A DNA stretch of 49,424 nt, taken from assembly GCA_027731085.1 (NCBI GenBank), contig JAQCDG010000003.1, forward strand, positions 1 through 49,424. The letters are read 5' to 3'. Under the pieces are notes generated by a model. That model searched no databases, had not been told where the DNA came from, and was given only the letters and a program-made list of their open reading frames with translations. The DNA comes from Actinomycetota bacterium. Lineage in GTDB: Bacteria > Actinomycetota > Acidimicrobiia > Acidimicrobiales > Ilumatobacteraceae. Positions 1 to 49,424 of the stretch are shown one piece after another. The translations under genes were made by a program, and so were the position numbers. Positions within the stretch are counted from its first letter, which is position 1. Each line of letters begins with the position of its first letter.

Positions 1-1
1 C

Positions 2-55
2 GCGAAAGTTGTGCACCGCCTCAAGGCTGATCAACCGTTGCGGATCACTAATTAG
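2..55 (+). CDS. C-terminal fragment of a CDS truncated by the window edge (…AKVVHRLKADQPLRITN*), family not identified
   Basis: Open frame from the window edge to TAG at 53-55; too short to identify. Confidence 0.3.
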   Translation, partial: AKVVHRLKADQPLRITN

Positions 56-168
56 TGCCGAGACCTGTTTACTATTCACCCGCCCAAGGTTATCGGTATT
101 GAGTGAACTCAAGATGATCATGAGGCCACGGTTTGGCAAAATAATCTGCGACAACTAAAGTCGCACGG

Positions 169-1011
169 GTGAAACTCGTCGGCGTTATTGGTTCGGGCAT
201 CATGGGTTCGGGCATTGCCGAAGTTATCGCTAAGTCTGGCATTGACGTTGTCGTGCGCTCTCGCAGTCAAGAGACTGCAGACGCAACCAAGAGCGCAATC
301 GAAAACAGCCTCAAAAAACAAGTCGCCAAGGCGAAAATCACCCAAGAACAACTTGACGCGGCAATGACCCATGTTTGTGTAACCAGCAAACTCGAAGATT
401 TGGCTAACTGCGATTTGATCATCGAGTCTGTGGCCGAAGATCTCGCAACCAAGAAAGAACTTTTCACCGCACTCGACAAAGTTGTCAAACCGAGTTGCAT
501 CTTGTCGACAAACACGAGCACTCTGCCAGTCATCGAAATGGCAAAGTCAACGAATCGCCCCGACAAGGTTTGTGGCATTCACTTTTTTAACCCGGCGGTG
601 TTGATGCCTTTGGTCGAAGTTGTTCGGCCGGTTACTGCAAGCGATGAAACAATCGCATTCGCTAATGATTTCGTCAAAGCCTGCGCCAAAGATGCAGTCC
701 AAGTCGTTGACCGTGCAGGCTTCATCGTCAACGCGTTGTTGTTTCCTTATTTAAACAACGCAATTTCAATGCTCGAAGCCGGCACCGCAACTATGGAAGA
801 TATAGATGTGGCTATGAAGGGTGGTTGTAACTTTCCGATGGGTCCGTTCGCATTACTCGATCTTGTCGGCCTTGACACTTCGGTGGCGATTCTCAACGCA
901 CTTCACGCTGAATTTAAATCAGCCAACCTTGAACCCCGACCGATGTTAAAAAAACTTGTTGGCGAAGGCAAACTCGGCCGAAAAACCAAACAGGGTTTCT
1001 ACACCTACTAG
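169..1011 (+). CDS. 3-hydroxybutyryl-CoA dehydrogenase (3-hydroxyacyl-CoA dehydrogenase family)
   Basis: GTG start; Rossmann GSGIMGSGIAEV, SNTSTLPV, HFFNPAVLMPLVEVV and GFYTY C-terminus typical of the family. Confidence 0.9.
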   Translation: MKLVGVIGSGIMGSGIAEVIAKSGIDVVVRSRSQETADATKSAIENSLKKQVAKAKITQEQLDAAMTHVCVTSKLEDLANCDLIIESVAEDLATKKELFTALDKVVKPSCILSTNTSTLPVIEMAKSTNRPDKVCGIHFFNPAVLMPLVEVVRPVTASDETIAFANDFVKACAKDAVQVVDRAGFIVNALLFPYLNNAISMLEAGTATMEDIDVAMKGGCNFPMGPFALLDLVGLDTSVAILNALHAEFKSANLEPRPMLKKLVGEGKLGRKTKQGFYTY

Positions 1012-1022
1012 TTTCAGATCAA

Positions 1023-1694
1023 ATGAACTTCGACGACTTGCCAACAAGTCTCGGCGAATCTGTCTGGGAGTTTCCTGCCAAAGAAAAGTGGCCGCGTCAC
1101 GATGTCGTTGGTCGAGGCGCCGACCTAGAGCCAGAAACTTTGATCTACGCCTATCGACATGGTGTGTTTCCGATGGTTTCAAATGAAAGAAGTGACGCAG
1201 TCAGCGATTTAATTTGGTGGTCGCCGCAAACGCGTGCGGTGATTCCACTTGAAGGTTTGAAAGTCTCCCGCACGATGCGTCGTAGTGCAAAAAAATTCGA
1301 AATTCGTTTCGACACGCAGTTCGAAAACGTAATGCGCAACTGCGCCGCACCGCACCGCGACAATGGTTGGATCACCGAAGAGTTCATCGATGCATATGTC
1401 AGGTTGCATCATCTTGGTTGGGCTCACAGTGTCGAAGTAATCGACGAAAATGGTTTTCTCGCGGGCGGTCTATACGGCTTGCGAATCAACAAATTTTTCG
1501 CCGGCGAGTCAATGTTTCACCTTGTGCGCGATGCCTCGAAGGTCGCGCTGATGGCTCTCGTGCAGATCATGAAGTCCTCAAATATGTCGCTACTCGATGT
1601 GCAGTGGCTGACCCCGCATTTGATGAGTCTCGGCGCGGTTTCTATCAAGCGAGACGAGTATCTGCGCCAACTTGAGATTGCCGTAACCCAATAA
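1023..1694 (+). CDS. aat: Leucyl/phenylalanyl-tRNA--protein transferase
   Basis: AYRHGVFPM, WWSPQTRAVIPLEGLKVSRTMRRS, GGLYGLRINKFFAGESMF motifs. Confidence 0.92.
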   Translation: MNFDDLPTSLGESVWEFPAKEKWPRHDVVGRGADLEPETLIYAYRHGVFPMVSNERSDAVSDLIWWSPQTRAVIPLEGLKVSRTMRRSAKKFEIRFDTQFENVMRNCAAPHRDNGWITEEFIDAYVRLHHLGWAHSVEVIDENGFLAGGLYGLRINKFFAGESMFHLVRDASKVALMALVQIMKSSNMSLLDVQWLTPHLMSLGAVSIKRDEYLRQLEIAVTQ

Positions 1695-1718
1695 TCGCGC
1701 GCCTAGCCTTAACTGATA

Positions 1719-3683
1719 GTGAGCGACTCAAACAACACGATTAAGCGCGATGAGCCGTGGGTCATGCGCACGTACTCGGGTCATTCAAGCGCGAGCGCCT
1801 CAAATGAGTTGTATCGCACGAATTTGGCTCAAGGTCAAACAGGTTTGTCGATTGCATTTGATCTGCCGACACAAACTGGTTACGACCCCGACCACATTCT
1901 GGCTCGCGGTGAAGTCGGCAAAGTTGGTGTACCAGTCGTCCACCTAGGGGATATGAAGACGCTGCTCGACGGCATTCCGCCAAGTGAAATGAATACATCG
2001 ATGACGATTAACGCCACTGCCGCCTGGTTGTTGGCGCTGTATGTTGCAAATGCAAACGGACAAGGCGTTGCAACAAGTGATTTACGCGGCACTACGCAGA
2101 ACGACATTCTCAAAGAATATTTGTCGCGCGGTACATTTATCTTTCCGCCGCAGGCGTCAAAGCGAATTATCGTCGACATGATCGCGTGGTGTGCAAAAAA
2201 TGCGCCCAAGTGGAACCCGATAAATATTTGTTCTTATCACCTTCAAGAAGTCGGTGCCACGCCAGTGCAAGAAATCTCGTTCGCACTGGCAAACGCAATC
2301 GATATTTTGGACGCAGTCAAGAGCAGCGGCCAAGTTTCTGAGAAAGAATTTCCGCAAGTGTTTGCATCTGTTTCTTTTTTCGTGAATGCCGGCATTCGAT
2401 TCATCGAAGAAACTTGCAAGATGCGAGCATTCGTAAAATTGTGGGAGCGAATCGGTCGCGAACGGTATTCGATCACGGACGAACGTGCCTTGCGTTTCAG
2501 ATATGGCGTGCAAGTTAATTCGCTGGGATTAACCGAGGCGCAACCCGAAAACAATGTGCAAAGAATTGTCTTAGAAATGTTGGCCGTGACGCTTTCTAAA
2601 GAGGCGCGGGCTCGCAGCGTGCAACTGCCAGCATGGAACGAGGCTCTTGGCTTGCCTCGACCATGGGACCAACAGTGGTCTCTGCGAATGCAACAAGTGT
2701 TGGCCTTTGAGACCGATCTTTTGGAGTACGAAGACATTTTTGACGGCTCGCATGTGATCGAGACGAAGACTGCGCAATTTGTTGACCAAGCATGGACCGA
2801 GATGAACGAGATTCTGAGTCTTGGTGGCGCGTTTGAGGCAGTTGAAGCACTTAAGGGTCGGCTGGTGCAGTCGATGTCGAGTCGCACAAGCCGAATTGAA
2901 AAAGGCGAGCAGCGTGTGATTGGCGTGAATGCGTTCACTCAAACTGCGCAGTCGCCATTGGCTAGCACCGACAATATTTTGAAGGTCGATCCAAAGATCG
3001 AAAAACAAATGGTCAAAGAGTTGCAGAAGTGGCGCGATTCACGCGATCAAAAAGCCGTTGATCGTGCTCTCATAACTCTGAAAACAGCGGCGAAGAGTAA
3101 ATCTAATTTGATGCCACCCTCAATTGAATTGGCGATCGCTGGTGGCACAACAGGCGAGTGGTCGCAAGCACTTCGTGATGTGTTCGGCGAATTTCGCGCT
3201 CCAACGGGCGTAGGTGGCGCATCTGGTCGCCACGGTCAACTGTTAGATCATGTAGTTGAATTTGTCAAAACAATTGTCGGTGGGCCACCGAGACTGTTGG
3301 TTGCCAAGCCTGGTCTTGACGGCCACTCGAGTGGTGCTGAACAAATTGCGGTTGCGGCCCGAGACTCTGGAATGGAAGTCGTCTATAGCGGCATTCGTTT
3401 GACGCCAGAACAAATTGCCGCTTCTGCGCGCGACGAAGACCCCGATGTGATCGGCTTGTCGATTCTTTCTGGCTCGCATCTTGACTTGGTTCCTGAAGTT
3501 ATGTCGCAACTCAAGAAATTCAAAGTCACCGCACCTGTAGTCGTAGGTGGCATTATTCCTGAGGGAGATCGCACTCGGTTAAAAAAGTTGGGTGTCGCCG
3601 CGATCTATACACCAAAAGATTTTGATATCGCAAGGATCATGCGCGACATTGCTGAATTGACCGTCAACAGTCGCAAAAAATAA
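1719..3683 (+). CDS. meaA: B12-dependent acyl-CoA mutase, ethylmalonyl-CoA mutase (Ecm/MeaA) type
   Basis: Single-chain mutase plus C-terminal cobalamin domain (DGHSSG…); RTYSGHSSASASNELYRTNLAQGQTGLSIAFDLPTQTGYD and LPRPWDQQWSLRMQQVLAFETDLLEYEDIFDG resemble MeaA/Ecm more than McmA. Confidence 0.82.
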   Translation: MSDSNNTIKRDEPWVMRTYSGHSSASASNELYRTNLAQGQTGLSIAFDLPTQTGYDPDHILARGEVGKVGVPVVHLGDMKTLLDGIPPSEMNTSMTINATAAWLLALYVANANGQGVATSDLRGTTQNDILKEYLSRGTFIFPPQASKRIIVDMIAWCAKNAPKWNPINICSYHLQEVGATPVQEISFALANAIDILDAVKSSGQVSEKEFPQVFASVSFFVNAGIRFIEETCKMRAFVKLWERIGRERYSITDERALRFRYGVQVNSLGLTEAQPENNVQRIVLEMLAVTLSKEARARSVQLPAWNEALGLPRPWDQQWSLRMQQVLAFETDLLEYEDIFDGSHVIETKTAQFVDQAWTEMNEILSLGGAFEAVEALKGRLVQSMSSRTSRIEKGEQRVIGVNAFTQTAQSPLASTDNILKVDPKIEKQMVKELQKWRDSRDQKAVDRALITLKTAAKSKSNLMPPSIELAIAGGTTGEWSQALRDVFGEFRAPTGVGGASGRHGQLLDHVVEFVKTIVGGPPRLLVAKPGLDGHSSGAEQIAVAARDSGMEVVYSGIRLTPEQIAASARDEDPDVIGLSILSGSHLDLVPEVMSQLKKFKVTAPVVVGGIIPEGDRTRLKKLGVAAIYTPKDFDIARIMRDIAELTVNSRKK

Positions 3684-3685
3684 AT

Positions 3686-4090
3686 TTATGGCTTCATCGT
3701 CGTAGATGGCGCAACTGGAATAAAGCCGTTTGCCGGCGGAAAAACCAATTCTTGCCCTGCTTCAACTCGATCTGGGTCTGTGATGCCGTTCATTTCCATG
3801 AGTACTCGCATATCAAGGCGATTGGTTTCGGCAATTCCAAATAGCGTGTCACCGAGTTGCACGACGTAACGAATTGGTGCTACATAAATAGTCGTCGTTA
3901 CGACAACAGTTGTTTCAACTGGTGCGATCGTTGTTGGCGGTGGTGTTTCAATACCGCGCTGTGCAAAAAATAGCGATAGCAAGCCACTGACTACGGTCAC
4001 TGCAAGAAGTGATTTTCTTAAGTTGCCGGTAAGAAACATGCGTAATGATATTAGGCATGAGATTGTTGAATTGGTTGTCATCGTGCTCAT
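3686..4090 (-). CDS. Membrane-anchored LysM-domain protein
   Basis: Start trimmed to ATG at 4088-4090 (MSTMTTNS…); TM segment, Thr/Pro-rich linker, YVVQLGDTLFGIAETNRLDMRVLMEMNGITDPDRVEAGQELVFP is LysM-like. Confidence 0.75.
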   Translation of the reverse strand: MSTMTTNSTISCLISLRMFLTGNLRKSLLAVTVVSGLLSLFFAQRGIETPPPTTIAPVETTVVVTTTIYVAPIRYVVQLGDTLFGIAETNRLDMRVLMEMNGITDPDRVEAGQELVFPPANGFIPVAPSTTMKP

Positions 4091-4111
4091 AGCAACCTCT
4101 AGTGTGAGCAT

Positions 4112-5104
4112 ATGAAAGTGCTCGCTGCTGTTGATAAATTTCGTGGCACTGCAACCGCGGCACAAGTGGCAACTGCAATTGGACACGCATGTTGGCAACT
4201 CGGTCATGATTGTGTCGAGCGACCTCTGGCAGATGGTGGCGAGGGCACACTTGAAGCACTTGGTGGCGCAAATCGCACGACGCTGGTTACCGGACCTCTT
4301 GGCAAACCAGTGCAAGCACCATGGCGTTTGCATCGTGGCACAGCAGTCATCGAGATGGCTTGTGCATCAGGGCTGTTGCTCGCAGGCGGTAAACAAGAAA
4401 ACGATCCAATCGCTGCAACAACCACTGGCACCGGTGAATTAATCGATGCCGCCCTTGATCTCGGCGCCAAACGAATAATTGTCTGCCTTGGTGGCTCGGC
4501 CACGACAGACGGCGGTCTCGGTGCGATCAAAGCAATTCAGACTCCGGCTCGACTTAAAGGTGTCGAGTTCGTTGTGGCTTGTGATGTCACGACGCAATTT
4601 ACCGACGCAGCAAAAGTTTTTGCGCCGCAGAAAGGTGCGTCACCGGCTCAAGTGCAATTTTTGACGACACGACTTGAAAAACTCGTTCAGGACTATCAAA
4701 CAAATTATGGTGTCGATGTCTCGAAAATCTCTGGCGCGGGCGCCGCTGGTGGTTTGGCTGGTGGCTTGGCTGCACTCGGTGCACAGTTGGTGCCCGGTTT
4801 TGATCTCGTCGCCGAAGAAGTTGAACTCGATGTGCTGATCGCCGACATCGACATGATCATCACCGGCGAAGGTTTTATGGATAACGAGAGTTTCGCCGGC
4901 AAAGTTGTCGGCTCAATGGCCGAACTTGCTGTTGAAAGAAAAATTAAAATCGCGGCAATCTGCGGCGAGATTCACCCCGAGGTGCGTTCGCAGATCAACA
5001 GCGTGAGCCTTGTCGAAACTTTCGGTCGTGAAGAGGCTTTCGCACGACCTTTGCATTGCATCGAGCACGCCGCACTGCAAATTTTGCGCGAAATCGCGCG
5101 CTAA
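4112..5104 (+). CDS. Glycerate 2-kinase
   Basis: DKFRGTATAAQVATAI, PLADGGEGTLEAL, LGGSATTDGGLGAI, TGEGFMDNESFAGK motifs. Confidence 0.9.
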   Translation: MKVLAAVDKFRGTATAAQVATAIGHACWQLGHDCVERPLADGGEGTLEALGGANRTTLVTGPLGKPVQAPWRLHRGTAVIEMACASGLLLAGGKQENDPIAATTTGTGELIDAALDLGAKRIIVCLGGSATTDGGLGAIKAIQTPARLKGVEFVVACDVTTQFTDAAKVFAPQKGASPAQVQFLTTRLEKLVQDYQTNYGVDVSKISGAGAAGGLAGGLAALGAQLVPGFDLVAEEVELDVLIADIDMIITGEGFMDNESFAGKVVGSMAELAVERKIKIAAICGEIHPEVRSQINSVSLVETFGREEAFARPLHCIEHAALQILREIAR

Positions 5105-5132
5105 CGCTTTAGTTGGTTAGCGAATTTTAATA
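5099..5132. terminator. Probable bidirectional terminator between convergent genes
   Basis: Inverted repeat CGCTAAC(5099-5105)/GTTAGCG(5116-5122) followed by AT-rich AATTTTAATAAT, between convergent stops at 5104 and 5141. Confidence 0.45.
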
Positions 5133-5140
5133 ATGCGCGC

Positions 5141-5755
5141 TTAACCCGTCGTCGTTGTTACGGCAGGTACGGCCGGCACGCTGACTGCTGCACCAGTGCC
5201 CAGCGGTTTGCCCGCGATGTCAGTGCCGAGAAGAATCAGCACCGTTGCCTCACCAAGATTGCCGGTCTCGGTCGGTATCGGCTCAGGCATCGCCGCGATG
5301 CCAACTCCGCCGAGCGCATTTGCCACTGCAGCTGCAGCCTGCTCGCTGCCCAACAAATAGTAAACAACAGTCACAGTTTGTTTTGGAGTTATCTCACTCT
5401 TATTGTTGGCCGGCTGAACGATGTATCCACGACCTTGAAGTTCAGTCGTCAACTGACCTGCGCTTCCAGAAATTCCTGATGCATTTGTCACCTGAATTTT
5501 AAATGAGGTCAGAACCAAAGTTGTTGGCACTGCAACTTCACCAACCGTTGTCTGTGTTGGATCAACGGTGGCCCCGGTCTCAGCAACTGCTGCAGGTCCA
5601 GTTTGATCGCTCCGAATGTCTCTAAGAATGAAGAATCCGAGAAGCACGGCAAGTACAGCAATAATTATTGAGAGTGTCGAGTTCACATTTGTAGTACCAC
5701 TTGATTGACGACGGTCAGAAGGGGCGCGACGAGGGCGTGGTTGTTCTTGGCTCAT
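5141..5755 (-). CDS. LytR C-terminal-domain-like membrane-anchored protein
   Basis: Start trimmed to ATG at 5753-5755 (MSQEQPRP…); one TM, IQVTNASGISGSAGQLTTELQGRGYIV resembles LytR_C. Confidence 0.7.
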   Translation of the reverse strand: MSQEQPRPRRAPSDRRQSSGTTNVNSTLSIIIAVLAVLLGFFILRDIRSDQTGPAAVAETGATVDPTQTTVGEVAVPTTLVLTSFKIQVTNASGISGSAGQLTTELQGRGYIVQPANNKSEITPKQTVTVVYYLLGSEQAAAAVANALGGVGIAAMPEPIPTETGNLGEATVLILLGTDIAGKPLGTGAAVSVPAVPAVTTTTG

Positions 5756-5799
5756 ACCTATATAACTTACCTCTAACGAGTTGCTTCGTTTAGGTTTTG

Positions 5800-5871
5800 A
5801 GCCGAGGGTGGGGATTGAACCCACGACCTACCGCTTACAAGGCGGTTGCTCTGCCACTGAGCTACCCCGGC
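5800..5871 (-). tRNA. tRNA-Thr (anticodon TGT)
   Basis: Reverse complement GCCGGGGTAGCTCAGTGGCAGAGCAACCGCCTTGTAAGCGGTAGGTCGTGGGTTCAATCCCCACCCTCGGC folds as a cloverleaf; loop CTTGTAA; CCA not encoded. Confidence 0.95.
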
Positions 5872-5918
5872 GTCGTTATTGCGCCTTCAGTGTACGGTCG
5901 AATTCTCTACCCAGACGA

Positions 5919-6833
5919 TTATTCGTTACCGCGTCGAGATCTAACAATCTCATAAGTTGCAAGCGCTGCAGCGACAGAAACATTGAGCGATGACAGCGAA
6001 CCCAACATCGGAATATTGACCAGCAGATCGCATCTCTCTCTCGCGAGCCTCGACATTCCGGCGCCTTCTGCTCCGAGAACCAAGCAAATCGACCCTTTGG
6101 CAAATTCGCCAATGTCAAAGATACTTTTCTCAGCGGCGTCATCAAGCCCGACGATGAACACCCCAGATTGTTTCATTTCGGCGAGCGCACTTGGCAAGCC
6201 ACCAACGACACACATATTTAGATATTCGATTGCACCAGCAGATGATTTAGCAACAGTCGGTGTGATGTGAACCGCACGATGACGCGGCAAAATTACGGCG
6301 TCAACTCCTGCGCCGTCACAGCAACGCAAAATCGCGCCAAGGTTTCCGGGGTCGGTTACGCCGTCAATCGCCACGAGCAACAACGGCGTGTCGCGCGACT
6401 CAACCAACAAGTCTGCGAGCAAAGTTTCTTCGATCGAATCGGCTTTGGCGAGCACACCTTGGGGTGCTTCGCTTCGCGCTTCGCGCTCGAGTTCGCGGCG
6501 CGAAACGTTCATTACCTGCACGCGTTGGTCGCGAGCCAGATCTAAAATATCTTCAATAACCGGACTTGCTTCGATGTCGCTGGCAATCCAAATTTCGCGA
6601 ATTTTGCGGCGCTGGCCGAGCAAGAGTTCGCGCACGGCCTGTCGGCCTTCGATCTGTTCGCCACCAAGTCCGTGTTCTTTTTGTGATGGTCGATTGCTGC
6701 TGGCATAGCGATTCGAGCGACTGGCGACGTTGATGTGCTTCGGACTATTCGGGTTTCGTCGCTTTGAGCCGCTACTCGCGTAGCGATTATTGGCACGACT
6801 ATTTCGCTTGTTCGACTTTGGATCTTTTGGCAT
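5919..6833 (-). CDS. rlmB: 23S rRNA 2'-O-methyltransferase RlmB/TrmH (SpoU) family
   Basis: IEGRQAVRELL, DPGNLGAILRCCDGAGVDAVILP, LVLGAEGAGMSRLARERCD, IPMLGSLSSLNVSVAAALATYE; basic N-terminal extension. Confidence 0.92.
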   Translation of the reverse strand: MPKDPKSNKRNSRANNRYASSGSKRRNPNSPKHINVASRSNRYASSNRPSQKEHGLGGEQIEGRQAVRELLLGQRRKIREIWIASDIEASPVIEDILDLARDQRVQVMNVSRRELEREARSEAPQGVLAKADSIEETLLADLLVESRDTPLLLVAIDGVTDPGNLGAILRCCDGAGVDAVILPRHRAVHITPTVAKSSAGAIEYLNMCVVGGLPSALAEMKQSGVFIVGLDDAAEKSIFDIGEFAKGSICLVLGAEGAGMSRLARERCDLLVNIPMLGSLSSLNVSVAAALATYEIVRSRRGNE

Positions 6834-6845
6834 CGGTGCAGATTT

Positions 6846-7337
6846 CTATTTTGTTTTCGTCACTACTGCGACTGCCCAACATGCAATGCCCTCGGCGCGA
6901 CCAAGTGCACCGAGACCTTCTGCGCGTCGACCCTTAACCGTGACCGGCGCACCAACTGCAAGCGAAAGTTTTTGTTGCATCGCGTCACGGTGCGGGGCGA
7001 TCTTGGGCTGTTCGCAGACAATGCTGCAATCAACATTGCCAATTTCGAAATTGTTTTCTTGGGCCATTTTTGAGACCAATTCGAGCAACTTGATTGAATC
7101 AACATTTTTATATTTGGCATCAGTGTCTGGAAAGTGCTCACCTATATTGCCCAGGCCGCACGCACCAAGAATTGCTTCGGCTGTCGCATGGGCGACAACG
7201 TCAGCATCGCTATGACCGATCAGTCCGCGCTCGCCCTTGAAATGAACGCCTCCAAGAATCAGTTTTCTATCGTCGCTTGCGTTGTCGGTAAAGCGATGAA
7301 TGTCAAAGCCTTGACCAACTCGCACCTGCATCGTCAT
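6846..7337 (-). CDS. ispF: 2-C-methyl-D-erythritol 2,4-cyclodiphosphate synthase
   Basis: VGQGFDIHRF, GLIGHSDADVVAHATAEAILGA, GLGALGRAEGIACWAVAVV. Confidence 0.96.
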   Translation of the reverse strand: MTMQVRVGQGFDIHRFTDNASDDRKLILGGVHFKGERGLIGHSDADVVAHATAEAILGACGLGNIGEHFPDTDAKYKNVDSIKLLELVSKMAQENNFEIGNVDCSIVCEQPKIAPHRDAMQQKLSLAVGAPVTVKGRRAEGLGALGRAEGIACWAVAVVTKTK

Positions 7338-7347
7338 GGTTAAATTC

Positions 7348-8004
7348 TTACACTTCGCCGCGCGAGATTGCGCGAGCCCAATTTAAGTCTTCAGGTGTCG
7401 TGATCTTGCGGTTCAACGGATCACCGATCACAACGACGACTCTTCCGCCGCGCGACTCGACCAAGGTCGAGTCATCTGTGCTTTCAGGATTATTTTCGTG
7501 CGCGCTTCGCAACGCCATCGCTCTGAACGCCTGCGGAGTTTGCACGGCCACAAGTTGGCTTCTGTCAGGTGTTGAGGTGACGACATTTGACGCATCGACG
7601 AACTTGATTGTGTCGACAACTGGCAGACCAGGCACCGCACCATCGGCGCCTTTACAAACCGCATCGATGACTTCGTCAAACAAAAATTCAGATGCAAATG
7701 GTCGAGCGGCATCGTGCACGCAAATGATCGTTGCGTCGCGAGGTACGGCGGCCAAACCACATCTGACCGAAGCACTGCGGGTTGAACCACCGGCAACACC
7801 ACCTTCGCGTTGGGCTTGCTCGGCAGGCAATACGACAACAACCCCGTCACTCGAAATCTTGGCGGTTTCAACCGCCCAGTCAACAATTCGACGCTCGTTA
7901 ATCAGGGCAAACTGCTTCGGGCTGCCAAAGCGGGCGCCTGAGCCGGCGGCGACGATTATCGTCCAAATTTTCTCACCCACTCGTTGTTTTGAGACGGTGT
8001 TCAC
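7348..8004 (-). CDS. ispD: 2-C-methyl-D-erythritol 4-phosphate cytidylyltransferase
   Basis: IIVAAGSGARFGSPKQF, VHDAARPF, VAVQTPQAFR; adjacent to ispF. Confidence 0.95.
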   Translation of the reverse strand: MNTVSKQRVGEKIWTIIVAAGSGARFGSPKQFALINERRIVDWAVETAKISSDGVVVVLPAEQAQREGGVAGGSTRSASVRCGLAAVPRDATIICVHDAARPFASEFLFDEVIDAVCKGADGAVPGLPVVDTIKFVDASNVVTSTPDRSQLVAVQTPQAFRAMALRSAHENNPESTDDSTLVESRGGRVVVVIGDPLNRKITTPEDLNWARAISRGEV

Positions 8005-8034
8005 GCCTATTTAGGGTAGTACCGTCAATACCTT

Positions 8035-8700
8035 ATGGGACACGATGAACTACTAAAAGGCAGCGAGTTTTTCGCCGAGACATCTGATGAAGTTTTGGCG
8101 CTTATCGTCGCGCGCGGTGAAACAAAAAATTTACAACGTGGCGATGTTCTTTTTAACGAAGGCGACAATCCAGAGTCGATGTACATCGTGTTGTCGGGAA
8201 GAATTGCAATCGCAATTGGTAACCGACCCCTTGATAGTCGCGAGAGCATGCTCGCACTCATGGAGCGTGGAGATTTGTTTGGTGAACTTGCTTTGCTTGA
8301 TGGTGGCGCACGTAGCGCGATGGCGCGAGCGATTGAATCGTCGTCTGTGTTGCAGATTTCTTACAAGACGGTGCGCGAACAACTTGAATCAAACCCTTCG
8401 ATGCTGTGGGGTGTGATCAAACTCTTGGCAAAGCGCTTGCGAACCATGGATGAAGTTTTGGCAGACAGCGTGTTTCTCGACGTCACGGGTAGAACCGCTA
8501 AGCGACTGCTCGAGTTATCTGGTGGCAAAGACGAGTTCGTCTTGCCGATCACCCAAGAAGAACTTGCCGGCATGGTCGGTGCGTCGCGTGAACGAGTCAA
8601 CAAAGCGATCGCCAGTTTCATTCGCCTCGGGTGGATCGAACAACACGATCGGCGCTATCGCATTTTGATGCGCGCAAAACTCGAGTTTCGCGCCAGTTAA
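8035..8700 (+). CDS. Crp/Fnr-family transcriptional regulator
   Basis: cNMP-binding fold (GDVLFNEGDNPESMYIVLSG, GDLFGELALLDGGARSAMARA) plus HTH ITQEELAGMVGASRERVNKAIASF. Confidence 0.92.
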   Translation: MGHDELLKGSEFFAETSDEVLALIVARGETKNLQRGDVLFNEGDNPESMYIVLSGRIAIAIGNRPLDSRESMLALMERGDLFGELALLDGGARSAMARAIESSSVLQISYKTVREQLESNPSMLWGVIKLLAKRLRTMDEVLADSVFLDVTGRTAKRLLELSGGKDEFVLPITQEELAGMVGASRERVNKAIASFIRLGWIEQHDRRYRILMRAKLEFRAS

Positions 8701-8704
8701 AAAC

Positions 8705-9361
8705 TCAGCCGACGAGCCAAGCCTCGGCTCGACTAAATGCATCAGCAGCATCTTGCGCACGATGTGCTGGTCGTGATGCGTCGTGGGCAAAAGCATGCTC
8801 GGCATCTGGGTAAATTTTTAGCGGCACATTAAGTTTTGCCAACTCGGCGACATCGGCAGGCGGTGTGTAATGGTCTTTGCCCCCGATAATTGCCAAGACG
8901 CGGTCAGCATTTTTTGCGGCTAGATATTCGAGCGGTTCACTTTGTGTCGGGCTCTTCCATGCATCAGGAATTTTGATCATTCCATAAAACGAAACGATTT
9001 TTTTAAATCGATCTGAGCGTGCCGATTTGAAGCAATACATGCCACCCATGCAAAAGCCGATTAAACCAACTTCGGTCGTGCCGAGTGCATCTGCCGCTTC
9101 GTTTAGATCACGCAAATGCTTTTCGTCGTCAAGCGAAGAAACTGCGGCGAATCGCGGTTCAATTTCGGGACCAAGTTCTAAGTTCGCAAACGGCTCGACC
9201 GCACAGACGGCCATTTGCCAGTCAGCAGCGAGGCGCTTGACAAGGCCGTCATAAAGGGGACGCAAACCAAAAATGTCTGGCGCAATCACCAAACCCATTC
9301 TCGGCTTCGTTACCGACTTGTCGATTTCGCAGGCGGTGCCAGACGGCAGTGTGATTCGCAT
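8705..9361 (-). CDS. Dienelactone hydrolase family protein
   Basis: IGFCMGGMYCF nucleophile region (GFCMGG), late Asp/His (GGKDHYTP…, DAEHAFAHD). Confidence 0.85.
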   Translation of the reverse strand: MRITLPSGTACEIDKSVTKPRMGLVIAPDIFGLRPLYDGLVKRLAADWQMAVCAVEPFANLELGPEIEPRFAAVSSLDDEKHLRDLNEAADALGTTEVGLIGFCMGGMYCFKSARSDRFKKIVSFYGMIKIPDAWKSPTQSEPLEYLAAKNADRVLAIIGGKDHYTPPADVAELAKLNVPLKIYPDAEHAFAHDASRPAHRAQDAADAFSRAEAWLVG

Positions 9362-9465
9362 TCAACAAGTATGCCCAATATTCATGCCCGTATTTTGCTC
9401 GGTGAGACCTGCGGTGAGTCTCGGGGTTGCATCTGCGGTGAAGTCGGTTTTCAACGATTTGGGGC

Positions 9466-10242
9466 ATGACCCAAAATCTAGATTCACCGCAAATTGTTTG
9501 GAGCCCTGGTCTCAGTCAGCGGACTAACAGCCCAGTTTCAAAATTAGTCAGAGAATGGCAGTTGATTAGTTCTCGTCGCAAAGAAGTTGACGTGGTCAAC
9601 TCATGGAAACTGCCCGGCAGCAAGGTTGCAAATTTAGATCAAGTTTTGGTTCGTGCGGGTTTCAATACTGCACGCGATGATTCGCAAGGTGATAGTTATT
9701 TATGGTTGTTGGTCAAGCGAGCAACTGACGAAGAACTTGCCGCACGCATTGTGTTGCAGCGAATTTTGCCGCCACTTGTTGCAATATCTCGCCGTCGTGG
9801 ACAAATAGTCGACGGTGGCATCGACGCAGCGATAGCAGAGGTATTGCCAACCGCATGGACGGTGATTCGTCAGTATCCGTGGCATCGTCGACCAAATAAA
9901 GTTGCGTCAAACCTCGTGCTTGACAGCGAATATTTCGCATTCGTGCAAGCCAACCGGACGAAAAAAGTAAAGGTATTCTCTGTCGAACCAAATTTGTTGG
10001 GCGAACTAGTGGCCGAACCCGAAACGAATGAATATTTTCAAGACGTTAGTTTAGAAAATCTGATCAGTTTGGCGATCAACCAAGGTATCGAACCTCGTCA
10101 TGTCGAAGTTTTGCGTGCGGTTGCAAGCGGCCAGACTGCTGCAACAATAGCCAAGCATTACGGCATCGCCGAGCGAACTGCTCGTGCATGGCGCGCCGTA
10201 GCGATCAGCGAGTTGCGTGCACGAACGCAGTGTGCGGTGTGA
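9466..10242 (+). CDS. Sigma-70-like / HTH DNA-binding protein of unknown function
   Basis: C-terminal IEPRHVEVLRAVASGQTAATIAKHYGIAERTARAWRAVAISELRA resembles sigma region 4/HTH. Confidence 0.6.
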   Translation: MTQNLDSPQIVWSPGLSQRTNSPVSKLVREWQLISSRRKEVDVVNSWKLPGSKVANLDQVLVRAGFNTARDDSQGDSYLWLLVKRATDEELAARIVLQRILPPLVAISRRRGQIVDGGIDAAIAEVLPTAWTVIRQYPWHRRPNKVASNLVLDSEYFAFVQANRTKKVKVFSVEPNLLGELVAEPETNEYFQDVSLENLISLAINQGIEPRHVEVLRAVASGQTAATIAKHYGIAERTARAWRAVAISELRARTQCAV

Positions 10243-12499
10243 GTTTTGTGGTGCGCAGCCGCAAACTATTTGTAACAACAAAAACGCTCGATAACGCCAT
10301 CGCCAGGCCTGCCCACATCGGGTTCAAATAACCCAATGCCGCAAGCGGTATCGCCGCAGTGTTGTAGGCAAACGCCCAAAACACATTCGTCGTAATTGTG
10401 CGCAATGTTGCACGCGACAACAAAATCGCATCGGCAACAAGGCGCAAGTCGCCGCTAATAATTGTCAGATCGCTTGCGTGCATCGCCACATCGGTGCCAG
10501 TGCCCATCGCTACACCAACATCGGCCTGGGCGAGAGCAGCGGCATCGTTGACACCATCGCCAACCATTGCGACTGCATAGCCACGCTGTTGCAAGTCGGC
10601 CACAACGCGAACTTTCTCGTCGGGCAGAACGCCTGCAATGACATGTTGCTCGTCATTTTCGATGCCGACCTGAAGAGCAATTGCTGCGGCGGTTGCATCA
10701 TTGTCGCCCGTTAATAAAACAGAACGAAGACCGAGCTTGTTCAGTTCTGCGATCGCCTGTGCGCTGGTGGGTTTTGGTTGATCGGCAACGACACATACAC
10801 CTTTTACGAGACCATCAATAACTACAAGCACTGCGGTGTTTCCGGTGCTTCGTGCTTGTATCAGCGCTTCGCGCAAATCACCAGGGACGACGATCAACGA
10901 ACTGCTGAATAACGACTCGCGACCGACCATTACTTTTTGTGATTCAACAATGCCTGAAGTGCCCATGCCTGGTGAAGATACAAACTCACTGACGCTCGGC
11001 AATACACCGAGTTCTTTGCGTGCCGCAGTTGCGATTGCGCGAGCGACCGGGTGTTCACTGGCGTGTTCAAGTGCGCCTGCAAACTTGAGGACTTCGTTTC
11101 GCTCTGTACCTCGAGCGACGACGATATTGACTAATTGCATCACGCCAGTTGTGATCGTGCCGGTTTTGTCGAATACGACGGTGTCAATGCGCCGTGTGCT
11201 CTGCAACACGTCGACACCTTTAATTACGATGCCCATTTGCGCCGCGCGACCACTGCCAACCATCAACGCAGTAGGTGTGGCAAGACCAAGAGCGCACGGA
11301 CAGGCGATGATTAAAACTGCAACTGCTGCCGTAAATGCATGAGTTGTCGAGTCGCCCAAGAAAAACCAGGCAACGAATGTCGCAATTGATAAACCAATCA
11401 CAGTTGGCACGAAGATGCCACTCACGCGGTCGGCGAGTTTCTGAACCGGCGCCTTAGTTGTTTGTGCATCGCGCACCAGTCGGGTAATTTGCGCAAAAGT
11501 TGTTTCGGCGCCAACATGCGTCGCGCGGGCGATCAACCGACCCGTCAGGTTCACCGTGGTGCCGACAATTTCGCTACCAGGTGCAACATCTGTCGGCACG
11601 CTTTCGCCAGTCAACATCGAGACATCTAACGACGAGTTGCCTTCAACAACCACGCCATCTGCTGGGATGATTTCTCCTGGTCTTATGACCATCAGGTCAT
11701 TAACGCGCACGAGTGAAGCATCGATAGTTAGCTCGTTTGAGTCGCGGATAACCGTTGCCGTTCGTGCATTGAGTGCAAGCAAAGAACGCAACGCATCGCC
11801 CGCACGATTTTTTGCTCGCGCCTCGAAATATCTGCCGGCGAGTAAAAACACTGTCACTGCGACCGCCACCTCTAAATAGATGTGTGTGCTATCGCCAGAC
11901 TTATTCACCATGCTTGTCATGTTTGTGGTGTGTGACGAGCCTCGGTAGATATGTTCGACGGCATCACCCCAGACAATCGCCCAAAGCGACCACGCGGTTG
12001 ACGCAAACACGCCAATTGAAATCAGCGTGTCCATCGTGGTGGCCCGATGGCGGGCGTTCATTAGCGCTGCACGGTGAAACGGCCAGGCGCCCCAAGTAAC
12101 AACCGGAATACTCAATGCAAGTGCGAGCCACTGCCAATTTTTAAATTGCAATGACGCGACCATCGAAATGATCACGACTGGTAGACCCATAACTATTGAC
12201 GCAGTGAGCCGTGTTTTTAGCATCGACACACGCTCGGTGACTTCGGCCTCGAGCATTTCTGTGGTTGTGTTTTCAAGCAGGCGAGCGTTGTAGCCAAGTG
12301 ATTTGACCGTCGCGATTATCTCGTCAGTGGTTGTCTGCTGATTTGAGAAACTGACGCGGGCAGATTCGGTGGCGAAGTTGACTGTTGCTCGCACACCCGC
12401 AATCTTGTTGAGTCCTTTTTCAATGGTCATTGCACATGCGTTGCATGACATACCGGTCAGACTCAGATCAAGTTGTTCTTCAAGCAGTTGCATATTCAT
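10205..12499 (-). CDS. copA: Heavy-metal (copper-type) translocating P-type ATPase
   Basis: HMA domain GMSCNACAMTIEKGL, TGESVP, CPCALGLATP, DKTGTIT, GDGVNDAAALAQADVGVAMG. Confidence 0.93.
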   Translation of the reverse strand: MNMQLLEEQLDLSLTGMSCNACAMTIEKGLNKIAGVRATVNFATESARVSFSNQQTTTDEIIATVKSLGYNARLLENTTTEMLEAEVTERVSMLKTRLTASIVMGLPVVIISMVASLQFKNWQWLALALSIPVVTWGAWPFHRAALMNARHRATTMDTLISIGVFASTAWSLWAIVWGDAVEHIYRGSSHTTNMTSMVNKSGDSTHIYLEVAVAVTVFLLAGRYFEARAKNRAGDALRSLLALNARTATVIRDSNELTIDASLVRVNDLMVIRPGEIIPADGVVVEGNSSLDVSMLTGESVPTDVAPGSEIVGTTVNLTGRLIARATHVGAETTFAQITRLVRDAQTTKAPVQKLADRVSGIFVPTVIGLSIATFVAWFFLGDSTTHAFTAAVAVLIIACPCALGLATPTALMVGSGRAAQMGIVIKGVDVLQSTRRIDTVVFDKTGTITTGVMQLVNIVVARGTERNEVLKFAGALEHASEHPVARAIATAARKELGVLPSVSEFVSSPGMGTSGIVESQKVMVGRESLFSSSLIVVPGDLREALIQARSTGNTAVLVVIDGLVKGVCVVADQPKPTSAQAIAELNKLGLRSVLLTGDNDATAAAIALQVGIENDEQHVIAGVLPDEKVRVVADLQQRGYAVAMVGDGVNDAAALAQADVGVAMGTGTDVAMHASDLTIISGDLRLVADAILLSRATLRTITTNVFWAFAYNTAAIPLAALGYLNPMWAGLAMALSSVFVVTNSLRLRTTKLTPHTAFVHATR

Positions 12500-12532
12500 T
12501 GATTCTTTAATTCTCGCAGGCAGAAACGGATT

Positions 12533-13225
12533 TTACCCCCACTTAGATTGGCCAAAGCGATAGCCAACACTGCGAACGGTTTCGATCAGGTTGGCGTGCT
12601 CTTCGCCCAGTTTGGCGCGCAGTCGTCGAATGTGAACGTCGACAGTTCTAGCGCCACCGTAATATTCGTAACCCCAAACGCGAGAAAGCAAGACTTCGCG
12701 GCTGAACACCTTTCCGGGGTTTTGCGCCAAAAATTTCAACAATTCGTACTCCATGTAAGTTAAGTCAAGTGGCTTGCCACCAAACGATGCTTGATAAGTC
12801 TCAGTGTTGAGGATCAATCCGCTGTACTCAATTAGTGACTCACGAGACGCTGCCATCTCGGTGTAAAACAAATGGCGCAGGCGTGAGTCGAGTTCGCGTG
12901 GGTGAATAGGCGCAAGACAAAAGTCGTCGAACAAATCGTCGCGCATTTCAAGATCGGCAAGTTGTGCGCCAGTAACCAAGACGATGGTTCGGTCGACGCG
13001 ATTTTCACGACGACGCAATGTGCGACAGATTGCCCACCCAGACTCGGGGTCTTGACTGCAGTCAACTACCGCGCCGAACCATCCCGAAGTTGGTTCGAGT
13101 TTGTCGATCGCCTGACTTGAGTTGACCGCCTTCCATGAATAGCCCGACAAATCGAGCGTTCGGGCCACATCGATTGGCGCAGGATCAGGAAATACTGCGA
13201 GCAGTTTTTCGTCGTTGATAGTCAT
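12533..13225 (-). CDS. glnR: GlnR-like orphan OmpR-family response regulator
   Basis: Start trimmed to ATG at 13223-13225; winged helix LDLTYMEYELLKFLAQNPGKVFSREVLLSRVWGYEYYGGARTVDVHIRRLRAKLG…IETVRSVGYRF; degenerate receiver; downstream of two glutamine synthetases. Confidence 0.82.
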   Translation of the reverse strand: MTINDEKLLAVFPDPAPIDVARTLDLSGYSWKAVNSSQAIDKLEPTSGWFGAVVDCSQDPESGWAICRTLRRRENRVDRTIVLVTGAQLADLEMRDDLFDDFCLAPIHPRELDSRLRHLFYTEMAASRESLIEYSGLILNTETYQASFGGKPLDLTYMEYELLKFLAQNPGKVFSREVLLSRVWGYEYYGGARTVDVHIRRLRAKLGEEHANLIETVRSVGYRFGQSKWG

Positions 13226-13233
13226 CGTTGAAT

Positions 13234-14571
13234 TTAGAGTGACCGTAGATAACGATTTAGTTCGTATTGGCTGATGTGCGTCTTGTAGCTGCGCCATTCG
13301 GCTCGCTTGTTGCGCAAGAACCATTCAAAAATATGTTCACCGAGTGCTTCGGCCACGAGTTCTGATCGCTCCATCACTCGCAATGCATCTGACAATGACT
13401 GCGGCAATTGTTCGATGCCGAGTTTTGCCAACATGTCGTCACCCATTTCAAACAGATTTGAGTCTGCTTCGGTCGGAAGTTCGTAACCTTCTTGAATGCC
13501 GCGCAAACCCGCAGCAAGAATCACCGAAAATGCTAGATATGGGTTGCACGCCGGGTCGGGTGACCGATATTCGATGCGCGTGGCTTGCTCGCTGTTTCGC
13601 TTTTGAATCGGCACTCGAATTAGGCCACTGCGATTGTTGCGTGCCCATGAAATGTGCACTGGGGCTTCAAAGCCAGGCACAAGTCGCTTGTAGCTATTTA
13701 TATTTTGGTTTGTCACGGCGGTGATTTCTGCGGCGTGTCGCAGAAGACCAGCCATAAATTGTTTTGCCGTGACCGACAAGTTATACGGGTCATCATTGTC
13801 GTGAAAGGCGTTTTGCTCGTCTTTGAAAAGGCTTAGGTGAAGATGCATACCCGAACCTTGCACACCCTCAAGTGGCTTGGGCATAAAAGTTGCGTGCACA
13901 TTGTGCAACGCCGCAACTTCTTTGACCACGAGGCGAAATGTCATAACGCTGTCGGCCATCGTCAACGCATCTGTGTGTCGAAGATCGATTTCGTGCTGGC
14001 TCGGTGAGTCTTCGTGAAAGCTGTATTCAACTGGAATGCTCATCGTCTCTAGTGTTCGAATTGTTTCTTTGCGCAATGAACTTGTGATGTCGTTGCTCGT
14101 CAGGTCGAAGAAACCACCTTCATCAAGCGGTATTGGTCGTGAATCAACTTTGGGTGGATCGAAATAAAAATATTCGATGTCTGGCGCGACATAAAACTGA
14201 TAACCAAGTTTTCGAGCGTTGTTTAGGTTGCGTCGCAACACTTGTCGCGGATCACCGTCGAATGCAGTGCCATCAAGTTTGGCGATATCGCAAAACACGC
14301 GGGCTTCGGCACCCTTCGGGTCGACCCATGGCAAAACTTCAAAAGTGTTCGGGTCGGGCAAGGCCAAAACATCGCTTTCTTGCACACGACTAAACCCGTC
14401 GATGGCCGAGCCGTCAAAACTCATGCCGTCATTGAGTGCGTTCTCCATTTCGGCAGGGCTGATGGCGAAACTCTTGAGGTTGCCGAGTACATCGGTAAAC
14501 CACAAGCGAACGAGGCGGATGCCGCGTTCTTCAACTGTGCGAAGAACATAGTCGCGTTGCTGTTCAATCAT
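13234..14571 (-). CDS. glnA: Type I glutamine synthetase, GlnA2-like
   Basis: RLWFTDVLGNLKSFAIS, FHEDSPSQHEIDL, GSGMHLHLSL; C-terminal SELVAEALGEHIFEWFLRNKRAEW…YELNRYL resembles mycobacterial GlnA2; no NLYxLP adenylylation motif seen. Confidence 0.92.
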   Translation of the reverse strand: MIEQQRDYVLRTVEERGIRLVRLWFTDVLGNLKSFAISPAEMENALNDGMSFDGSAIDGFSRVQESDVLALPDPNTFEVLPWVDPKGAEARVFCDIAKLDGTAFDGDPRQVLRRNLNNARKLGYQFYVAPDIEYFYFDPPKVDSRPIPLDEGGFFDLTSNDITSSLRKETIRTLETMSIPVEYSFHEDSPSQHEIDLRHTDALTMADSVMTFRLVVKEVAALHNVHATFMPKPLEGVQGSGMHLHLSLFKDEQNAFHDNDDPYNLSVTAKQFMAGLLRHAAEITAVTNQNINSYKRLVPGFEAPVHISWARNNRSGLIRVPIQKRNSEQATRIEYRSPDPACNPYLAFSVILAAGLRGIQEGYELPTEADSNLFEMGDDMLAKLGIEQLPQSLSDALRVMERSELVAEALGEHIFEWFLRNKRAEWRSYKTHISQYELNRYLRSL

Positions 14572-14608
14572 CTCAGCGCTCTTTTCGCTTGATTGGCATG
14601 AATACAGT

Positions 14609-14650
14609 CTGCCGCCGCAAAGACGAGTTTCACTAGGGTTACGGCGGCAG
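14609..14650 (-). promoter_or_regulatory. 9-bp inverted repeat CTGCCGCCG…CGGCGGCAG between glnII and glnA2
   Basis: Perfect arms 14609-14617 and 14642-14650, 24-nt loop. Confidence 0.5.
14627..14642 (-). promoter_or_regulatory. Putative GlnR box GTAAC-CCTAGT-GAAAC
   Basis: On the minus strand GTAAC-n6-GAAAC, identical to the published GlnR GTnAC-n6-GaAAC half-box; 55 bp upstream of the glnA2 start. Confidence 0.65.
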
Positions 14651-14682
14651 GACTATTGGGTTTTGGGATTACTAATTTTTAG

Positions 14683-15768
14683 TTACTTCTTCTTCGTCTT
14701 TTTCTTGGTGCTTGCCTTGCCGCCTTTGTTGCCCTGCTTTTTGCCGGCACTCTTGGTTGGCGATGACTGTCCGCAAACTGTTTCGAGAATCAACTGAGTA
14801 ACTACATACGGGTCCATGTTTGCATTTGGTCGGCGATCTTCGGCATAGCCCTTTTGGTCGCGAGCAACCTGCCAAGGAATTCGCACTGATGCACCACGGT
14901 TTGAAACGCCGTAACTGAACTTGTTGTATGGAGCGGTTTCGTGTTTGCCGGTCAAGCGACTTTCAATATCGTGTCCGTAGTTGCTGACATGCTCATTGAT
15001 TCGTTTGCCGAGCGCTTTGCATGCATCATCGATTGCCTTGTAGTTCGAGCGCATCGCCTTTGTCGAGAAATTGGTGTGGCAACCTGCGCCGTTCCAGTCT
15101 CCTTTTTGAGGCTTGGCATCAATTGAGATGACCACGTCGTAATCTTCGGCGATGCGATGCAACAGCCATCGTGCAACATGCAATTCGTCGCTGACTCGAA
15201 GTGCATCAACCGGCCCAATTTGAAATTCCCATTGGCCGGGCATTACTTCGGCGTTTGTGCCCGAAATATGTAGACCGGCTTCGAGACACATCTCGGTGTG
15301 AATCTCGACAATGTCGCGACCCATAACTCGGCCTGCACCGACGCCGCAATAGTAAGGACCTTGCGGAGCAGGTTCGCCAGAAAGTTCTGGGAAACCAAAC
15401 GGTCGACCGTTGAGTCGCATCATCGTGTATTCCTGTTCGATGCCGTAGATCATTTTTTGATCGGCATATCGCTTTGCAGTTTCAGCACATTGAGCGCGCG
15501 TGTTTGTCGGATGCGGCTTGCCAGTTGAAGCAACAAGCACCTCGCACATCACAAGAACATTTTTTCCGCCACGAATCGGATCTTTGCAACTGAACACCGG
15601 ATTCAAAATGCAGTCGGATGCTTCACCAGTCGCTTGGTTTGTCGACGAACCGTCGAAGCCCCAAATCGGCAACGTCTTGGTGCCATTTTCGATGACCTTT
15701 GTCTTCGATCGCAATGTTGGCGTTGGTTCGACGCCGTCTATCCAGATGTATTCGGCTTGATATGACAT
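14683..15768 (-). CDS. glnII: Type II (eukaryote-like) glutamine synthetase with Lys-rich C-terminal tail
   Basis: MSYQAEYIWIDG, LPIWGFDGSSTNQATGEASDC, GIEQEYTM, GPYYCGVGAGRVMGRDIVEIH, GDWNGAGCHTNFST, GVSNRGASVRIPW; start trimmed to 15766-15768. Confidence 0.95.
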   Translation of the reverse strand: MSYQAEYIWIDGVEPTPTLRSKTKVIENGTKTLPIWGFDGSSTNQATGEASDCILNPVFSCKDPIRGGKNVLVMCEVLVASTGKPHPTNTRAQCAETAKRYADQKMIYGIEQEYTMMRLNGRPFGFPELSGEPAPQGPYYCGVGAGRVMGRDIVEIHTEMCLEAGLHISGTNAEVMPGQWEFQIGPVDALRVSDELHVARWLLHRIAEDYDVVISIDAKPQKGDWNGAGCHTNFSTKAMRSNYKAIDDACKALGKRINEHVSNYGHDIESRLTGKHETAPYNKFSYGVSNRGASVRIPWQVARDQKGYAEDRRPNANMDPYVVTQLILETVCGQSSPTKSAGKKQGNKGGKASTKKKTKKK

Positions 15769-15900
15769 TTGAGTTCCTCTCAATTCTGAATCTGCCACGC
15801 CGGCAAATTCTCAACCTTGACAGTTTTGCCGATTGCGGTTTCTCGGCCATTGCCCGTTTGTAAACGGAGTGTGAAGTTTTTGGCTAGATAGCCTGATTAT

Positions 15901-17556
15901 GTGGCCGAATTTGCCGAACTTCGCGTTGGACTTGCCCAAATCAACCCCGTAGTCGGTTCTTTGCGTGAAAACGCGACCAAGATTTTGGACAACTACAAAC
16001 AGGCCGTGAAGGCTGGCTGTGATGTGGTTGCGTTTCCTGAACTATCTATCACTGGTTATCCACCTGAAGATTTAGTTCTGAAGCAGGGCTTTGTCGCCGA
16101 AAACAGAAAAGTTCTCGACGAAATCTTGAAGTCAATCGGCGACACTTTTGCGGTTATCGGCTTTGTTGATCAAGACAAAGACTCGGATGAGATTTACAAC
16201 GCCGCAGCAATTTGTCAAAACCAAAAAATAGTTGGCGTGTATCGCAAGCATTTGTTGCCGAACTACAACGTCTTTGATGAACAGCGATATTTCACACCGG
16301 GTGTACATAATCCGCTATTTACGATCAAGGGTGCGTGCGTCGGCGTGACGATTTGTGAAGACATTTGGGATGCGCAAGGGCCCGTCTCGGTTCAGGCCTC
16401 GTTGGGCGCCGTATTGAATCTGAACATCAACGGCTCGCCGTTTCATGCAGGCAAAATTGGTGCGCGACGCGAAATGTTGAGTTCGCGTGCACGCGACAGC
16501 GAGTGTGTTGTTGCCTATGTCAACCAAGTTGGTGGACAAGACGAACTTGTGTTTGACGGTGGCTCGATGATCTTGGCTGCCGACGGCACAATCGTGGCCA
16601 GTGCGGCGCAGTTTGTCGAAGAGTTGTTGATCTGTGATTTGGTATTGCCCAGGTCAAAGTCAGTTGCTGCGCCTCAACAATCGCGTGGTCAAATTGCTGA
16701 GCCACTTGACGAAGATGCGCAGATTTTTGCAGCACTTGTGTTGGGTACACGCGATTATGTACAAAAAAATGGATTCAAAGATGTCGTGATCGGTCTTTCT
16801 GGTGGCATTGACTCGGCATTGGCGGCTGCAGTTGCGACGCAGGCACTTGGTTCAGAACATGTGCACGGCGTGGCGATGCCTTCTCGTTATTCTTCGCCAG
16901 GTTCGTTAACCGACGCCAAACTTTTGGCAAGCAATTTAGGCGTCGACATTCAGACAATTTCTATTGAGCCAGCGTTTAGTGCTTATCTCGAAGCGCTGGC
17001 ACCGAGTTTTGCTGGCCGTCGCGCAGATTTAACCGAAGAAAACTTGCAGAGCCGAGTTCGCGGCACCACATTGATGGCGCTTTCAAACAAATTTGGTTGG
17101 ATGGTCTTGACCACCGGCAACAAGAGCGAAATTGCAGTCGGGTATTTCACCTTGTACGGCGACTCGGTCGGTGGTTATGCGGTGATTAAAGATTTGTTCA
17201 AGACGAAGGTCTATGAGATCTGCACATATTTCAACCAGCAAAGTGGTCGAGATCTGATACCCAATTCGATAGTCAACAAAGCACCTTCGGCAGAGTTGCG
17301 ACCAGACCAACGAGACGATCAGAGTTTGCCGCCCTATGAAGTTTTAGATCCAATTCTTGAGATGTATGTCGAAGATGACTTGACGGCTCAGCAAATTATC
17401 GAACTCGGTTATGAATCTGAGTTGGTAAAACGCATCGCACGACTAGTTGACATGAACGAATACAAGCGCCGTCAGGGTGCGCCGGGTGTGCGAATCAGCA
17501 CAAAAGCATTCGGCAAAGATCGTCGACTACCGATCACCAATAAATTTTCTGGCTAA
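15901..17556 (+). CDS. nadE: Glutamine-dependent NAD+ synthetase
   Basis: N-terminal nitrilase-type domain (FPELSITGYPPEDLVL, ICEDIW) plus synthetase domain GLSGGIDSAL, TTGNKSE; GTG start. Confidence 0.95.
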   Translation: MAEFAELRVGLAQINPVVGSLRENATKILDNYKQAVKAGCDVVAFPELSITGYPPEDLVLKQGFVAENRKVLDEILKSIGDTFAVIGFVDQDKDSDEIYNAAAICQNQKIVGVYRKHLLPNYNVFDEQRYFTPGVHNPLFTIKGACVGVTICEDIWDAQGPVSVQASLGAVLNLNINGSPFHAGKIGARREMLSSRARDSECVVAYVNQVGGQDELVFDGGSMILAADGTIVASAAQFVEELLICDLVLPRSKSVAAPQQSRGQIAEPLDEDAQIFAALVLGTRDYVQKNGFKDVVIGLSGGIDSALAAAVATQALGSEHVHGVAMPSRYSSPGSLTDAKLLASNLGVDIQTISIEPAFSAYLEALAPSFAGRRADLTEENLQSRVRGTTLMALSNKFGWMVLTTGNKSEIAVGYFTLYGDSVGGYAVIKDLFKTKVYEICTYFNQQSGRDLIPNSIVNKAPSAELRPDQRDDQSLPPYEVLDPILEMYVEDDLTAQQIIELGYESELVKRIARLVDMNEYKRRQGAPGVRISTKAFGKDRRLPITNKFSG

Positions 17557-17558
17557 AA

Positions 17559-17576
17559 AACTAGTTTCGTCTAGTT
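17559..17576. terminator. Small hairpin between convergent genes
   Basis: AACTAG-TTTCGT-CTAGTT between the nadE stop and the MFS stop; short stem. Confidence 0.3.
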
Positions 17577-18767
17577 GTGAACCAGTCCGCCGCGTCGGTG
17601 GTACGAATACATCAACAGCGTCGCAACGCCGGCGCTAGCAGCGCCGATTAGTGACGGCAGGGCGATGCCGTTGCTTGATTCGTAGGCGCGTGTAGCAACA
17701 AGGCTCATCACGCTGCGACCAAGTGTGCCTGCGCCAATGACAAGACCGAGGCCGCTGCCAGGTCGTTTCGGCACAAGATGTGTCGCGAGTGGCAACATGC
17801 TGACTACCGCGAATTCGAAACCCAAAATATAAATGAGTAGCGCAACTAAGCCAAGCACGAGATTGTTTGACACGAACCAAAGCGCGAGCCCGCCTGGCAC
17901 CATGATCAAACATCCGATGGCGATACTTTTTTCTTTACCCCAGGCATCTGTCTTGCTGGCGCTGGTGATTGACGCGTAGAGCTCGACAACACCAAAACTA
18001 AAACCGACGGCGGCGATGCCGATCGCACCGAAACCGAACTCGTCGTCGAGCCAGGCGCCAAAAGTTATGAAGATGCACTGACTTGCGCACATCGTGGCAA
18101 ACATCGTCGCCACAACTAGCCAACCGCGACCGCTCAATCGCACGCCATCATCGGCGACCCGTGAAGAAACTTCATGCGCTTCTGCCTTGATTCGCGACGC
18201 AATGAATAACAGCGAAATTACCGTGCCGAAAACGCCGGTGATGAACCCCGCGCGCCAACTGCTGAGCGCGGTGATTACTCCCATTAGCGAAACACCGAGC
18301 AGTAGACCTAGCGCCCATGAAATTTCGGTGATGCCGATGTAGCGACCGCGCTTTTCGTAAGGCACATGATCCGAGATCCAACCGGACATGCCGAGATCGA
18401 AGAAATTTTTCGTGATGCTGATCAGAGTCACACCAAAAGTGAAGACATAAATATTTGGCGATACTCCGGCGAGAAGCGCGCCAAGCCCAATGCCGATGAG
18501 ACCCGCGACCATTGCAGTTCGCCGCGACAAATAGTCGACGAATCTGCCGATGAACGGTGAGAGCAGACCCGAAAGTTCTGAGATCGTTAGTGCGATGCCG
18601 ATTTCAGAAAGCGAGATGTCAAAACCCTTGGCGATGATCGCCACAAATGGCGGGGTGAAGCGGTAGCACGCATTGGTGGTTAGTCGCGCGCCGGTGAGAA
18701 GTGTGATGTTTTTCTTGACGAGCGCCGAGAACGAATCATCAAGCCAGCGACTGAGCACGAGGCTCAA
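17571..18767 (-). CDS. MFS transporter
   Basis: Multiple TM segments; FVDYLSRRTAMVAGLIGIGLGALLAG between early helices. Confidence 0.85.
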   Translation of the reverse strand: MSLVLSRWLDDSFSALVKKNITLLTGARLTTNACYRFTPPFVAIIAKGFDISLSEIGIALTISELSGLLSPFIGRFVDYLSRRTAMVAGLIGIGLGALLAGVSPNIYVFTFGVTLISITKNFFDLGMSGWISDHVPYEKRGRYIGITEISWALGLLLGVSLMGVITALSSWRAGFITGVFGTVISLLFIASRIKAEAHEVSSRVADDGVRLSGRGWLVVATMFATMCASQCIFITFGAWLDDEFGFGAIGIAAVGFSFGVVELYASITSASKTDAWGKEKSIAIGCLIMVPGGLALWFVSNNLVLGLVALLIYILGFEFAVVSMLPLATHLVPKRPGSGLGLVIGAGTLGRSVMSLVATRAYESSNGIALPSLIGAASAGVATLLMYSYHRRGGLVHN

Positions 18768-18782
18768 CGCTACAACTATTTG

Positions 18783-19400
18783 TTACAGCGATTCGCTCGA
18801 GTTGAGTTCACCGATAACGGCAACGATGCGACCCGCGCGCAGTGTATTTTTGCCGTCGACTTCGAACCAACTGCCGCCGAGGTTTCCAAGACGATTATCT
18901 GAAACTTTTAGTTCACGGCGAAGTGTTCGAATCACACCACTATGGCTGATGACGAGTGCCTGACCGCCACGACATTTGTTGGCGATGTCGATTAGTGCGT
19001 CAGTCATGCGCTGCACGACGCTGATATTTGGCTCAAAGTCGTCGGGTTGACGGCGAGAGTCTAAAAACCCCGGCCAGCCAGTCTCGATCTCTGCATTCGT
19101 CAAGCCTTGCCACGGACCAATATGTGATTCTTTGAGTCGGTCATCAATATGTAAGTCGACGATGCGCTTGTGCTCGGCGATTATCTCGGCAGTGCGAAGT
19201 GCTCGTTGCAACGAACTTGTCGCGATCAAATCAAAAGAACCGAGTTTGAGTGCCGCCTGTTGGGCTTGTTTAATGCCTTCGGGTGTGAGTGCGATGTCGG
19301 CCTGACCTTGCCATCGACCCTGGACGTTCCATTCTGACTGTCCGTGACGAAGCACCAACAAGCGAGTAGTCAATTTCGTGGTCTGAACTGAATTGGACAC
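18783..19400 (-). CDS. Histidine phosphatase family protein
   Basis: LVLRHGQSEWNVQGRWQGQADIALTPEG, late ALVISHSGVIR. Confidence 0.9.
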   Translation of the reverse strand: MSNSVQTTKLTTRLLVLRHGQSEWNVQGRWQGQADIALTPEGIKQAQQAALKLGSFDLIATSSLQRALRTAEIIAEHKRIVDLHIDDRLKESHIGPWQGLTNAEIETGWPGFLDSRRQPDDFEPNISVVQRMTDALIDIANKCRGGQALVISHSGVIRTLRRELKVSDNRLGNLGGSWFEVDGKNTLRAGRIVAVIGELNSSESL

Positions 19401-19435
19401 TCATCGCAGGGTAGTGGCTTGGGTAACCTGACTGC

Positions 19436-19708
19436 ATGGCGCGCGTGAGACTTTTTGCCTCGGCTCGACAAGCCGCGGGTACTGCGAGTGTTGAAATCGC
19501 TGGGCGAACCGTAGATGAAGTGTTGCAAGTAGCCGCCGAGAAATTCGGCGCAGAATTTGTTGCCGTGTTGAAGACCTGTCGTGTTTGGCTGAACGGCGAA
19601 GAAGCAATTGGAACTACAGCCGTGGGCGATGCCGACGAGGTGGCGATTTTGCCACCGGTCTCGGGTGGTTGTGCGGGCCTTTTAGCGATTGAAATTGAAA
19701 CTAAATGA
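19436..19708 (+). CDS. MoaD/ThiS-like sulfur-carrier protein with residues beyond the Gly-Gly
   Basis: VRLFASARQAAGTASVEI, VLLNGEE-like VWLNGEEAIG, DEVAILPPVSGG then CAGLLAIEIETK. Confidence 0.8.
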   Translation: MARVRLFASARQAAGTASVEIAGRTVDEVLQVAAEKFGAEFVAVLKTCRVWLNGEEAIGTTAVGDADEVAILPPVSGGCAGLLAIEIETK

Positions 19709-20199
19709 AAGACGTAGTCGATCCGAGCGCGATGACGACCGCTGAGTTGCGCAGTGCTCGCGCGGCCTTGCAGATGCAAGAAGATGTGATTTCGTTTGTT
19801 CGCCGTATGGCGCAAGGACGTTGCGACTTGGCACGAGATGAGCAGCGCCGTCGCACCGATGGCACACCTGCATCAGGCATCAGTGTTTCGGATATCGCCA
19901 ATGTGTTCGGACAAGAAGGCGGTGGTGGTTCGTCGCGGCCGCCGCGCGAAACAAATATTTCTGCTGATCACGAATTGGTCGTTGAACTCGAAAAACTTTG
20001 TGAGCGCGTTGGTTTTGGTGAGGTGCGCACGCTTGCTGACGATGCGCTTGAGACAGCCATCGCCGAAATCGAGAAGTTCGAACTTGCGCGTTCGGCAGAG
20101 CGCAAAAATTTGTTTGCCAAAATTGATGCGCTGACAACTGAATTAGTCAAGCGATACAAAGATGGCGGCGCCAATGTCGATTCGCTACTAACTGACTAG
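19705..20199 (+). CDS. RsiG-like (aerial mycelium formation protein family) putative c-di-GMP-responsive anti-sigma factor
   Basis: EDVISFVRRMAQGRCD matches E-x3-S-x2-R-x3-Q-x3-D exactly; second copy ELARSAERKNLFAKID with Q to F; ATGA overlap with upstream ORF. Confidence 0.75.
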   Translation: MKDVVDPSAMTTAELRSARAALQMQEDVISFVRRMAQGRCDLARDEQRRRTDGTPASGISVSDIANVFGQEGGGGSSRPPRETNISADHELVVELEKLCERVGFGEVRTLADDALETAIAEIEKFELARSAERKNLFAKIDALTTELVKRYKDGGANVDSLLTD

Positions 20200-20200
20200 T

Positions 20201-20239
20201 AACTAGTCAAAATAACTGGTCAAAATAACTGGTCAAACA
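20201..20239. repeat. Three tandem 13-bp direct repeats, consensus AACTRGTCAAAAT
   Basis: AACTAGTCAAAAT / AACTGGTCAAAAT / AACTGGTCAAACA, between the rsiG-like stop and mshA. Confidence 0.85.
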
Positions 20240-20288
20240 CTCTCCGGTAGAGGTAAAACCCGACTAGAGCGATAGGTTTTATAGACAA

Positions 20289-21500
20289 ATGCAGCGCGTT
20301 GCGGTCATTTCAATGCACACTTCACCCCTGGCACAGCCTGGTGTCGGTGATGGCGGTGGCATGAACGTTTATGTTCGTGAACTCGTTTCGGCGATGGCTC
20401 AAAAAGATGTGCAGTGCACCACATATACGCGGGCGTGGCGTGAAGGTTTGCCCAGAGTCGTCGAAGTCGAACCGAATCACAAGATCGTGCACATCGAAGC
20501 CGGTCGATTTGATCTTTCAAAAGACGAACTACTTGATTTCGTTGATTTGTTTACACAGTTAGTTGCCGACGACATTGAATTGTCTGGTGGAGCCGATGTG
20601 TTGCACGCGAATTATTGGTTGTCGGGTCTTGTTGGTCATCGACTCAAGCACCAACTTAATTTGCCGTTGGTGACGACATTTCATACATTGGCTCGCGTCA
20701 AATCACTTGGTGGTGACACAGAGTCTGTTGTTCGTGAGCGAGCAGAACTTGAGATCATCGGTTGCGCCGATGCAATTTGTGTGAGTTGCCCCGAAGAGTT
20801 GAGTCAATTTCGTGCGCTTTACGGTCAGTCGCCAGGTGTCGTGACCGTTGCGTCGCCCGGTGTGGCAACTGCATTCTTTTCACCGGGTGATCGCCAAGGC
20901 GCACGACGCGCACTCGGCTGGGGAAACAAACCGTTGATGTTGTTCGTTGGCCGCATTCAGCCGCTCAAAGGCGTCGATGTCGCAGTTAAAGCACTAGCAA
21001 AACTTGAGAACAAGGACGCCGAATTGATGATCGTCGGTGGCGCCAGTGGTTCTTTTGGTTCAAGTGAGTCGGCGCATGTTCGCAAACTCATTTGTGATTT
21101 GCAACTCACTGGTCGAGTACATTTCGTCGAGCCTCAGCCACACCATTTGCTTTCAACTTATTATCGTGCCGCCGATGTCGTGTTGGTACCGTCGCGAAGC
21201 GAAAGTTTTGGCCTCGTTGCGCTAGAAGCGGCAGCCTGCGGCGTGCCGGTTGTTGCTAGCGCAGTTGGTGGGTTGCTCAATTTGGTCGAGCATCAGCAAA
21301 CAGGTTTCTTGGTGAAAGATCGCAACCCAGATGAGTTCGCGAAATATGTCGACCAGTTGCTGGCAGATCCGCTGTTGGGTTTGACGATCGGCAACCGCGC
21401 AGCACAGCGCGCCAAAGATTATTCGTGGTCGGCAACCGCAGAGAGCGTGACTGGTGTTTATCAGGCGCTGCTTGCTGGGCAACTCGTCACTTGCCTATAA
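20289..21500 (+). CDS. mshA: D-inositol-3-phosphate glycosyltransferase (mycothiol biosynthesis)
   Basis: ISMHTSPLAQPGVGDGGGMNVYV, TFHTLARVK, FVGRIQPLKGVDVAVKAL, PSRSESFGLVALEAAACGVPVVAS. Confidence 0.94.
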   Translation: MQRVAVISMHTSPLAQPGVGDGGGMNVYVRELVSAMAQKDVQCTTYTRAWREGLPRVVEVEPNHKIVHIEAGRFDLSKDELLDFVDLFTQLVADDIELSGGADVLHANYWLSGLVGHRLKHQLNLPLVTTFHTLARVKSLGGDTESVVRERAELEIIGCADAICVSCPEELSQFRALYGQSPGVVTVASPGVATAFFSPGDRQGARRALGWGNKPLMLFVGRIQPLKGVDVAVKALAKLENKDAELMIVGGASGSFGSSESAHVRKLICDLQLTGRVHFVEPQPHHLLSTYYRAADVVLVPSRSESFGLVALEAAACGVPVVASAVGGLLNLVEHQQTGFLVKDRNPDEFAKYVDQLLADPLLGLTIGNRAAQRAKDYSWSATAESVTGVYQALLAGQLVTCL

Positions 21501-21504
21501 AACC

Positions 21505-21996
21505 GTGAGCGATCTTTTCGACGACGCAGCGTTGGCGCGAATCGAGCGACAAATTGATGAATGGTTGGGTCGGGCGAGAACGAATCACGCAAATATTTTG
21601 GCTGTCGACCGATCAGAAGAAGACGAGTTTCGTTGGTATGTGCGCATGGCCGGCGAAGAAAAAGATTTCACCACGATTTGGTTCACACTCGGACAGCGCA
21701 CATTGCGTTACGAAACTTATGTGATGCCGGCACCCGAGCAGAACGCCGAGTTGCTTTACGAAACAGTTCTGCGACGAAACGAAAAACTGGTGGGCGCGCA
21801 CTTTTCGATCGGTCTGGAAGATGCGATCTACCTGCGCGGCGAAATTGGGTTGTCGGCATTGAATGAAGTCGAACTAGATCGAATAATCGGCACGCTCTAT
21901 GCAGCCGTTGAGCAGTTGTTTTGGCCGCTTTTAGAAATTGGTTATGCCAAAGCTGCGACTCTGCGCACACAACGAAATAGCACTCGAACTGCATAG
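21505..21996 (+). CDS. YbjN-domain-like protein
   Basis: GTG start (VSDLFDDAAL…); similar in context to the ORF following mshA in mycobacteria; FTLGQRTLRYETYVMPAPEQNAELLYETVLRRNEKL. Confidence 0.65.
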   Translation: MSDLFDDAALARIERQIDEWLGRARTNHANILAVDRSEEDEFRWYVRMAGEEKDFTTIWFTLGQRTLRYETYVMPAPEQNAELLYETVLRRNEKLVGAHFSIGLEDAIYLRGEIGLSALNEVELDRIIGTLYAAVEQLFWPLLEIGYAKAATLRTQRNSTRTA

Positions 21997-22059
21997 CGTT
22001 CGGGGAAGTCGTTGGGTGGTTCGAGTGCGCCTAACTAGCCTGAACGGCGTGGTGAAAAT

Positions 22060-22860
22060 ATGAACAAACTGAGTCGACCAGTTTTGGGCATTATCGGTGG
22101 CGGCAACATGGGCTCGGCTCTTGTGCGAGGTTTGCTCGCTGGTGATTTTTCTGCTGAACAGATTCTGATCGTCGAGAAAGACAATTCTCGAATTGCCGAA
22201 CTTAGGCGCGAGTTCGCCAATGTTGAAGTTGCTTCAAAATTGGCGAGGTGCGATTCGGTTGTGTTGGCGGTTAAACCGACCGATGTTGTCGAAGTGTGCG
22301 GCAATCTGGTTGATGCGGGTGTTCGACAGGTGTTGTCGATCGCTGCTGGTGTGAAGATTGCGACGATTGAAAATGCAACATCTGGCAAAGTTGCCGTTAT
22401 TCGTGCAATGCCGAACACGCCAGCATTAATCGGTCAGGGCGCTTCGGCGATGGCTAGAAGCGCAAGTTGCAGCGATGAAAATATCGCGTGGGCAAAACAA
22501 ATTTTGCTCGGCGTCGGCACTGTTGTCGAAGTAACAGAAGATTTGATCGACGCAGTCACCGGACTCTCTGGTAGTGGGCCTGCTTACATATTTTTGTTGG
22601 CAGAAGCATTGATTGCTGCAGGTGTGCAACAAGGTTTGTCAGAACAAGTTTCTGGCGAACTCGTTCGTCAATTGTTGGTCGGCTCTTCGTTGTTGCTCGC
22701 CGAAAGTTCTGAGACGCCAGCCCAGTTGAGAAAAAAAGTAACTTCACCCAATGGCACCACGGCGGCAGGAATTGCTGAGTTGGTTAGTAAACAATTCGCC
22801 GAGATTATCGCTAGTGCGGTGGGTGCAGCAACCGCCCGAAGCAAAGAACTAGGAAAATAA
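22060..22860 (+). CDS. proC: Pyrroline-5-carboxylate reductase
   Basis: LGIIGGGNMGSALVRGLL, VLAVKPTDV, RAMPNTPALIGQG, GLSGSGPAYIFLLAEALIAAGVQQGL, SPNGTTAAGI. Confidence 0.95.
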   Translation: MNKLSRPVLGIIGGGNMGSALVRGLLAGDFSAEQILIVEKDNSRIAELRREFANVEVASKLARCDSVVLAVKPTDVVEVCGNLVDAGVRQVLSIAAGVKIATIENATSGKVAVIRAMPNTPALIGQGASAMARSASCSDENIAWAKQILLGVGTVVEVTEDLIDAVTGLSGSGPAYIFLLAEALIAAGVQQGLSEQVSGELVRQLLVGSSLLLAESSETPAQLRKKVTSPNGTTAAGIAELVSKQFAEIIASAVGAATARSKELGK

Positions 22861-22906
22861 TCTTAGAAATTTCTGCCACAAATTTTGTTTAATATCCCTA
22901 ATTTGT

Positions 22907-23030
22907 GTCTAAAGTGAGACTTGGGAATGTCGCAAGATCACCGGACGGGGTAACCCCCCAACTGGGAGTCGCGCTCGAAAGAGTTGCGCCGTTTGAGCCG
23001 GTGCCGTCGGGGGGTTGGCACCGGCTCTTA
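22907..23030 (+). ncRNA. Candidate structured cis-regulatory RNA leader upstream of the SAM hydrolase gene
   Basis: Perfect 11-bp hairpin GAGCCGGTGCC/GGCACCGGCTC; its loop GGGGGGTT is complementary to upstream AACCCCCC; CTC-GAAA-GAG mini-hairpin; alternative CACCGG/CCGGTG pairing. Confidence 0.5.
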
Positions 23031-23055
23031 CGTTTCTCAGTATCGTGAGAAAGCC

Positions 23056-23949
23056 ATGGCAACCAAATATTCAACCGTTTCGTTTCTTTCTGATTATGGA
23101 ACACGAGATGAATTTGTGGGTGTTGTCAAAAGTGTGATCTATGAAATTGCGCCACAATGTCGCGTCGTAGATTTGACACACGAAATTGAACCGTTTGATG
23201 TGCGCGCGGGTTCATTGTCTTTGGCGCGTTGCGTTTCATATGTAGCCAGCGGAGTGGTGTTGGCGGTGGTAGATCCGGGTGTTGGTTCGTCGCGTCGGGC
23301 TGTCGCCGTTGAAGTTGCCGATGGCAAGGGTGTTTTTGTGGGCCCAGATAATGGATTATTAGCCATGGCAATTGCCCTGGCTGGCGGTGCAGGTCGGGCG
23401 GTGTGTTTGACGAATACTGAATATCACTTGACGAGCCCTGGCGAAACTTTTGCCGGTCGTGATATTTTTGCGCCGGTCGCAGCGCACCTGTGTAATGGTG
23501 TTGATCTAAGCGAACTCGGCGAAATGATTGACCCTGCGTTGTTGTTGCCTGGTGTAGTGCCGTTGCCTCGTGAAGAAAATGGTGCGTTGCACGGTGAAGT
23601 GACATGGGTCGATCGTTTTGGTAACTGCCAATTGAATATCGGGCCAGACGAAGTCGCGAACTTTGGCGAAGTGTTGCGAGTCGAGATTGGTTCTGTGTTG
23701 AGTGGTGCGAGCGTGAACCGTGAACAAGTTGTGCGGTCGCTAAAAATCGTGCGTAGTTATGACGCCATCGGAAGCGGACTCGGTCTAGTAGTCGACTCGT
23801 ATGGCATGCTCTCGTTGTCTGTTGATCGGGGTTCGGCGGCCCGTGAATTGAATATTGGCCAAGGTGATCTTGTTATTTTGTCGCGACTTCAAGAAGGCGA
23901 TCAGAACAGCACGATTACGACTGCGGTGAAGATTGCGCCCAAGAGGTAA
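23056..23949 (+). CDS. SAM hydrolase / SAM hydroxide adenosyltransferase (DUF62 family)
   Basis: FLSDYGTRDEFVGVVKSVI, VVDPGVGSSRR, GPDNGLL, TFAGRDIFAPVAAHL, DRFGNCQLNI; start trimmed to ATG at 23056. Confidence 0.9.
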   Translation: MATKYSTVSFLSDYGTRDEFVGVVKSVIYEIAPQCRVVDLTHEIEPFDVRAGSLSLARCVSYVASGVVLAVVDPGVGSSRRAVAVEVADGKGVFVGPDNGLLAMAIALAGGAGRAVCLTNTEYHLTSPGETFAGRDIFAPVAAHLCNGVDLSELGEMIDPALLLPGVVPLPREENGALHGEVTWVDRFGNCQLNIGPDEVANFGEVLRVEIGSVLSGASVNREQVVRSLKIVRSYDAIGSGLGLVVDSYGMLSLSVDRGSAARELNIGQGDLVILSRLQEGDQNSTITTAVKIAPKR

Positions 23950-23958
23950 AGTTCGAAA

Positions 23959-24042
23959 ATGCGACCATCCACCACGCTGACTCTCGGTCTATTGCTCGCG
24001 GTGATTTTTATTGCGGGTCTTTTGTCAATTGTTGGCAGGTAG
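23959..24042 (+). CDS. Possible 27-aa single-TM small protein (MRPSTTLTLGLLLAVIFIAGLLSIVGR)
   Basis: Short ATG ORF just after the DUF62 stop; hydrophobic helix; not in the provided track. Confidence 0.3.
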   Translation: MRPSTTLTLGLLLAVIFIAGLLSIVGR

Positions 24043-24828
24043 TTTTTTTTGCGTTTGAGTTGAGTTACTGGCGACCAAAAAGCCAATGAATAAAATGCAC
24101 AAGCCAACCAAAAGTGTTATTGCAAAGGCTCGGTCTTTGCCCAGTCGGCCGGCAAGTGTGCCACTAGCCGAAAGCACAAGCGTGCCGACTGCGACAAACA
24201 TATTGCCAAATGCCAATCGCGCTGGTGCTACGACGGTTCGCTGAGCGGCTGACTTGAGATTTGGCGTCTGAAACTTGATCACCCGCCAGGTTGACCAGAG
24301 TGCACCGAAAATTATTACGAGTGCGGGCACTCCAGAACCAAACGCCGCCATGATTCTTGGTAGCACCCCGAATAATTCGCGTGCAGCAGGAAACTCACCG
24401 ATGATGATGTCGCGCTTTGTTGGTGCGACTGCGATGACTCCGGTGCTGAATGCGCTAAGCACGACAAGTGTGCGCCGAAGTTGATCCGCGAAATTTTTAT
24501 TGGCCAACAAATAGATCGTGCCGAGTGCGAGCCAAGCAACGTTAAGTACTGCGCCGGCGAGGAAGAAAACTCGAAATGCGAACATCGACCAACCGGTTGC
24601 TTCGGCCCACCACAATGCGCCAGAGCCGATTGTGAATAGTGTCATGGCAACCGTCCATGCCAGCTCTTGTGGTTGACCGCGACGGTGCCAACGATCGAAT
24701 GTGCTGAGGGCAAAGGCTGCGGCAACGAGGGTTGCGCCGCCTGCCAGCGCCGAATTCAATTGATTTGCCACAGCGAAGGTCGGCAATGGAATCACGCAAG
24801 CACGATAACTGAGACGGTTGGTCGTCAA
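24025..24828 (-). CDS. Multi-TM membrane protein of unknown function
   Basis: About seven hydrophobic segments; divergent from rex. Confidence 0.75.
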   Translation of the reverse strand: MTTNRLSYRACVIPLPTFAVANQLNSALAGGATLVAAAFALSTFDRWHRRGQPQELAWTVAMTLFTIGSGALWWAEATGWSMFAFRVFFLAGAVLNVAWLALGTIYLLANKNFADQLRRTLVVLSAFSTGVIAVAPTKRDIIIGEFPAARELFGVLPRIMAAFGSGVPALVIIFGALWSTWRVIKFQTPNLKSAAQRTVVAPARLAFGNMFVAVGTLVLSASGTLAGRLGKDRAFAITLLVGLCILFIGFLVASNSTQTQKKLPANN

Positions 24829-24885
24829 GACGCTTCGGCCATGTCACCCAAGACACAAGATTCAAGGAAGTATTTAGAGTTTGAA

Positions 24886-24907
24886 CTTTGTGAAATTCTG
24901 CACGAAG
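24886..24907. promoter_or_regulatory. Putative Rex operator
   Basis: CTTTGTGAAATTCTGCACGAAG; core TTGTGAAATTCTGCACGA matches 14 of 18 positions of TTGTGAAATATTTCACAA; 15 bp upstream of the rex start. Confidence 0.55.
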
Positions 24908-24922
24908 GCATAACCTGAGGCT

Positions 24923-25612
24923 ATGACCCAACTTCAACGACGCAGAATTCCTGACGCAGCCGTAACTCGATTGCCGGTGTATTTGCAAATTTTAAATAAT
25001 TTGCACGCGACAAATGTTTTGCGTTTTTCAAGCGATGAACTTGCTGTCTTGGCCGGCGTCAATGCCGCCAAGGTGCGTAAAGATCTTTCGTGTCTCGGCA
25101 GCTACGGCACTCGCGGCGTCGGATACGAAGTTACATATTTGATTCACCAGATCAAGCGCGAACTTGGCTTGTTGCGCGAATGGAATGTCGTTGTAATTGG
25201 AGCTGGCAACTTGGGTTGTGCGCTTGCGAAGTTTGGCGGGTTTGCTCCGCGCGGATTTCCGGTTGTTGGCATTGTCGACAACGACCCAAAGAAGATTGGC
25301 CAAACAACTGGCTCTCTGACGGTTGGCGATGTGTGCAATCTTGGCAAGATGGTTCGCGATTTGAATGTCACAATCGGAGCGATTACGACTTCGACTGCGG
25401 CTGCTCAGTCGGCTGTCGATGCGTTGATTGACGCTGGTGTGGCTTCGATACTTAATTTTGCACCGATCGTCTTGGCGACACCGAGCAGTGTTTCGGTGCG
25501 CAACGTTGATCTAGGTGTTGAGTTGCAAATCTTGAGTTACTACGAACAGATGCGCACAGAACAATCAGAAAGTGCCAAGACTCAAACAAAGTCGAGCACG
25601 GCTTCGGTCTAA
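24923..25612 (+). CDS. rex: Redox-sensing transcriptional repressor Rex
   Basis: Winged helix RLPVYLQILNNL…SSDELAVLAGVNAAKVRKDLSCLGSYGTRGVGY; Rossmann VVIGAGNLGCALA. Confidence 0.95.
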   Translation: MTQLQRRRIPDAAVTRLPVYLQILNNLHATNVLRFSSDELAVLAGVNAAKVRKDLSCLGSYGTRGVGYEVTYLIHQIKRELGLLREWNVVVIGAGNLGCALAKFGGFAPRGFPVVGIVDNDPKKIGQTTGSLTVGDVCNLGKMVRDLNVTIGAITTSTAAAQSAVDALIDAGVASILNFAPIVLATPSSVSVRNVDLGVELQILSYYEQMRTEQSESAKTQTKSSTASV

Positions 25613-25643
25613 CTGCACGATTCAAGGCGCCTAATCTGAGTAG

Positions 25644-26258
25644 GTGCGTCAGCTTCTAAATCTGCGACTGTGGCTGGCGCTCGGCGTTTTGGCCATCGGG
25701 GCGGTTTTTGTCTTGCTGATCTCTTGTAACGACTGCTTTGGTCGGGATGGTAACTCTGCTGAGATTTCTGCCGATGTCGAAAAAAATATCGAGACAGTGG
25801 CGATTGCAACTACTTTTATTCAGAGCGAAGGTTGGCGGATCGAAAACGGACGCACAATTGGCGAAGCATCGGTGTCGCTTGATGACGCACGACAGATATT
25901 CATTGCCGCCGATACACCGGGCGAAAATCTTTGTGCAGATTTGAGTGTGGGCTCAAGTTGTGTGTTCTTGGCGAATATGTTCGGCGATTCGGTGATGTGG
26001 TTTGCTCTAGTCGACACGAACTCTCAAAAGCCGACTCGTGTGCTCGAATTGCCGAGCCTCGTCGACATGCTCAACTCTGGCAGTCGCGGGGTTTTGGCCA
26101 ACGATTGGATCGTGCCTTTGGCCAACGGCGTGAAACGAACTTGTGGTGAAGACACTGGCACGCTGCGCGAATTTATCAATAATTATTCGCCTGACAACAG
26201 CGTGACAAAATTGAATTTGATCACCGATCAAGTCGACGAAGTGGTGTGTACGGGCTAA
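25644..26258 (+). CDS. Membrane-anchored protein of unknown function
   Basis: GTG start; N-terminal TM (LWLALGVLAIGAVFVLLISC); several Cys; no recognised domain. Confidence 0.6.
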   Translation: MRQLLNLRLWLALGVLAIGAVFVLLISCNDCFGRDGNSAEISADVEKNIETVAIATTFIQSEGWRIENGRTIGEASVSLDDARQIFIAADTPGENLCADLSVGSSCVFLANMFGDSVMWFALVDTNSQKPTRVLELPSLVDMLNSGSRGVLANDWIVPLANGVKRTCGEDTGTLREFINNYSPDNSVTKLNLITDQVDEVVCTG

Positions 26259-26273
26259 CTGTTAACTGCTACG

Positions 26274-27566
26274 TCAAGCGTTAGGAAACAGTCGAACGAT
26301 CTTGGCCGCAGCTTTGTAGGCCGCTTCGGCTGGTCCAATTTCGTCTGGCCGCAAAATATTGGCCATGATTCGCAGTACCCACTCCATCAGAGTTCGGCTG
26401 TGAATGCCGACGCGCGAAAGTTCACGCATCAAAACGGGTTGACCGATAATACGCGCGAACAACCGTGCAACTTTAAAATATTGACCATATTCGTCCTCGA
26501 TTAATTGCTCATATCGCTTGAGCGCCATCGCGTCGCCCGACACCAGTGCGTCGTGCAAAACATCGGCGGCCATGTGGGCGGTTTCGTAGGCATAGTCGAT
26601 GCCTTCACCATTGAATGGGTTGACGCTGCCTGCTGCGTCGCCAATAACAATATGTGTCGGCCCGATTTTTGGTCCGACAGAACCACCCATCGGAATCTTG
26701 CCGCTTGTCGCTTTGCATTCAGGCTTTGTCGGGTCGATTTCCCATTTGTCGGCGATCATGTGTGCATACGAGTCGAGCAAATGTGATGTGTTGACATCTT
26801 TAAAATTTTTGAATGTCGAGAGCAAACCGACGCCGATGTTTATAGTTCCGTCGCCAACAGGAAATATCCATCCATAACCTGGCATCGAGTTGCCGTTGCG
26901 ATCTTTGACATCAAGCGCCGATTCGATCCACGGTTCTTGATGCCGCGGGCTCTGCCAGTATGTGCGGATTGCAGTGCCGTATGGCCATGACTTCTCGCGC
27001 GAGGTACCCATGCTTCGACCAAAGCGAGAGTTGGCGCCGTCGGCGATTAAGACATAGTCGGCGTTGATTGCAACGGTCGTGTTGTTTTGTTTGTTGGTAA
27101 TCATCGCCCCACGCACGCAGCCCTTCTCCATGATCGGGGCAACGGCTTCGTGTTCTTCAAGAAGTTTGGCTCCGGCGTTTTGTGCATTGCGGGCGACCAT
27201 CATGTCGAGTTCGCGACGACGCACGACATAGCCATAACGCGGATAGATCGGATGCGTCGGCCATTGCAATTCAATGGCCTTGCCATGCGCCGTCGCGCGC
27301 AAACCCTCGTAGCGATGAAATTGCGAGAGTTGCGATGACAAACCCATGTCATCTAGTTGTTTGACCGCACGCGGAGTGAGACCGTCGCCACAAGTTTTTT
27401 CGCGCGGAAACTTCTTGCGCTCGACGATCGTTACATCGTGACCGTGCTTTGCGAGCCAGAAACCAGCAGCCGAACCGGCAGGACCACCACCGATGACGAG
27501 GACCTCTGTGCGAAGTATTTTTGTTACTTCGCTAGTTAGATCGAGGGGTTTGATCTCGGTTTCTAT
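26274..27566 (-). CDS. Geranylgeranyl/menaquinone reductase (MenJ-like) FAD oxidoreductase; start codon uncertain
   Basis: Tracked ORF 26274-27347 lacks the FAD N-terminus; same frame upstream reads …LRTEVLVIGGGPAGSAAGFWLAKHGHDVTIVERKKFPREKTCGDGLTPRAVKQLDDMGL…; no ATG/GTG/TTG/CTG between the preceding TAA and GGGPAG. Confidence 0.85.
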   Translation of the reverse strand: METEIKPLDLTSEVTKILRTEVLVIGGGPAGSAAGFWLAKHGHDVTIVERKKFPREKTCGDGLTPRAVKQLDDMGLSSQLSQFHRYEGLRATAHGKAIELQWPTHPIYPRYGYVVRRRELDMMVARNAQNAGAKLLEEHEAVAPIMEKGCVRGAMITNKQNNTTVAINADYVLIADGANSRFGRSMGTSREKSWPYGTAIRTYWQSPRHQEPWIESALDVKDRNGNSMPGYGWIFPVGDGTINIGVGLLSTFKNFKDVNTSHLLDSYAHMIADKWEIDPTKPECKATSGKIPMGGSVGPKIGPTHIVIGDAAGSVNPFNGEGIDYAYETAHMAADVLHDALVSGDAMALKRYEQLIEDEYGQYFKVARLFARIIGQPVLMRELSRVGIHSRTLMEWVLRIMANILRPDEIGPAEAAYKAAAKIVRLFPNA

Positions 27567-28391
27567 TTATTTTCCAGCGGGGCGTGCATCTGTGCCGACA
27601 TTTGCAGGTGGGTTCGGAAGCGCAGCATAAGTTTCAGCAAGATTGTCGTAATTGACTGAACCGTTTTCGAGAGCCAAAAATATTTCGGATTCTGGCGAGC
27701 ACCATGTTTCGTACTCGGTCTTCCATTGCTCGCTTTGTTCATCGGCACCACTAATTTCATATCGTTCGTGACACACAACGCCGAGAATTTCTGCGTCAGT
27801 TAGACCGCCACCAAATTTTTCTCCTTGTTGTGGCATTGGGTTGCCGTTGTAAGAAAGTGTCTCGTGTGCTCCGCCTTCACGATTTGGGTCACCGTAGACC
27901 TTGACGCCCGCCGAAATGAATTGCTGTGAACCCGCGTAGACGAAATTGAGCATGTCTTCGATCTTTGGGAAAGTTTTTAGAACCTCACCTTGATAAAGCG
28001 CGCGACCTGCACCACCCGCACCGTTTGCTCCGTGACAGCCTGCGCATGTTCCGTAAACGCCTGCGCCGATCGCCATTGGACCTTCAACTATTTTTTCTTG
28101 CGGTTTAATTGCAATCAAATACATAAACGCCCAAAATGGCAACAGACTCAATGTCGCCATTGCCCAAAACGGAATTTTCTTTCGCGTTTTAGCGGCGACT
28201 ACATAACTTGGATCTGGTGGCGGCGGTGGAGGAGCGCTCGCAACTTGTGGCGCGGGCGCTGGTTTGGTTTCAGAAGTTTTCGCCGGAAGATTTGGTGTGT
28301 CGCCAGATGAATCTGAAGCAGGGGTTTTGCCGGCAGCTTTGTCACGCGCTTCTTGCGCACGCTTAAGTAGATGCTCGGGTATTCCGGCCAC
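27567..28391 (-). CDS. Membrane-anchored c-type cytochrome
   Basis: MAGIPEHLLKRAQEAR tag, Pro-rich linker, one TM, CAGCH heme motif. Confidence 0.85.
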   Translation of the reverse strand: MAGIPEHLLKRAQEARDKAAGKTPASDSSGDTPNLPAKTSETKPAPAPQVASAPPPPPPDPSYVVAAKTRKKIPFWAMATLSLLPFWAFMYLIAIKPQEKIVEGPMAIGAGVYGTCAGCHGANGAGGAGRALYQGEVLKTFPKIEDMLNFVYAGSQQFISAGVKVYGDPNREGGAHETLSYNGNPMPQQGEKFGGGLTDAEILGVVCHERYEISGADEQSEQWKTEYETWCSPESEIFLALENGSVNYDNLAETYAALPNPPANVGTDARPAGK

Positions 28392-28649
28392 AACTCTCCT
28401 TGAATTAGATTTTCACAACTAGTTTGTATCCGTTTAATAGGTTAGACGGATTGCGGACAAGAACTATAAGTTCACGATCGCACAACCGCAGAGACGACTG
28501 TTGTCGAGCGAATTTCACACTCAATCGTTGAGCAATCGTGAATCTTTGTGACCAACGAGTCAGTCATGCAAGCTTCACAAATACCGACCTGAATGTCTAC
28601 CCGACTAGGCTAAAACAAGATTTTAAGAGGAAAGGCAAGCCCTCAAACA

Positions 28650-29126
28650 ATGCTCGCAATTGACATTCTCAGATGGCCAGGAGTGAATCAGGCGTTCTTG
28701 TTTTCGCTCGTGTTCACGACTGGTTTGAGTCTTGTCATAATTCCAATTGGTAAGCGTCGTAAGTTTGATCGTAAAGCTACTTGGGGTGAAGCGATGATCG
28801 GTTCGGCTTATGTATTCGCCGTTTTGTTTTTGGCGTTCGGCGTGGTGCCGCACCAATTCATCGATCATGCCGACAAAGAACTTGGTTGGCGCAAAGACAA
28901 ACTCGTCTACGGGCCGTTCAACATTTTGAAGTCTGACACCGTTGGTGGAAGCTTTCCGATCACCATTAGTTACGAAGCAATTCGTGACATCATGGTCGTG
29001 GTGATACATGTTTTTTACATCGGTCTGATGATCTACCTGTTCAGTTGGTGGCAGAAGCGGGGAGAAGTCAAAACTACCGAAGTTGTTTCGTCAAGTTATG
29101 GCCGTCCGTTGGTGAAGAAGGGTTGA
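28650..29126 (+). CDS. Membrane protein of unknown function, first gene of the bc operon
   Basis: Three TM segments; 3-bp gap to the ferredoxin gene; AGAGGAAAGG Shine-Dalgarno-like upstream. Confidence 0.75.
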   Translation: MLAIDILRWPGVNQAFLFSLVFTTGLSLVIIPIGKRRKFDRKATWGEAMIGSAYVFAVLFLAFGVVPHQFIDHADKELGWRKDKLVYGPFNILKSDTVGGSFPITISYEAIRDIMVVVIHVFYIGLMIYLFSWWQKRGEVKTTEVVSSSYGRPLVKKG

Positions 29127-29129
29127 GCG

Positions 29130-29543
29130 ATGGCAAAAACTGACGCAAATCCGCCGATGATGCCGTACACCGACGACTATCAACTCGTCGAGGTAGATGC
29201 TGAATATTTGAACAAGGCAGTGAAGCCTAAGCAGTTCATCCACATCGATCAGTCAGAGTGCATCATGTGCGAAGGCTGCGTCGATATTTGCCCGTGGAAG
29301 TGCATATTCATGGTTAACACTGATGCAATTTCTGAGTCAACAGACACAGAGTTGCCGGGTGAAGATCCATCAGACAAAGTTGTTTTCATTATCGACGATG
29401 ATGTTTGCACGCGGTGTGCGCTGTGTGTCGATCGTTGTCCAACTGGTGTGATAATTCTTGGCAAACTTGGGGTAGCACCAGCAACGGGTGAAACTCATAT
29501 GCGAACGAACAACCACGGCTACTCGTATGGCATGAGATTTTAG
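29130..29543 (+). CDS. 2x[4Fe-4S] ferredoxin
   Basis: CIMCEGCVDICPWKC and CTRCALCVDRCPTGVI. Confidence 0.92.
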   Translation: MAKTDANPPMMPYTDDYQLVEVDAEYLNKAVKPKQFIHIDQSECIMCEGCVDICPWKCIFMVNTDAISESTDTELPGEDPSDKVVFIIDDDVCTRCALCVDRCPTGVIILGKLGVAPATGETHMRTNNHGYSYGMRF

Positions 29544-29559
29544 GAATGGAGAAAAGTAA

Positions 29560-30345
29560 ATGGTAAAAATGATCGAGCAGAAATCGCGTCCGACGATTAA
29601 ACAGCGCGTGACCAAACTGAATGAGTCGACGCAGTCAAGCCAAGCCTGGAACTCGATTTTCAGACCGGGCTCAATTTTTAGAAAAGGTTATTCGGATTCG
29701 CCAAGAAACCGTTCGTATGTCGTAATGAACTCTGTGCTGTATCACTTGCACCCGGTCAAAGTTAAGCGCCATGCAGTGAAAGTTAGTTACACGCTGTGTC
29801 TTGGCGGCTTGAGTTTCTTCTTGTTCATTTTGCTGACGATCACCGGTATCTTCTTGATGTTCTTCTACCGTCCGACTTCGGCCAACGCCTGGCAGGACAT
29901 TCAGTCGTTGCACACATCGGTGACGTTTGGTTTGATGGTGCGCAATATGCATCGTTGGGGTGCACACTTGATGGTGCTCACGGTGTTCTTGCACATGGCG
30001 CGTGTTTTTTATCATGGCGCATACAAAGCGCCGCGTGAATTCAACTGGGTAATCGGCGTGATTTTGTTGACGCTGACTCTGTTGCTTTCGTTCACTGGTT
30101 ACTTGTTGCCATGGGACCAACTCGCGTTGTGGGCCGTAACCGTTGGCACCAACATGATGGGTTACTCACCGGTGATTGGTTCGCAAGTTCGATTCGTGTT
30201 GCTGGGTGGCGTTGAAATTGGCCCCGAAACTTTGTTGCGATGGTATGTATTGCATGTTTTGTTGTTTCCGTTCGTGACAGTCATCTTCCTCGCGATCCAT
30301 TTCTGGCGCGTGCGTAAAGACGGCGGAATTTCAGGACCTCTCTGA
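29560..30345 (+). CDS. Cytochrome b6-type N-terminal cytochrome b
   Basis: NMHRWGAHLMVLTVFLHMARVFYHG, PREFNWVIG, GYLLPWDQLALWAV, LHVLLFPFVTVIFLAIH (14 residues between His), C-terminal RKDGGISGPL as in b6. Confidence 0.93.
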   Translation: MVKMIEQKSRPTIKQRVTKLNESTQSSQAWNSIFRPGSIFRKGYSDSPRNRSYVVMNSVLYHLHPVKVKRHAVKVSYTLCLGGLSFFLFILLTITGIFLMFFYRPTSANAWQDIQSLHTSVTFGLMVRNMHRWGAHLMVLTVFLHMARVFYHGAYKAPREFNWVIGVILLTLTLLLSFTGYLLPWDQLALWAVTVGTNMMGYSPVIGSQVRFVLLGGVEIGPETLLRWYVLHVLLFPFVTVIFLAIHFWRVRKDGGISGPL

Positions 30346-31067
30346 TGGCCGGCATTCCAGAACATCTCTTGAAGCGCGCGCAAGAGGCGCGCGAAAAAGC
30401 GGCGGCAGGCGCTGGCGGCGCACCAACGAGTGCACCAGCAGATGGTGACTCGCGAATCTCGGGCGATTTACTGGATCGAAACAAAGGCGCAGTTGCCTTG
30501 GCCGAAAAACCTGGAGCCACTGTGGTCGCTGCGCCGGCAAATGGCAGCGTGCCATTCGGCGCCGGACCTGGGGGTCACACTCAACGCTTGTTGACGGTTG
30601 TCAAATCAGGATCGATTCAAGATGTCAAAGCGGTGCCGGTAGACAAGGTGCACACTTGGCCTCACTTGTTGGGTATCGAGTTTGTTGCTGCCCTCGCGTG
30701 CACGGCGTTTACGTTTGTGTTTTCGTGGTTTGTGAACGCACCATTGTTGCAAGCGGCGAACTTCAATCAGACACCTAATCCTTCGAAAGCGCCGTGGTAC
30801 TTTCTCGGGTTGCAAGAACTGCTGACGATGTTTCACCCGATGATTGCTGGTGTGACGATTCCGGGTATGGGTCTTATCTTAATGATTTTTGCGCCGTATC
30901 TCGATCGCAACGAATCAAATCGGCCAGAAGATCGAAAGTTCTTGACCGGTTTGTGGACTGTGCACTTGATGTTCTGGGCAGTTCTCGTAATCATTGGCTC
31001 ATTCTTCAGAGGTCCTGGTTTCAACTTTGTCTTCCCTTGGCGCGAAGGCATTTTCTTCGAATTGTGA
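30345..31067 (+). CDS. Cytochrome b subunit IV-like (C-terminal half) with N-terminal extension
   Basis: MAGIPEHLLKRAQEAR tag; NPSKAPWYFLGLQELLTMFHP Qo loop; GPGFNFVFPW; ATGGCC start overlaps the b6 stop. Confidence 0.9.
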   Translation: MAGIPEHLLKRAQEAREKAAAGAGGAPTSAPADGDSRISGDLLDRNKGAVALAEKPGATVVAAPANGSVPFGAGPGGHTQRLLTVVKSGSIQDVKAVPVDKVHTWPHLLGIEFVAALACTAFTFVFSWFVNAPLLQAANFNQTPNPSKAPWYFLGLQELLTMFHPMIAGVTIPGMGLILMIFAPYLDRNESNRPEDRKFLTGLWTVHLMFWAVLVIIGSFFRGPGFNFVFPWREGIFFEL

Positions 31068-31082
31068 TCGGATAGAACTTTC

Positions 31083-31934
31083 ATGAACTCAACCACAATC
31101 ATCACCATTGCTATCGCGGTTCTTGCAGTCCTCGGTTTGGGCGTCGTTCTGACGGCAACTCGTCGTTCGGATATGCGCGAGACAGGCGTTTTGTCGCGTG
31201 AAACTCGCAAGCGCGATCGTGATGCAAAAAAGTCTTCACGCAATGCGCGGCGCGATGTTGAATCTGAAGCCTCGGCTGTTCGCGGCACCGCAGTTGCCGT
31301 AATCGCACCTGTCGAAATTGAACCTTGGGTTGCGCCCGATGCCGAAATGATCGGCGAGTCACGCCGTGCATTTTTGAATCGCGCCACCGTGACTTTGATG
31401 AGTGCAAGTCTCGGTGGTTTTGCCGCGGCACTGATTGCATTCTTGTGGAAGGGTGCAGATAGTGGTTTCGGTTCAAAAATTAACGCTGGAAAGCTCGAAG
31501 ATGTTGTCGGCCAAATTCGAGCCAATAAAGGGTTTTTGTATTTACCAGAGGCACGTGCTTGGGTAACTGAATATCCAAAAGAAGCGATTTCAAAGGCAGA
31601 CGCAATTTATGCCGGACAAAGTCCGGTTTTCTCTGGCATGTCAGAAGGCATCGTCGCGTTGTATCAGAAGTGCCCGCATCTTGGTTGCAAAGTTCCCGAG
31701 TGCAAAACATCGCAATGGTTCGAGTGCCCATGTCACGGTTCGCAATACAACCGTGTTGGCGAAAAGAAGGGCGGACCGGCGCCGCGCGGCATGGATCGCT
31801 TCGGAGTTTCGGTAAATAACGGGATGGTTGTCATCGACACGGGCACGGTGTTTGGTGGTCCACCAATCGGAACAAACACGACTGGTCAAGAAGCCGAAGG
31901 CCCGCACTGCGTCGGCGGAACCGGTGGACACTAA
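31083..31934 (+). CDS. Rieske [2Fe-2S] protein
   Basis: CPHLGCKVPECKTSQWFECPCHGSQYNRVGEKKGGPAPRGMDRF; RRAFLNRATV twin-Arg before TM. Confidence 0.95.
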   Translation: MNSTTIITIAIAVLAVLGLGVVLTATRRSDMRETGVLSRETRKRDRDAKKSSRNARRDVESEASAVRGTAVAVIAPVEIEPWVAPDAEMIGESRRAFLNRATVTLMSASLGGFAAALIAFLWKGADSGFGSKINAGKLEDVVGQIRANKGFLYLPEARAWVTEYPKEAISKADAIYAGQSPVFSGMSEGIVALYQKCPHLGCKVPECKTSQWFECPCHGSQYNRVGEKKGGPAPRGMDRFGVSVNNGMVVIDTGTVFGGPPIGTNTTGQEAEGPHCVGGTGGH

Positions 31935-32975
31935 GTGATTCGTGTAGCAATGCTCGCTGATACAACAACAACTATCGCTTGGGTAATTCTGCTGATCTCG
32001 GTTTTGGGATGGGTCATCTACGGTCTTGGCAATTTGCGTTCATCAAAGCGTGAGATTGGTTCAGAAATCAAACTCGCCGCAAATCGTAAACCTTATTACG
32101 ACGACGAGCGACTTGAAGGTGAAAAAATTCAGCGCACACAGTTGATTGGCTTGGCCTGTTTGGCCGTAACAACGATTGCGTTACCGCTTTATTGGATTCT
32201 TGAGCCTGGTCGAATGGTCGGCGCCGAAAAAGAGTTTCAACATCAATTTGAAACTTGGGGCACAGGGCTTTTCGCAACAACGGATGATGGTGGCTACAAC
32301 TGCGCCGGTTGCCATGGCGGCATGAAGGGCGGTGGCGGCGTTGCCTCTTATGCGATTTCTGATCCAAAAACTGGTCAAGTCAAGCAAGTCAACTGGAAAG
32401 CACCGGCGATCAATACGGTGTTCTATCGCTATAGCGAAGAAGAAGTTCGTTTCATTTTGAACTACGGTCGTCCATTTTCGCCGATGTCGGCCTGGGGTTT
32501 GGTCGGCGGTGGCCCGATGAACGAGCAGCAGATTCAAACTGTCATTGAATATGTAAAGAGCATCGAAACTCCGCGTGATGAGAACGGTCAATTGCCAGTT
32601 GAAAAGCAAGATGAAATTCAAGCCGAAGCCGAGCGCCTGGTGAAGGCCGGAACTTATTCTTCGCTTGGTGAGGCGTTGTTCAATTTAGATCTCGGTGGCG
32701 GCAATTATTCTTGCGCGCGTTGCCACACCAAAGGTTGGTCATATGGCGAGCCAGAAATAACTGGTGGCGGTGCTTTTGGTCCGAACCTAACTGGCGGTTC
32801 GGCAGTTCGACAGTTTCCGCAGCGCGACGAGATGATTGAGTTTATCGAGGGCGGTAGCGAACTTGGCAAGAGATATGGTCAACAAGGTCAGGGCTCAGGT
32901 CGGATGCCAGCATTTGGTTTGATGTTGAGTGACGATCAAATCGGTGCGATCATCGACTATGTGAGAGGTTTGTAA
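31935..32975 (+). CDS. Membrane-anchored diheme cytochrome c
   Basis: Two TM, CAGCH and CARCH motifs. Confidence 0.9.
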   Translation: MIRVAMLADTTTTIAWVILLISVLGWVIYGLGNLRSSKREIGSEIKLAANRKPYYDDERLEGEKIQRTQLIGLACLAVTTIALPLYWILEPGRMVGAEKEFQHQFETWGTGLFATTDDGGYNCAGCHGGMKGGGGVASYAISDPKTGQVKQVNWKAPAINTVFYRYSEEEVRFILNYGRPFSPMSAWGLVGGGPMNEQQIQTVIEYVKSIETPRDENGQLPVEKQDEIQAEAERLVKAGTYSSLGEALFNLDLGGGNYSCARCHTKGWSYGEPEITGGGAFGPNLTGGSAVRQFPQRDEMIEFIEGGSELGKRYGQQGQGSGRMPAFGLMLSDDQIGAIIDYVRGL

Positions 32976-32977
32976 AA

Positions 32978-33802
32978 ATGTTGGCGATGCTTGCAGTTAG
33001 TTGGGAGCCAGAGCTTCGCGGATATGTGATCGTCGCAATTGCCGTTGGTGTTTTGATTGGTGGCACCTATTTGGTAGTCGGCACAAACTTGGGTGGTCGA
33101 CTTGGATTTTTGGTCGTGATGGCTGGTTTTTTCGGGTGGATGGCGATCATGGGTTCAATTTGGTGGATTTACGGCATCGGTCTTACTGGTCGTGCCCCGG
33201 CATGGCAGCCCGGCGAGCCGACAACGATCGTAAGAAGCTCAGATTTGTTAGACGACGCCGAAATCATGGTCACGCCGATGCAACCGTCAGGTGACGCAGT
33301 TGCAGATGCTGCGTCGGCGTCGGGGGTTCTGCAGAGCGAGGGGTGGTTGTTGCTTGAAGAATCTGATCCTCGACGCGGTCAAGCCGTTGCATCTGCCGAT
33401 GAAATTATTCAAAATCAAGCCGAAGAGTTTGCGCTCGGCGAATATCTGTCGGTCGCTGTTTACGACAAAGGTGGCGAGCGATGGCCGAAGATCAACGAGT
33501 CGGTTGACTTCTTTGCGTTTTTTCACGAACCGCATTACTCATTAGTTGAAGTTGCGCCGATCGTGCCTCAGCGCACCGAGCCGGGTCGAGCACCAGCCCG
33601 ACCGGTTATCGACGAAACTCAGCCGCATCGATACGTGTATCTGCTGCGCGATCTCGGCACGAAGCGCCAGCCATCAATTTTTATCACAATTGGCTCGACG
33701 ATTATTTTCTTGCTGCTCTGCCGATTGTTGCACACTCGTGACCTGCGTCTGCGCGAGAATCTCAGCGTCGATTCTGGTTTGCGTTCTCCAGTGAAGAGCT
33801 AA
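32978..33802 (+). CDS. Membrane protein of unknown function between bc and nuo genes
   Basis: N-terminal TM segments, about 170-aa extramembrane domain, C-terminal TM (SIFITIGSTIIFLLLCRLL); co-directional and tightly spaced. Confidence 0.75.
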   Translation: MLAMLAVSWEPELRGYVIVAIAVGVLIGGTYLVVGTNLGGRLGFLVVMAGFFGWMAIMGSIWWIYGIGLTGRAPAWQPGEPTTIVRSSDLLDDAEIMVTPMQPSGDAVADAASASGVLQSEGWLLLEESDPRRGQAVASADEIIQNQAEEFALGEYLSVAVYDKGGERWPKINESVDFFAFFHEPHYSLVEVAPIVPQRTEPGRAPARPVIDETQPHRYVYLLRDLGTKRQPSIFITIGSTIIFLLLCRLLHTRDLRLRENLSVDSGLRSPVKS

Positions 33803-33807
33803 CAACA

Positions 33808-34284
33808 GTGGGTCAGTATCTTCCGATTGCTGTCTTAACAGTGCTGGCAATCTTGTTTGGCGTCGGGTCGTTGGTCGCATCAAAATTGTTGGCGCCGCGT
33901 CGACCGAATACCGCCAAGCAAGCGCCGTATGAGTGCGGTATCGTGCCGAGTCTTGAAGCACCAGAACGGTTTCCGGTGAGCTTCTATGTAGTGGCGATGT
34001 TGTTCATTATGTTCGACATCGAAATAATTTTTGCCTATCCATATGCGGTTGCCAGCGAATCACTGGGCACTTATGGTTTTTATGAACTCGCTGCGTTTAG
34101 CGCCGTTTTTTTCGTGGCGTTTGTTTATGTTGTGGCGCGTGGCGCACTCGATTGGGGTCCGATTAAGAAGGCACGCAAGTTGGTTGAAGTCGACGGGGAT
34201 ATTCTTTCAGCGTCACGCTCGACATCTACGACGATTCGTCGTGTCGGGCTAGAGGGCCGTGAGCAAGAGAAAGTTTCTGTCTGA
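33808..34284 (+). CDS. nuoA: NADH-quinone oxidoreductase subunit A
   Basis: [42 protein letters not shown]. Confidence 0.95.
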
Positions 34285-34868
34285 TGGGGTTGATTCAAAA
34301 TGTTGCTGACGATGGTTTGGGCGGTCTTGAGCATAATTTTTTGACGGGTCGCGTTGAAGAGTTGGTGAAATGGTCGCGCTCGCGCTCAAGTTGGGGTGCG
34401 ACCTTCGGCCTGGCGTGTTGCGCGATTGAGATGATGACGGCAGGCACCGCGCACTACGACTTGGCACGATTCGGCATGGAAGTTTTTCGTGCGTCACCGC
34501 GACAGGCCGACATCATGATCGTGGCTGGACGAGTCAGCCAAAAGATGGCGCCTGTGTTGCGTCAGGTTTATGACCAGATGATGGAGCCCAAGTGGGTTAT
34601 CTCGATGGGTGTTTGCGCCAGCAGCGGCGGAATGTTCAACAATTACGCAATCGTTCAGGGCGTCGATCAAATCGTGCCAGTCGATGTTTATGCGCCGGGT
34701 TGCCCACCGTCACCAGAAACCTTGATTCATGCCATCGAAACTTTGCATCAATTGATTGAAGACGGCGAGATTATGCGTCGCCGCGAGTCGACAGGTGCCG
34801 GTGCACAAGTTCATATTCAAGAAATCGCCGCAGGCACGACTACGCCTGTCTCTTTAGGATCGCGTTGA
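34284..34868 (+). CDS. nuoB: NADH-quinone oxidoreductase subunit B
   Basis: [41 protein letters not shown]. Confidence 0.97.
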
Positions 34869-34871
34869 GCC

Positions 34872-35339
34872 GTGACGCAAGTTTCGAGTCGAGTTGCTGA
34901 TGATGTTCGCTTCGTCGCCAAGGCTGACTATCTAAAAACGCTCATCACATTGCGCGATGAAGGTTTTGAAATGTGTGTCGACCTCACGGCTGTCGACTAT
35001 TTGACGCACCCCGGTCGCAACATCGCCCCTGAAGTTTTAGGGCAGATTGCTCTTGAACGTTTCGAAGTTGTCGTCAATTTGCTTTCACTTTCGCAGCGCC
35101 GTCGCGTGCGATTGCGCGTGCAGATTGCAGAGTCAGACACGGTGATTGATTCGGCTTTTGATTTATATCCGGGCACCGAAGCGATGGAACGCGAAGTTTT
35201 CGACATGTTCGGCATCAAGTTCAATGGTCACCCAGACTTGACGCGGATCTTGATGCCAGAAGATTGGCAAGGACATCCGTTGCGCAAAGATTATGGCGCC
35301 GGAAATATTCCGGTTCAATTCAAAGGCGCCGCGTCGTGA
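34872..35339 (+). CDS. nuoC: NADH-quinone oxidoreductase subunit C
   Basis: EREVFDMFGIKFNGHPDLTRILMPEDWQGHPLRKDY; GTG start. Confidence 0.95.
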   Translation: MTQVSSRVADDVRFVAKADYLKTLITLRDEGFEMCVDLTAVDYLTHPGRNIAPEVLGQIALERFEVVVNLLSLSQRRRVRLRVQIAESDTVIDSAFDLYPGTEAMEREVFDMFGIKFNGHPDLTRILMPEDWQGHPLRKDYGAGNIPVQFKGAAS

Positions 35340-36691
35340 CCGCAACCGAGAACATCGCGGACTCGCAAGACGCTGTGATTACGGCGGCCGGCACGAACGA
35401 GGGTCGTCAAGAACTTCAACTTCGAAAAGATGTTTCAGCAAAAGAAATTTTGCGTGGTTCAGGCGCAGTTTTGCGGATGAGCGAGTCTGAAGTAGCAGCG
35501 CTGGCGGGCACGCAGAGCGAAGATCAGACGATGATCATCAACATGGGGCCACAGCATCCGAGCACGCACGGTGTTTTGCGTTTGATGCTCGAACTAAATG
35601 GCGAAACTGTTTTGCGTTGCAAGCCCGTAATCGGCTATTTGCACACTGGCATGGAAAAGACGGGCGAGTCGTTGACCTTTATGCAAGGTGGCACGAATGT
35701 GACCCGCATGGACTATGCGTCGCCACTGAATAACGAGCTTGTTTTTGCGATGACGACCGAAAAGTTGCTCGGCATCGATCAAGATATTCCGGAGCGCGCG
35801 GTATGGATTCGCATGTTGCTCTCTGAACTGAATCGCATCAGTAGTCACTTGTTGTTTATGGCGACGAACGGCATGGATATCGGTGCGGTTTCGATGATGC
35901 TTTACGGGTTTCGTGAGCGCGAAGAAGTGTTGCGATTTTTTCAAAAAGTTACAGGGCTACGAATGAACCACAACTTCATTCGCCCCGGCGGTGTCGCGGC
36001 AGATTTGCCTGCTGGCTGGCGCGACGAAGTGCTTAATTTGCTCGATGCTCTGCCAGCGCGACTTGCCGAATATGAAATCTTGATGACTGGTCAACCAATT
36101 TGGCGTGAGCGGTTGCAGGGCGTTGGCGTGATTACACGCGACGAGGCGATTGCGCTTTCGGCAACTGGTCCAATTTTGCGCAGTACGGGCTTGTCGTGGG
36201 ATTTGCGTCGCGACATGCCGTATTTGCGCTACGACAAAGTCGAATTCGATGTGATCATCGGCAGTTATGGCGATGCCTTTGATCGTTATTCAATTCGTTT
36301 GAACGAAATTCGCGAATCGATGCGCATCGTGCGACAAGTTCTTGATGCGATGCCACAGGGCGACTATCGCATTCAAGACAAGAAAGTGACACCACCACCG
36401 CGTGGTCGCATCGACGAATCAATGGAAGCGTTGATTCACCACTTCAAGATTTTCACCGAGGGTTTCAAAGTGCCAGAAGGCGAAGCGTATTTGGCGATCG
36501 AAAGCCCGCGCGGCGAGATTGCTTGCTATATCGCCAGTGACGGTTCGGCCACGCCGTATCGAATGCATGTACGAGCACCGAGTTTTATCAACATTCAAAC
36601 CATGCCGCTCATGATGCGTGGTGGTTTGGTCGCTGATGCGGTGGCCGTTATTTCGTCGGTCGACCCAGTGCTTGGCGAGGTAGATCGATGA
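35336..36691 (+). CDS. nuoD: NADH-quinone oxidoreductase subunit D
   Basis: NMGPQHPSTHGVLRLMLELNGE, IGYLHTGMEK; likely GTG start at 35336 overlapping the nuoC stop. Confidence 0.95.
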   Translation: MTATENIADSQDAVITAAGTNEGRQELQLRKDVSAKEILRGSGAVLRMSESEVAALAGTQSEDQTMIINMGPQHPSTHGVLRLMLELNGETVLRCKPVIGYLHTGMEKTGESLTFMQGGTNVTRMDYASPLNNELVFAMTTEKLLGIDQDIPERAVWIRMLLSELNRISSHLLFMATNGMDIGAVSMMLYGFREREEVLRFFQKVTGLRMNHNFIRPGGVAADLPAGWRDEVLNLLDALPARLAEYEILMTGQPIWRERLQGVGVITRDEAIALSATGPILRSTGLSWDLRRDMPYLRYDKVEFDVIIGSYGDAFDRYSIRLNEIRESMRIVRQVLDAMPQGDYRIQDKKVTPPPRGRIDESMEALIHHFKIFTEGFKVPEGEAYLAIESPRGEIACYIASDGSATPYRMHVRAPSFINIQTMPLMMRGGLVADAVAVISSVDPVLGEVDR

Positions 36692-37302
36692 GTCGCTTGA
36701 GCGATACAAATATCAAATTGGCGCACGAGGTCATCGCCAGGTATCCGCGCCCGAAGTCTGCATTGATTCCGTTGTTGCATCTTTCGCAAGAGCAAAACGG
36801 TTACATCACTCGTGAGGCGATGCAACACTTGGGCGAACTTGTTGGTGTTACATCGGCCGAGGTTTATGGCACCGCAAGTTTTTATGAGATGTTCAAGTTT
36901 GAACCAGTTGGCAAATATTTGATCAACATTTGTGGCACGATGTCGTGTGCATTGATGGGGGCAAACGAACTGATGCATCATGCCGAAAAGAAACTGGGTG
37001 TCAAGGCGGGTGGCACGACACCAGATGGCGTGTTCACACTCGCGCACGCTGAATGTCAGGCGGCCTGTACTGAAGCACCAACTTTGCAGGTTAATTATCG
37101 CTACCGCTTGCGTGTGACGCCTGCTGATTTGGATCGGTTGATCGACAACTTGCGAGACGGCAAATTGAACGACGAGTTTCCGCCGCACGGTGTGCTGTCA
37201 AAAGTTCGCCAGTTGATCGATGCCACGCGAGCAGTCGGTACGAAAGCACCAGAAGATGTCAACGAGTCACCGGCTTGGCTGGACGGCAAGGCGGCACTGT
37301 GA
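36688..37302 (+). CDS. nuoE: NADH-quinone oxidoreductase subunit E
   Basis: Thioredoxin-like [2Fe-2S] pattern CGTMSCALMG…ECQAACTEAP. Confidence 0.93.
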   Translation: MSRLSDTNIKLAHEVIARYPRPKSALIPLLHLSQEQNGYITREAMQHLGELVGVTSAEVYGTASFYEMFKFEPVGKYLINICGTMSCALMGANELMHHAEKKLGVKAGGTTPDGVFTLAHAECQAACTEAPTLQVNYRYRLRVTPADLDRLIDNLRDGKLNDEFPPHGVLSKVRQLIDATRAVGTKAPEDVNESPAWLDGKAAL

Positions 37303-38720
37303 GCAAGACATATGTGCACGCGCCAGGTTTCGTCGCGGGAGACCGGCCAAAAATTGTCACTTCGCGATTTGAATTCGCCGACTCGTATACCCTCGAGCGT
37401 TATCTCGCGACAGACGGATATAAAGGTTTGCGCGCGGCTTTGTCACGGCCGGCAAATGAGATCCACGAAGATGTAAAAAGTGCGACCGTGTTGGGTCGAG
37501 GTGGCGCGGGCTTTCCGGCGGGCACGAAGTGGGGCTTGACGCCACAACAAGTTTGGCCGCGATATTTGGTCGTCAACGGCGACGAAAGCGAACCCGGCAC
37601 CTACAAAGATCGGTTGTTGATGGAGCGCGACCCGCATCAGTTGATTGAGGGTTGTTTGATTGCCTGTTACGCCGCTGGTCTCTCGCAGTGCTTCCTATAT
37701 ATAAGGGGAGAAATGGCTATCGCCCAAGAGCGTGTCGCGACGGCGCTGAACGAGGCATATGCGGCTGGTTATATCGGCAAAAATATTTTGGGTTCGAAGT
37801 TTTCTGTCGACATTATTTTGCATTGGGGTGCTGGTGCATATGTCGTTGGCGAAGAAACGGCATTGATCGAAAGCCTCGAAGGAAACCGCGGCATGCCACG
37901 ATTGAAGCCACCATTTTTTCCGGCAGCCAACGGACTTTATGGTCAGCCAACGATCGTCAACAATGTCGAGACACTTGCCAACCTGCCGTGGTTGCTGACT
38001 CACGGTGTCGCCGCGTATACGGCGATTGGCACAAAAACTTCGCCGGGCACACGAATGGTTGCCGTCTCAGGTCATGTTAAGCGACCGGGCGTTTACGAAA
38101 TTATTAACGGCACAACTACATTTCGCGATTTGATTTACGGCGAAGAATTCAGTGGTGGCATTCGCAACGGCAACTCGTTGAAAGCTTTCGTGCCCGGTGG
38201 TGGTTCGGCGCCATGGTTTACCCAAGATCAACTCGATTTGCCATTTGAAGCAAGTCAAGTTGGGCCTGCAGGTTCAATGCTTGGGTCTGGCGCCGTAATG
38301 GTGATGGATGAAACAACTGATATTCCGGCAGCCGCGTTGACGCTGACACATTTTTATGCGCACGAATCTTGCGGCAAGTGCACGCCGTGCCGCGAAGGTG
38401 GCACTTGGCTTGAGCGAATTTTGCGTCGCGTGGTCGAGGGTGACGGCACCGATGCAGATTTACAGCAGTTGCTTGAAGTTGGCGCAATGATTTGCCCAGG
38501 TGCGTTTCCGCATGCCGCGAACGAAAAACTAGGTTTGACTGCCGTGCCGTTTCCATACAAGATGACAACGATTTGCTTCGTCGGTCCGTCGGCATATGCG
38601 CCGGTGCATTCGGCGTTGACTCTTTTTAGAAGCGAGTTTGAAGCGCGCGTGAAGAAGCGTGTGACGATTCCCGTGACGGCAGTTGTTGGTGTCGCGGCGA
38701 ATGCAAGTGTGTCAGCATGA
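37299..38720 (+). CDS. nuoF: NADH-quinone oxidoreductase subunit F
   Basis: GRGGAGFPAGTKWGL, NGDESEPGTYKDR, ESCGKCTPCREGG; GTG start at 37299. Confidence 0.96.
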   Translation: MSKTYVHAPGFVAGDRPKIVTSRFEFADSYTLERYLATDGYKGLRAALSRPANEIHEDVKSATVLGRGGAGFPAGTKWGLTPQQVWPRYLVVNGDESEPGTYKDRLLMERDPHQLIEGCLIACYAAGLSQCFLYIRGEMAIAQERVATALNEAYAAGYIGKNILGSKFSVDIILHWGAGAYVVGEETALIESLEGNRGMPRLKPPFFPAANGLYGQPTIVNNVETLANLPWLLTHGVAAYTAIGTKTSPGTRMVAVSGHVKRPGVYEIINGTTTFRDLIYGEEFSGGIRNGNSLKAFVPGGGSAPWFTQDQLDLPFEASQVGPAGSMLGSGAVMVMDETTDIPAAALTLTHFYAHESCGKCTPCREGGTWLERILRRVVEGDGTDADLQQLLEVGAMICPGAFPHAANEKLGLTAVPFPYKMTTICFVGPSAYAPVHSALTLFRSEFEARVKKRVTIPVTAVVGVAANASVSA

Positions 38721-41092
38721 CGATTGTCGATCCGATCAAAGAAGCGGCGCCGATTGACCCAAATATCGTCAACATCACGATCAACGACAAACCGGTTGTG
38801 GCGCGGAAGGGTGAGTTGATTATCGCGGCGGCTGATCGCACCGAAGATTTCATCCCAAGATTTTGTTATCACCCGCGCATGACCCCAGTTGGCATGTGTC
38901 GCCAATGTCTTGTTGAAGTTGAAACACCGCGTGGGCCGATGATGGTTGTTTCGTGCATGACGCCGGTGGCCGAAGGTCAAATTGTGCGCACTGCAACTGA
39001 CTCGGTCAAGAAAGCCCAAGAGGGCGTGCTCGAATTGTTGTTGGCGAATCATCCACTTGATTGCCCTGTTTGCGACAAGGGCGGCGAGTGCCCGTTGCAA
39101 GATCAGGCCTTTAGCCATGGCCCAGGTGAGAGTCGGTTCGTCGAAGAAAAACGACATTATGAAAAACCGATTGCGATCAGCGACATTGTTTATCTAGATC
39201 GTGAGCGTTGCATTTTGTGTGATCGATGCACGCGATTTGCCGATGAGGTTGCTGGCGATGCGCTGATCACATTTACGAGTCGCGGCAACGACACGCAAGT
39301 GTTGACGTTTCCGGATGAGCCGTTTAGTTCGTATTTTTCTGGCAACACCGTGCAGATTTGCCCGGTTGGCGCGCTGACTGCCAAGCCCTATCGGTTTAAG
39401 GCGCGACCATGGGATCTTGAACAAACCGAGAGCACTTGCACTTCGTGTTCTGTGGGATGTCGAACAGTTGTGCAGAGCAGTCGCGATGAACTTGTCCGCT
39501 ATCAAGGTGTCGACATTGATCCGGTGAACTGGGGTTGGCTGTGCGATCGTGGTCGCTACAACTTTGAATCAGTGAACTCACCAGATCGTTTGACCACGCC
39601 GCTTATTAAGAGCGGTTCAGAACTTGTTGCTACTTCTTGGTCGGTCGCTCTCGAGAGTGCCGCTCGCATGATTCGTCTTGCGCTCGCACAGAACACCAAC
39701 AGCGTGGCGATTTTGGGTGGGGCGCGGGGCACCAACGAAGATGCTTTTGCTTGGGCGATGTTGGCCGACAAACTCGGCATCAATCAGCGCGACGCTCAAC
39801 TCGGTGACGGCTTGAGTCCTGACATTTTTGATCTTGCCCAAGCGACGATTGACCAAACATGTGCGGCGCCGACGATCATCTTGCTCGCACCTGATCTGAA
39901 AGAAGAATTGCCGGTTCTTTATTTGCGTGTGCGTGACGCGGCTCAAAAGCGCAAGTCGCGAATTGTCGAGTTTTCGTCGCACGATTCTGGGTTGACGCCA
40001 TATGCCTGGCGCACGATGGGTTTCGAGCCTGGCAATCAGGCACAAATTGTGCGCGAAGCTCTTGCCACGCCAGAAATGAAAGAGCAACTTGCCCGAGGCG
40101 AAGTCGTTGTCGTCGTTGGTCGAGCCAACTTGGCAGAGAGCGAAGTGTTTACGTTGCAGGCATTGGCCGAAATTTTTGCAGCAGTGCCGAGTGCGAAAGT
40201 TTTGCCAGTTTTGCGTCGTGGAAATGTGCGCGGTGCGGTGACCGCTGGTTTGACACCACAGAATAATTCTGGAGATGCGATCGATATTTTGAATGCAGCT
40301 GCGGCTGGCAAAATTGAGTGCCTTATTTTGTTGGGTGTTGATCCGATGTCTGATGTCGCCGACTCGGGTTTGGTGCAGCGAGCACTTACTCAAGTCAAGA
40401 ATCTGATCAGCATCGACACGATGATCAACGGCTCAAATCGAAATGCCGATCTGGTTCTGCCAGCCGCCGCTTATGGCGAGAAAAATGGCACGACGACGAA
40501 TCTTGAAGGTCGCATCAGCAATGTGACACAGAAAATTACGCCTCGTGGCACATCGCGTCCAGATTGGATGATCGCCACCGAGTTGAGCATCGCCATGGCT
40601 GTAGACATCGGTGTTTCGAGTCTTGAAGATCTGAGCGAAAAACTCGTCAGCACCGTTGCTGCGTTTGCGCCGAGCAGTGATGGCAAGTCGACCAATGGCG
40701 ATGGCGTGTTGATGGCCCGCGAAACACCCGTGACGATTTCCGGCAAGGCAAGCAAAGCAGTCGATCGAAATGCTTACAACTATCGACTTGTTGTTTCGCG
40801 CACGATGTATGACTCTGCGCAATCCACTGTTTCTAGCCCATCGCTTGCGGGCATCATCACCGACGCGGCGATTTTTGTGAATCCGCTCGATCTTGCACGC
40901 ATCGGCGTTGCCGACGGTGCAAGCGTTCGCGTGGGTGCCGAAGGAACGAACATCGTGATTGCAATCAAGGCTCATAACGGTGTGCACCGTGGTGTTGCTT
41001 GGCTGCCGTTTAATCACACGGGCGTAGATATTCGACCGCTACTCAATATTGCCAGCGATGTCGTTGATGTGCGAATTGAGCCAATCAAATGA
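38717..41092 (+). CDS. nuoG: NADH-quinone oxidoreductase subunit G
   Basis: CYHPRMTPVGMCRQCLVEVE, CPVCDKGGECPLQDQAF, CILCDRCTRF, CTSCSVGC. Confidence 0.95.
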   Translation: MTIVDPIKEAAPIDPNIVNITINDKPVVARKGELIIAAADRTEDFIPRFCYHPRMTPVGMCRQCLVEVETPRGPMMVVSCMTPVAEGQIVRTATDSVKKAQEGVLELLLANHPLDCPVCDKGGECPLQDQAFSHGPGESRFVEEKRHYEKPIAISDIVYLDRERCILCDRCTRFADEVAGDALITFTSRGNDTQVLTFPDEPFSSYFSGNTVQICPVGALTAKPYRFKARPWDLEQTESTCTSCSVGCRTVVQSSRDELVRYQGVDIDPVNWGWLCDRGRYNFESVNSPDRLTTPLIKSGSELVATSWSVALESAARMIRLALAQNTNSVAILGGARGTNEDAFAWAMLADKLGINQRDAQLGDGLSPDIFDLAQATIDQTCAAPTIILLAPDLKEELPVLYLRVRDAAQKRKSRIVEFSSHDSGLTPYAWRTMGFEPGNQAQIVREALATPEMKEQLARGEVVVVVGRANLAESEVFTLQALAEIFAAVPSAKVLPVLRRGNVRGAVTAGLTPQNNSGDAIDILNAAAAGKIECLILLGVDPMSDVADSGLVQRALTQVKNLISIDTMINGSNRNADLVLPAAAYGEKNGTTTNLEGRISNVTQKITPRGTSRPDWMIATELSIAMAVDIGVSSLEDLSEKLVSTVAAFAPSSDGKSTNGDGVLMARETPVTISGKASKAVDRNAYNYRLVVSRTMYDSAQSTVSSPSLAGIITDAAIFVNPLDLARIGVADGASVRVGAEGTNIVIAIKAHNGVHRGVAWLPFNHTGVDIRPLLNIASDVVDVRIEPIK

Positions 41093-42306
41093 TCGCCCTT
41101 GACCCGCTTCTCGAAGGCAACTTGTTGTGGGCGCCGTTGCTGATCGTGTTGGTGAAAGTTTTAATTGTTTTTGTCGTTGGTCTGCTCGCCACGATGTTGA
41201 TGGTGTGGTTTGAGCGCAAAGCAATTGCCGGCATGCAAAATCGAATTGGGCCCAACAAAACTGGTCCATTTGGCATCTTGCAAACTTTGGCTGACGGCAT
41301 CAAGTTGTTCTTTAAGGAAGATTTGTTTCCGAGTCGGGCAGATCGATTTGTTTTTGCGCTTGCACCGTTTTTGTCTTTCGTGCCGGCGTTCTTGGCGTTC
41401 GCAATAATTCCGCTTGGTGGCGACTTTCGTGGCGGATCATCGGGCGAGGTCACTTTGTTCGGCCAGGTAACGCGAATTCAGCTTGCAGATCCGCCGATCG
41501 GTGTGTTGTTTGCGTTGGCGATTTCGTCCATCGCCGTTTACGGCATCATGCTTGCTGGTTGGTCGAGCGGTTCGAAGTATCCATTGCTTGGTTCGGTGCG
41601 AGCATCTGCGCAAATGGTCAGTTACGAAGCGGCACTCGGCTTGTCGCTGGCGTGTGTGCTGTTGCTGGCTGGCACGCTGTCGACGAGTGGCATCGTCGCT
41701 GCGCAGTCGACGATCACCGACTGGCATGTTGTTTCAACCGGAATTGTTCCATTCTTTATTTTCTTGATCGCTGCCACCGCCGAACTCAACCGACCGCCAT
41801 TCGACTTGGTCGAAGCCGAACAAGAACTCGTTGGCGGATTCAACACCGAGTATTCATCCATCCGCTTTGCTTTATTTTATTTGGCCGAGTTCATGAACAC
41901 GGTGACGATGTCGGCGCTGATCGTGACACTGTTCTTTGGCGGTCCACAACCAATCGCGATCGGCAATTTCGTGCTTGATATTCCGTTGTTGCCGAACGCA
42001 CTCGAAGGCACTGTTTGGTTGCTGGCGAAAATCTTGGTGTTTCTTTATATGTACATCTGGTTTCGAGCGACACTGCCGAGGTTGCGCTACGACCAACTCA
42101 TGGACTTGGGTTGGAAGTTGTTGATACCGGCGTCACTTGGTTGGTTCATGTTGCTCGCCGCACAACGACTTGCGCGTCAGAACGGCTGGAACATCATCGT
42201 CGTGACTGCTGGCTCGATCGCCGTGCTTGTGATTTGTTATTTACTGATGCAAGCCGCGATTGCCAAAAGCGCGCGCGACCGCTCGACACAAGGGACAATG
42301 TTCTAA
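41089..42306 (+). CDS. nuoH: NADH-quinone oxidoreductase subunit H
   Basis: [65 protein letters not shown]. Confidence 0.97.
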
Positions 42307-42938
42307 TGGGTTATCTCGGCGGATTCTTAGTAACTTTTCGACAGCACGGCCCGAAGAATCGAGTCACGACTCAGTATTCGGGTGGTCGAATGTTTCGTCG
42401 CAAGAAGCGCAACGCGAAAAAGATGGATGTCAAAATTGACAAACCCGAGCGTCTGCACGGTCGGCATGTTTTAAATCGCTACGAAGATGGCATGGAAAAG
42501 TGCATCGGGTGCGAGTTATGTTCGGCTGTTTGTCCTGCAAAGTGCATTCATGTGCGTGGCGCCGACAATAATCCGACATCGCCGACTTCGCCAGGTGAGC
42601 GATTTGGCTGGATCTACGAAATCAATTATCTGCGATGCATTCACTGCGATCTGTGCGTTGAAGCATGCCCGACAGAAGCGATCACCGAAACCAAGTTGTT
42701 CGAGTTCTCGTTCACCAATCGTCAAGACGCGATTTATACGAAGGACGAATTGCTTGTTGATCTGACTGGCAAGCCACAGCAACTTGCATGGGAAGATTGG
42801 CGAGAAGGCGAGGATAAAAATACTTCAGGTTGGATGCGGGCAACTGCTGCTTCTGGCGACGCAAACTTCACTGGCGTCGTGTCTTGGAGCGGCGAACTGG
42901 GTCACGGAGTGAGACCGGCAGAAGAAAAGAGCGAGTAA
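42306..42938 (+). CDS. nuoI: NADH-quinone oxidoreductase subunit I
   Basis: [16 protein letters not shown] and [16 protein letters not shown]; start trimmed to ATG at 42306. Confidence 0.95.
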
Positions 42939-43481
42939 GTGGAATTTTTCGTTTTCGTTTGCGCCGCGTTGATGATTTTGTTGGGTGCCGTTGGTGTTAT
43001 CGTGCGCAAACACCCGGTGCATGCGGCACTCAGCCTCGTCCTGACGCTGTTTGGTGTTGCAGTTTCGTTCGTCTCCCAAGAGGCACACTTCTTGGCGGCG
43101 GTGCAGGTGATTGTCTACGCCGGTGCAATCGTGGTGCTGTTTTTGTTCGTGATCATGTTGTTGGGTGTCGACAGAGTTGAAAATCTGCGAACAGAACCAT
43201 TGACCGCACAGCGACCGTTGGCGATAATCACCTGCCTAGGTTTGGTGGGCGTGCTTGTTGCGGCGATAGTCAACGGCAACGGCGTGCTCAACGAGCGCGG
43301 CGAAGGCATCAACTTGCCTGATTTACAAAATGGCTCAGATGCCAACACGGTGCAGCTGGCAGAATCTATTTTTTCGCGATATGTCGTGGCGTTTGAAGTT
43401 ACTTCAGTGTTGTTGGTAATTGCAGTGGTCGGCACGGTGTTGTTGACTCGCAAGCGCCTAGCAAAGGCGAGTGTGAAGTGA
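42939..43481 (+). CDS. nuoJ: NADH-quinone oxidoreductase subunit J
   Basis: [52 protein letters not shown]. Confidence 0.95.
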
Positions 43482-43798
43482 TTTCGCTCAGTTTGACCCC
43501 GACAGCGTCTTGGTATCTGATTTTGGCGGCTGTGCTTTTTGCAATCGGCACATTTGGTGTGTTGGTGCGACGCAACCCGCTAGTCATGTTTATGTGCATT
43601 GAGCTAATGCTCAACGCGGTGAACTTGAGCTTTGTTACTTTGGCTCGTGAACTCAACGACATCAATGGGCAGACGATCGTATTTTTCGTTATGGTCGTTG
43701 CGGCTGCCGAAGTCGTGGTCGGCCTCGGAATCATCGTTTCAATCATGCGCAATCGAGCAGCACTGACGGTCGACGACTTGGCCGAACTCAAAGGCTGA
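43478..43798 (+). CDS. nuoK: NADH-quinone oxidoreductase subunit K
   Basis: [47 protein letters not shown] start. Confidence 0.95.
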
Positions 43799-45714
43799 TG
43801 ATGCTAGATCTGATTTGGTTTATTCCGTTGTTGCCGCTTGCCGGCGCAGTTTTGAACTTGGTTCTGGGTCGTAAGTTTGGCGATCCGCGCGCTGGTTGGG
43901 TGGCAACAATTGCCACCGGCAGTTCGTTTGTGATCACGGTTCTTGTCTATTTAGAAATGCTCGGACTCGAAGCCAAAGAGCGCAGCCACGTCGAGGTTTT
44001 GTTTTCTTGGCTTCCGGTTGGTTCGTTGCAAGTCGACTTCGCTCTGCTTGCCGACCCGCTCAGCGTGACGATGGCGCTGTTTGTAACCGGCATTTCAACA
44101 TTGATCCATCTTTATGCCATTGGATACATGCACGGTGACGCCAAGTTTTCGAAGTTCTTTCTCTATTTGAATCTGTTCGTGTTCAGCATGTTGATGCTCG
44201 TTCTGGGCGAGAACTTGCTCGTCACTTTCTTGGGCTGGGAGGGTGTTGGTGCATGCAGTTATTTCTTGATCTCTTTCTGGCACACGCGCAACAGCGCCGC
44301 GGTTGCTGGCAAAAAAGCATTCGTCACCAACCGCATCGGCGACTTCGGCGTAATGACGGCAATGTTTTTGGCGTTCTCGGCCGCTGGTTCGCTTTCATAT
44401 AGCGCGATAAACGAGGCTGCGCAAGGTGGCGAACTTGCGCCGGTGACTGCAACTGCGATCGCGATGTTGTTGTTCGTCGGTGCTTGCGGCAAGAGCGCTC
44501 AGTTGCCGCTTTATTTGTGGTTGCCTGACGCGATGGAGGGCCCGACGCCAGTGTCTGCGTTGATCCATGCGGCGACGATGGTTACTTCAGGTGTGTTTTT
44601 GATGACGCGGATTAATCCTGTGCTGCATATTTCTTACGACTGGGCATCGACCGTAATTGCAGTCGTTGGTGCGGCAACTGCGCTTTATGCCGCCACGATT
44701 GCCGTCGCGCAAAACGACATCAAAAAAGTTTTGGCATATAGCACGGTTTCGCAACTTGGGTTCATGTTTTTGGCAATTGGCTCGGGCGCATATGTCGCGG
44801 CGATTTTTCACATGGTGACGCACGCATTTTTCAAAGCGTTGTTGTTCTTGGGTTCGGGTTCGGTAATTCACGGCATGCATCACGAACAAGACATGCGAAG
44901 AATGGGCGCGTTGCGCAAAGTGATGCCGATAACTGGTTTTACTTTTATTATTGGCTGGCTTGCGATTGCAGGTGTGCCACCGTTTGCAGGTTTTTGGTCG
45001 AAAGATGAGATTTTGCTTTATGTTTATGCGAATAATCCCGCGCTATATGTCGTGGGTTTAATCACCGCGTTGCTCACCGCTTACTACATGACTCGTCAAG
45101 TAATCATGGTGTTTTACGGCAAAGCCCGATGGAACGATCACAGCGAGGCCCACGGTGCGCACGGTGAAATTACTCCGCATGAGAGCCCGAAAGTGATGTT
45201 GATACCGCTCGTCGTGCTGGCGGTGCTTTCAATTTTCGGTGGCGCGATGCAGTTGCCGTTCAGCAAGAAGTTGCACTTTTTAGAGCACTGGCTCGCGCCG
45301 GTTGTTGAAGAGTCAGAAGCGCACATCGGCGAAACTTGGGCGTATCAAAATAAATATCTGCTGTTGGTTGTTGCCATCGTCGTCGCGATGACGGGCATTT
45401 TGATTTCAGTGGCCGTCTACGCGAAGTCGAAAATCAAAATTGTTGAGCCAAAAATTCTCGAACAAGCCTGGAACTACGATGCGTCCGTTGCTCGCGTAGT
45501 TGCCGGCCCCGGTGCAGCCACATTTAATTTGATTGCTTGGATTGACGCCAACATCGTCGATGGCATTGTCAACGGTGTCGGCGAATCGATTCGTGGCGTT
45601 GCTGGCTCTGTGCGTCGCGTTCAGAGTGGGTTTGTTCGAACTTATGCGCTGCTCATCACTTTGGGCACCGTTCTGATTCTGGCTTGGTTCTTATTGCGCG
45701 GAGTTCTGCTGTGA
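43798..45714 (+). CDS. nuoL: NADH-quinone oxidoreductase subunit L
   Basis: FLGWEGVGACSYFLISFWH, LPDAMEGPTPVSALIHAATMVTSGVFLMTRI, DIKKVLAYSTVSQLGFM. Confidence 0.96.
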   Translation: MMLDLIWFIPLLPLAGAVLNLVLGRKFGDPRAGWVATIATGSSFVITVLVYLEMLGLEAKERSHVEVLFSWLPVGSLQVDFALLADPLSVTMALFVTGISTLIHLYAIGYMHGDAKFSKFFLYLNLFVFSMLMLVLGENLLVTFLGWEGVGACSYFLISFWHTRNSAAVAGKKAFVTNRIGDFGVMTAMFLAFSAAGSLSYSAINEAAQGGELAPVTATAIAMLLFVGACGKSAQLPLYLWLPDAMEGPTPVSALIHAATMVTSGVFLMTRINPVLHISYDWASTVIAVVGAATALYAATIAVAQNDIKKVLAYSTVSQLGFMFLAIGSGAYVAAIFHMVTHAFFKALLFLGSGSVIHGMHHEQDMRRMGALRKVMPITGFTFIIGWLAIAGVPPFAGFWSKDEILLYVYANNPALYVVGLITALLTAYYMTRQVIMVFYGKARWNDHSEAHGAHGEITPHESPKVMLIPLVVLAVLSIFGGAMQLPFSKKLHFLEHWLAPVVEESEAHIGETWAYQNKYLLLVVAIVVAMTGILISVAVYAKSKIKIVEPKILEQAWNYDASVARVVAGPGAATFNLIAWIDANIVDGIVNGVGESIRGVAGSVRRVQSGFVRTYALLITLGTVLILAWFLLRGVLL

Positions 45715-47219
45715 TCGCGGCGTCAAGCGAGGTGTTGAGTTTTCCAATTCTTTCGGCGCTTGTGGTGTTGCCTCTCGTGGGTTCAATTGTTGTCGCGCTG
45801 TTGGGCAAGTCGCGCCCAGAGTGGGTGAAACTCGGCGCACTCGTGTCAAGCGTTACAACCGGCGCACTTTCGCTGTGGCTCTTGGGCGCGTTTAAGTCTG
45901 GTGAGGCTGGTTTTCAATTTGTTTCGCAACACGTCTGGATCTCGCAGTGGGGTATTTCATGGCATCTCGGAGTTGACGGTATTTCGCTGTTCTTGGTCGT
46001 GCTCACCGGCATTTTGTTTCCGCTCGTAATAGTTGGTATCGACCCGCACCACAACGAAACCTCATATTTTGCCTGGATGTTGTTGTTGCAAGCAGGCGTG
46101 ATGGGCTCTTTCCTCGCACTTGATTTGTTCTTGTTCTTCGTGATGTTCGAAATCGTGCTGGTGCCGATGTATTTCTTGATCGGTGGTTGGGGTTACGACC
46201 AGCGTGTTTATGCTGCGACAAAGTTTTTCTTGTACACCATGACAGGTTCGGCGTTCATGCTGGTCGGCATCATCGCTACGGTTGCGCTCGCACAACGCGA
46301 TCTAGGAGTTATAACTTTTGATGTCGTCAAGATTGCCGAAGGTGCAAGTTTTTCGACCAATGCGGCGCGATGGCTATTCGTTTCGTTCGCGATTGCATTT
46401 GCCGTAAAGGTGCCGTTGTTTCCATTTCATACTTGGTTGCCCGATGCGCACACGCAAGCGCCAACAGGTGGCTCAGTGATTTTGGCGGGTGTGTTGCTGA
46501 AGATGGGCACCTATGGTTTCTTGCGCTTCGGCGTTTATTTGTTTCCACAGGCTGCGATGTGGGCGCGACCTGTTTTGTTCACGTTGGCAGTGATCGGCAT
46601 TATCTACGGCGCAATCGCCGCAACGATGCAAAGCGATCTAAAACGACTCGTCGCTTATTCTTCAGTTGCTCACCTTGGCTTCATTGTTTTGGGCACATTT
46701 GCGCTCAGTTCGCAAGCCGTAACGGGTGCTGTAATTCAAATGGTCAACCACGGTGTGTCTACTGGCGCTTTGTTCTTGTTGGTCGGCATGATTTATGAGC
46801 GACGACACACGCGAGAAATTGCCGAACTTCGCGGCATTCAACATGTCGCCCCGATTTTCGCGGGCGTATTCACAGTCGTGATGCTTTCGTCTGTTGGATT
46901 GCCGGGCCTGAATGGTTTCGTTGGCGAGTTCTTAATCTTGATCGGATCTTTTGAAGCAGCGCGTTGGTGGACGGTCGTGGCAACTGTCGGTGTGGTTTTG
47001 GCCGCGCTTTATTTGTTGTGGGCTTATCAGCGAGTGTTTCACGGCGAGCCAGATGAAGCTAACTCATCTTTCAAAGAGCTCAACGCCAAAGAGGGGATGC
47101 TGATGGCCGTTTTCGTGGCGATTATTTTGGTGACAGGTATTTATCCAAAACCAATGCTGGAACGCATCGAACCAAGCGTCAATTCGTTTATCGAGCATGT
47201 TGAAGGACGAACAAAGTGA
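45711..47219 (+). CDS. nuoM: NADH-quinone oxidoreductase subunit M
   Basis: FHTWLPDAHTQAPTGGSVILAGVLLKMGTYGFLRF; likely GTG start at 45711 overlapping the nuoL stop. Confidence 0.95.
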   Translation: MIAASSEVLSFPILSALVVLPLVGSIVVALLGKSRPEWVKLGALVSSVTTGALSLWLLGAFKSGEAGFQFVSQHVWISQWGISWHLGVDGISLFLVVLTGILFPLVIVGIDPHHNETSYFAWMLLLQAGVMGSFLALDLFLFFVMFEIVLVPMYFLIGGWGYDQRVYAATKFFLYTMTGSAFMLVGIIATVALAQRDLGVITFDVVKIAEGASFSTNAARWLFVSFAIAFAVKVPLFPFHTWLPDAHTQAPTGGSVILAGVLLKMGTYGFLRFGVYLFPQAAMWARPVLFTLAVIGIIYGAIAATMQSDLKRLVAYSSVAHLGFIVLGTFALSSQAVTGAVIQMVNHGVSTGALFLLVGMIYERRHTREIAELRGIQHVAPIFAGVFTVVMLSSVGLPGLNGFVGEFLILIGSFEAARWWTVVATVGVVLAALYLLWAYQRVFHGEPDEANSSFKELNAKEGMLMAVFVAIILVTGIYPKPMLERIEPSVNSFIEHVEGRTK

Positions 47220-48727
47220 ACGATCTCTCGACATTTGCCGGCCCAAGTATTGATTGGTTGTCGATCTCGCCAGTTCTCGCGCTCTTGGCCGGCGCATTGT
47301 TGTTGCTTTTGGTCGGTTCACTGACTGGCGAGTGGCCGAAGTATTGGTATTCGTTGACTGCTGTAGTCACTTCGATAGTGGCAATTGGTTTGTCAATCGG
47401 GTTGTGGATTGATGTCAGCAATGATGGTGCAAAATTGTTGATTGGTGGGTCGCTGACTTTAGATCACTTTGCGTTGCTTGGTTCGATTGCTGTTTACGCC
47501 GCGGTGTTGATGGTGAGTTTGATCTCGAGCGACTATTTGACACGTCACGATTCTGAATCACCAGAAATTTATGCGCTTTATTTGACGGCGGCAATCGGCG
47601 CCGTGGTGATGATGTCATCCAACGATTTGATCGTCTTGTTTTTGGGGCTCGAGACGCTGAGTCTGTCGCTTTATTTGTTGGCCGCCAGCAATCGCCAACA
47701 GGCGGCAAGCCAGGAAGCGGGCTTGAAATATTTCATCTTGGGTGGTTTTGCGTCGGCGTTTTTCTTGTATGGCGTGGCGCTGACTTATGGTGTCACGGGT
47801 ACAACTCGATTGAATGATTTGAACACTGCGCTGACTTCATATATTTCTGTGCCGCGCAATGATTCGATTCTGCTGATTGGCATCGGCATGATCTTGGTTG
47901 GTTTTGCGTTCAAAGTTTCGCTCGCACCGTTTCAAATGTGGACGCCAGATGTTTATCAAGGTGCACCAACACCAGTTACGGCGTTCATGGCTTCGGTTGG
48001 CAAAGTCGCCGCGCTTGTTTCGTTGATGCGTGTGTTCGTTGTTGCGTTTCCGTCACGCAGTGACGATTGGGGAGTAGTCGTGCTTGCACTTTCGGCGCTG
48101 ACACTTGTGGTCGGCTCGGTTGTTGCGATCGTGCAGACAAATATCAAACGAATGCTCGCTTATTCGTCGATCAGTCATGCTGGTTTCATTTTGGTTGGTC
48201 TCGAGGTGGCTTCGCATCGTGACTCGGCGAATGCATCCGACGGACTTGTCGCGGTTGGTGTTTATGTGGTTCTTTATGCCGCGCTTGTTGTCGGCACTTT
48301 TGGCGTCGTAACAGTTGTCGCGCGAGATTCAAGTGATTCGGCCAATTCGCTCGAGGCATTCAAAGGTCTGGCTAAAAATCAACCGGTGCTTGGCCTTGTA
48401 ATGACCGTTTTTCTGCTGGCCCAAGCCGGCATGCCGTTGACGAGCGGCTTCGTGGCCAAATTTGGTGTGATTCAGTCCGCGGTTGCCGTCGGTAGTTATC
48501 AACTTGCTGTAATCGCAATGGTTTGCGCGGTGATTGCGGCATTTGTTTATTTGCGAATCATGGTCAGCATGTGGCTCGCTGATAGCGCGTCGACCGAACG
48601 CGTTGCAGTGCCGACGCTTTCACGAGTCGCGATCGGTCTCGCATTCGCGTTCACTTTGTTAATTGGCTTTTTGCCGAGTTTGCTTCTTGACCTAACCGCA
48701 AACCTCGCCCAACTCGCCACCCAATAA
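47216..48727 (+). CDS. nuoN: NADH-quinone oxidoreductase subunit N
   Basis: PFQMWTPDVYQGAPTPVTAFMASVGKVAA, TNIKRMLAYSSISHAGF; GTG start. Confidence 0.95.
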   Translation: MNDLSTFAGPSIDWLSISPVLALLAGALLLLLVGSLTGEWPKYWYSLTAVVTSIVAIGLSIGLWIDVSNDGAKLLIGGSLTLDHFALLGSIAVYAAVLMVSLISSDYLTRHDSESPEIYALYLTAAIGAVVMMSSNDLIVLFLGLETLSLSLYLLAASNRQQAASQEAGLKYFILGGFASAFFLYGVALTYGVTGTTRLNDLNTALTSYISVPRNDSILLIGIGMILVGFAFKVSLAPFQMWTPDVYQGAPTPVTAFMASVGKVAALVSLMRVFVVAFPSRSDDWGVVVLALSALTLVVGSVVAIVQTNIKRMLAYSSISHAGFILVGLEVASHRDSANASDGLVAVGVYVVLYAALVVGTFGVVTVVARDSSDSANSLEAFKGLAKNQPVLGLVMTVFLLAQAGMPLTSGFVAKFGVIQSAVAVGSYQLAVIAMVCAVIAAFVYLRIMVSMWLADSASTERVAVPTLSRVAIGLAFAFTLLIGFLPSLLLDLTANLAQLATQ

Positions 48728-48736
48728 TCACGGCGT

Positions 48737-49424
48737 TCAGGCGACTATTGCCTGTACGAATCCGTTGAAAAGGTTTTGCTGGTCGATTTGCGTGTCGGCG
48801 TCATCTTCTGGGTGCCATTGAACGCCTACGATCCATTTTTTTGAAGAGTGCTCGACTGCTTCGATGGTTTGGTCTGGTGCGCGGCCAGTGACGATTAAGC
48901 CTGGCGCGAGCAGGTCAATTGCTTGATGATGGTACGAGTGCGACTGCTTCGGTGAATTTGTCTTCATCGCCTTGGCGACTCTGCTCGTTGGTTCAAGTTT
49001 GATTTCGTGATATTTATCCCAGTGGCTTTCGCCATCGGCAAGCACATCGGTTAGATGCTGGTGCAGAGTGCCACCGAGCGCGACATTAAGTATCTGAATG
49101 CCACGGCAGATTGCCAAAACTGGTTTGTCGAGTTCGACGGCCGCACGAACAACTGCAATCTCAAGGTCATCATGCTCTGGGGAGATGCCGTAGATCGCGT
49201 TGCTGCGAGCGTGTTGCCCATATCGACTTGGATCGATATCACCGCCACCTTGAATGATTACGCCATCAAATCGTGCGACCAATTCATGAGCAGCGGCAAT
49301 TGTCTGCTCAATGGGTTGTGCTTGAACGGCAACTCCGCCTGCTCGGGCGACAGCTTCGCTATAGCGACGGCCGGTTGAAAACGAATCTCCGCGCACACCC
49401 TGAGATTTTGTGGTCAGCTTTCCT
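48737..49424 (-). CDS. Class I glutamine amidotransferase / gamma-glutamyl-GABA hydrolase (PuuD) family, 5' end outside window
   Basis: GVIIQGGGDIDPSRYG, KPVLAICRGIQILNVALGGTLHQHL, VVGVQWHPEDD-like VGVQWHPEDD; frame remains open to the window edge. Confidence 0.88.
   Translation of the reverse strand, partial: GKLTTKSQGVRGDSFSTGRRYSEAVARAGGVAVQAQPIEQTIAAAHELVARFDGVIIQGGGDIDPSRYGQHARSNAIYGISPEHDDLEIAVVRAAVELDKPVLAICRGIQILNVALGGTLHQHLTDVLADGESHWDKYHEIKLEPTSRVAKAMKTNSPKQSHSYHHQAIDLLAPGLIVTGRAPDQTIEAVEHSSKKWIVGVQWHPEDDADTQIDQQNLFNGFVQAIVA

Follow-up and report, generated by a model that had tools for sequence, protein, structure and literature searches.

A conserved phenylalanine in the second c-di-GMP motif of a twin-motif RsiG from Ilumatobacteraceae-type Acidimicrobiales

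Solved structures of RsiG anti-sigma factors include those of Streptomyces venezuelae and Rubrobacter radiotolerans. The Streptomyces venezuelae protein (PDB 6pfj, 6pfv; annotated AmfC) is a single chain carrying two c-di-GMP motifs. The Rubrobacter radiotolerans protein (PDB 7lq2, 7lq3, 7lq4) has a single motif, works as a homodimer, and has been proposed to control type IV pili. The solved RsiG complexes have shown what each motif residue does, the glutamines stacking on guanine (PMC8325347). A change of Q to H in motif 1 has been published as the sole exception to the conserved motifs (PMC8325347). Twin-motif RsiG was reported in 2021 in three of four Acidimicrobiales species (PMC8325347), of the same order and architecture as the protein described here; the lineage cannot be called little studied in this respect, as a reading of the sequence alone had done.

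The family in question and its motifs

The window, that is, the whole 49,424-nucleotide stretch of DNA analyzed, carries one rsiG gene, the only copy found in the genome. The assembly measures 1.53 Mb in 160 contigs, with a listed completeness of 87% and contamination of 6%. Features of the gene are the following:

19705..20199, plus strand: rsiG, twin-motif RsiG anti-sigma factor (164 aa plus stop, from translation)
19738..19860, plus strand: predicted helix alpha-1, residues 12-52, with motif 1 (AlphaFold2, pLDDT about 95 for residues 11-50)
19780..19827, plus strand: c-di-GMP motif 1 in alpha-1, EDVISFVRRMAQGRCD, with E26, S30, R33, Q37 and D41 (translation)
20038..20160, plus strand: predicted helix alpha-5, residues 112-152, with motif 2 (AlphaFold2, pLDDT 95-98 over most of it)
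20080..20127, plus strand: c-di-GMP motif 2 in alpha-5, ELARSAERKNLFAKID, with E126, S130, R133, F137 and D141 (translation)
20113..20115, plus strand: TTT codon of F137; S. venezuelae has Q at this guanine-stacking position (sequence)

The ORF is an ordinary actinobacterial member of the RsiG family. Over its whole length it matches Pfam RsiG (PF22802; 68.8 bits, cut-off 27; E=3.1e-19; in two stretches), and phmmer aligns S. venezuelae RsiG (6pfj_T) to residues 8-162 with E=4.1e-12. Since the ORF as a whole matches the Pfam family, and residues 8-162 the S. venezuelae protein, the agreement with the motif is beyond a chance pattern match. With a profile built from 24 RsiG sequences the match to 6pfj_T reaches E=5e-43, and E-values for the Rubrobacter chains lie between 2e-11 and 5e-11; among NCBIfam models none matched the window RsiG. 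Close homologs, at up to 98% identity, were found in metagenome-assembled genomes. Homology to RsiG, proposed in the sequence-only reading from the motifs, is borne out by Pfam profile, PDB sequence and fold, and translation places both motifs at exactly the positions which that reading had assigned to them.

The AlphaFold2 model (pLDDT 86.5, pTM 0.78) features the motifs at equivalent places of two 41-residue helices, spaced by exactly 100 residues. Foldseek returned four significant matches, all of them S. venezuelae RsiG chains, 6pfv/6pfj giving the best fold match (6pfv_T, E=6.6e-6, TM about 0.70). The two proteins are alike in being twin-motif single chains of the same length class, with E, S, R, Q/F and D at the same positions of two long helices; structurally aligned, they are about 29% identical. 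They differ at the fourth position of motif 2, Q in S. venezuelae and F in the window RsiG. In terms of the pattern E(x)3S(x)2R(x)3[Q/H](x)3D, motif 1 is exact, and motif 2 is exact save for F at the Q/H position. Rubrobacter RsiG shares motif and coiled-coil chemistry and matches the motif-1 half, but is a single-motif protein, whereas the window RsiG is twin-motif.

WhiG, c-di-GMP enzymes and candidate outputs

A WhiG-type sigma factor is encoded on contig 57 of the same genome (G000:C57:10584-11348; TIGR02479, 260.8 bits against a cut-off of 189.6), unlinked to rsiG. Its best PDB match is S. venezuelae WhiG (E=2.6e-70, far above FliA; 49% identity over 245 aligned residues). The best-scoring NCBIfam model is the WhiG equivalog NF004935, at 289.6 bits, below its cut-off of 343; the protein is called WhiG-type because of the best match, the ligand contacts and the co-occurrence with RsiG, and because it passes the cut-off of the broader FliA/WhiG subfamily. 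Residues K57, G61 and R62, which contact c-di-GMP in S. venezuelae WhiG (PMC8325347), correspond to K38, G42 and R43. In 32 aligned WhiGs the contact K and R are present in all, the G in 28. The gene, flanked by a xerC-like gene and an M23 peptidase gene, lies in a xerC-whiG-M23-rpsB-tsf-pyrH-frr block, most gene names being assigned by reading ORFs; whiG is located near rpsB in Streptomyces, too. RsiG and WhiG co-occurrence was assessed in 61 genomes (the window genome and 60 relatives), counting WhiG as present at 210 bits or more, a line picked after the scores were seen. Both proteins are found in 43 genomes, RsiG only in 6, WhiG only in 3, neither in 9 (Fisher P=4.5e-5, a value only indicative, because the genomes are related and many of the mismatched ones incomplete).

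Two GGDEF-EAL proteins are encoded in the genome, one featuring SGDEF and the other GGDEF, both with EAL. A PAS link is seen in one of the two, and a long, hydrophobic N-terminal region in the other. From these putative enzymes the genome is predicted to be able to make and degrade c-di-GMP. The sequence-only reading had called for a search of the genome for WhiG and GGDEF/EAL genes, and RsiG homology, a WhiG with all three c-di-GMP contacts and two GGDEF-EAL proteins are all in place; neither of the outcomes that would have told against that reading was observed. A complete RsiG-WhiG-c-di-GMP toolkit is in this way located in a small-genome aquatic actinobacterial lineage. RmdB of S. venezuelae, likewise a GGDEF-EAL protein, is reported to antagonise the binding of RsiG to WhiG (PMC13232838), and the window-genome protein with the hydrophobic N-terminal region is a candidate for likeness in layout. 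The locus L086:646-2928 encodes a GGDEF-EAL protein whose N-terminal part is long and hydrophobic, in a layout resembling that of RmdB.

By analogy, c-di-GMP-dependent sequestration of WhiG is the most likely function of the protein. It is highly probable that the window RsiG is a monomeric twin-motif protein sequestering WhiG in this way, with F137 most likely stacking on guanine. A pair of long helices, antiparallel and bearing an E(x)3S(x)2R(x)3[Q/F](x)3D motif apiece, would together hold an intercalated c-di-GMP dimer, in which the ring of F137, in the place of glutamine, would stack on a guanine base. When c-di-GMP is high, RsiG and the ligand dimer would clamp WhiG; when it falls, WhiG would be freed and its targets transcribed.

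In contrast to S. venezuelae, the host is not known to sporulate. The output proposed for Rubrobacter, type IV pili, was considered in the form of a PilM-type pilus, and rejected: PilM was found neither in the window genome nor in the rest of the family, and gave one weak match in the genus, so that the Rubrobacter answer does not transfer directly. Flagellar-type promoter patterns with up to one mismatch were not in excess over a reversed-pattern control in 29 genomes, and so lend no support to the output side of the switch; most of the 15 sites in the window genome fall within long open frames. One of the 15, a one-mismatch promoter-like site, GAAAAATTCGTTCTA[A/T]CTCGCCGATAA, is located in L105 near position 883 on the reverse strand, 20 nt ahead of where a conserved frame has its first ATG, and is present also in the relatives L089 and L090 (three genus members in all). 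It could be a WhiG promoter or a chance match, and is too weak to support a claim.

The fourth position of motif 2

Counts refer to the genus, to the family, meaning Ilumatobacteraceae-type Acidimicrobiales (NCBI places Ilumatobacteraceae under Acidimicrobiales), to the order and to the phylum. Position 137 is F in all 25 genus members with RsiG, the window genome included, encoded by TTC in 18 and TTT in 7, although the nearby positions 135 and 138 differ in residue within the genus. The wider family has F as well, apart from a single Y. Elsewhere in the order, H occupies the position in 14 sequences, F in 4 and Q in none. A further 40 twin-motif sequences from the phylum have Q (11), H (11), L (10), F (4), I (3) or M (1); in the Streptomyces-like family it is Q in 11 of 11. 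Homologs with F, L, I or M being common, the residue does not define RsiG membership.

At position 37, the counterpart in motif 1, the 53 sequences of order, family and genus have Q in all but one, which has H (52 Q), and the residue is Q or H throughout the phylum; within the genus the Q37 codon varies synonymously. The other motif residues change little. No family sequence that covers motif 2 has lost its E, S, R or D; in motif 1 some of the family have D for E, and other sequences show a few A, R, E, S and N. The asymmetry between motifs, Q or H only in motif 1 and any of Q, H, F, Y, L, I and M in motif 2, is real and phylum-wide at the sequence level, and corrects the expectation that the two motifs are equally fixed. 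Departures from Q are confined to motif 1 in the published logo (PMC8325347); here they are found mainly in motif 2, and in the Acidimicrobiales sampled they are in motif 2 (H, F, Y) with one exception.

The sequence-only reading had taken the second copy as degenerate. Decay of motif 2 would leave the second half-site weak or lost, with RsiG binding one c-di-GMP, or WhiG ligand-free. F in place of Q does deviate from the published consensus, and motif 2 is the more variable of the two in the phylum, but decay is very unlikely and was rejected on conservation, codon use and recurrence. An invariant residue encoded by two synonymous codons, next to positions that vary, denotes purifying selection on F137, and the remaining motif-2 residues are whole. 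In an RsiG tree made without the motif-2 column, from high-scoring homologs and with many weakly supported branches, the motif-2 residue requires at least 17 changes, and F/Y, set against all other states, at least 6; it is common for homologs to have H, F, L, I or M at this position. F137 is, on conservation and codon evidence, a conserved alternative and not decay, found family-wide, recurring in other lineages, and placed at a guanine-stacking position. The earlier family call was correct, for a family already reported in the lineage; the misreading was to call a substituted residue degenerate.

Since the position stacks on guanine (PMC8325347), F probably conserves or retunes the contact. 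The aromatic side chain most likely keeps the stacking in place of Q, as judged by analogy; no structure of an F-containing RsiG was found, and we infer the contact for this reason. An aromatic ring, too, would be able to stack on the base; L, I and M lack an equivalent way of doing so, and the position may hence just need a bulky flat or hydrophobic contact. Retuning is a refinement of WhiG sequestration with F137 stacking, the two being non-exclusive: both half-sites would bind, with altered affinity or cooperativity, giving an asymmetric response fitting cells with two GGDEF-EAL proteins. This is a tentative reading, less probable than not, to which the finding that F is strongly conserved where c-di-GMP enzymes are very few, and the visibly unlike constraint on the two motifs at this position, lend some weight. 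GGDEF-rich members of the order, such as G044 with 23 and G053 with 15, also have F, however, which argues against a tie to enzyme number. Functionally asymmetric half-sites are possible. The motif-2 variants provide a natural mutant series for probing the role of the residue.

Two related members of the phylum, L220 and L222, have R-S-R-Q-E at the aligned positions of motif 1, in contrast to E-S-R-Q-D, and I in motif 2. The change in motif 1 may possibly correspond to a real loss of ligand contacts, or to a misalignment.

The adjoining moaD-like gene

The gene upstream of rsiG is the following:

19436..19708, plus strand: moaD/ThiS-like gene (Pfam ThiS, E=2e-12; best NCBIfam model moaD, 51.2 bits, below the cut-off of 66.15)

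Its stop overlaps the rsiG start (ATGA), and translation of the two genes is therefore probably coupled. In the family a MoaD/ThiS-like gene is found directly upstream of rsiG in essentially all loci examined, mostly overlapping or nearly so. The product ends in PPVSGG or in a short extension of it; outside of the family, the motif was found there in two members of the order only. MoaD-like proteins mostly have 0-2 residues past the double glycine, while that of the window species has 12, CAGLLAIEIETK, as do those of a few close relatives.

MoaD and RsiG reside in a single ORF, with both Pfam domains above cut-off, in three genomes of the family (L015:1246-1989, L084:1-792, L146:165-914), with no clear linker from the PPVSGG double glycine to RsiG. 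L015 and L146 are closely related, L084 branches apart in the RsiG tree. To free the C-terminal double glycine of the fused MoaD, cutting or an internal RsiG start would be needed; an internal start codon could also give free RsiG. The window genome encodes MoaE and a Prok-JAB protein, the latter a possible processing protease. A literature search retrieved no relevant paper naming both RsiG and MoaD, and the moaD-rsiG adjacency and fusion may be more unusual than RsiG itself.

In this family RsiG might have an extra or other role, tied to the coupled or fused MoaD-like sulfur carrier, as the nearly constant adjacency and the three single ORFs could suggest. Such a role is very unlikely, given that adjacency may mean shared expression only, that the ligand motifs of RsiG are fully retained, and that MoaE, encoded in the genome, gives MoaD an ordinary partner. 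Highly unlikely, too, is a functional tie in which RsiG and the MoaD/ThiS carrier, translationally coupled in most genomes and made as a MoaD-RsiG polyprotein in some, possibly cut past the double glycine, would link cofactor or sulfur-transfer status to WhiG activity. The gene on the opposite side of rsiG (20289-21500) has mycothiol MshA as best match, at 366 bits, under the equivalog cut-off of 462.5.

Follow-up and report, generated by a model that had tools for sequence, protein, structure and literature searches.

A compactly folding stretch of DNA lies between proC and a SAM hydrolase gene in an actinobacterial contig of the family Ilumatobacteraceae, and the question that it raises is whether it is a leader that adjusts the hydrolase to a metabolite, as an earlier note on this DNA had proposed, or an RNA in its own right. 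Comparison across the family favours the latter: the element is probably a regulatory RNA that stands alone, not a switch through which SAM acts on the following gene, because its position is conserved, it has apparent start and stop signals of its own, and its G-rich loop is perfectly preserved. The features of the locus are as follows, with positions counted in the window (the whole stretch of DNA that was analysed, 49,424 nt).

22060–22860, + strand: proC (pyrroline-5-carboxylate reductase), the upstream neighbour (Pfam P5CR_dimer, 1.3e-34, and F420_oxidored)
22885–22890, + strand: putative -35 region of the RNA promoter, TTGTTT in the window's genus (alignment columns)
22910–22915, + strand: putative -10 element of the RNA promoter, TAAAGT (TANNNT at the matching place in other genera)
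22926–23035, + strand: structured small RNA (covariance models R1 and R2), with predicted transcript ends
22941–22965, + strand: P2 hairpin, CCGG (22941–22944) with CUGG (22962–22965) and an inner GGGG/CCCC (minimum free energy fold)
22952–22959, + strand: AACCCCCC, candidate for pseudoknot pairing with the P4 loop (exact complement of the last 8 bases of the loop, 23009–23016)
22970–22988, + strand: P3 hairpin, CGC-GCUC-GAAA-GAGU-U-GCG, with a GNRA tetraloop (covariation)
22995–23027, + strand: P4, terminator-like hairpin of 11 bp with the loop GUCGGGGGGUU at 23006–23016 (covariation; tally of loop and stem)
23028–23037, + strand: T-containing tail UUACGUUUCU after P4, terminator-like (sequence)
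23041–23046, + strand: putative -10 element TATCGT of the hydrolase gene's own promoter, predicted to give a leaderless mRNA (positional conservation of TANNNT)
23056–23949, + strand: SAM hydroxide adenosyltransferase, or SAM hydrolase (DUF62), the downstream neighbour (Pfam SAM_HAT_N, 5.6e-46, and SAM_HAT_C, 4.4e-13)

A gene 3' of the hydrolase encodes a Rex-like redox repressor (24923–25612, with Put_DNA-bind_N and CoA_binding domains).

The earlier reading of a structured RNA upstream of the hydrolase is well borne out. The 149-nt stretch (22907–23055) folds at -66.9 kcal/mol, compared with -51.2 kcal/mol for dinucleotide shuffles (z -3.9, none of 200 shuffles being as good). Across 40 diverse sequences, 96.8% of the cells of the two-hairpin structure are paired and both sides change in 10 of its 18 pairs; none of 500 shuffles does as well (these shuffles ignore relatedness), and the signal is destroyed by sliding the partner columns. 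Wobble pairs are asymmetric, with 25 G.U vs 6 A.C cells, and the RNA is therefore placed on the + strand; an RNA on the minus strand was rejected on this asymmetry together with the tetraloops. On this comparative evidence, the secondary structure is under selection.

The two hairpins that the earlier note had read from the letters both hold up. The GNRA-type hairpin CTC-GAAA-GAG, read at 22974–22983, is the distal part of P3, in which 92% of cells are paired and both sides change in 4 of 7 pairs. A GNRA loop caps P3 in 34 of 61 diverse representatives, and within the genus the tetraloop is GAAA, GCAA, GCGA, GAGA or GTGA, with both N and R varying, on a closing stem that shows U-A, U.G and C-G. 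The perfect 11-bp hairpin corresponds to P4, a GC-rich stem whose arm GAGCCGGTGCC (22995–23005) is the exact complement of GGCACCGGCTC (23017–23027); 99.5% of its cells are paired, with changes on both sides in 6 of 11 pairs. Among 42 distinct P4 hairpins, the stem exchanges C-G with U-A and G-C with A-U and admits wobble pairs, while the 11-nt loop NUCGGGGGGUU is identical except for its first base, which is A, G or U (in the window, the loop at 23006–23016 is GTCGGGGGGTT in DNA letters). In 40 of the 61 representatives, a TTT occurs no more than 18 nt after P4, and about a third are without a clear TTT run; with this tail, the 3' end looks like an intrinsic terminator. The 5' part is more changeable: P2 reads CUGG/CCAG or CCGG/CCGG in relatives instead of CCGG/CUGG, and P1 and P2 vary with the lineage and are missing from the shortest members, in which the RNA is about 80 nt long.

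The element is well preserved where it occurs, and its occurrence is sharply bounded. A DNA search of 24 further genomes from the genus of the window recovered it in 22, at 92–100% identity; 16 genomes searched from other families of the order gave no match. In most loci of the genus, identity in the neighbouring genes (YbjN-like, proC and SAM hydrolase) is no more than about 66–80%, although in a few close relatives it is higher throughout. From the P2 arm through to the tail, most alignment columns show no variation within the genus. Model R1 (the genus version) detected the RNA in 10 genera of Ilumatobacteraceae among 299 genomes of the order, and within the family in 137 of 150 genomes and 26 of 27 genera, nearly always as a single copy. 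A second model restricted to a minimal core, R2, gave no convincing relative outside Ilumatobacteraceae in 397 genomes of the order and 398 of the phylum. The order and phylum searches also gave matches with E values between 1e-5 and 1e-2; these were set aside, as they had no proC or hydrolase alongside where this was checked. The three matches in one family (f27) resemble common terminators, and two of the three apparently follow one and the same conserved operon end. As far as the search extended, the RNA thus appears restricted to Ilumatobacteraceae.

Several side observations concern these searches. Terminator-like hairpins with a GGGGGG loop occur at other loci in another family of the order (L247, L248, L249), and G-rich terminator loops are perhaps commoner than expected in this order. 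Among named records, the core motif is present in Ilumatobacter nonamiensis, in Desertimonas flava and in many metagenome-assembled genomes (MAGs) of Ilumatobacteraceae and acIV; where a lake MAG bears a species label such as Bifidobacterium breve, the label is presumably wrong. Two genomes have assembly breaks in or beside the element (G007, contigs C6 and C9; G021, contigs C93 and C197), and the resulting pairs of partial copies look like contig ends, not duplication.

Signals upstream of the element suggest a promoter of its own, separate from those of the neighbouring genes. In the alignment of the window's genus, the G and T columns of the -35 region are invariant or nearly so. Most other genera carry the box GTGNCNCTTTTCNCA at the -35 position, found with at most two mismatches in 38 of 61 representatives vs 0 of 61 shuffled sequences, and in 36 of these 38 its CTTTTC part lies 17–18 nt 5' of the -10 TANNNT. 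The window's genus retains the -10 element, with a different, TTGTT-like -35. When 10 whole genomes were searched, the box was present exactly once in eight and absent in two, and all eight matches fell at the RNA locus (L109, L100 and L037 are among the loci with the box). Being seen only there, the box suggests a dedicated regulator of the amount of RNA. In genus g19, the box forms a dyad, TGTGAAAAG...CTTTTCACA. A reading of the box as an RNA hairpin was discarded, the inverted-repeat arms around CTTTTC being inconsistent. A short leaderless open reading frame near the 5' end of the element (MSQDHRTG, 22928–22954) was likewise rejected, because its ATG is lost in one locus (L019) and it was not found in the examined relatives outside the genus.

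The hydrolase gene, for its part, appears to be transcribed from a promoter located 3' of P4. A TANNNT starts 18–13 nt before the hydrolase start codon in 34 of 50 distinct upstream regions, vs a mean of 2.3 and a maximum of 8 in 1000 shuffles, and this arrangement of a TANNNT followed by the start codon, a putative leaderless promoter, is conserved across the family. In the window's genus, the tail of the RNA and the hydrolase -10 are only a few bases apart. Read-through from the RNA into the hydrolase may occur under some conditions.

Two further pairings had been proposed as the working parts of a switch. One was an 8-bp pseudoknot between the P4 loop and AACCCCCC. Its complementary letters are exact; across the family, pairing of the upstream region with the loop is no stronger than in shuffled sequences (median shuffle fraction 0.31 over 61 representatives, with dinucleotide shuffles). 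Among the same 61 representatives, the upstream run of six C is confined to the window's genus and one relative (g22). Since conservation of the G6 loop extends to members that cannot form the pseudoknot, this conservation cannot be explained by the pseudoknot, which may still form in the two genera with the C-run. The other proposal was a choice between terminator and anti-terminator, in which an upstream CACCGG would compete for a P4 arm. The duplication at 22939–22944 is real, but over the 61 representatives the upstream region pairs with the P4 arm no more strongly than shuffled sequence does (median shuffle fraction 0.44). More generally, no mutually exclusive pairing that could serve as an expression platform beat shuffles in these representatives.

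These results bear directly on the reading of the element as a cis-acting leader of the hydrolase (riboswitch or attenuator), in which the upstream part would sense SAM or a related metabolite and set termination at P4. This reading draws on position, as the RNA lies directly 5' of the hydrolase in nearly all genera, and on form, as the fold is compact and conserved and P4 is terminator-like. The order proC, RNA, SAM hydrolase was found at all sampled loci with both flanks present, and proC is the conserved upstream neighbour in Ilumatobacteraceae, usually about 100–270 nt from P4. (Of two apparently longer gaps between proC and the RNA, 619 and 969 nt at L088 and L089, the one at L089 is an artefact: proC stops there at 1900, leaving about 170 nt to the core.) Nevertheless, the hydrolase -10 lies near the start codon and 3' of the hairpin in most genera, a downstream promoter of the very kind that the earlier note had named as counter-evidence to its own proposal. 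In genus g19 (L032, L033, L090, L091, L092 and L095), the hydrolase starts about 750–820 nt 3' of the RNA; in the loci examined there (L033 and L095), an aspartate/glutamate-racemase-like gene, named from sequence and not by Pfam, stands between the two, and the hydrolase -10 is retained beyond it. The hydrolase is also common outside Ilumatobacteraceae without the RNA, and in many related families it directly follows proC, at a distance of 11–60 nt, with no RNA between. P1/P2, which would have to be the sensor, does not occur in the shortest members, and alternative pairings above shuffles are lacking across the family. A SAM- or metabolite-sensing leader is, therefore, an unlikely account of this element. 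A metabolite-switch reading drawn from the neighbour gene can mislead, and comparison separates the RNA from the hydrolase.

Comparison with known RNA families leads in the same direction. An Rfam scan of the window returned only a tRNA at 5800–5871, with no family at cut-off in the element, and a permissive scan of the region gave only chance-level matches; the earlier note had not matched it to the SAM-I, SAM-IV, SAH, c-di-GMP or c-di-AMP classes. SAM and SAH riboswitches (SAM-I, SAM-IV, SAH and others) share with the element a structured RNA 5' of a SAM-metabolism gene, but the element has no useful Rfam score for them, its downstream gene has an apparent promoter of its own, and it shows no conserved pseudoknot or switch. 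The 6C RNA (RF01066), a small structured actinobacterial RNA, has a hairpin loop with six identical bases in a row. In these respects it resembles the element; however, 6C consists of two hairpins with C-rich loops, whereas the element has, on its transcribed strand, a single G6 loop that is universal. A 6C RNA on the opposite strand was considered and dismissed, as the best match in the window scored 17 bits vs a cut-off of 47, which was reached by none of 41 family genomes. The element also resembles intrinsically terminated bacterial small RNAs, which have their own promoter, a compact fold, an exposed loop and, at the 3' end, a GC-rich hairpin with a T-containing tail. The element differs from the usual members of this kind in that the loop of the terminator-like hairpin itself is invariant and the promoter box is found at a single site. 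In a literature covered mostly without subscription journals, no earlier description of a small RNA from Ilumatobacteraceae was found, and the element is apparently an undescribed RNA family of the terminated bacterial small RNA kind.

Two other explanations were considered. P4 might be a mere terminator forming the 3' end of the proC transcript, with an RNA body devoid of function; its location 3' of proC, usually within the distance given above, and its T-containing tail agree with this. An invariant loop, a covarying P3 and a conserved promoter after proC are all needless for a terminator, however, and the roughly 70 nt 5' of P4 are almost unchanged within the genus, so that this explanation is very improbable. 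Alternatively, the loop could bind a protein (e.g., a global RNA-binding protein or RNA polymerase), which the RNA would titrate or modulate. Protein-recognised hairpins have an invariant loop on a covarying stem, as found here, and a family-wide RNA kept nearly always at one copy per genome would suit such a role. Against it, the element matches neither 6S nor 6C nor any other Rfam family, and the invariance of the loop does not by itself separate protein binding from base-pairing; protein binding or sequestration as the main role is accordingly judged rather improbable.

The explanation that we favour, and consider reasonably likely, is that Ilumatobacteraceae carry here an independent gene, with its own promoter and the terminator-like P4, for a small RNA of about 80–115 nt that acts in trans through its loop. 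Transcription of the RNA would begin on the + strand at this promoter, which lies between proC and the hydrolase gene. Its body would comprise a variable 5' part (P1/P2), P3, usually GNRA-capped, and P4 with the loop NUCGGGGGGUU; P4 would stop transcription, and the released RNA would act in trans, the invariant loop being its contact surface. Contact would most likely be made by base-pairing with a C-rich RNA (the complement of the loop is AACCCCCCGA) and less likely by binding of a protein. The amount of RNA would be set, as the box suggests, by a dedicated regulator acting via the -35 position.

A scan of 16 genomes for the loop complement (AACCCCCCGA) gave 60 matches, of which 16 are the RNA itself and 44 lie elsewhere, and disclosed no conserved target. 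The control with the reversed sequence gave 6 matches, and this control contains TAG. The sites are mostly inside coding sequence and fit codon usage there (AAC-CCC-CCG), many of them encoding Asn-Pro-Pro. Because the sites are mostly in open reading frames and the reversed control has TAG, they were not counted as trans targets; coding-sequence sites can be explained by codon usage, and therefore no target is claimed. From these scans, trans base-pairing is unsupported beyond the invariance of the loop. In two genera, one and the same gene carries AACCCCCCGATGATG a short distance behind its start codon (L320 and L336, peptide TDANPPMMP), which is probably conservation at the protein level.

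Ilumatobacteraceae are actinobacteria of water and soil; they include the freshwater acIV lineage and are common in water. To our knowledge, little is known about RNA regulation in this family. It is possible, and put forward only tentatively, that the element represents a new, family-wide class of regulatory RNA that works through the loop of its own terminator and is controlled by a dedicated regulator with essentially one genomic site (GTGNCNCTTTTCNCA); if true, its role would be comparable to that of a core regulatory RNA of the lineage. A single-copy, nearly family-wide RNA with an invariant loop and a box seen only at its locus offers a defined entry point to RNA regulation in these organisms.
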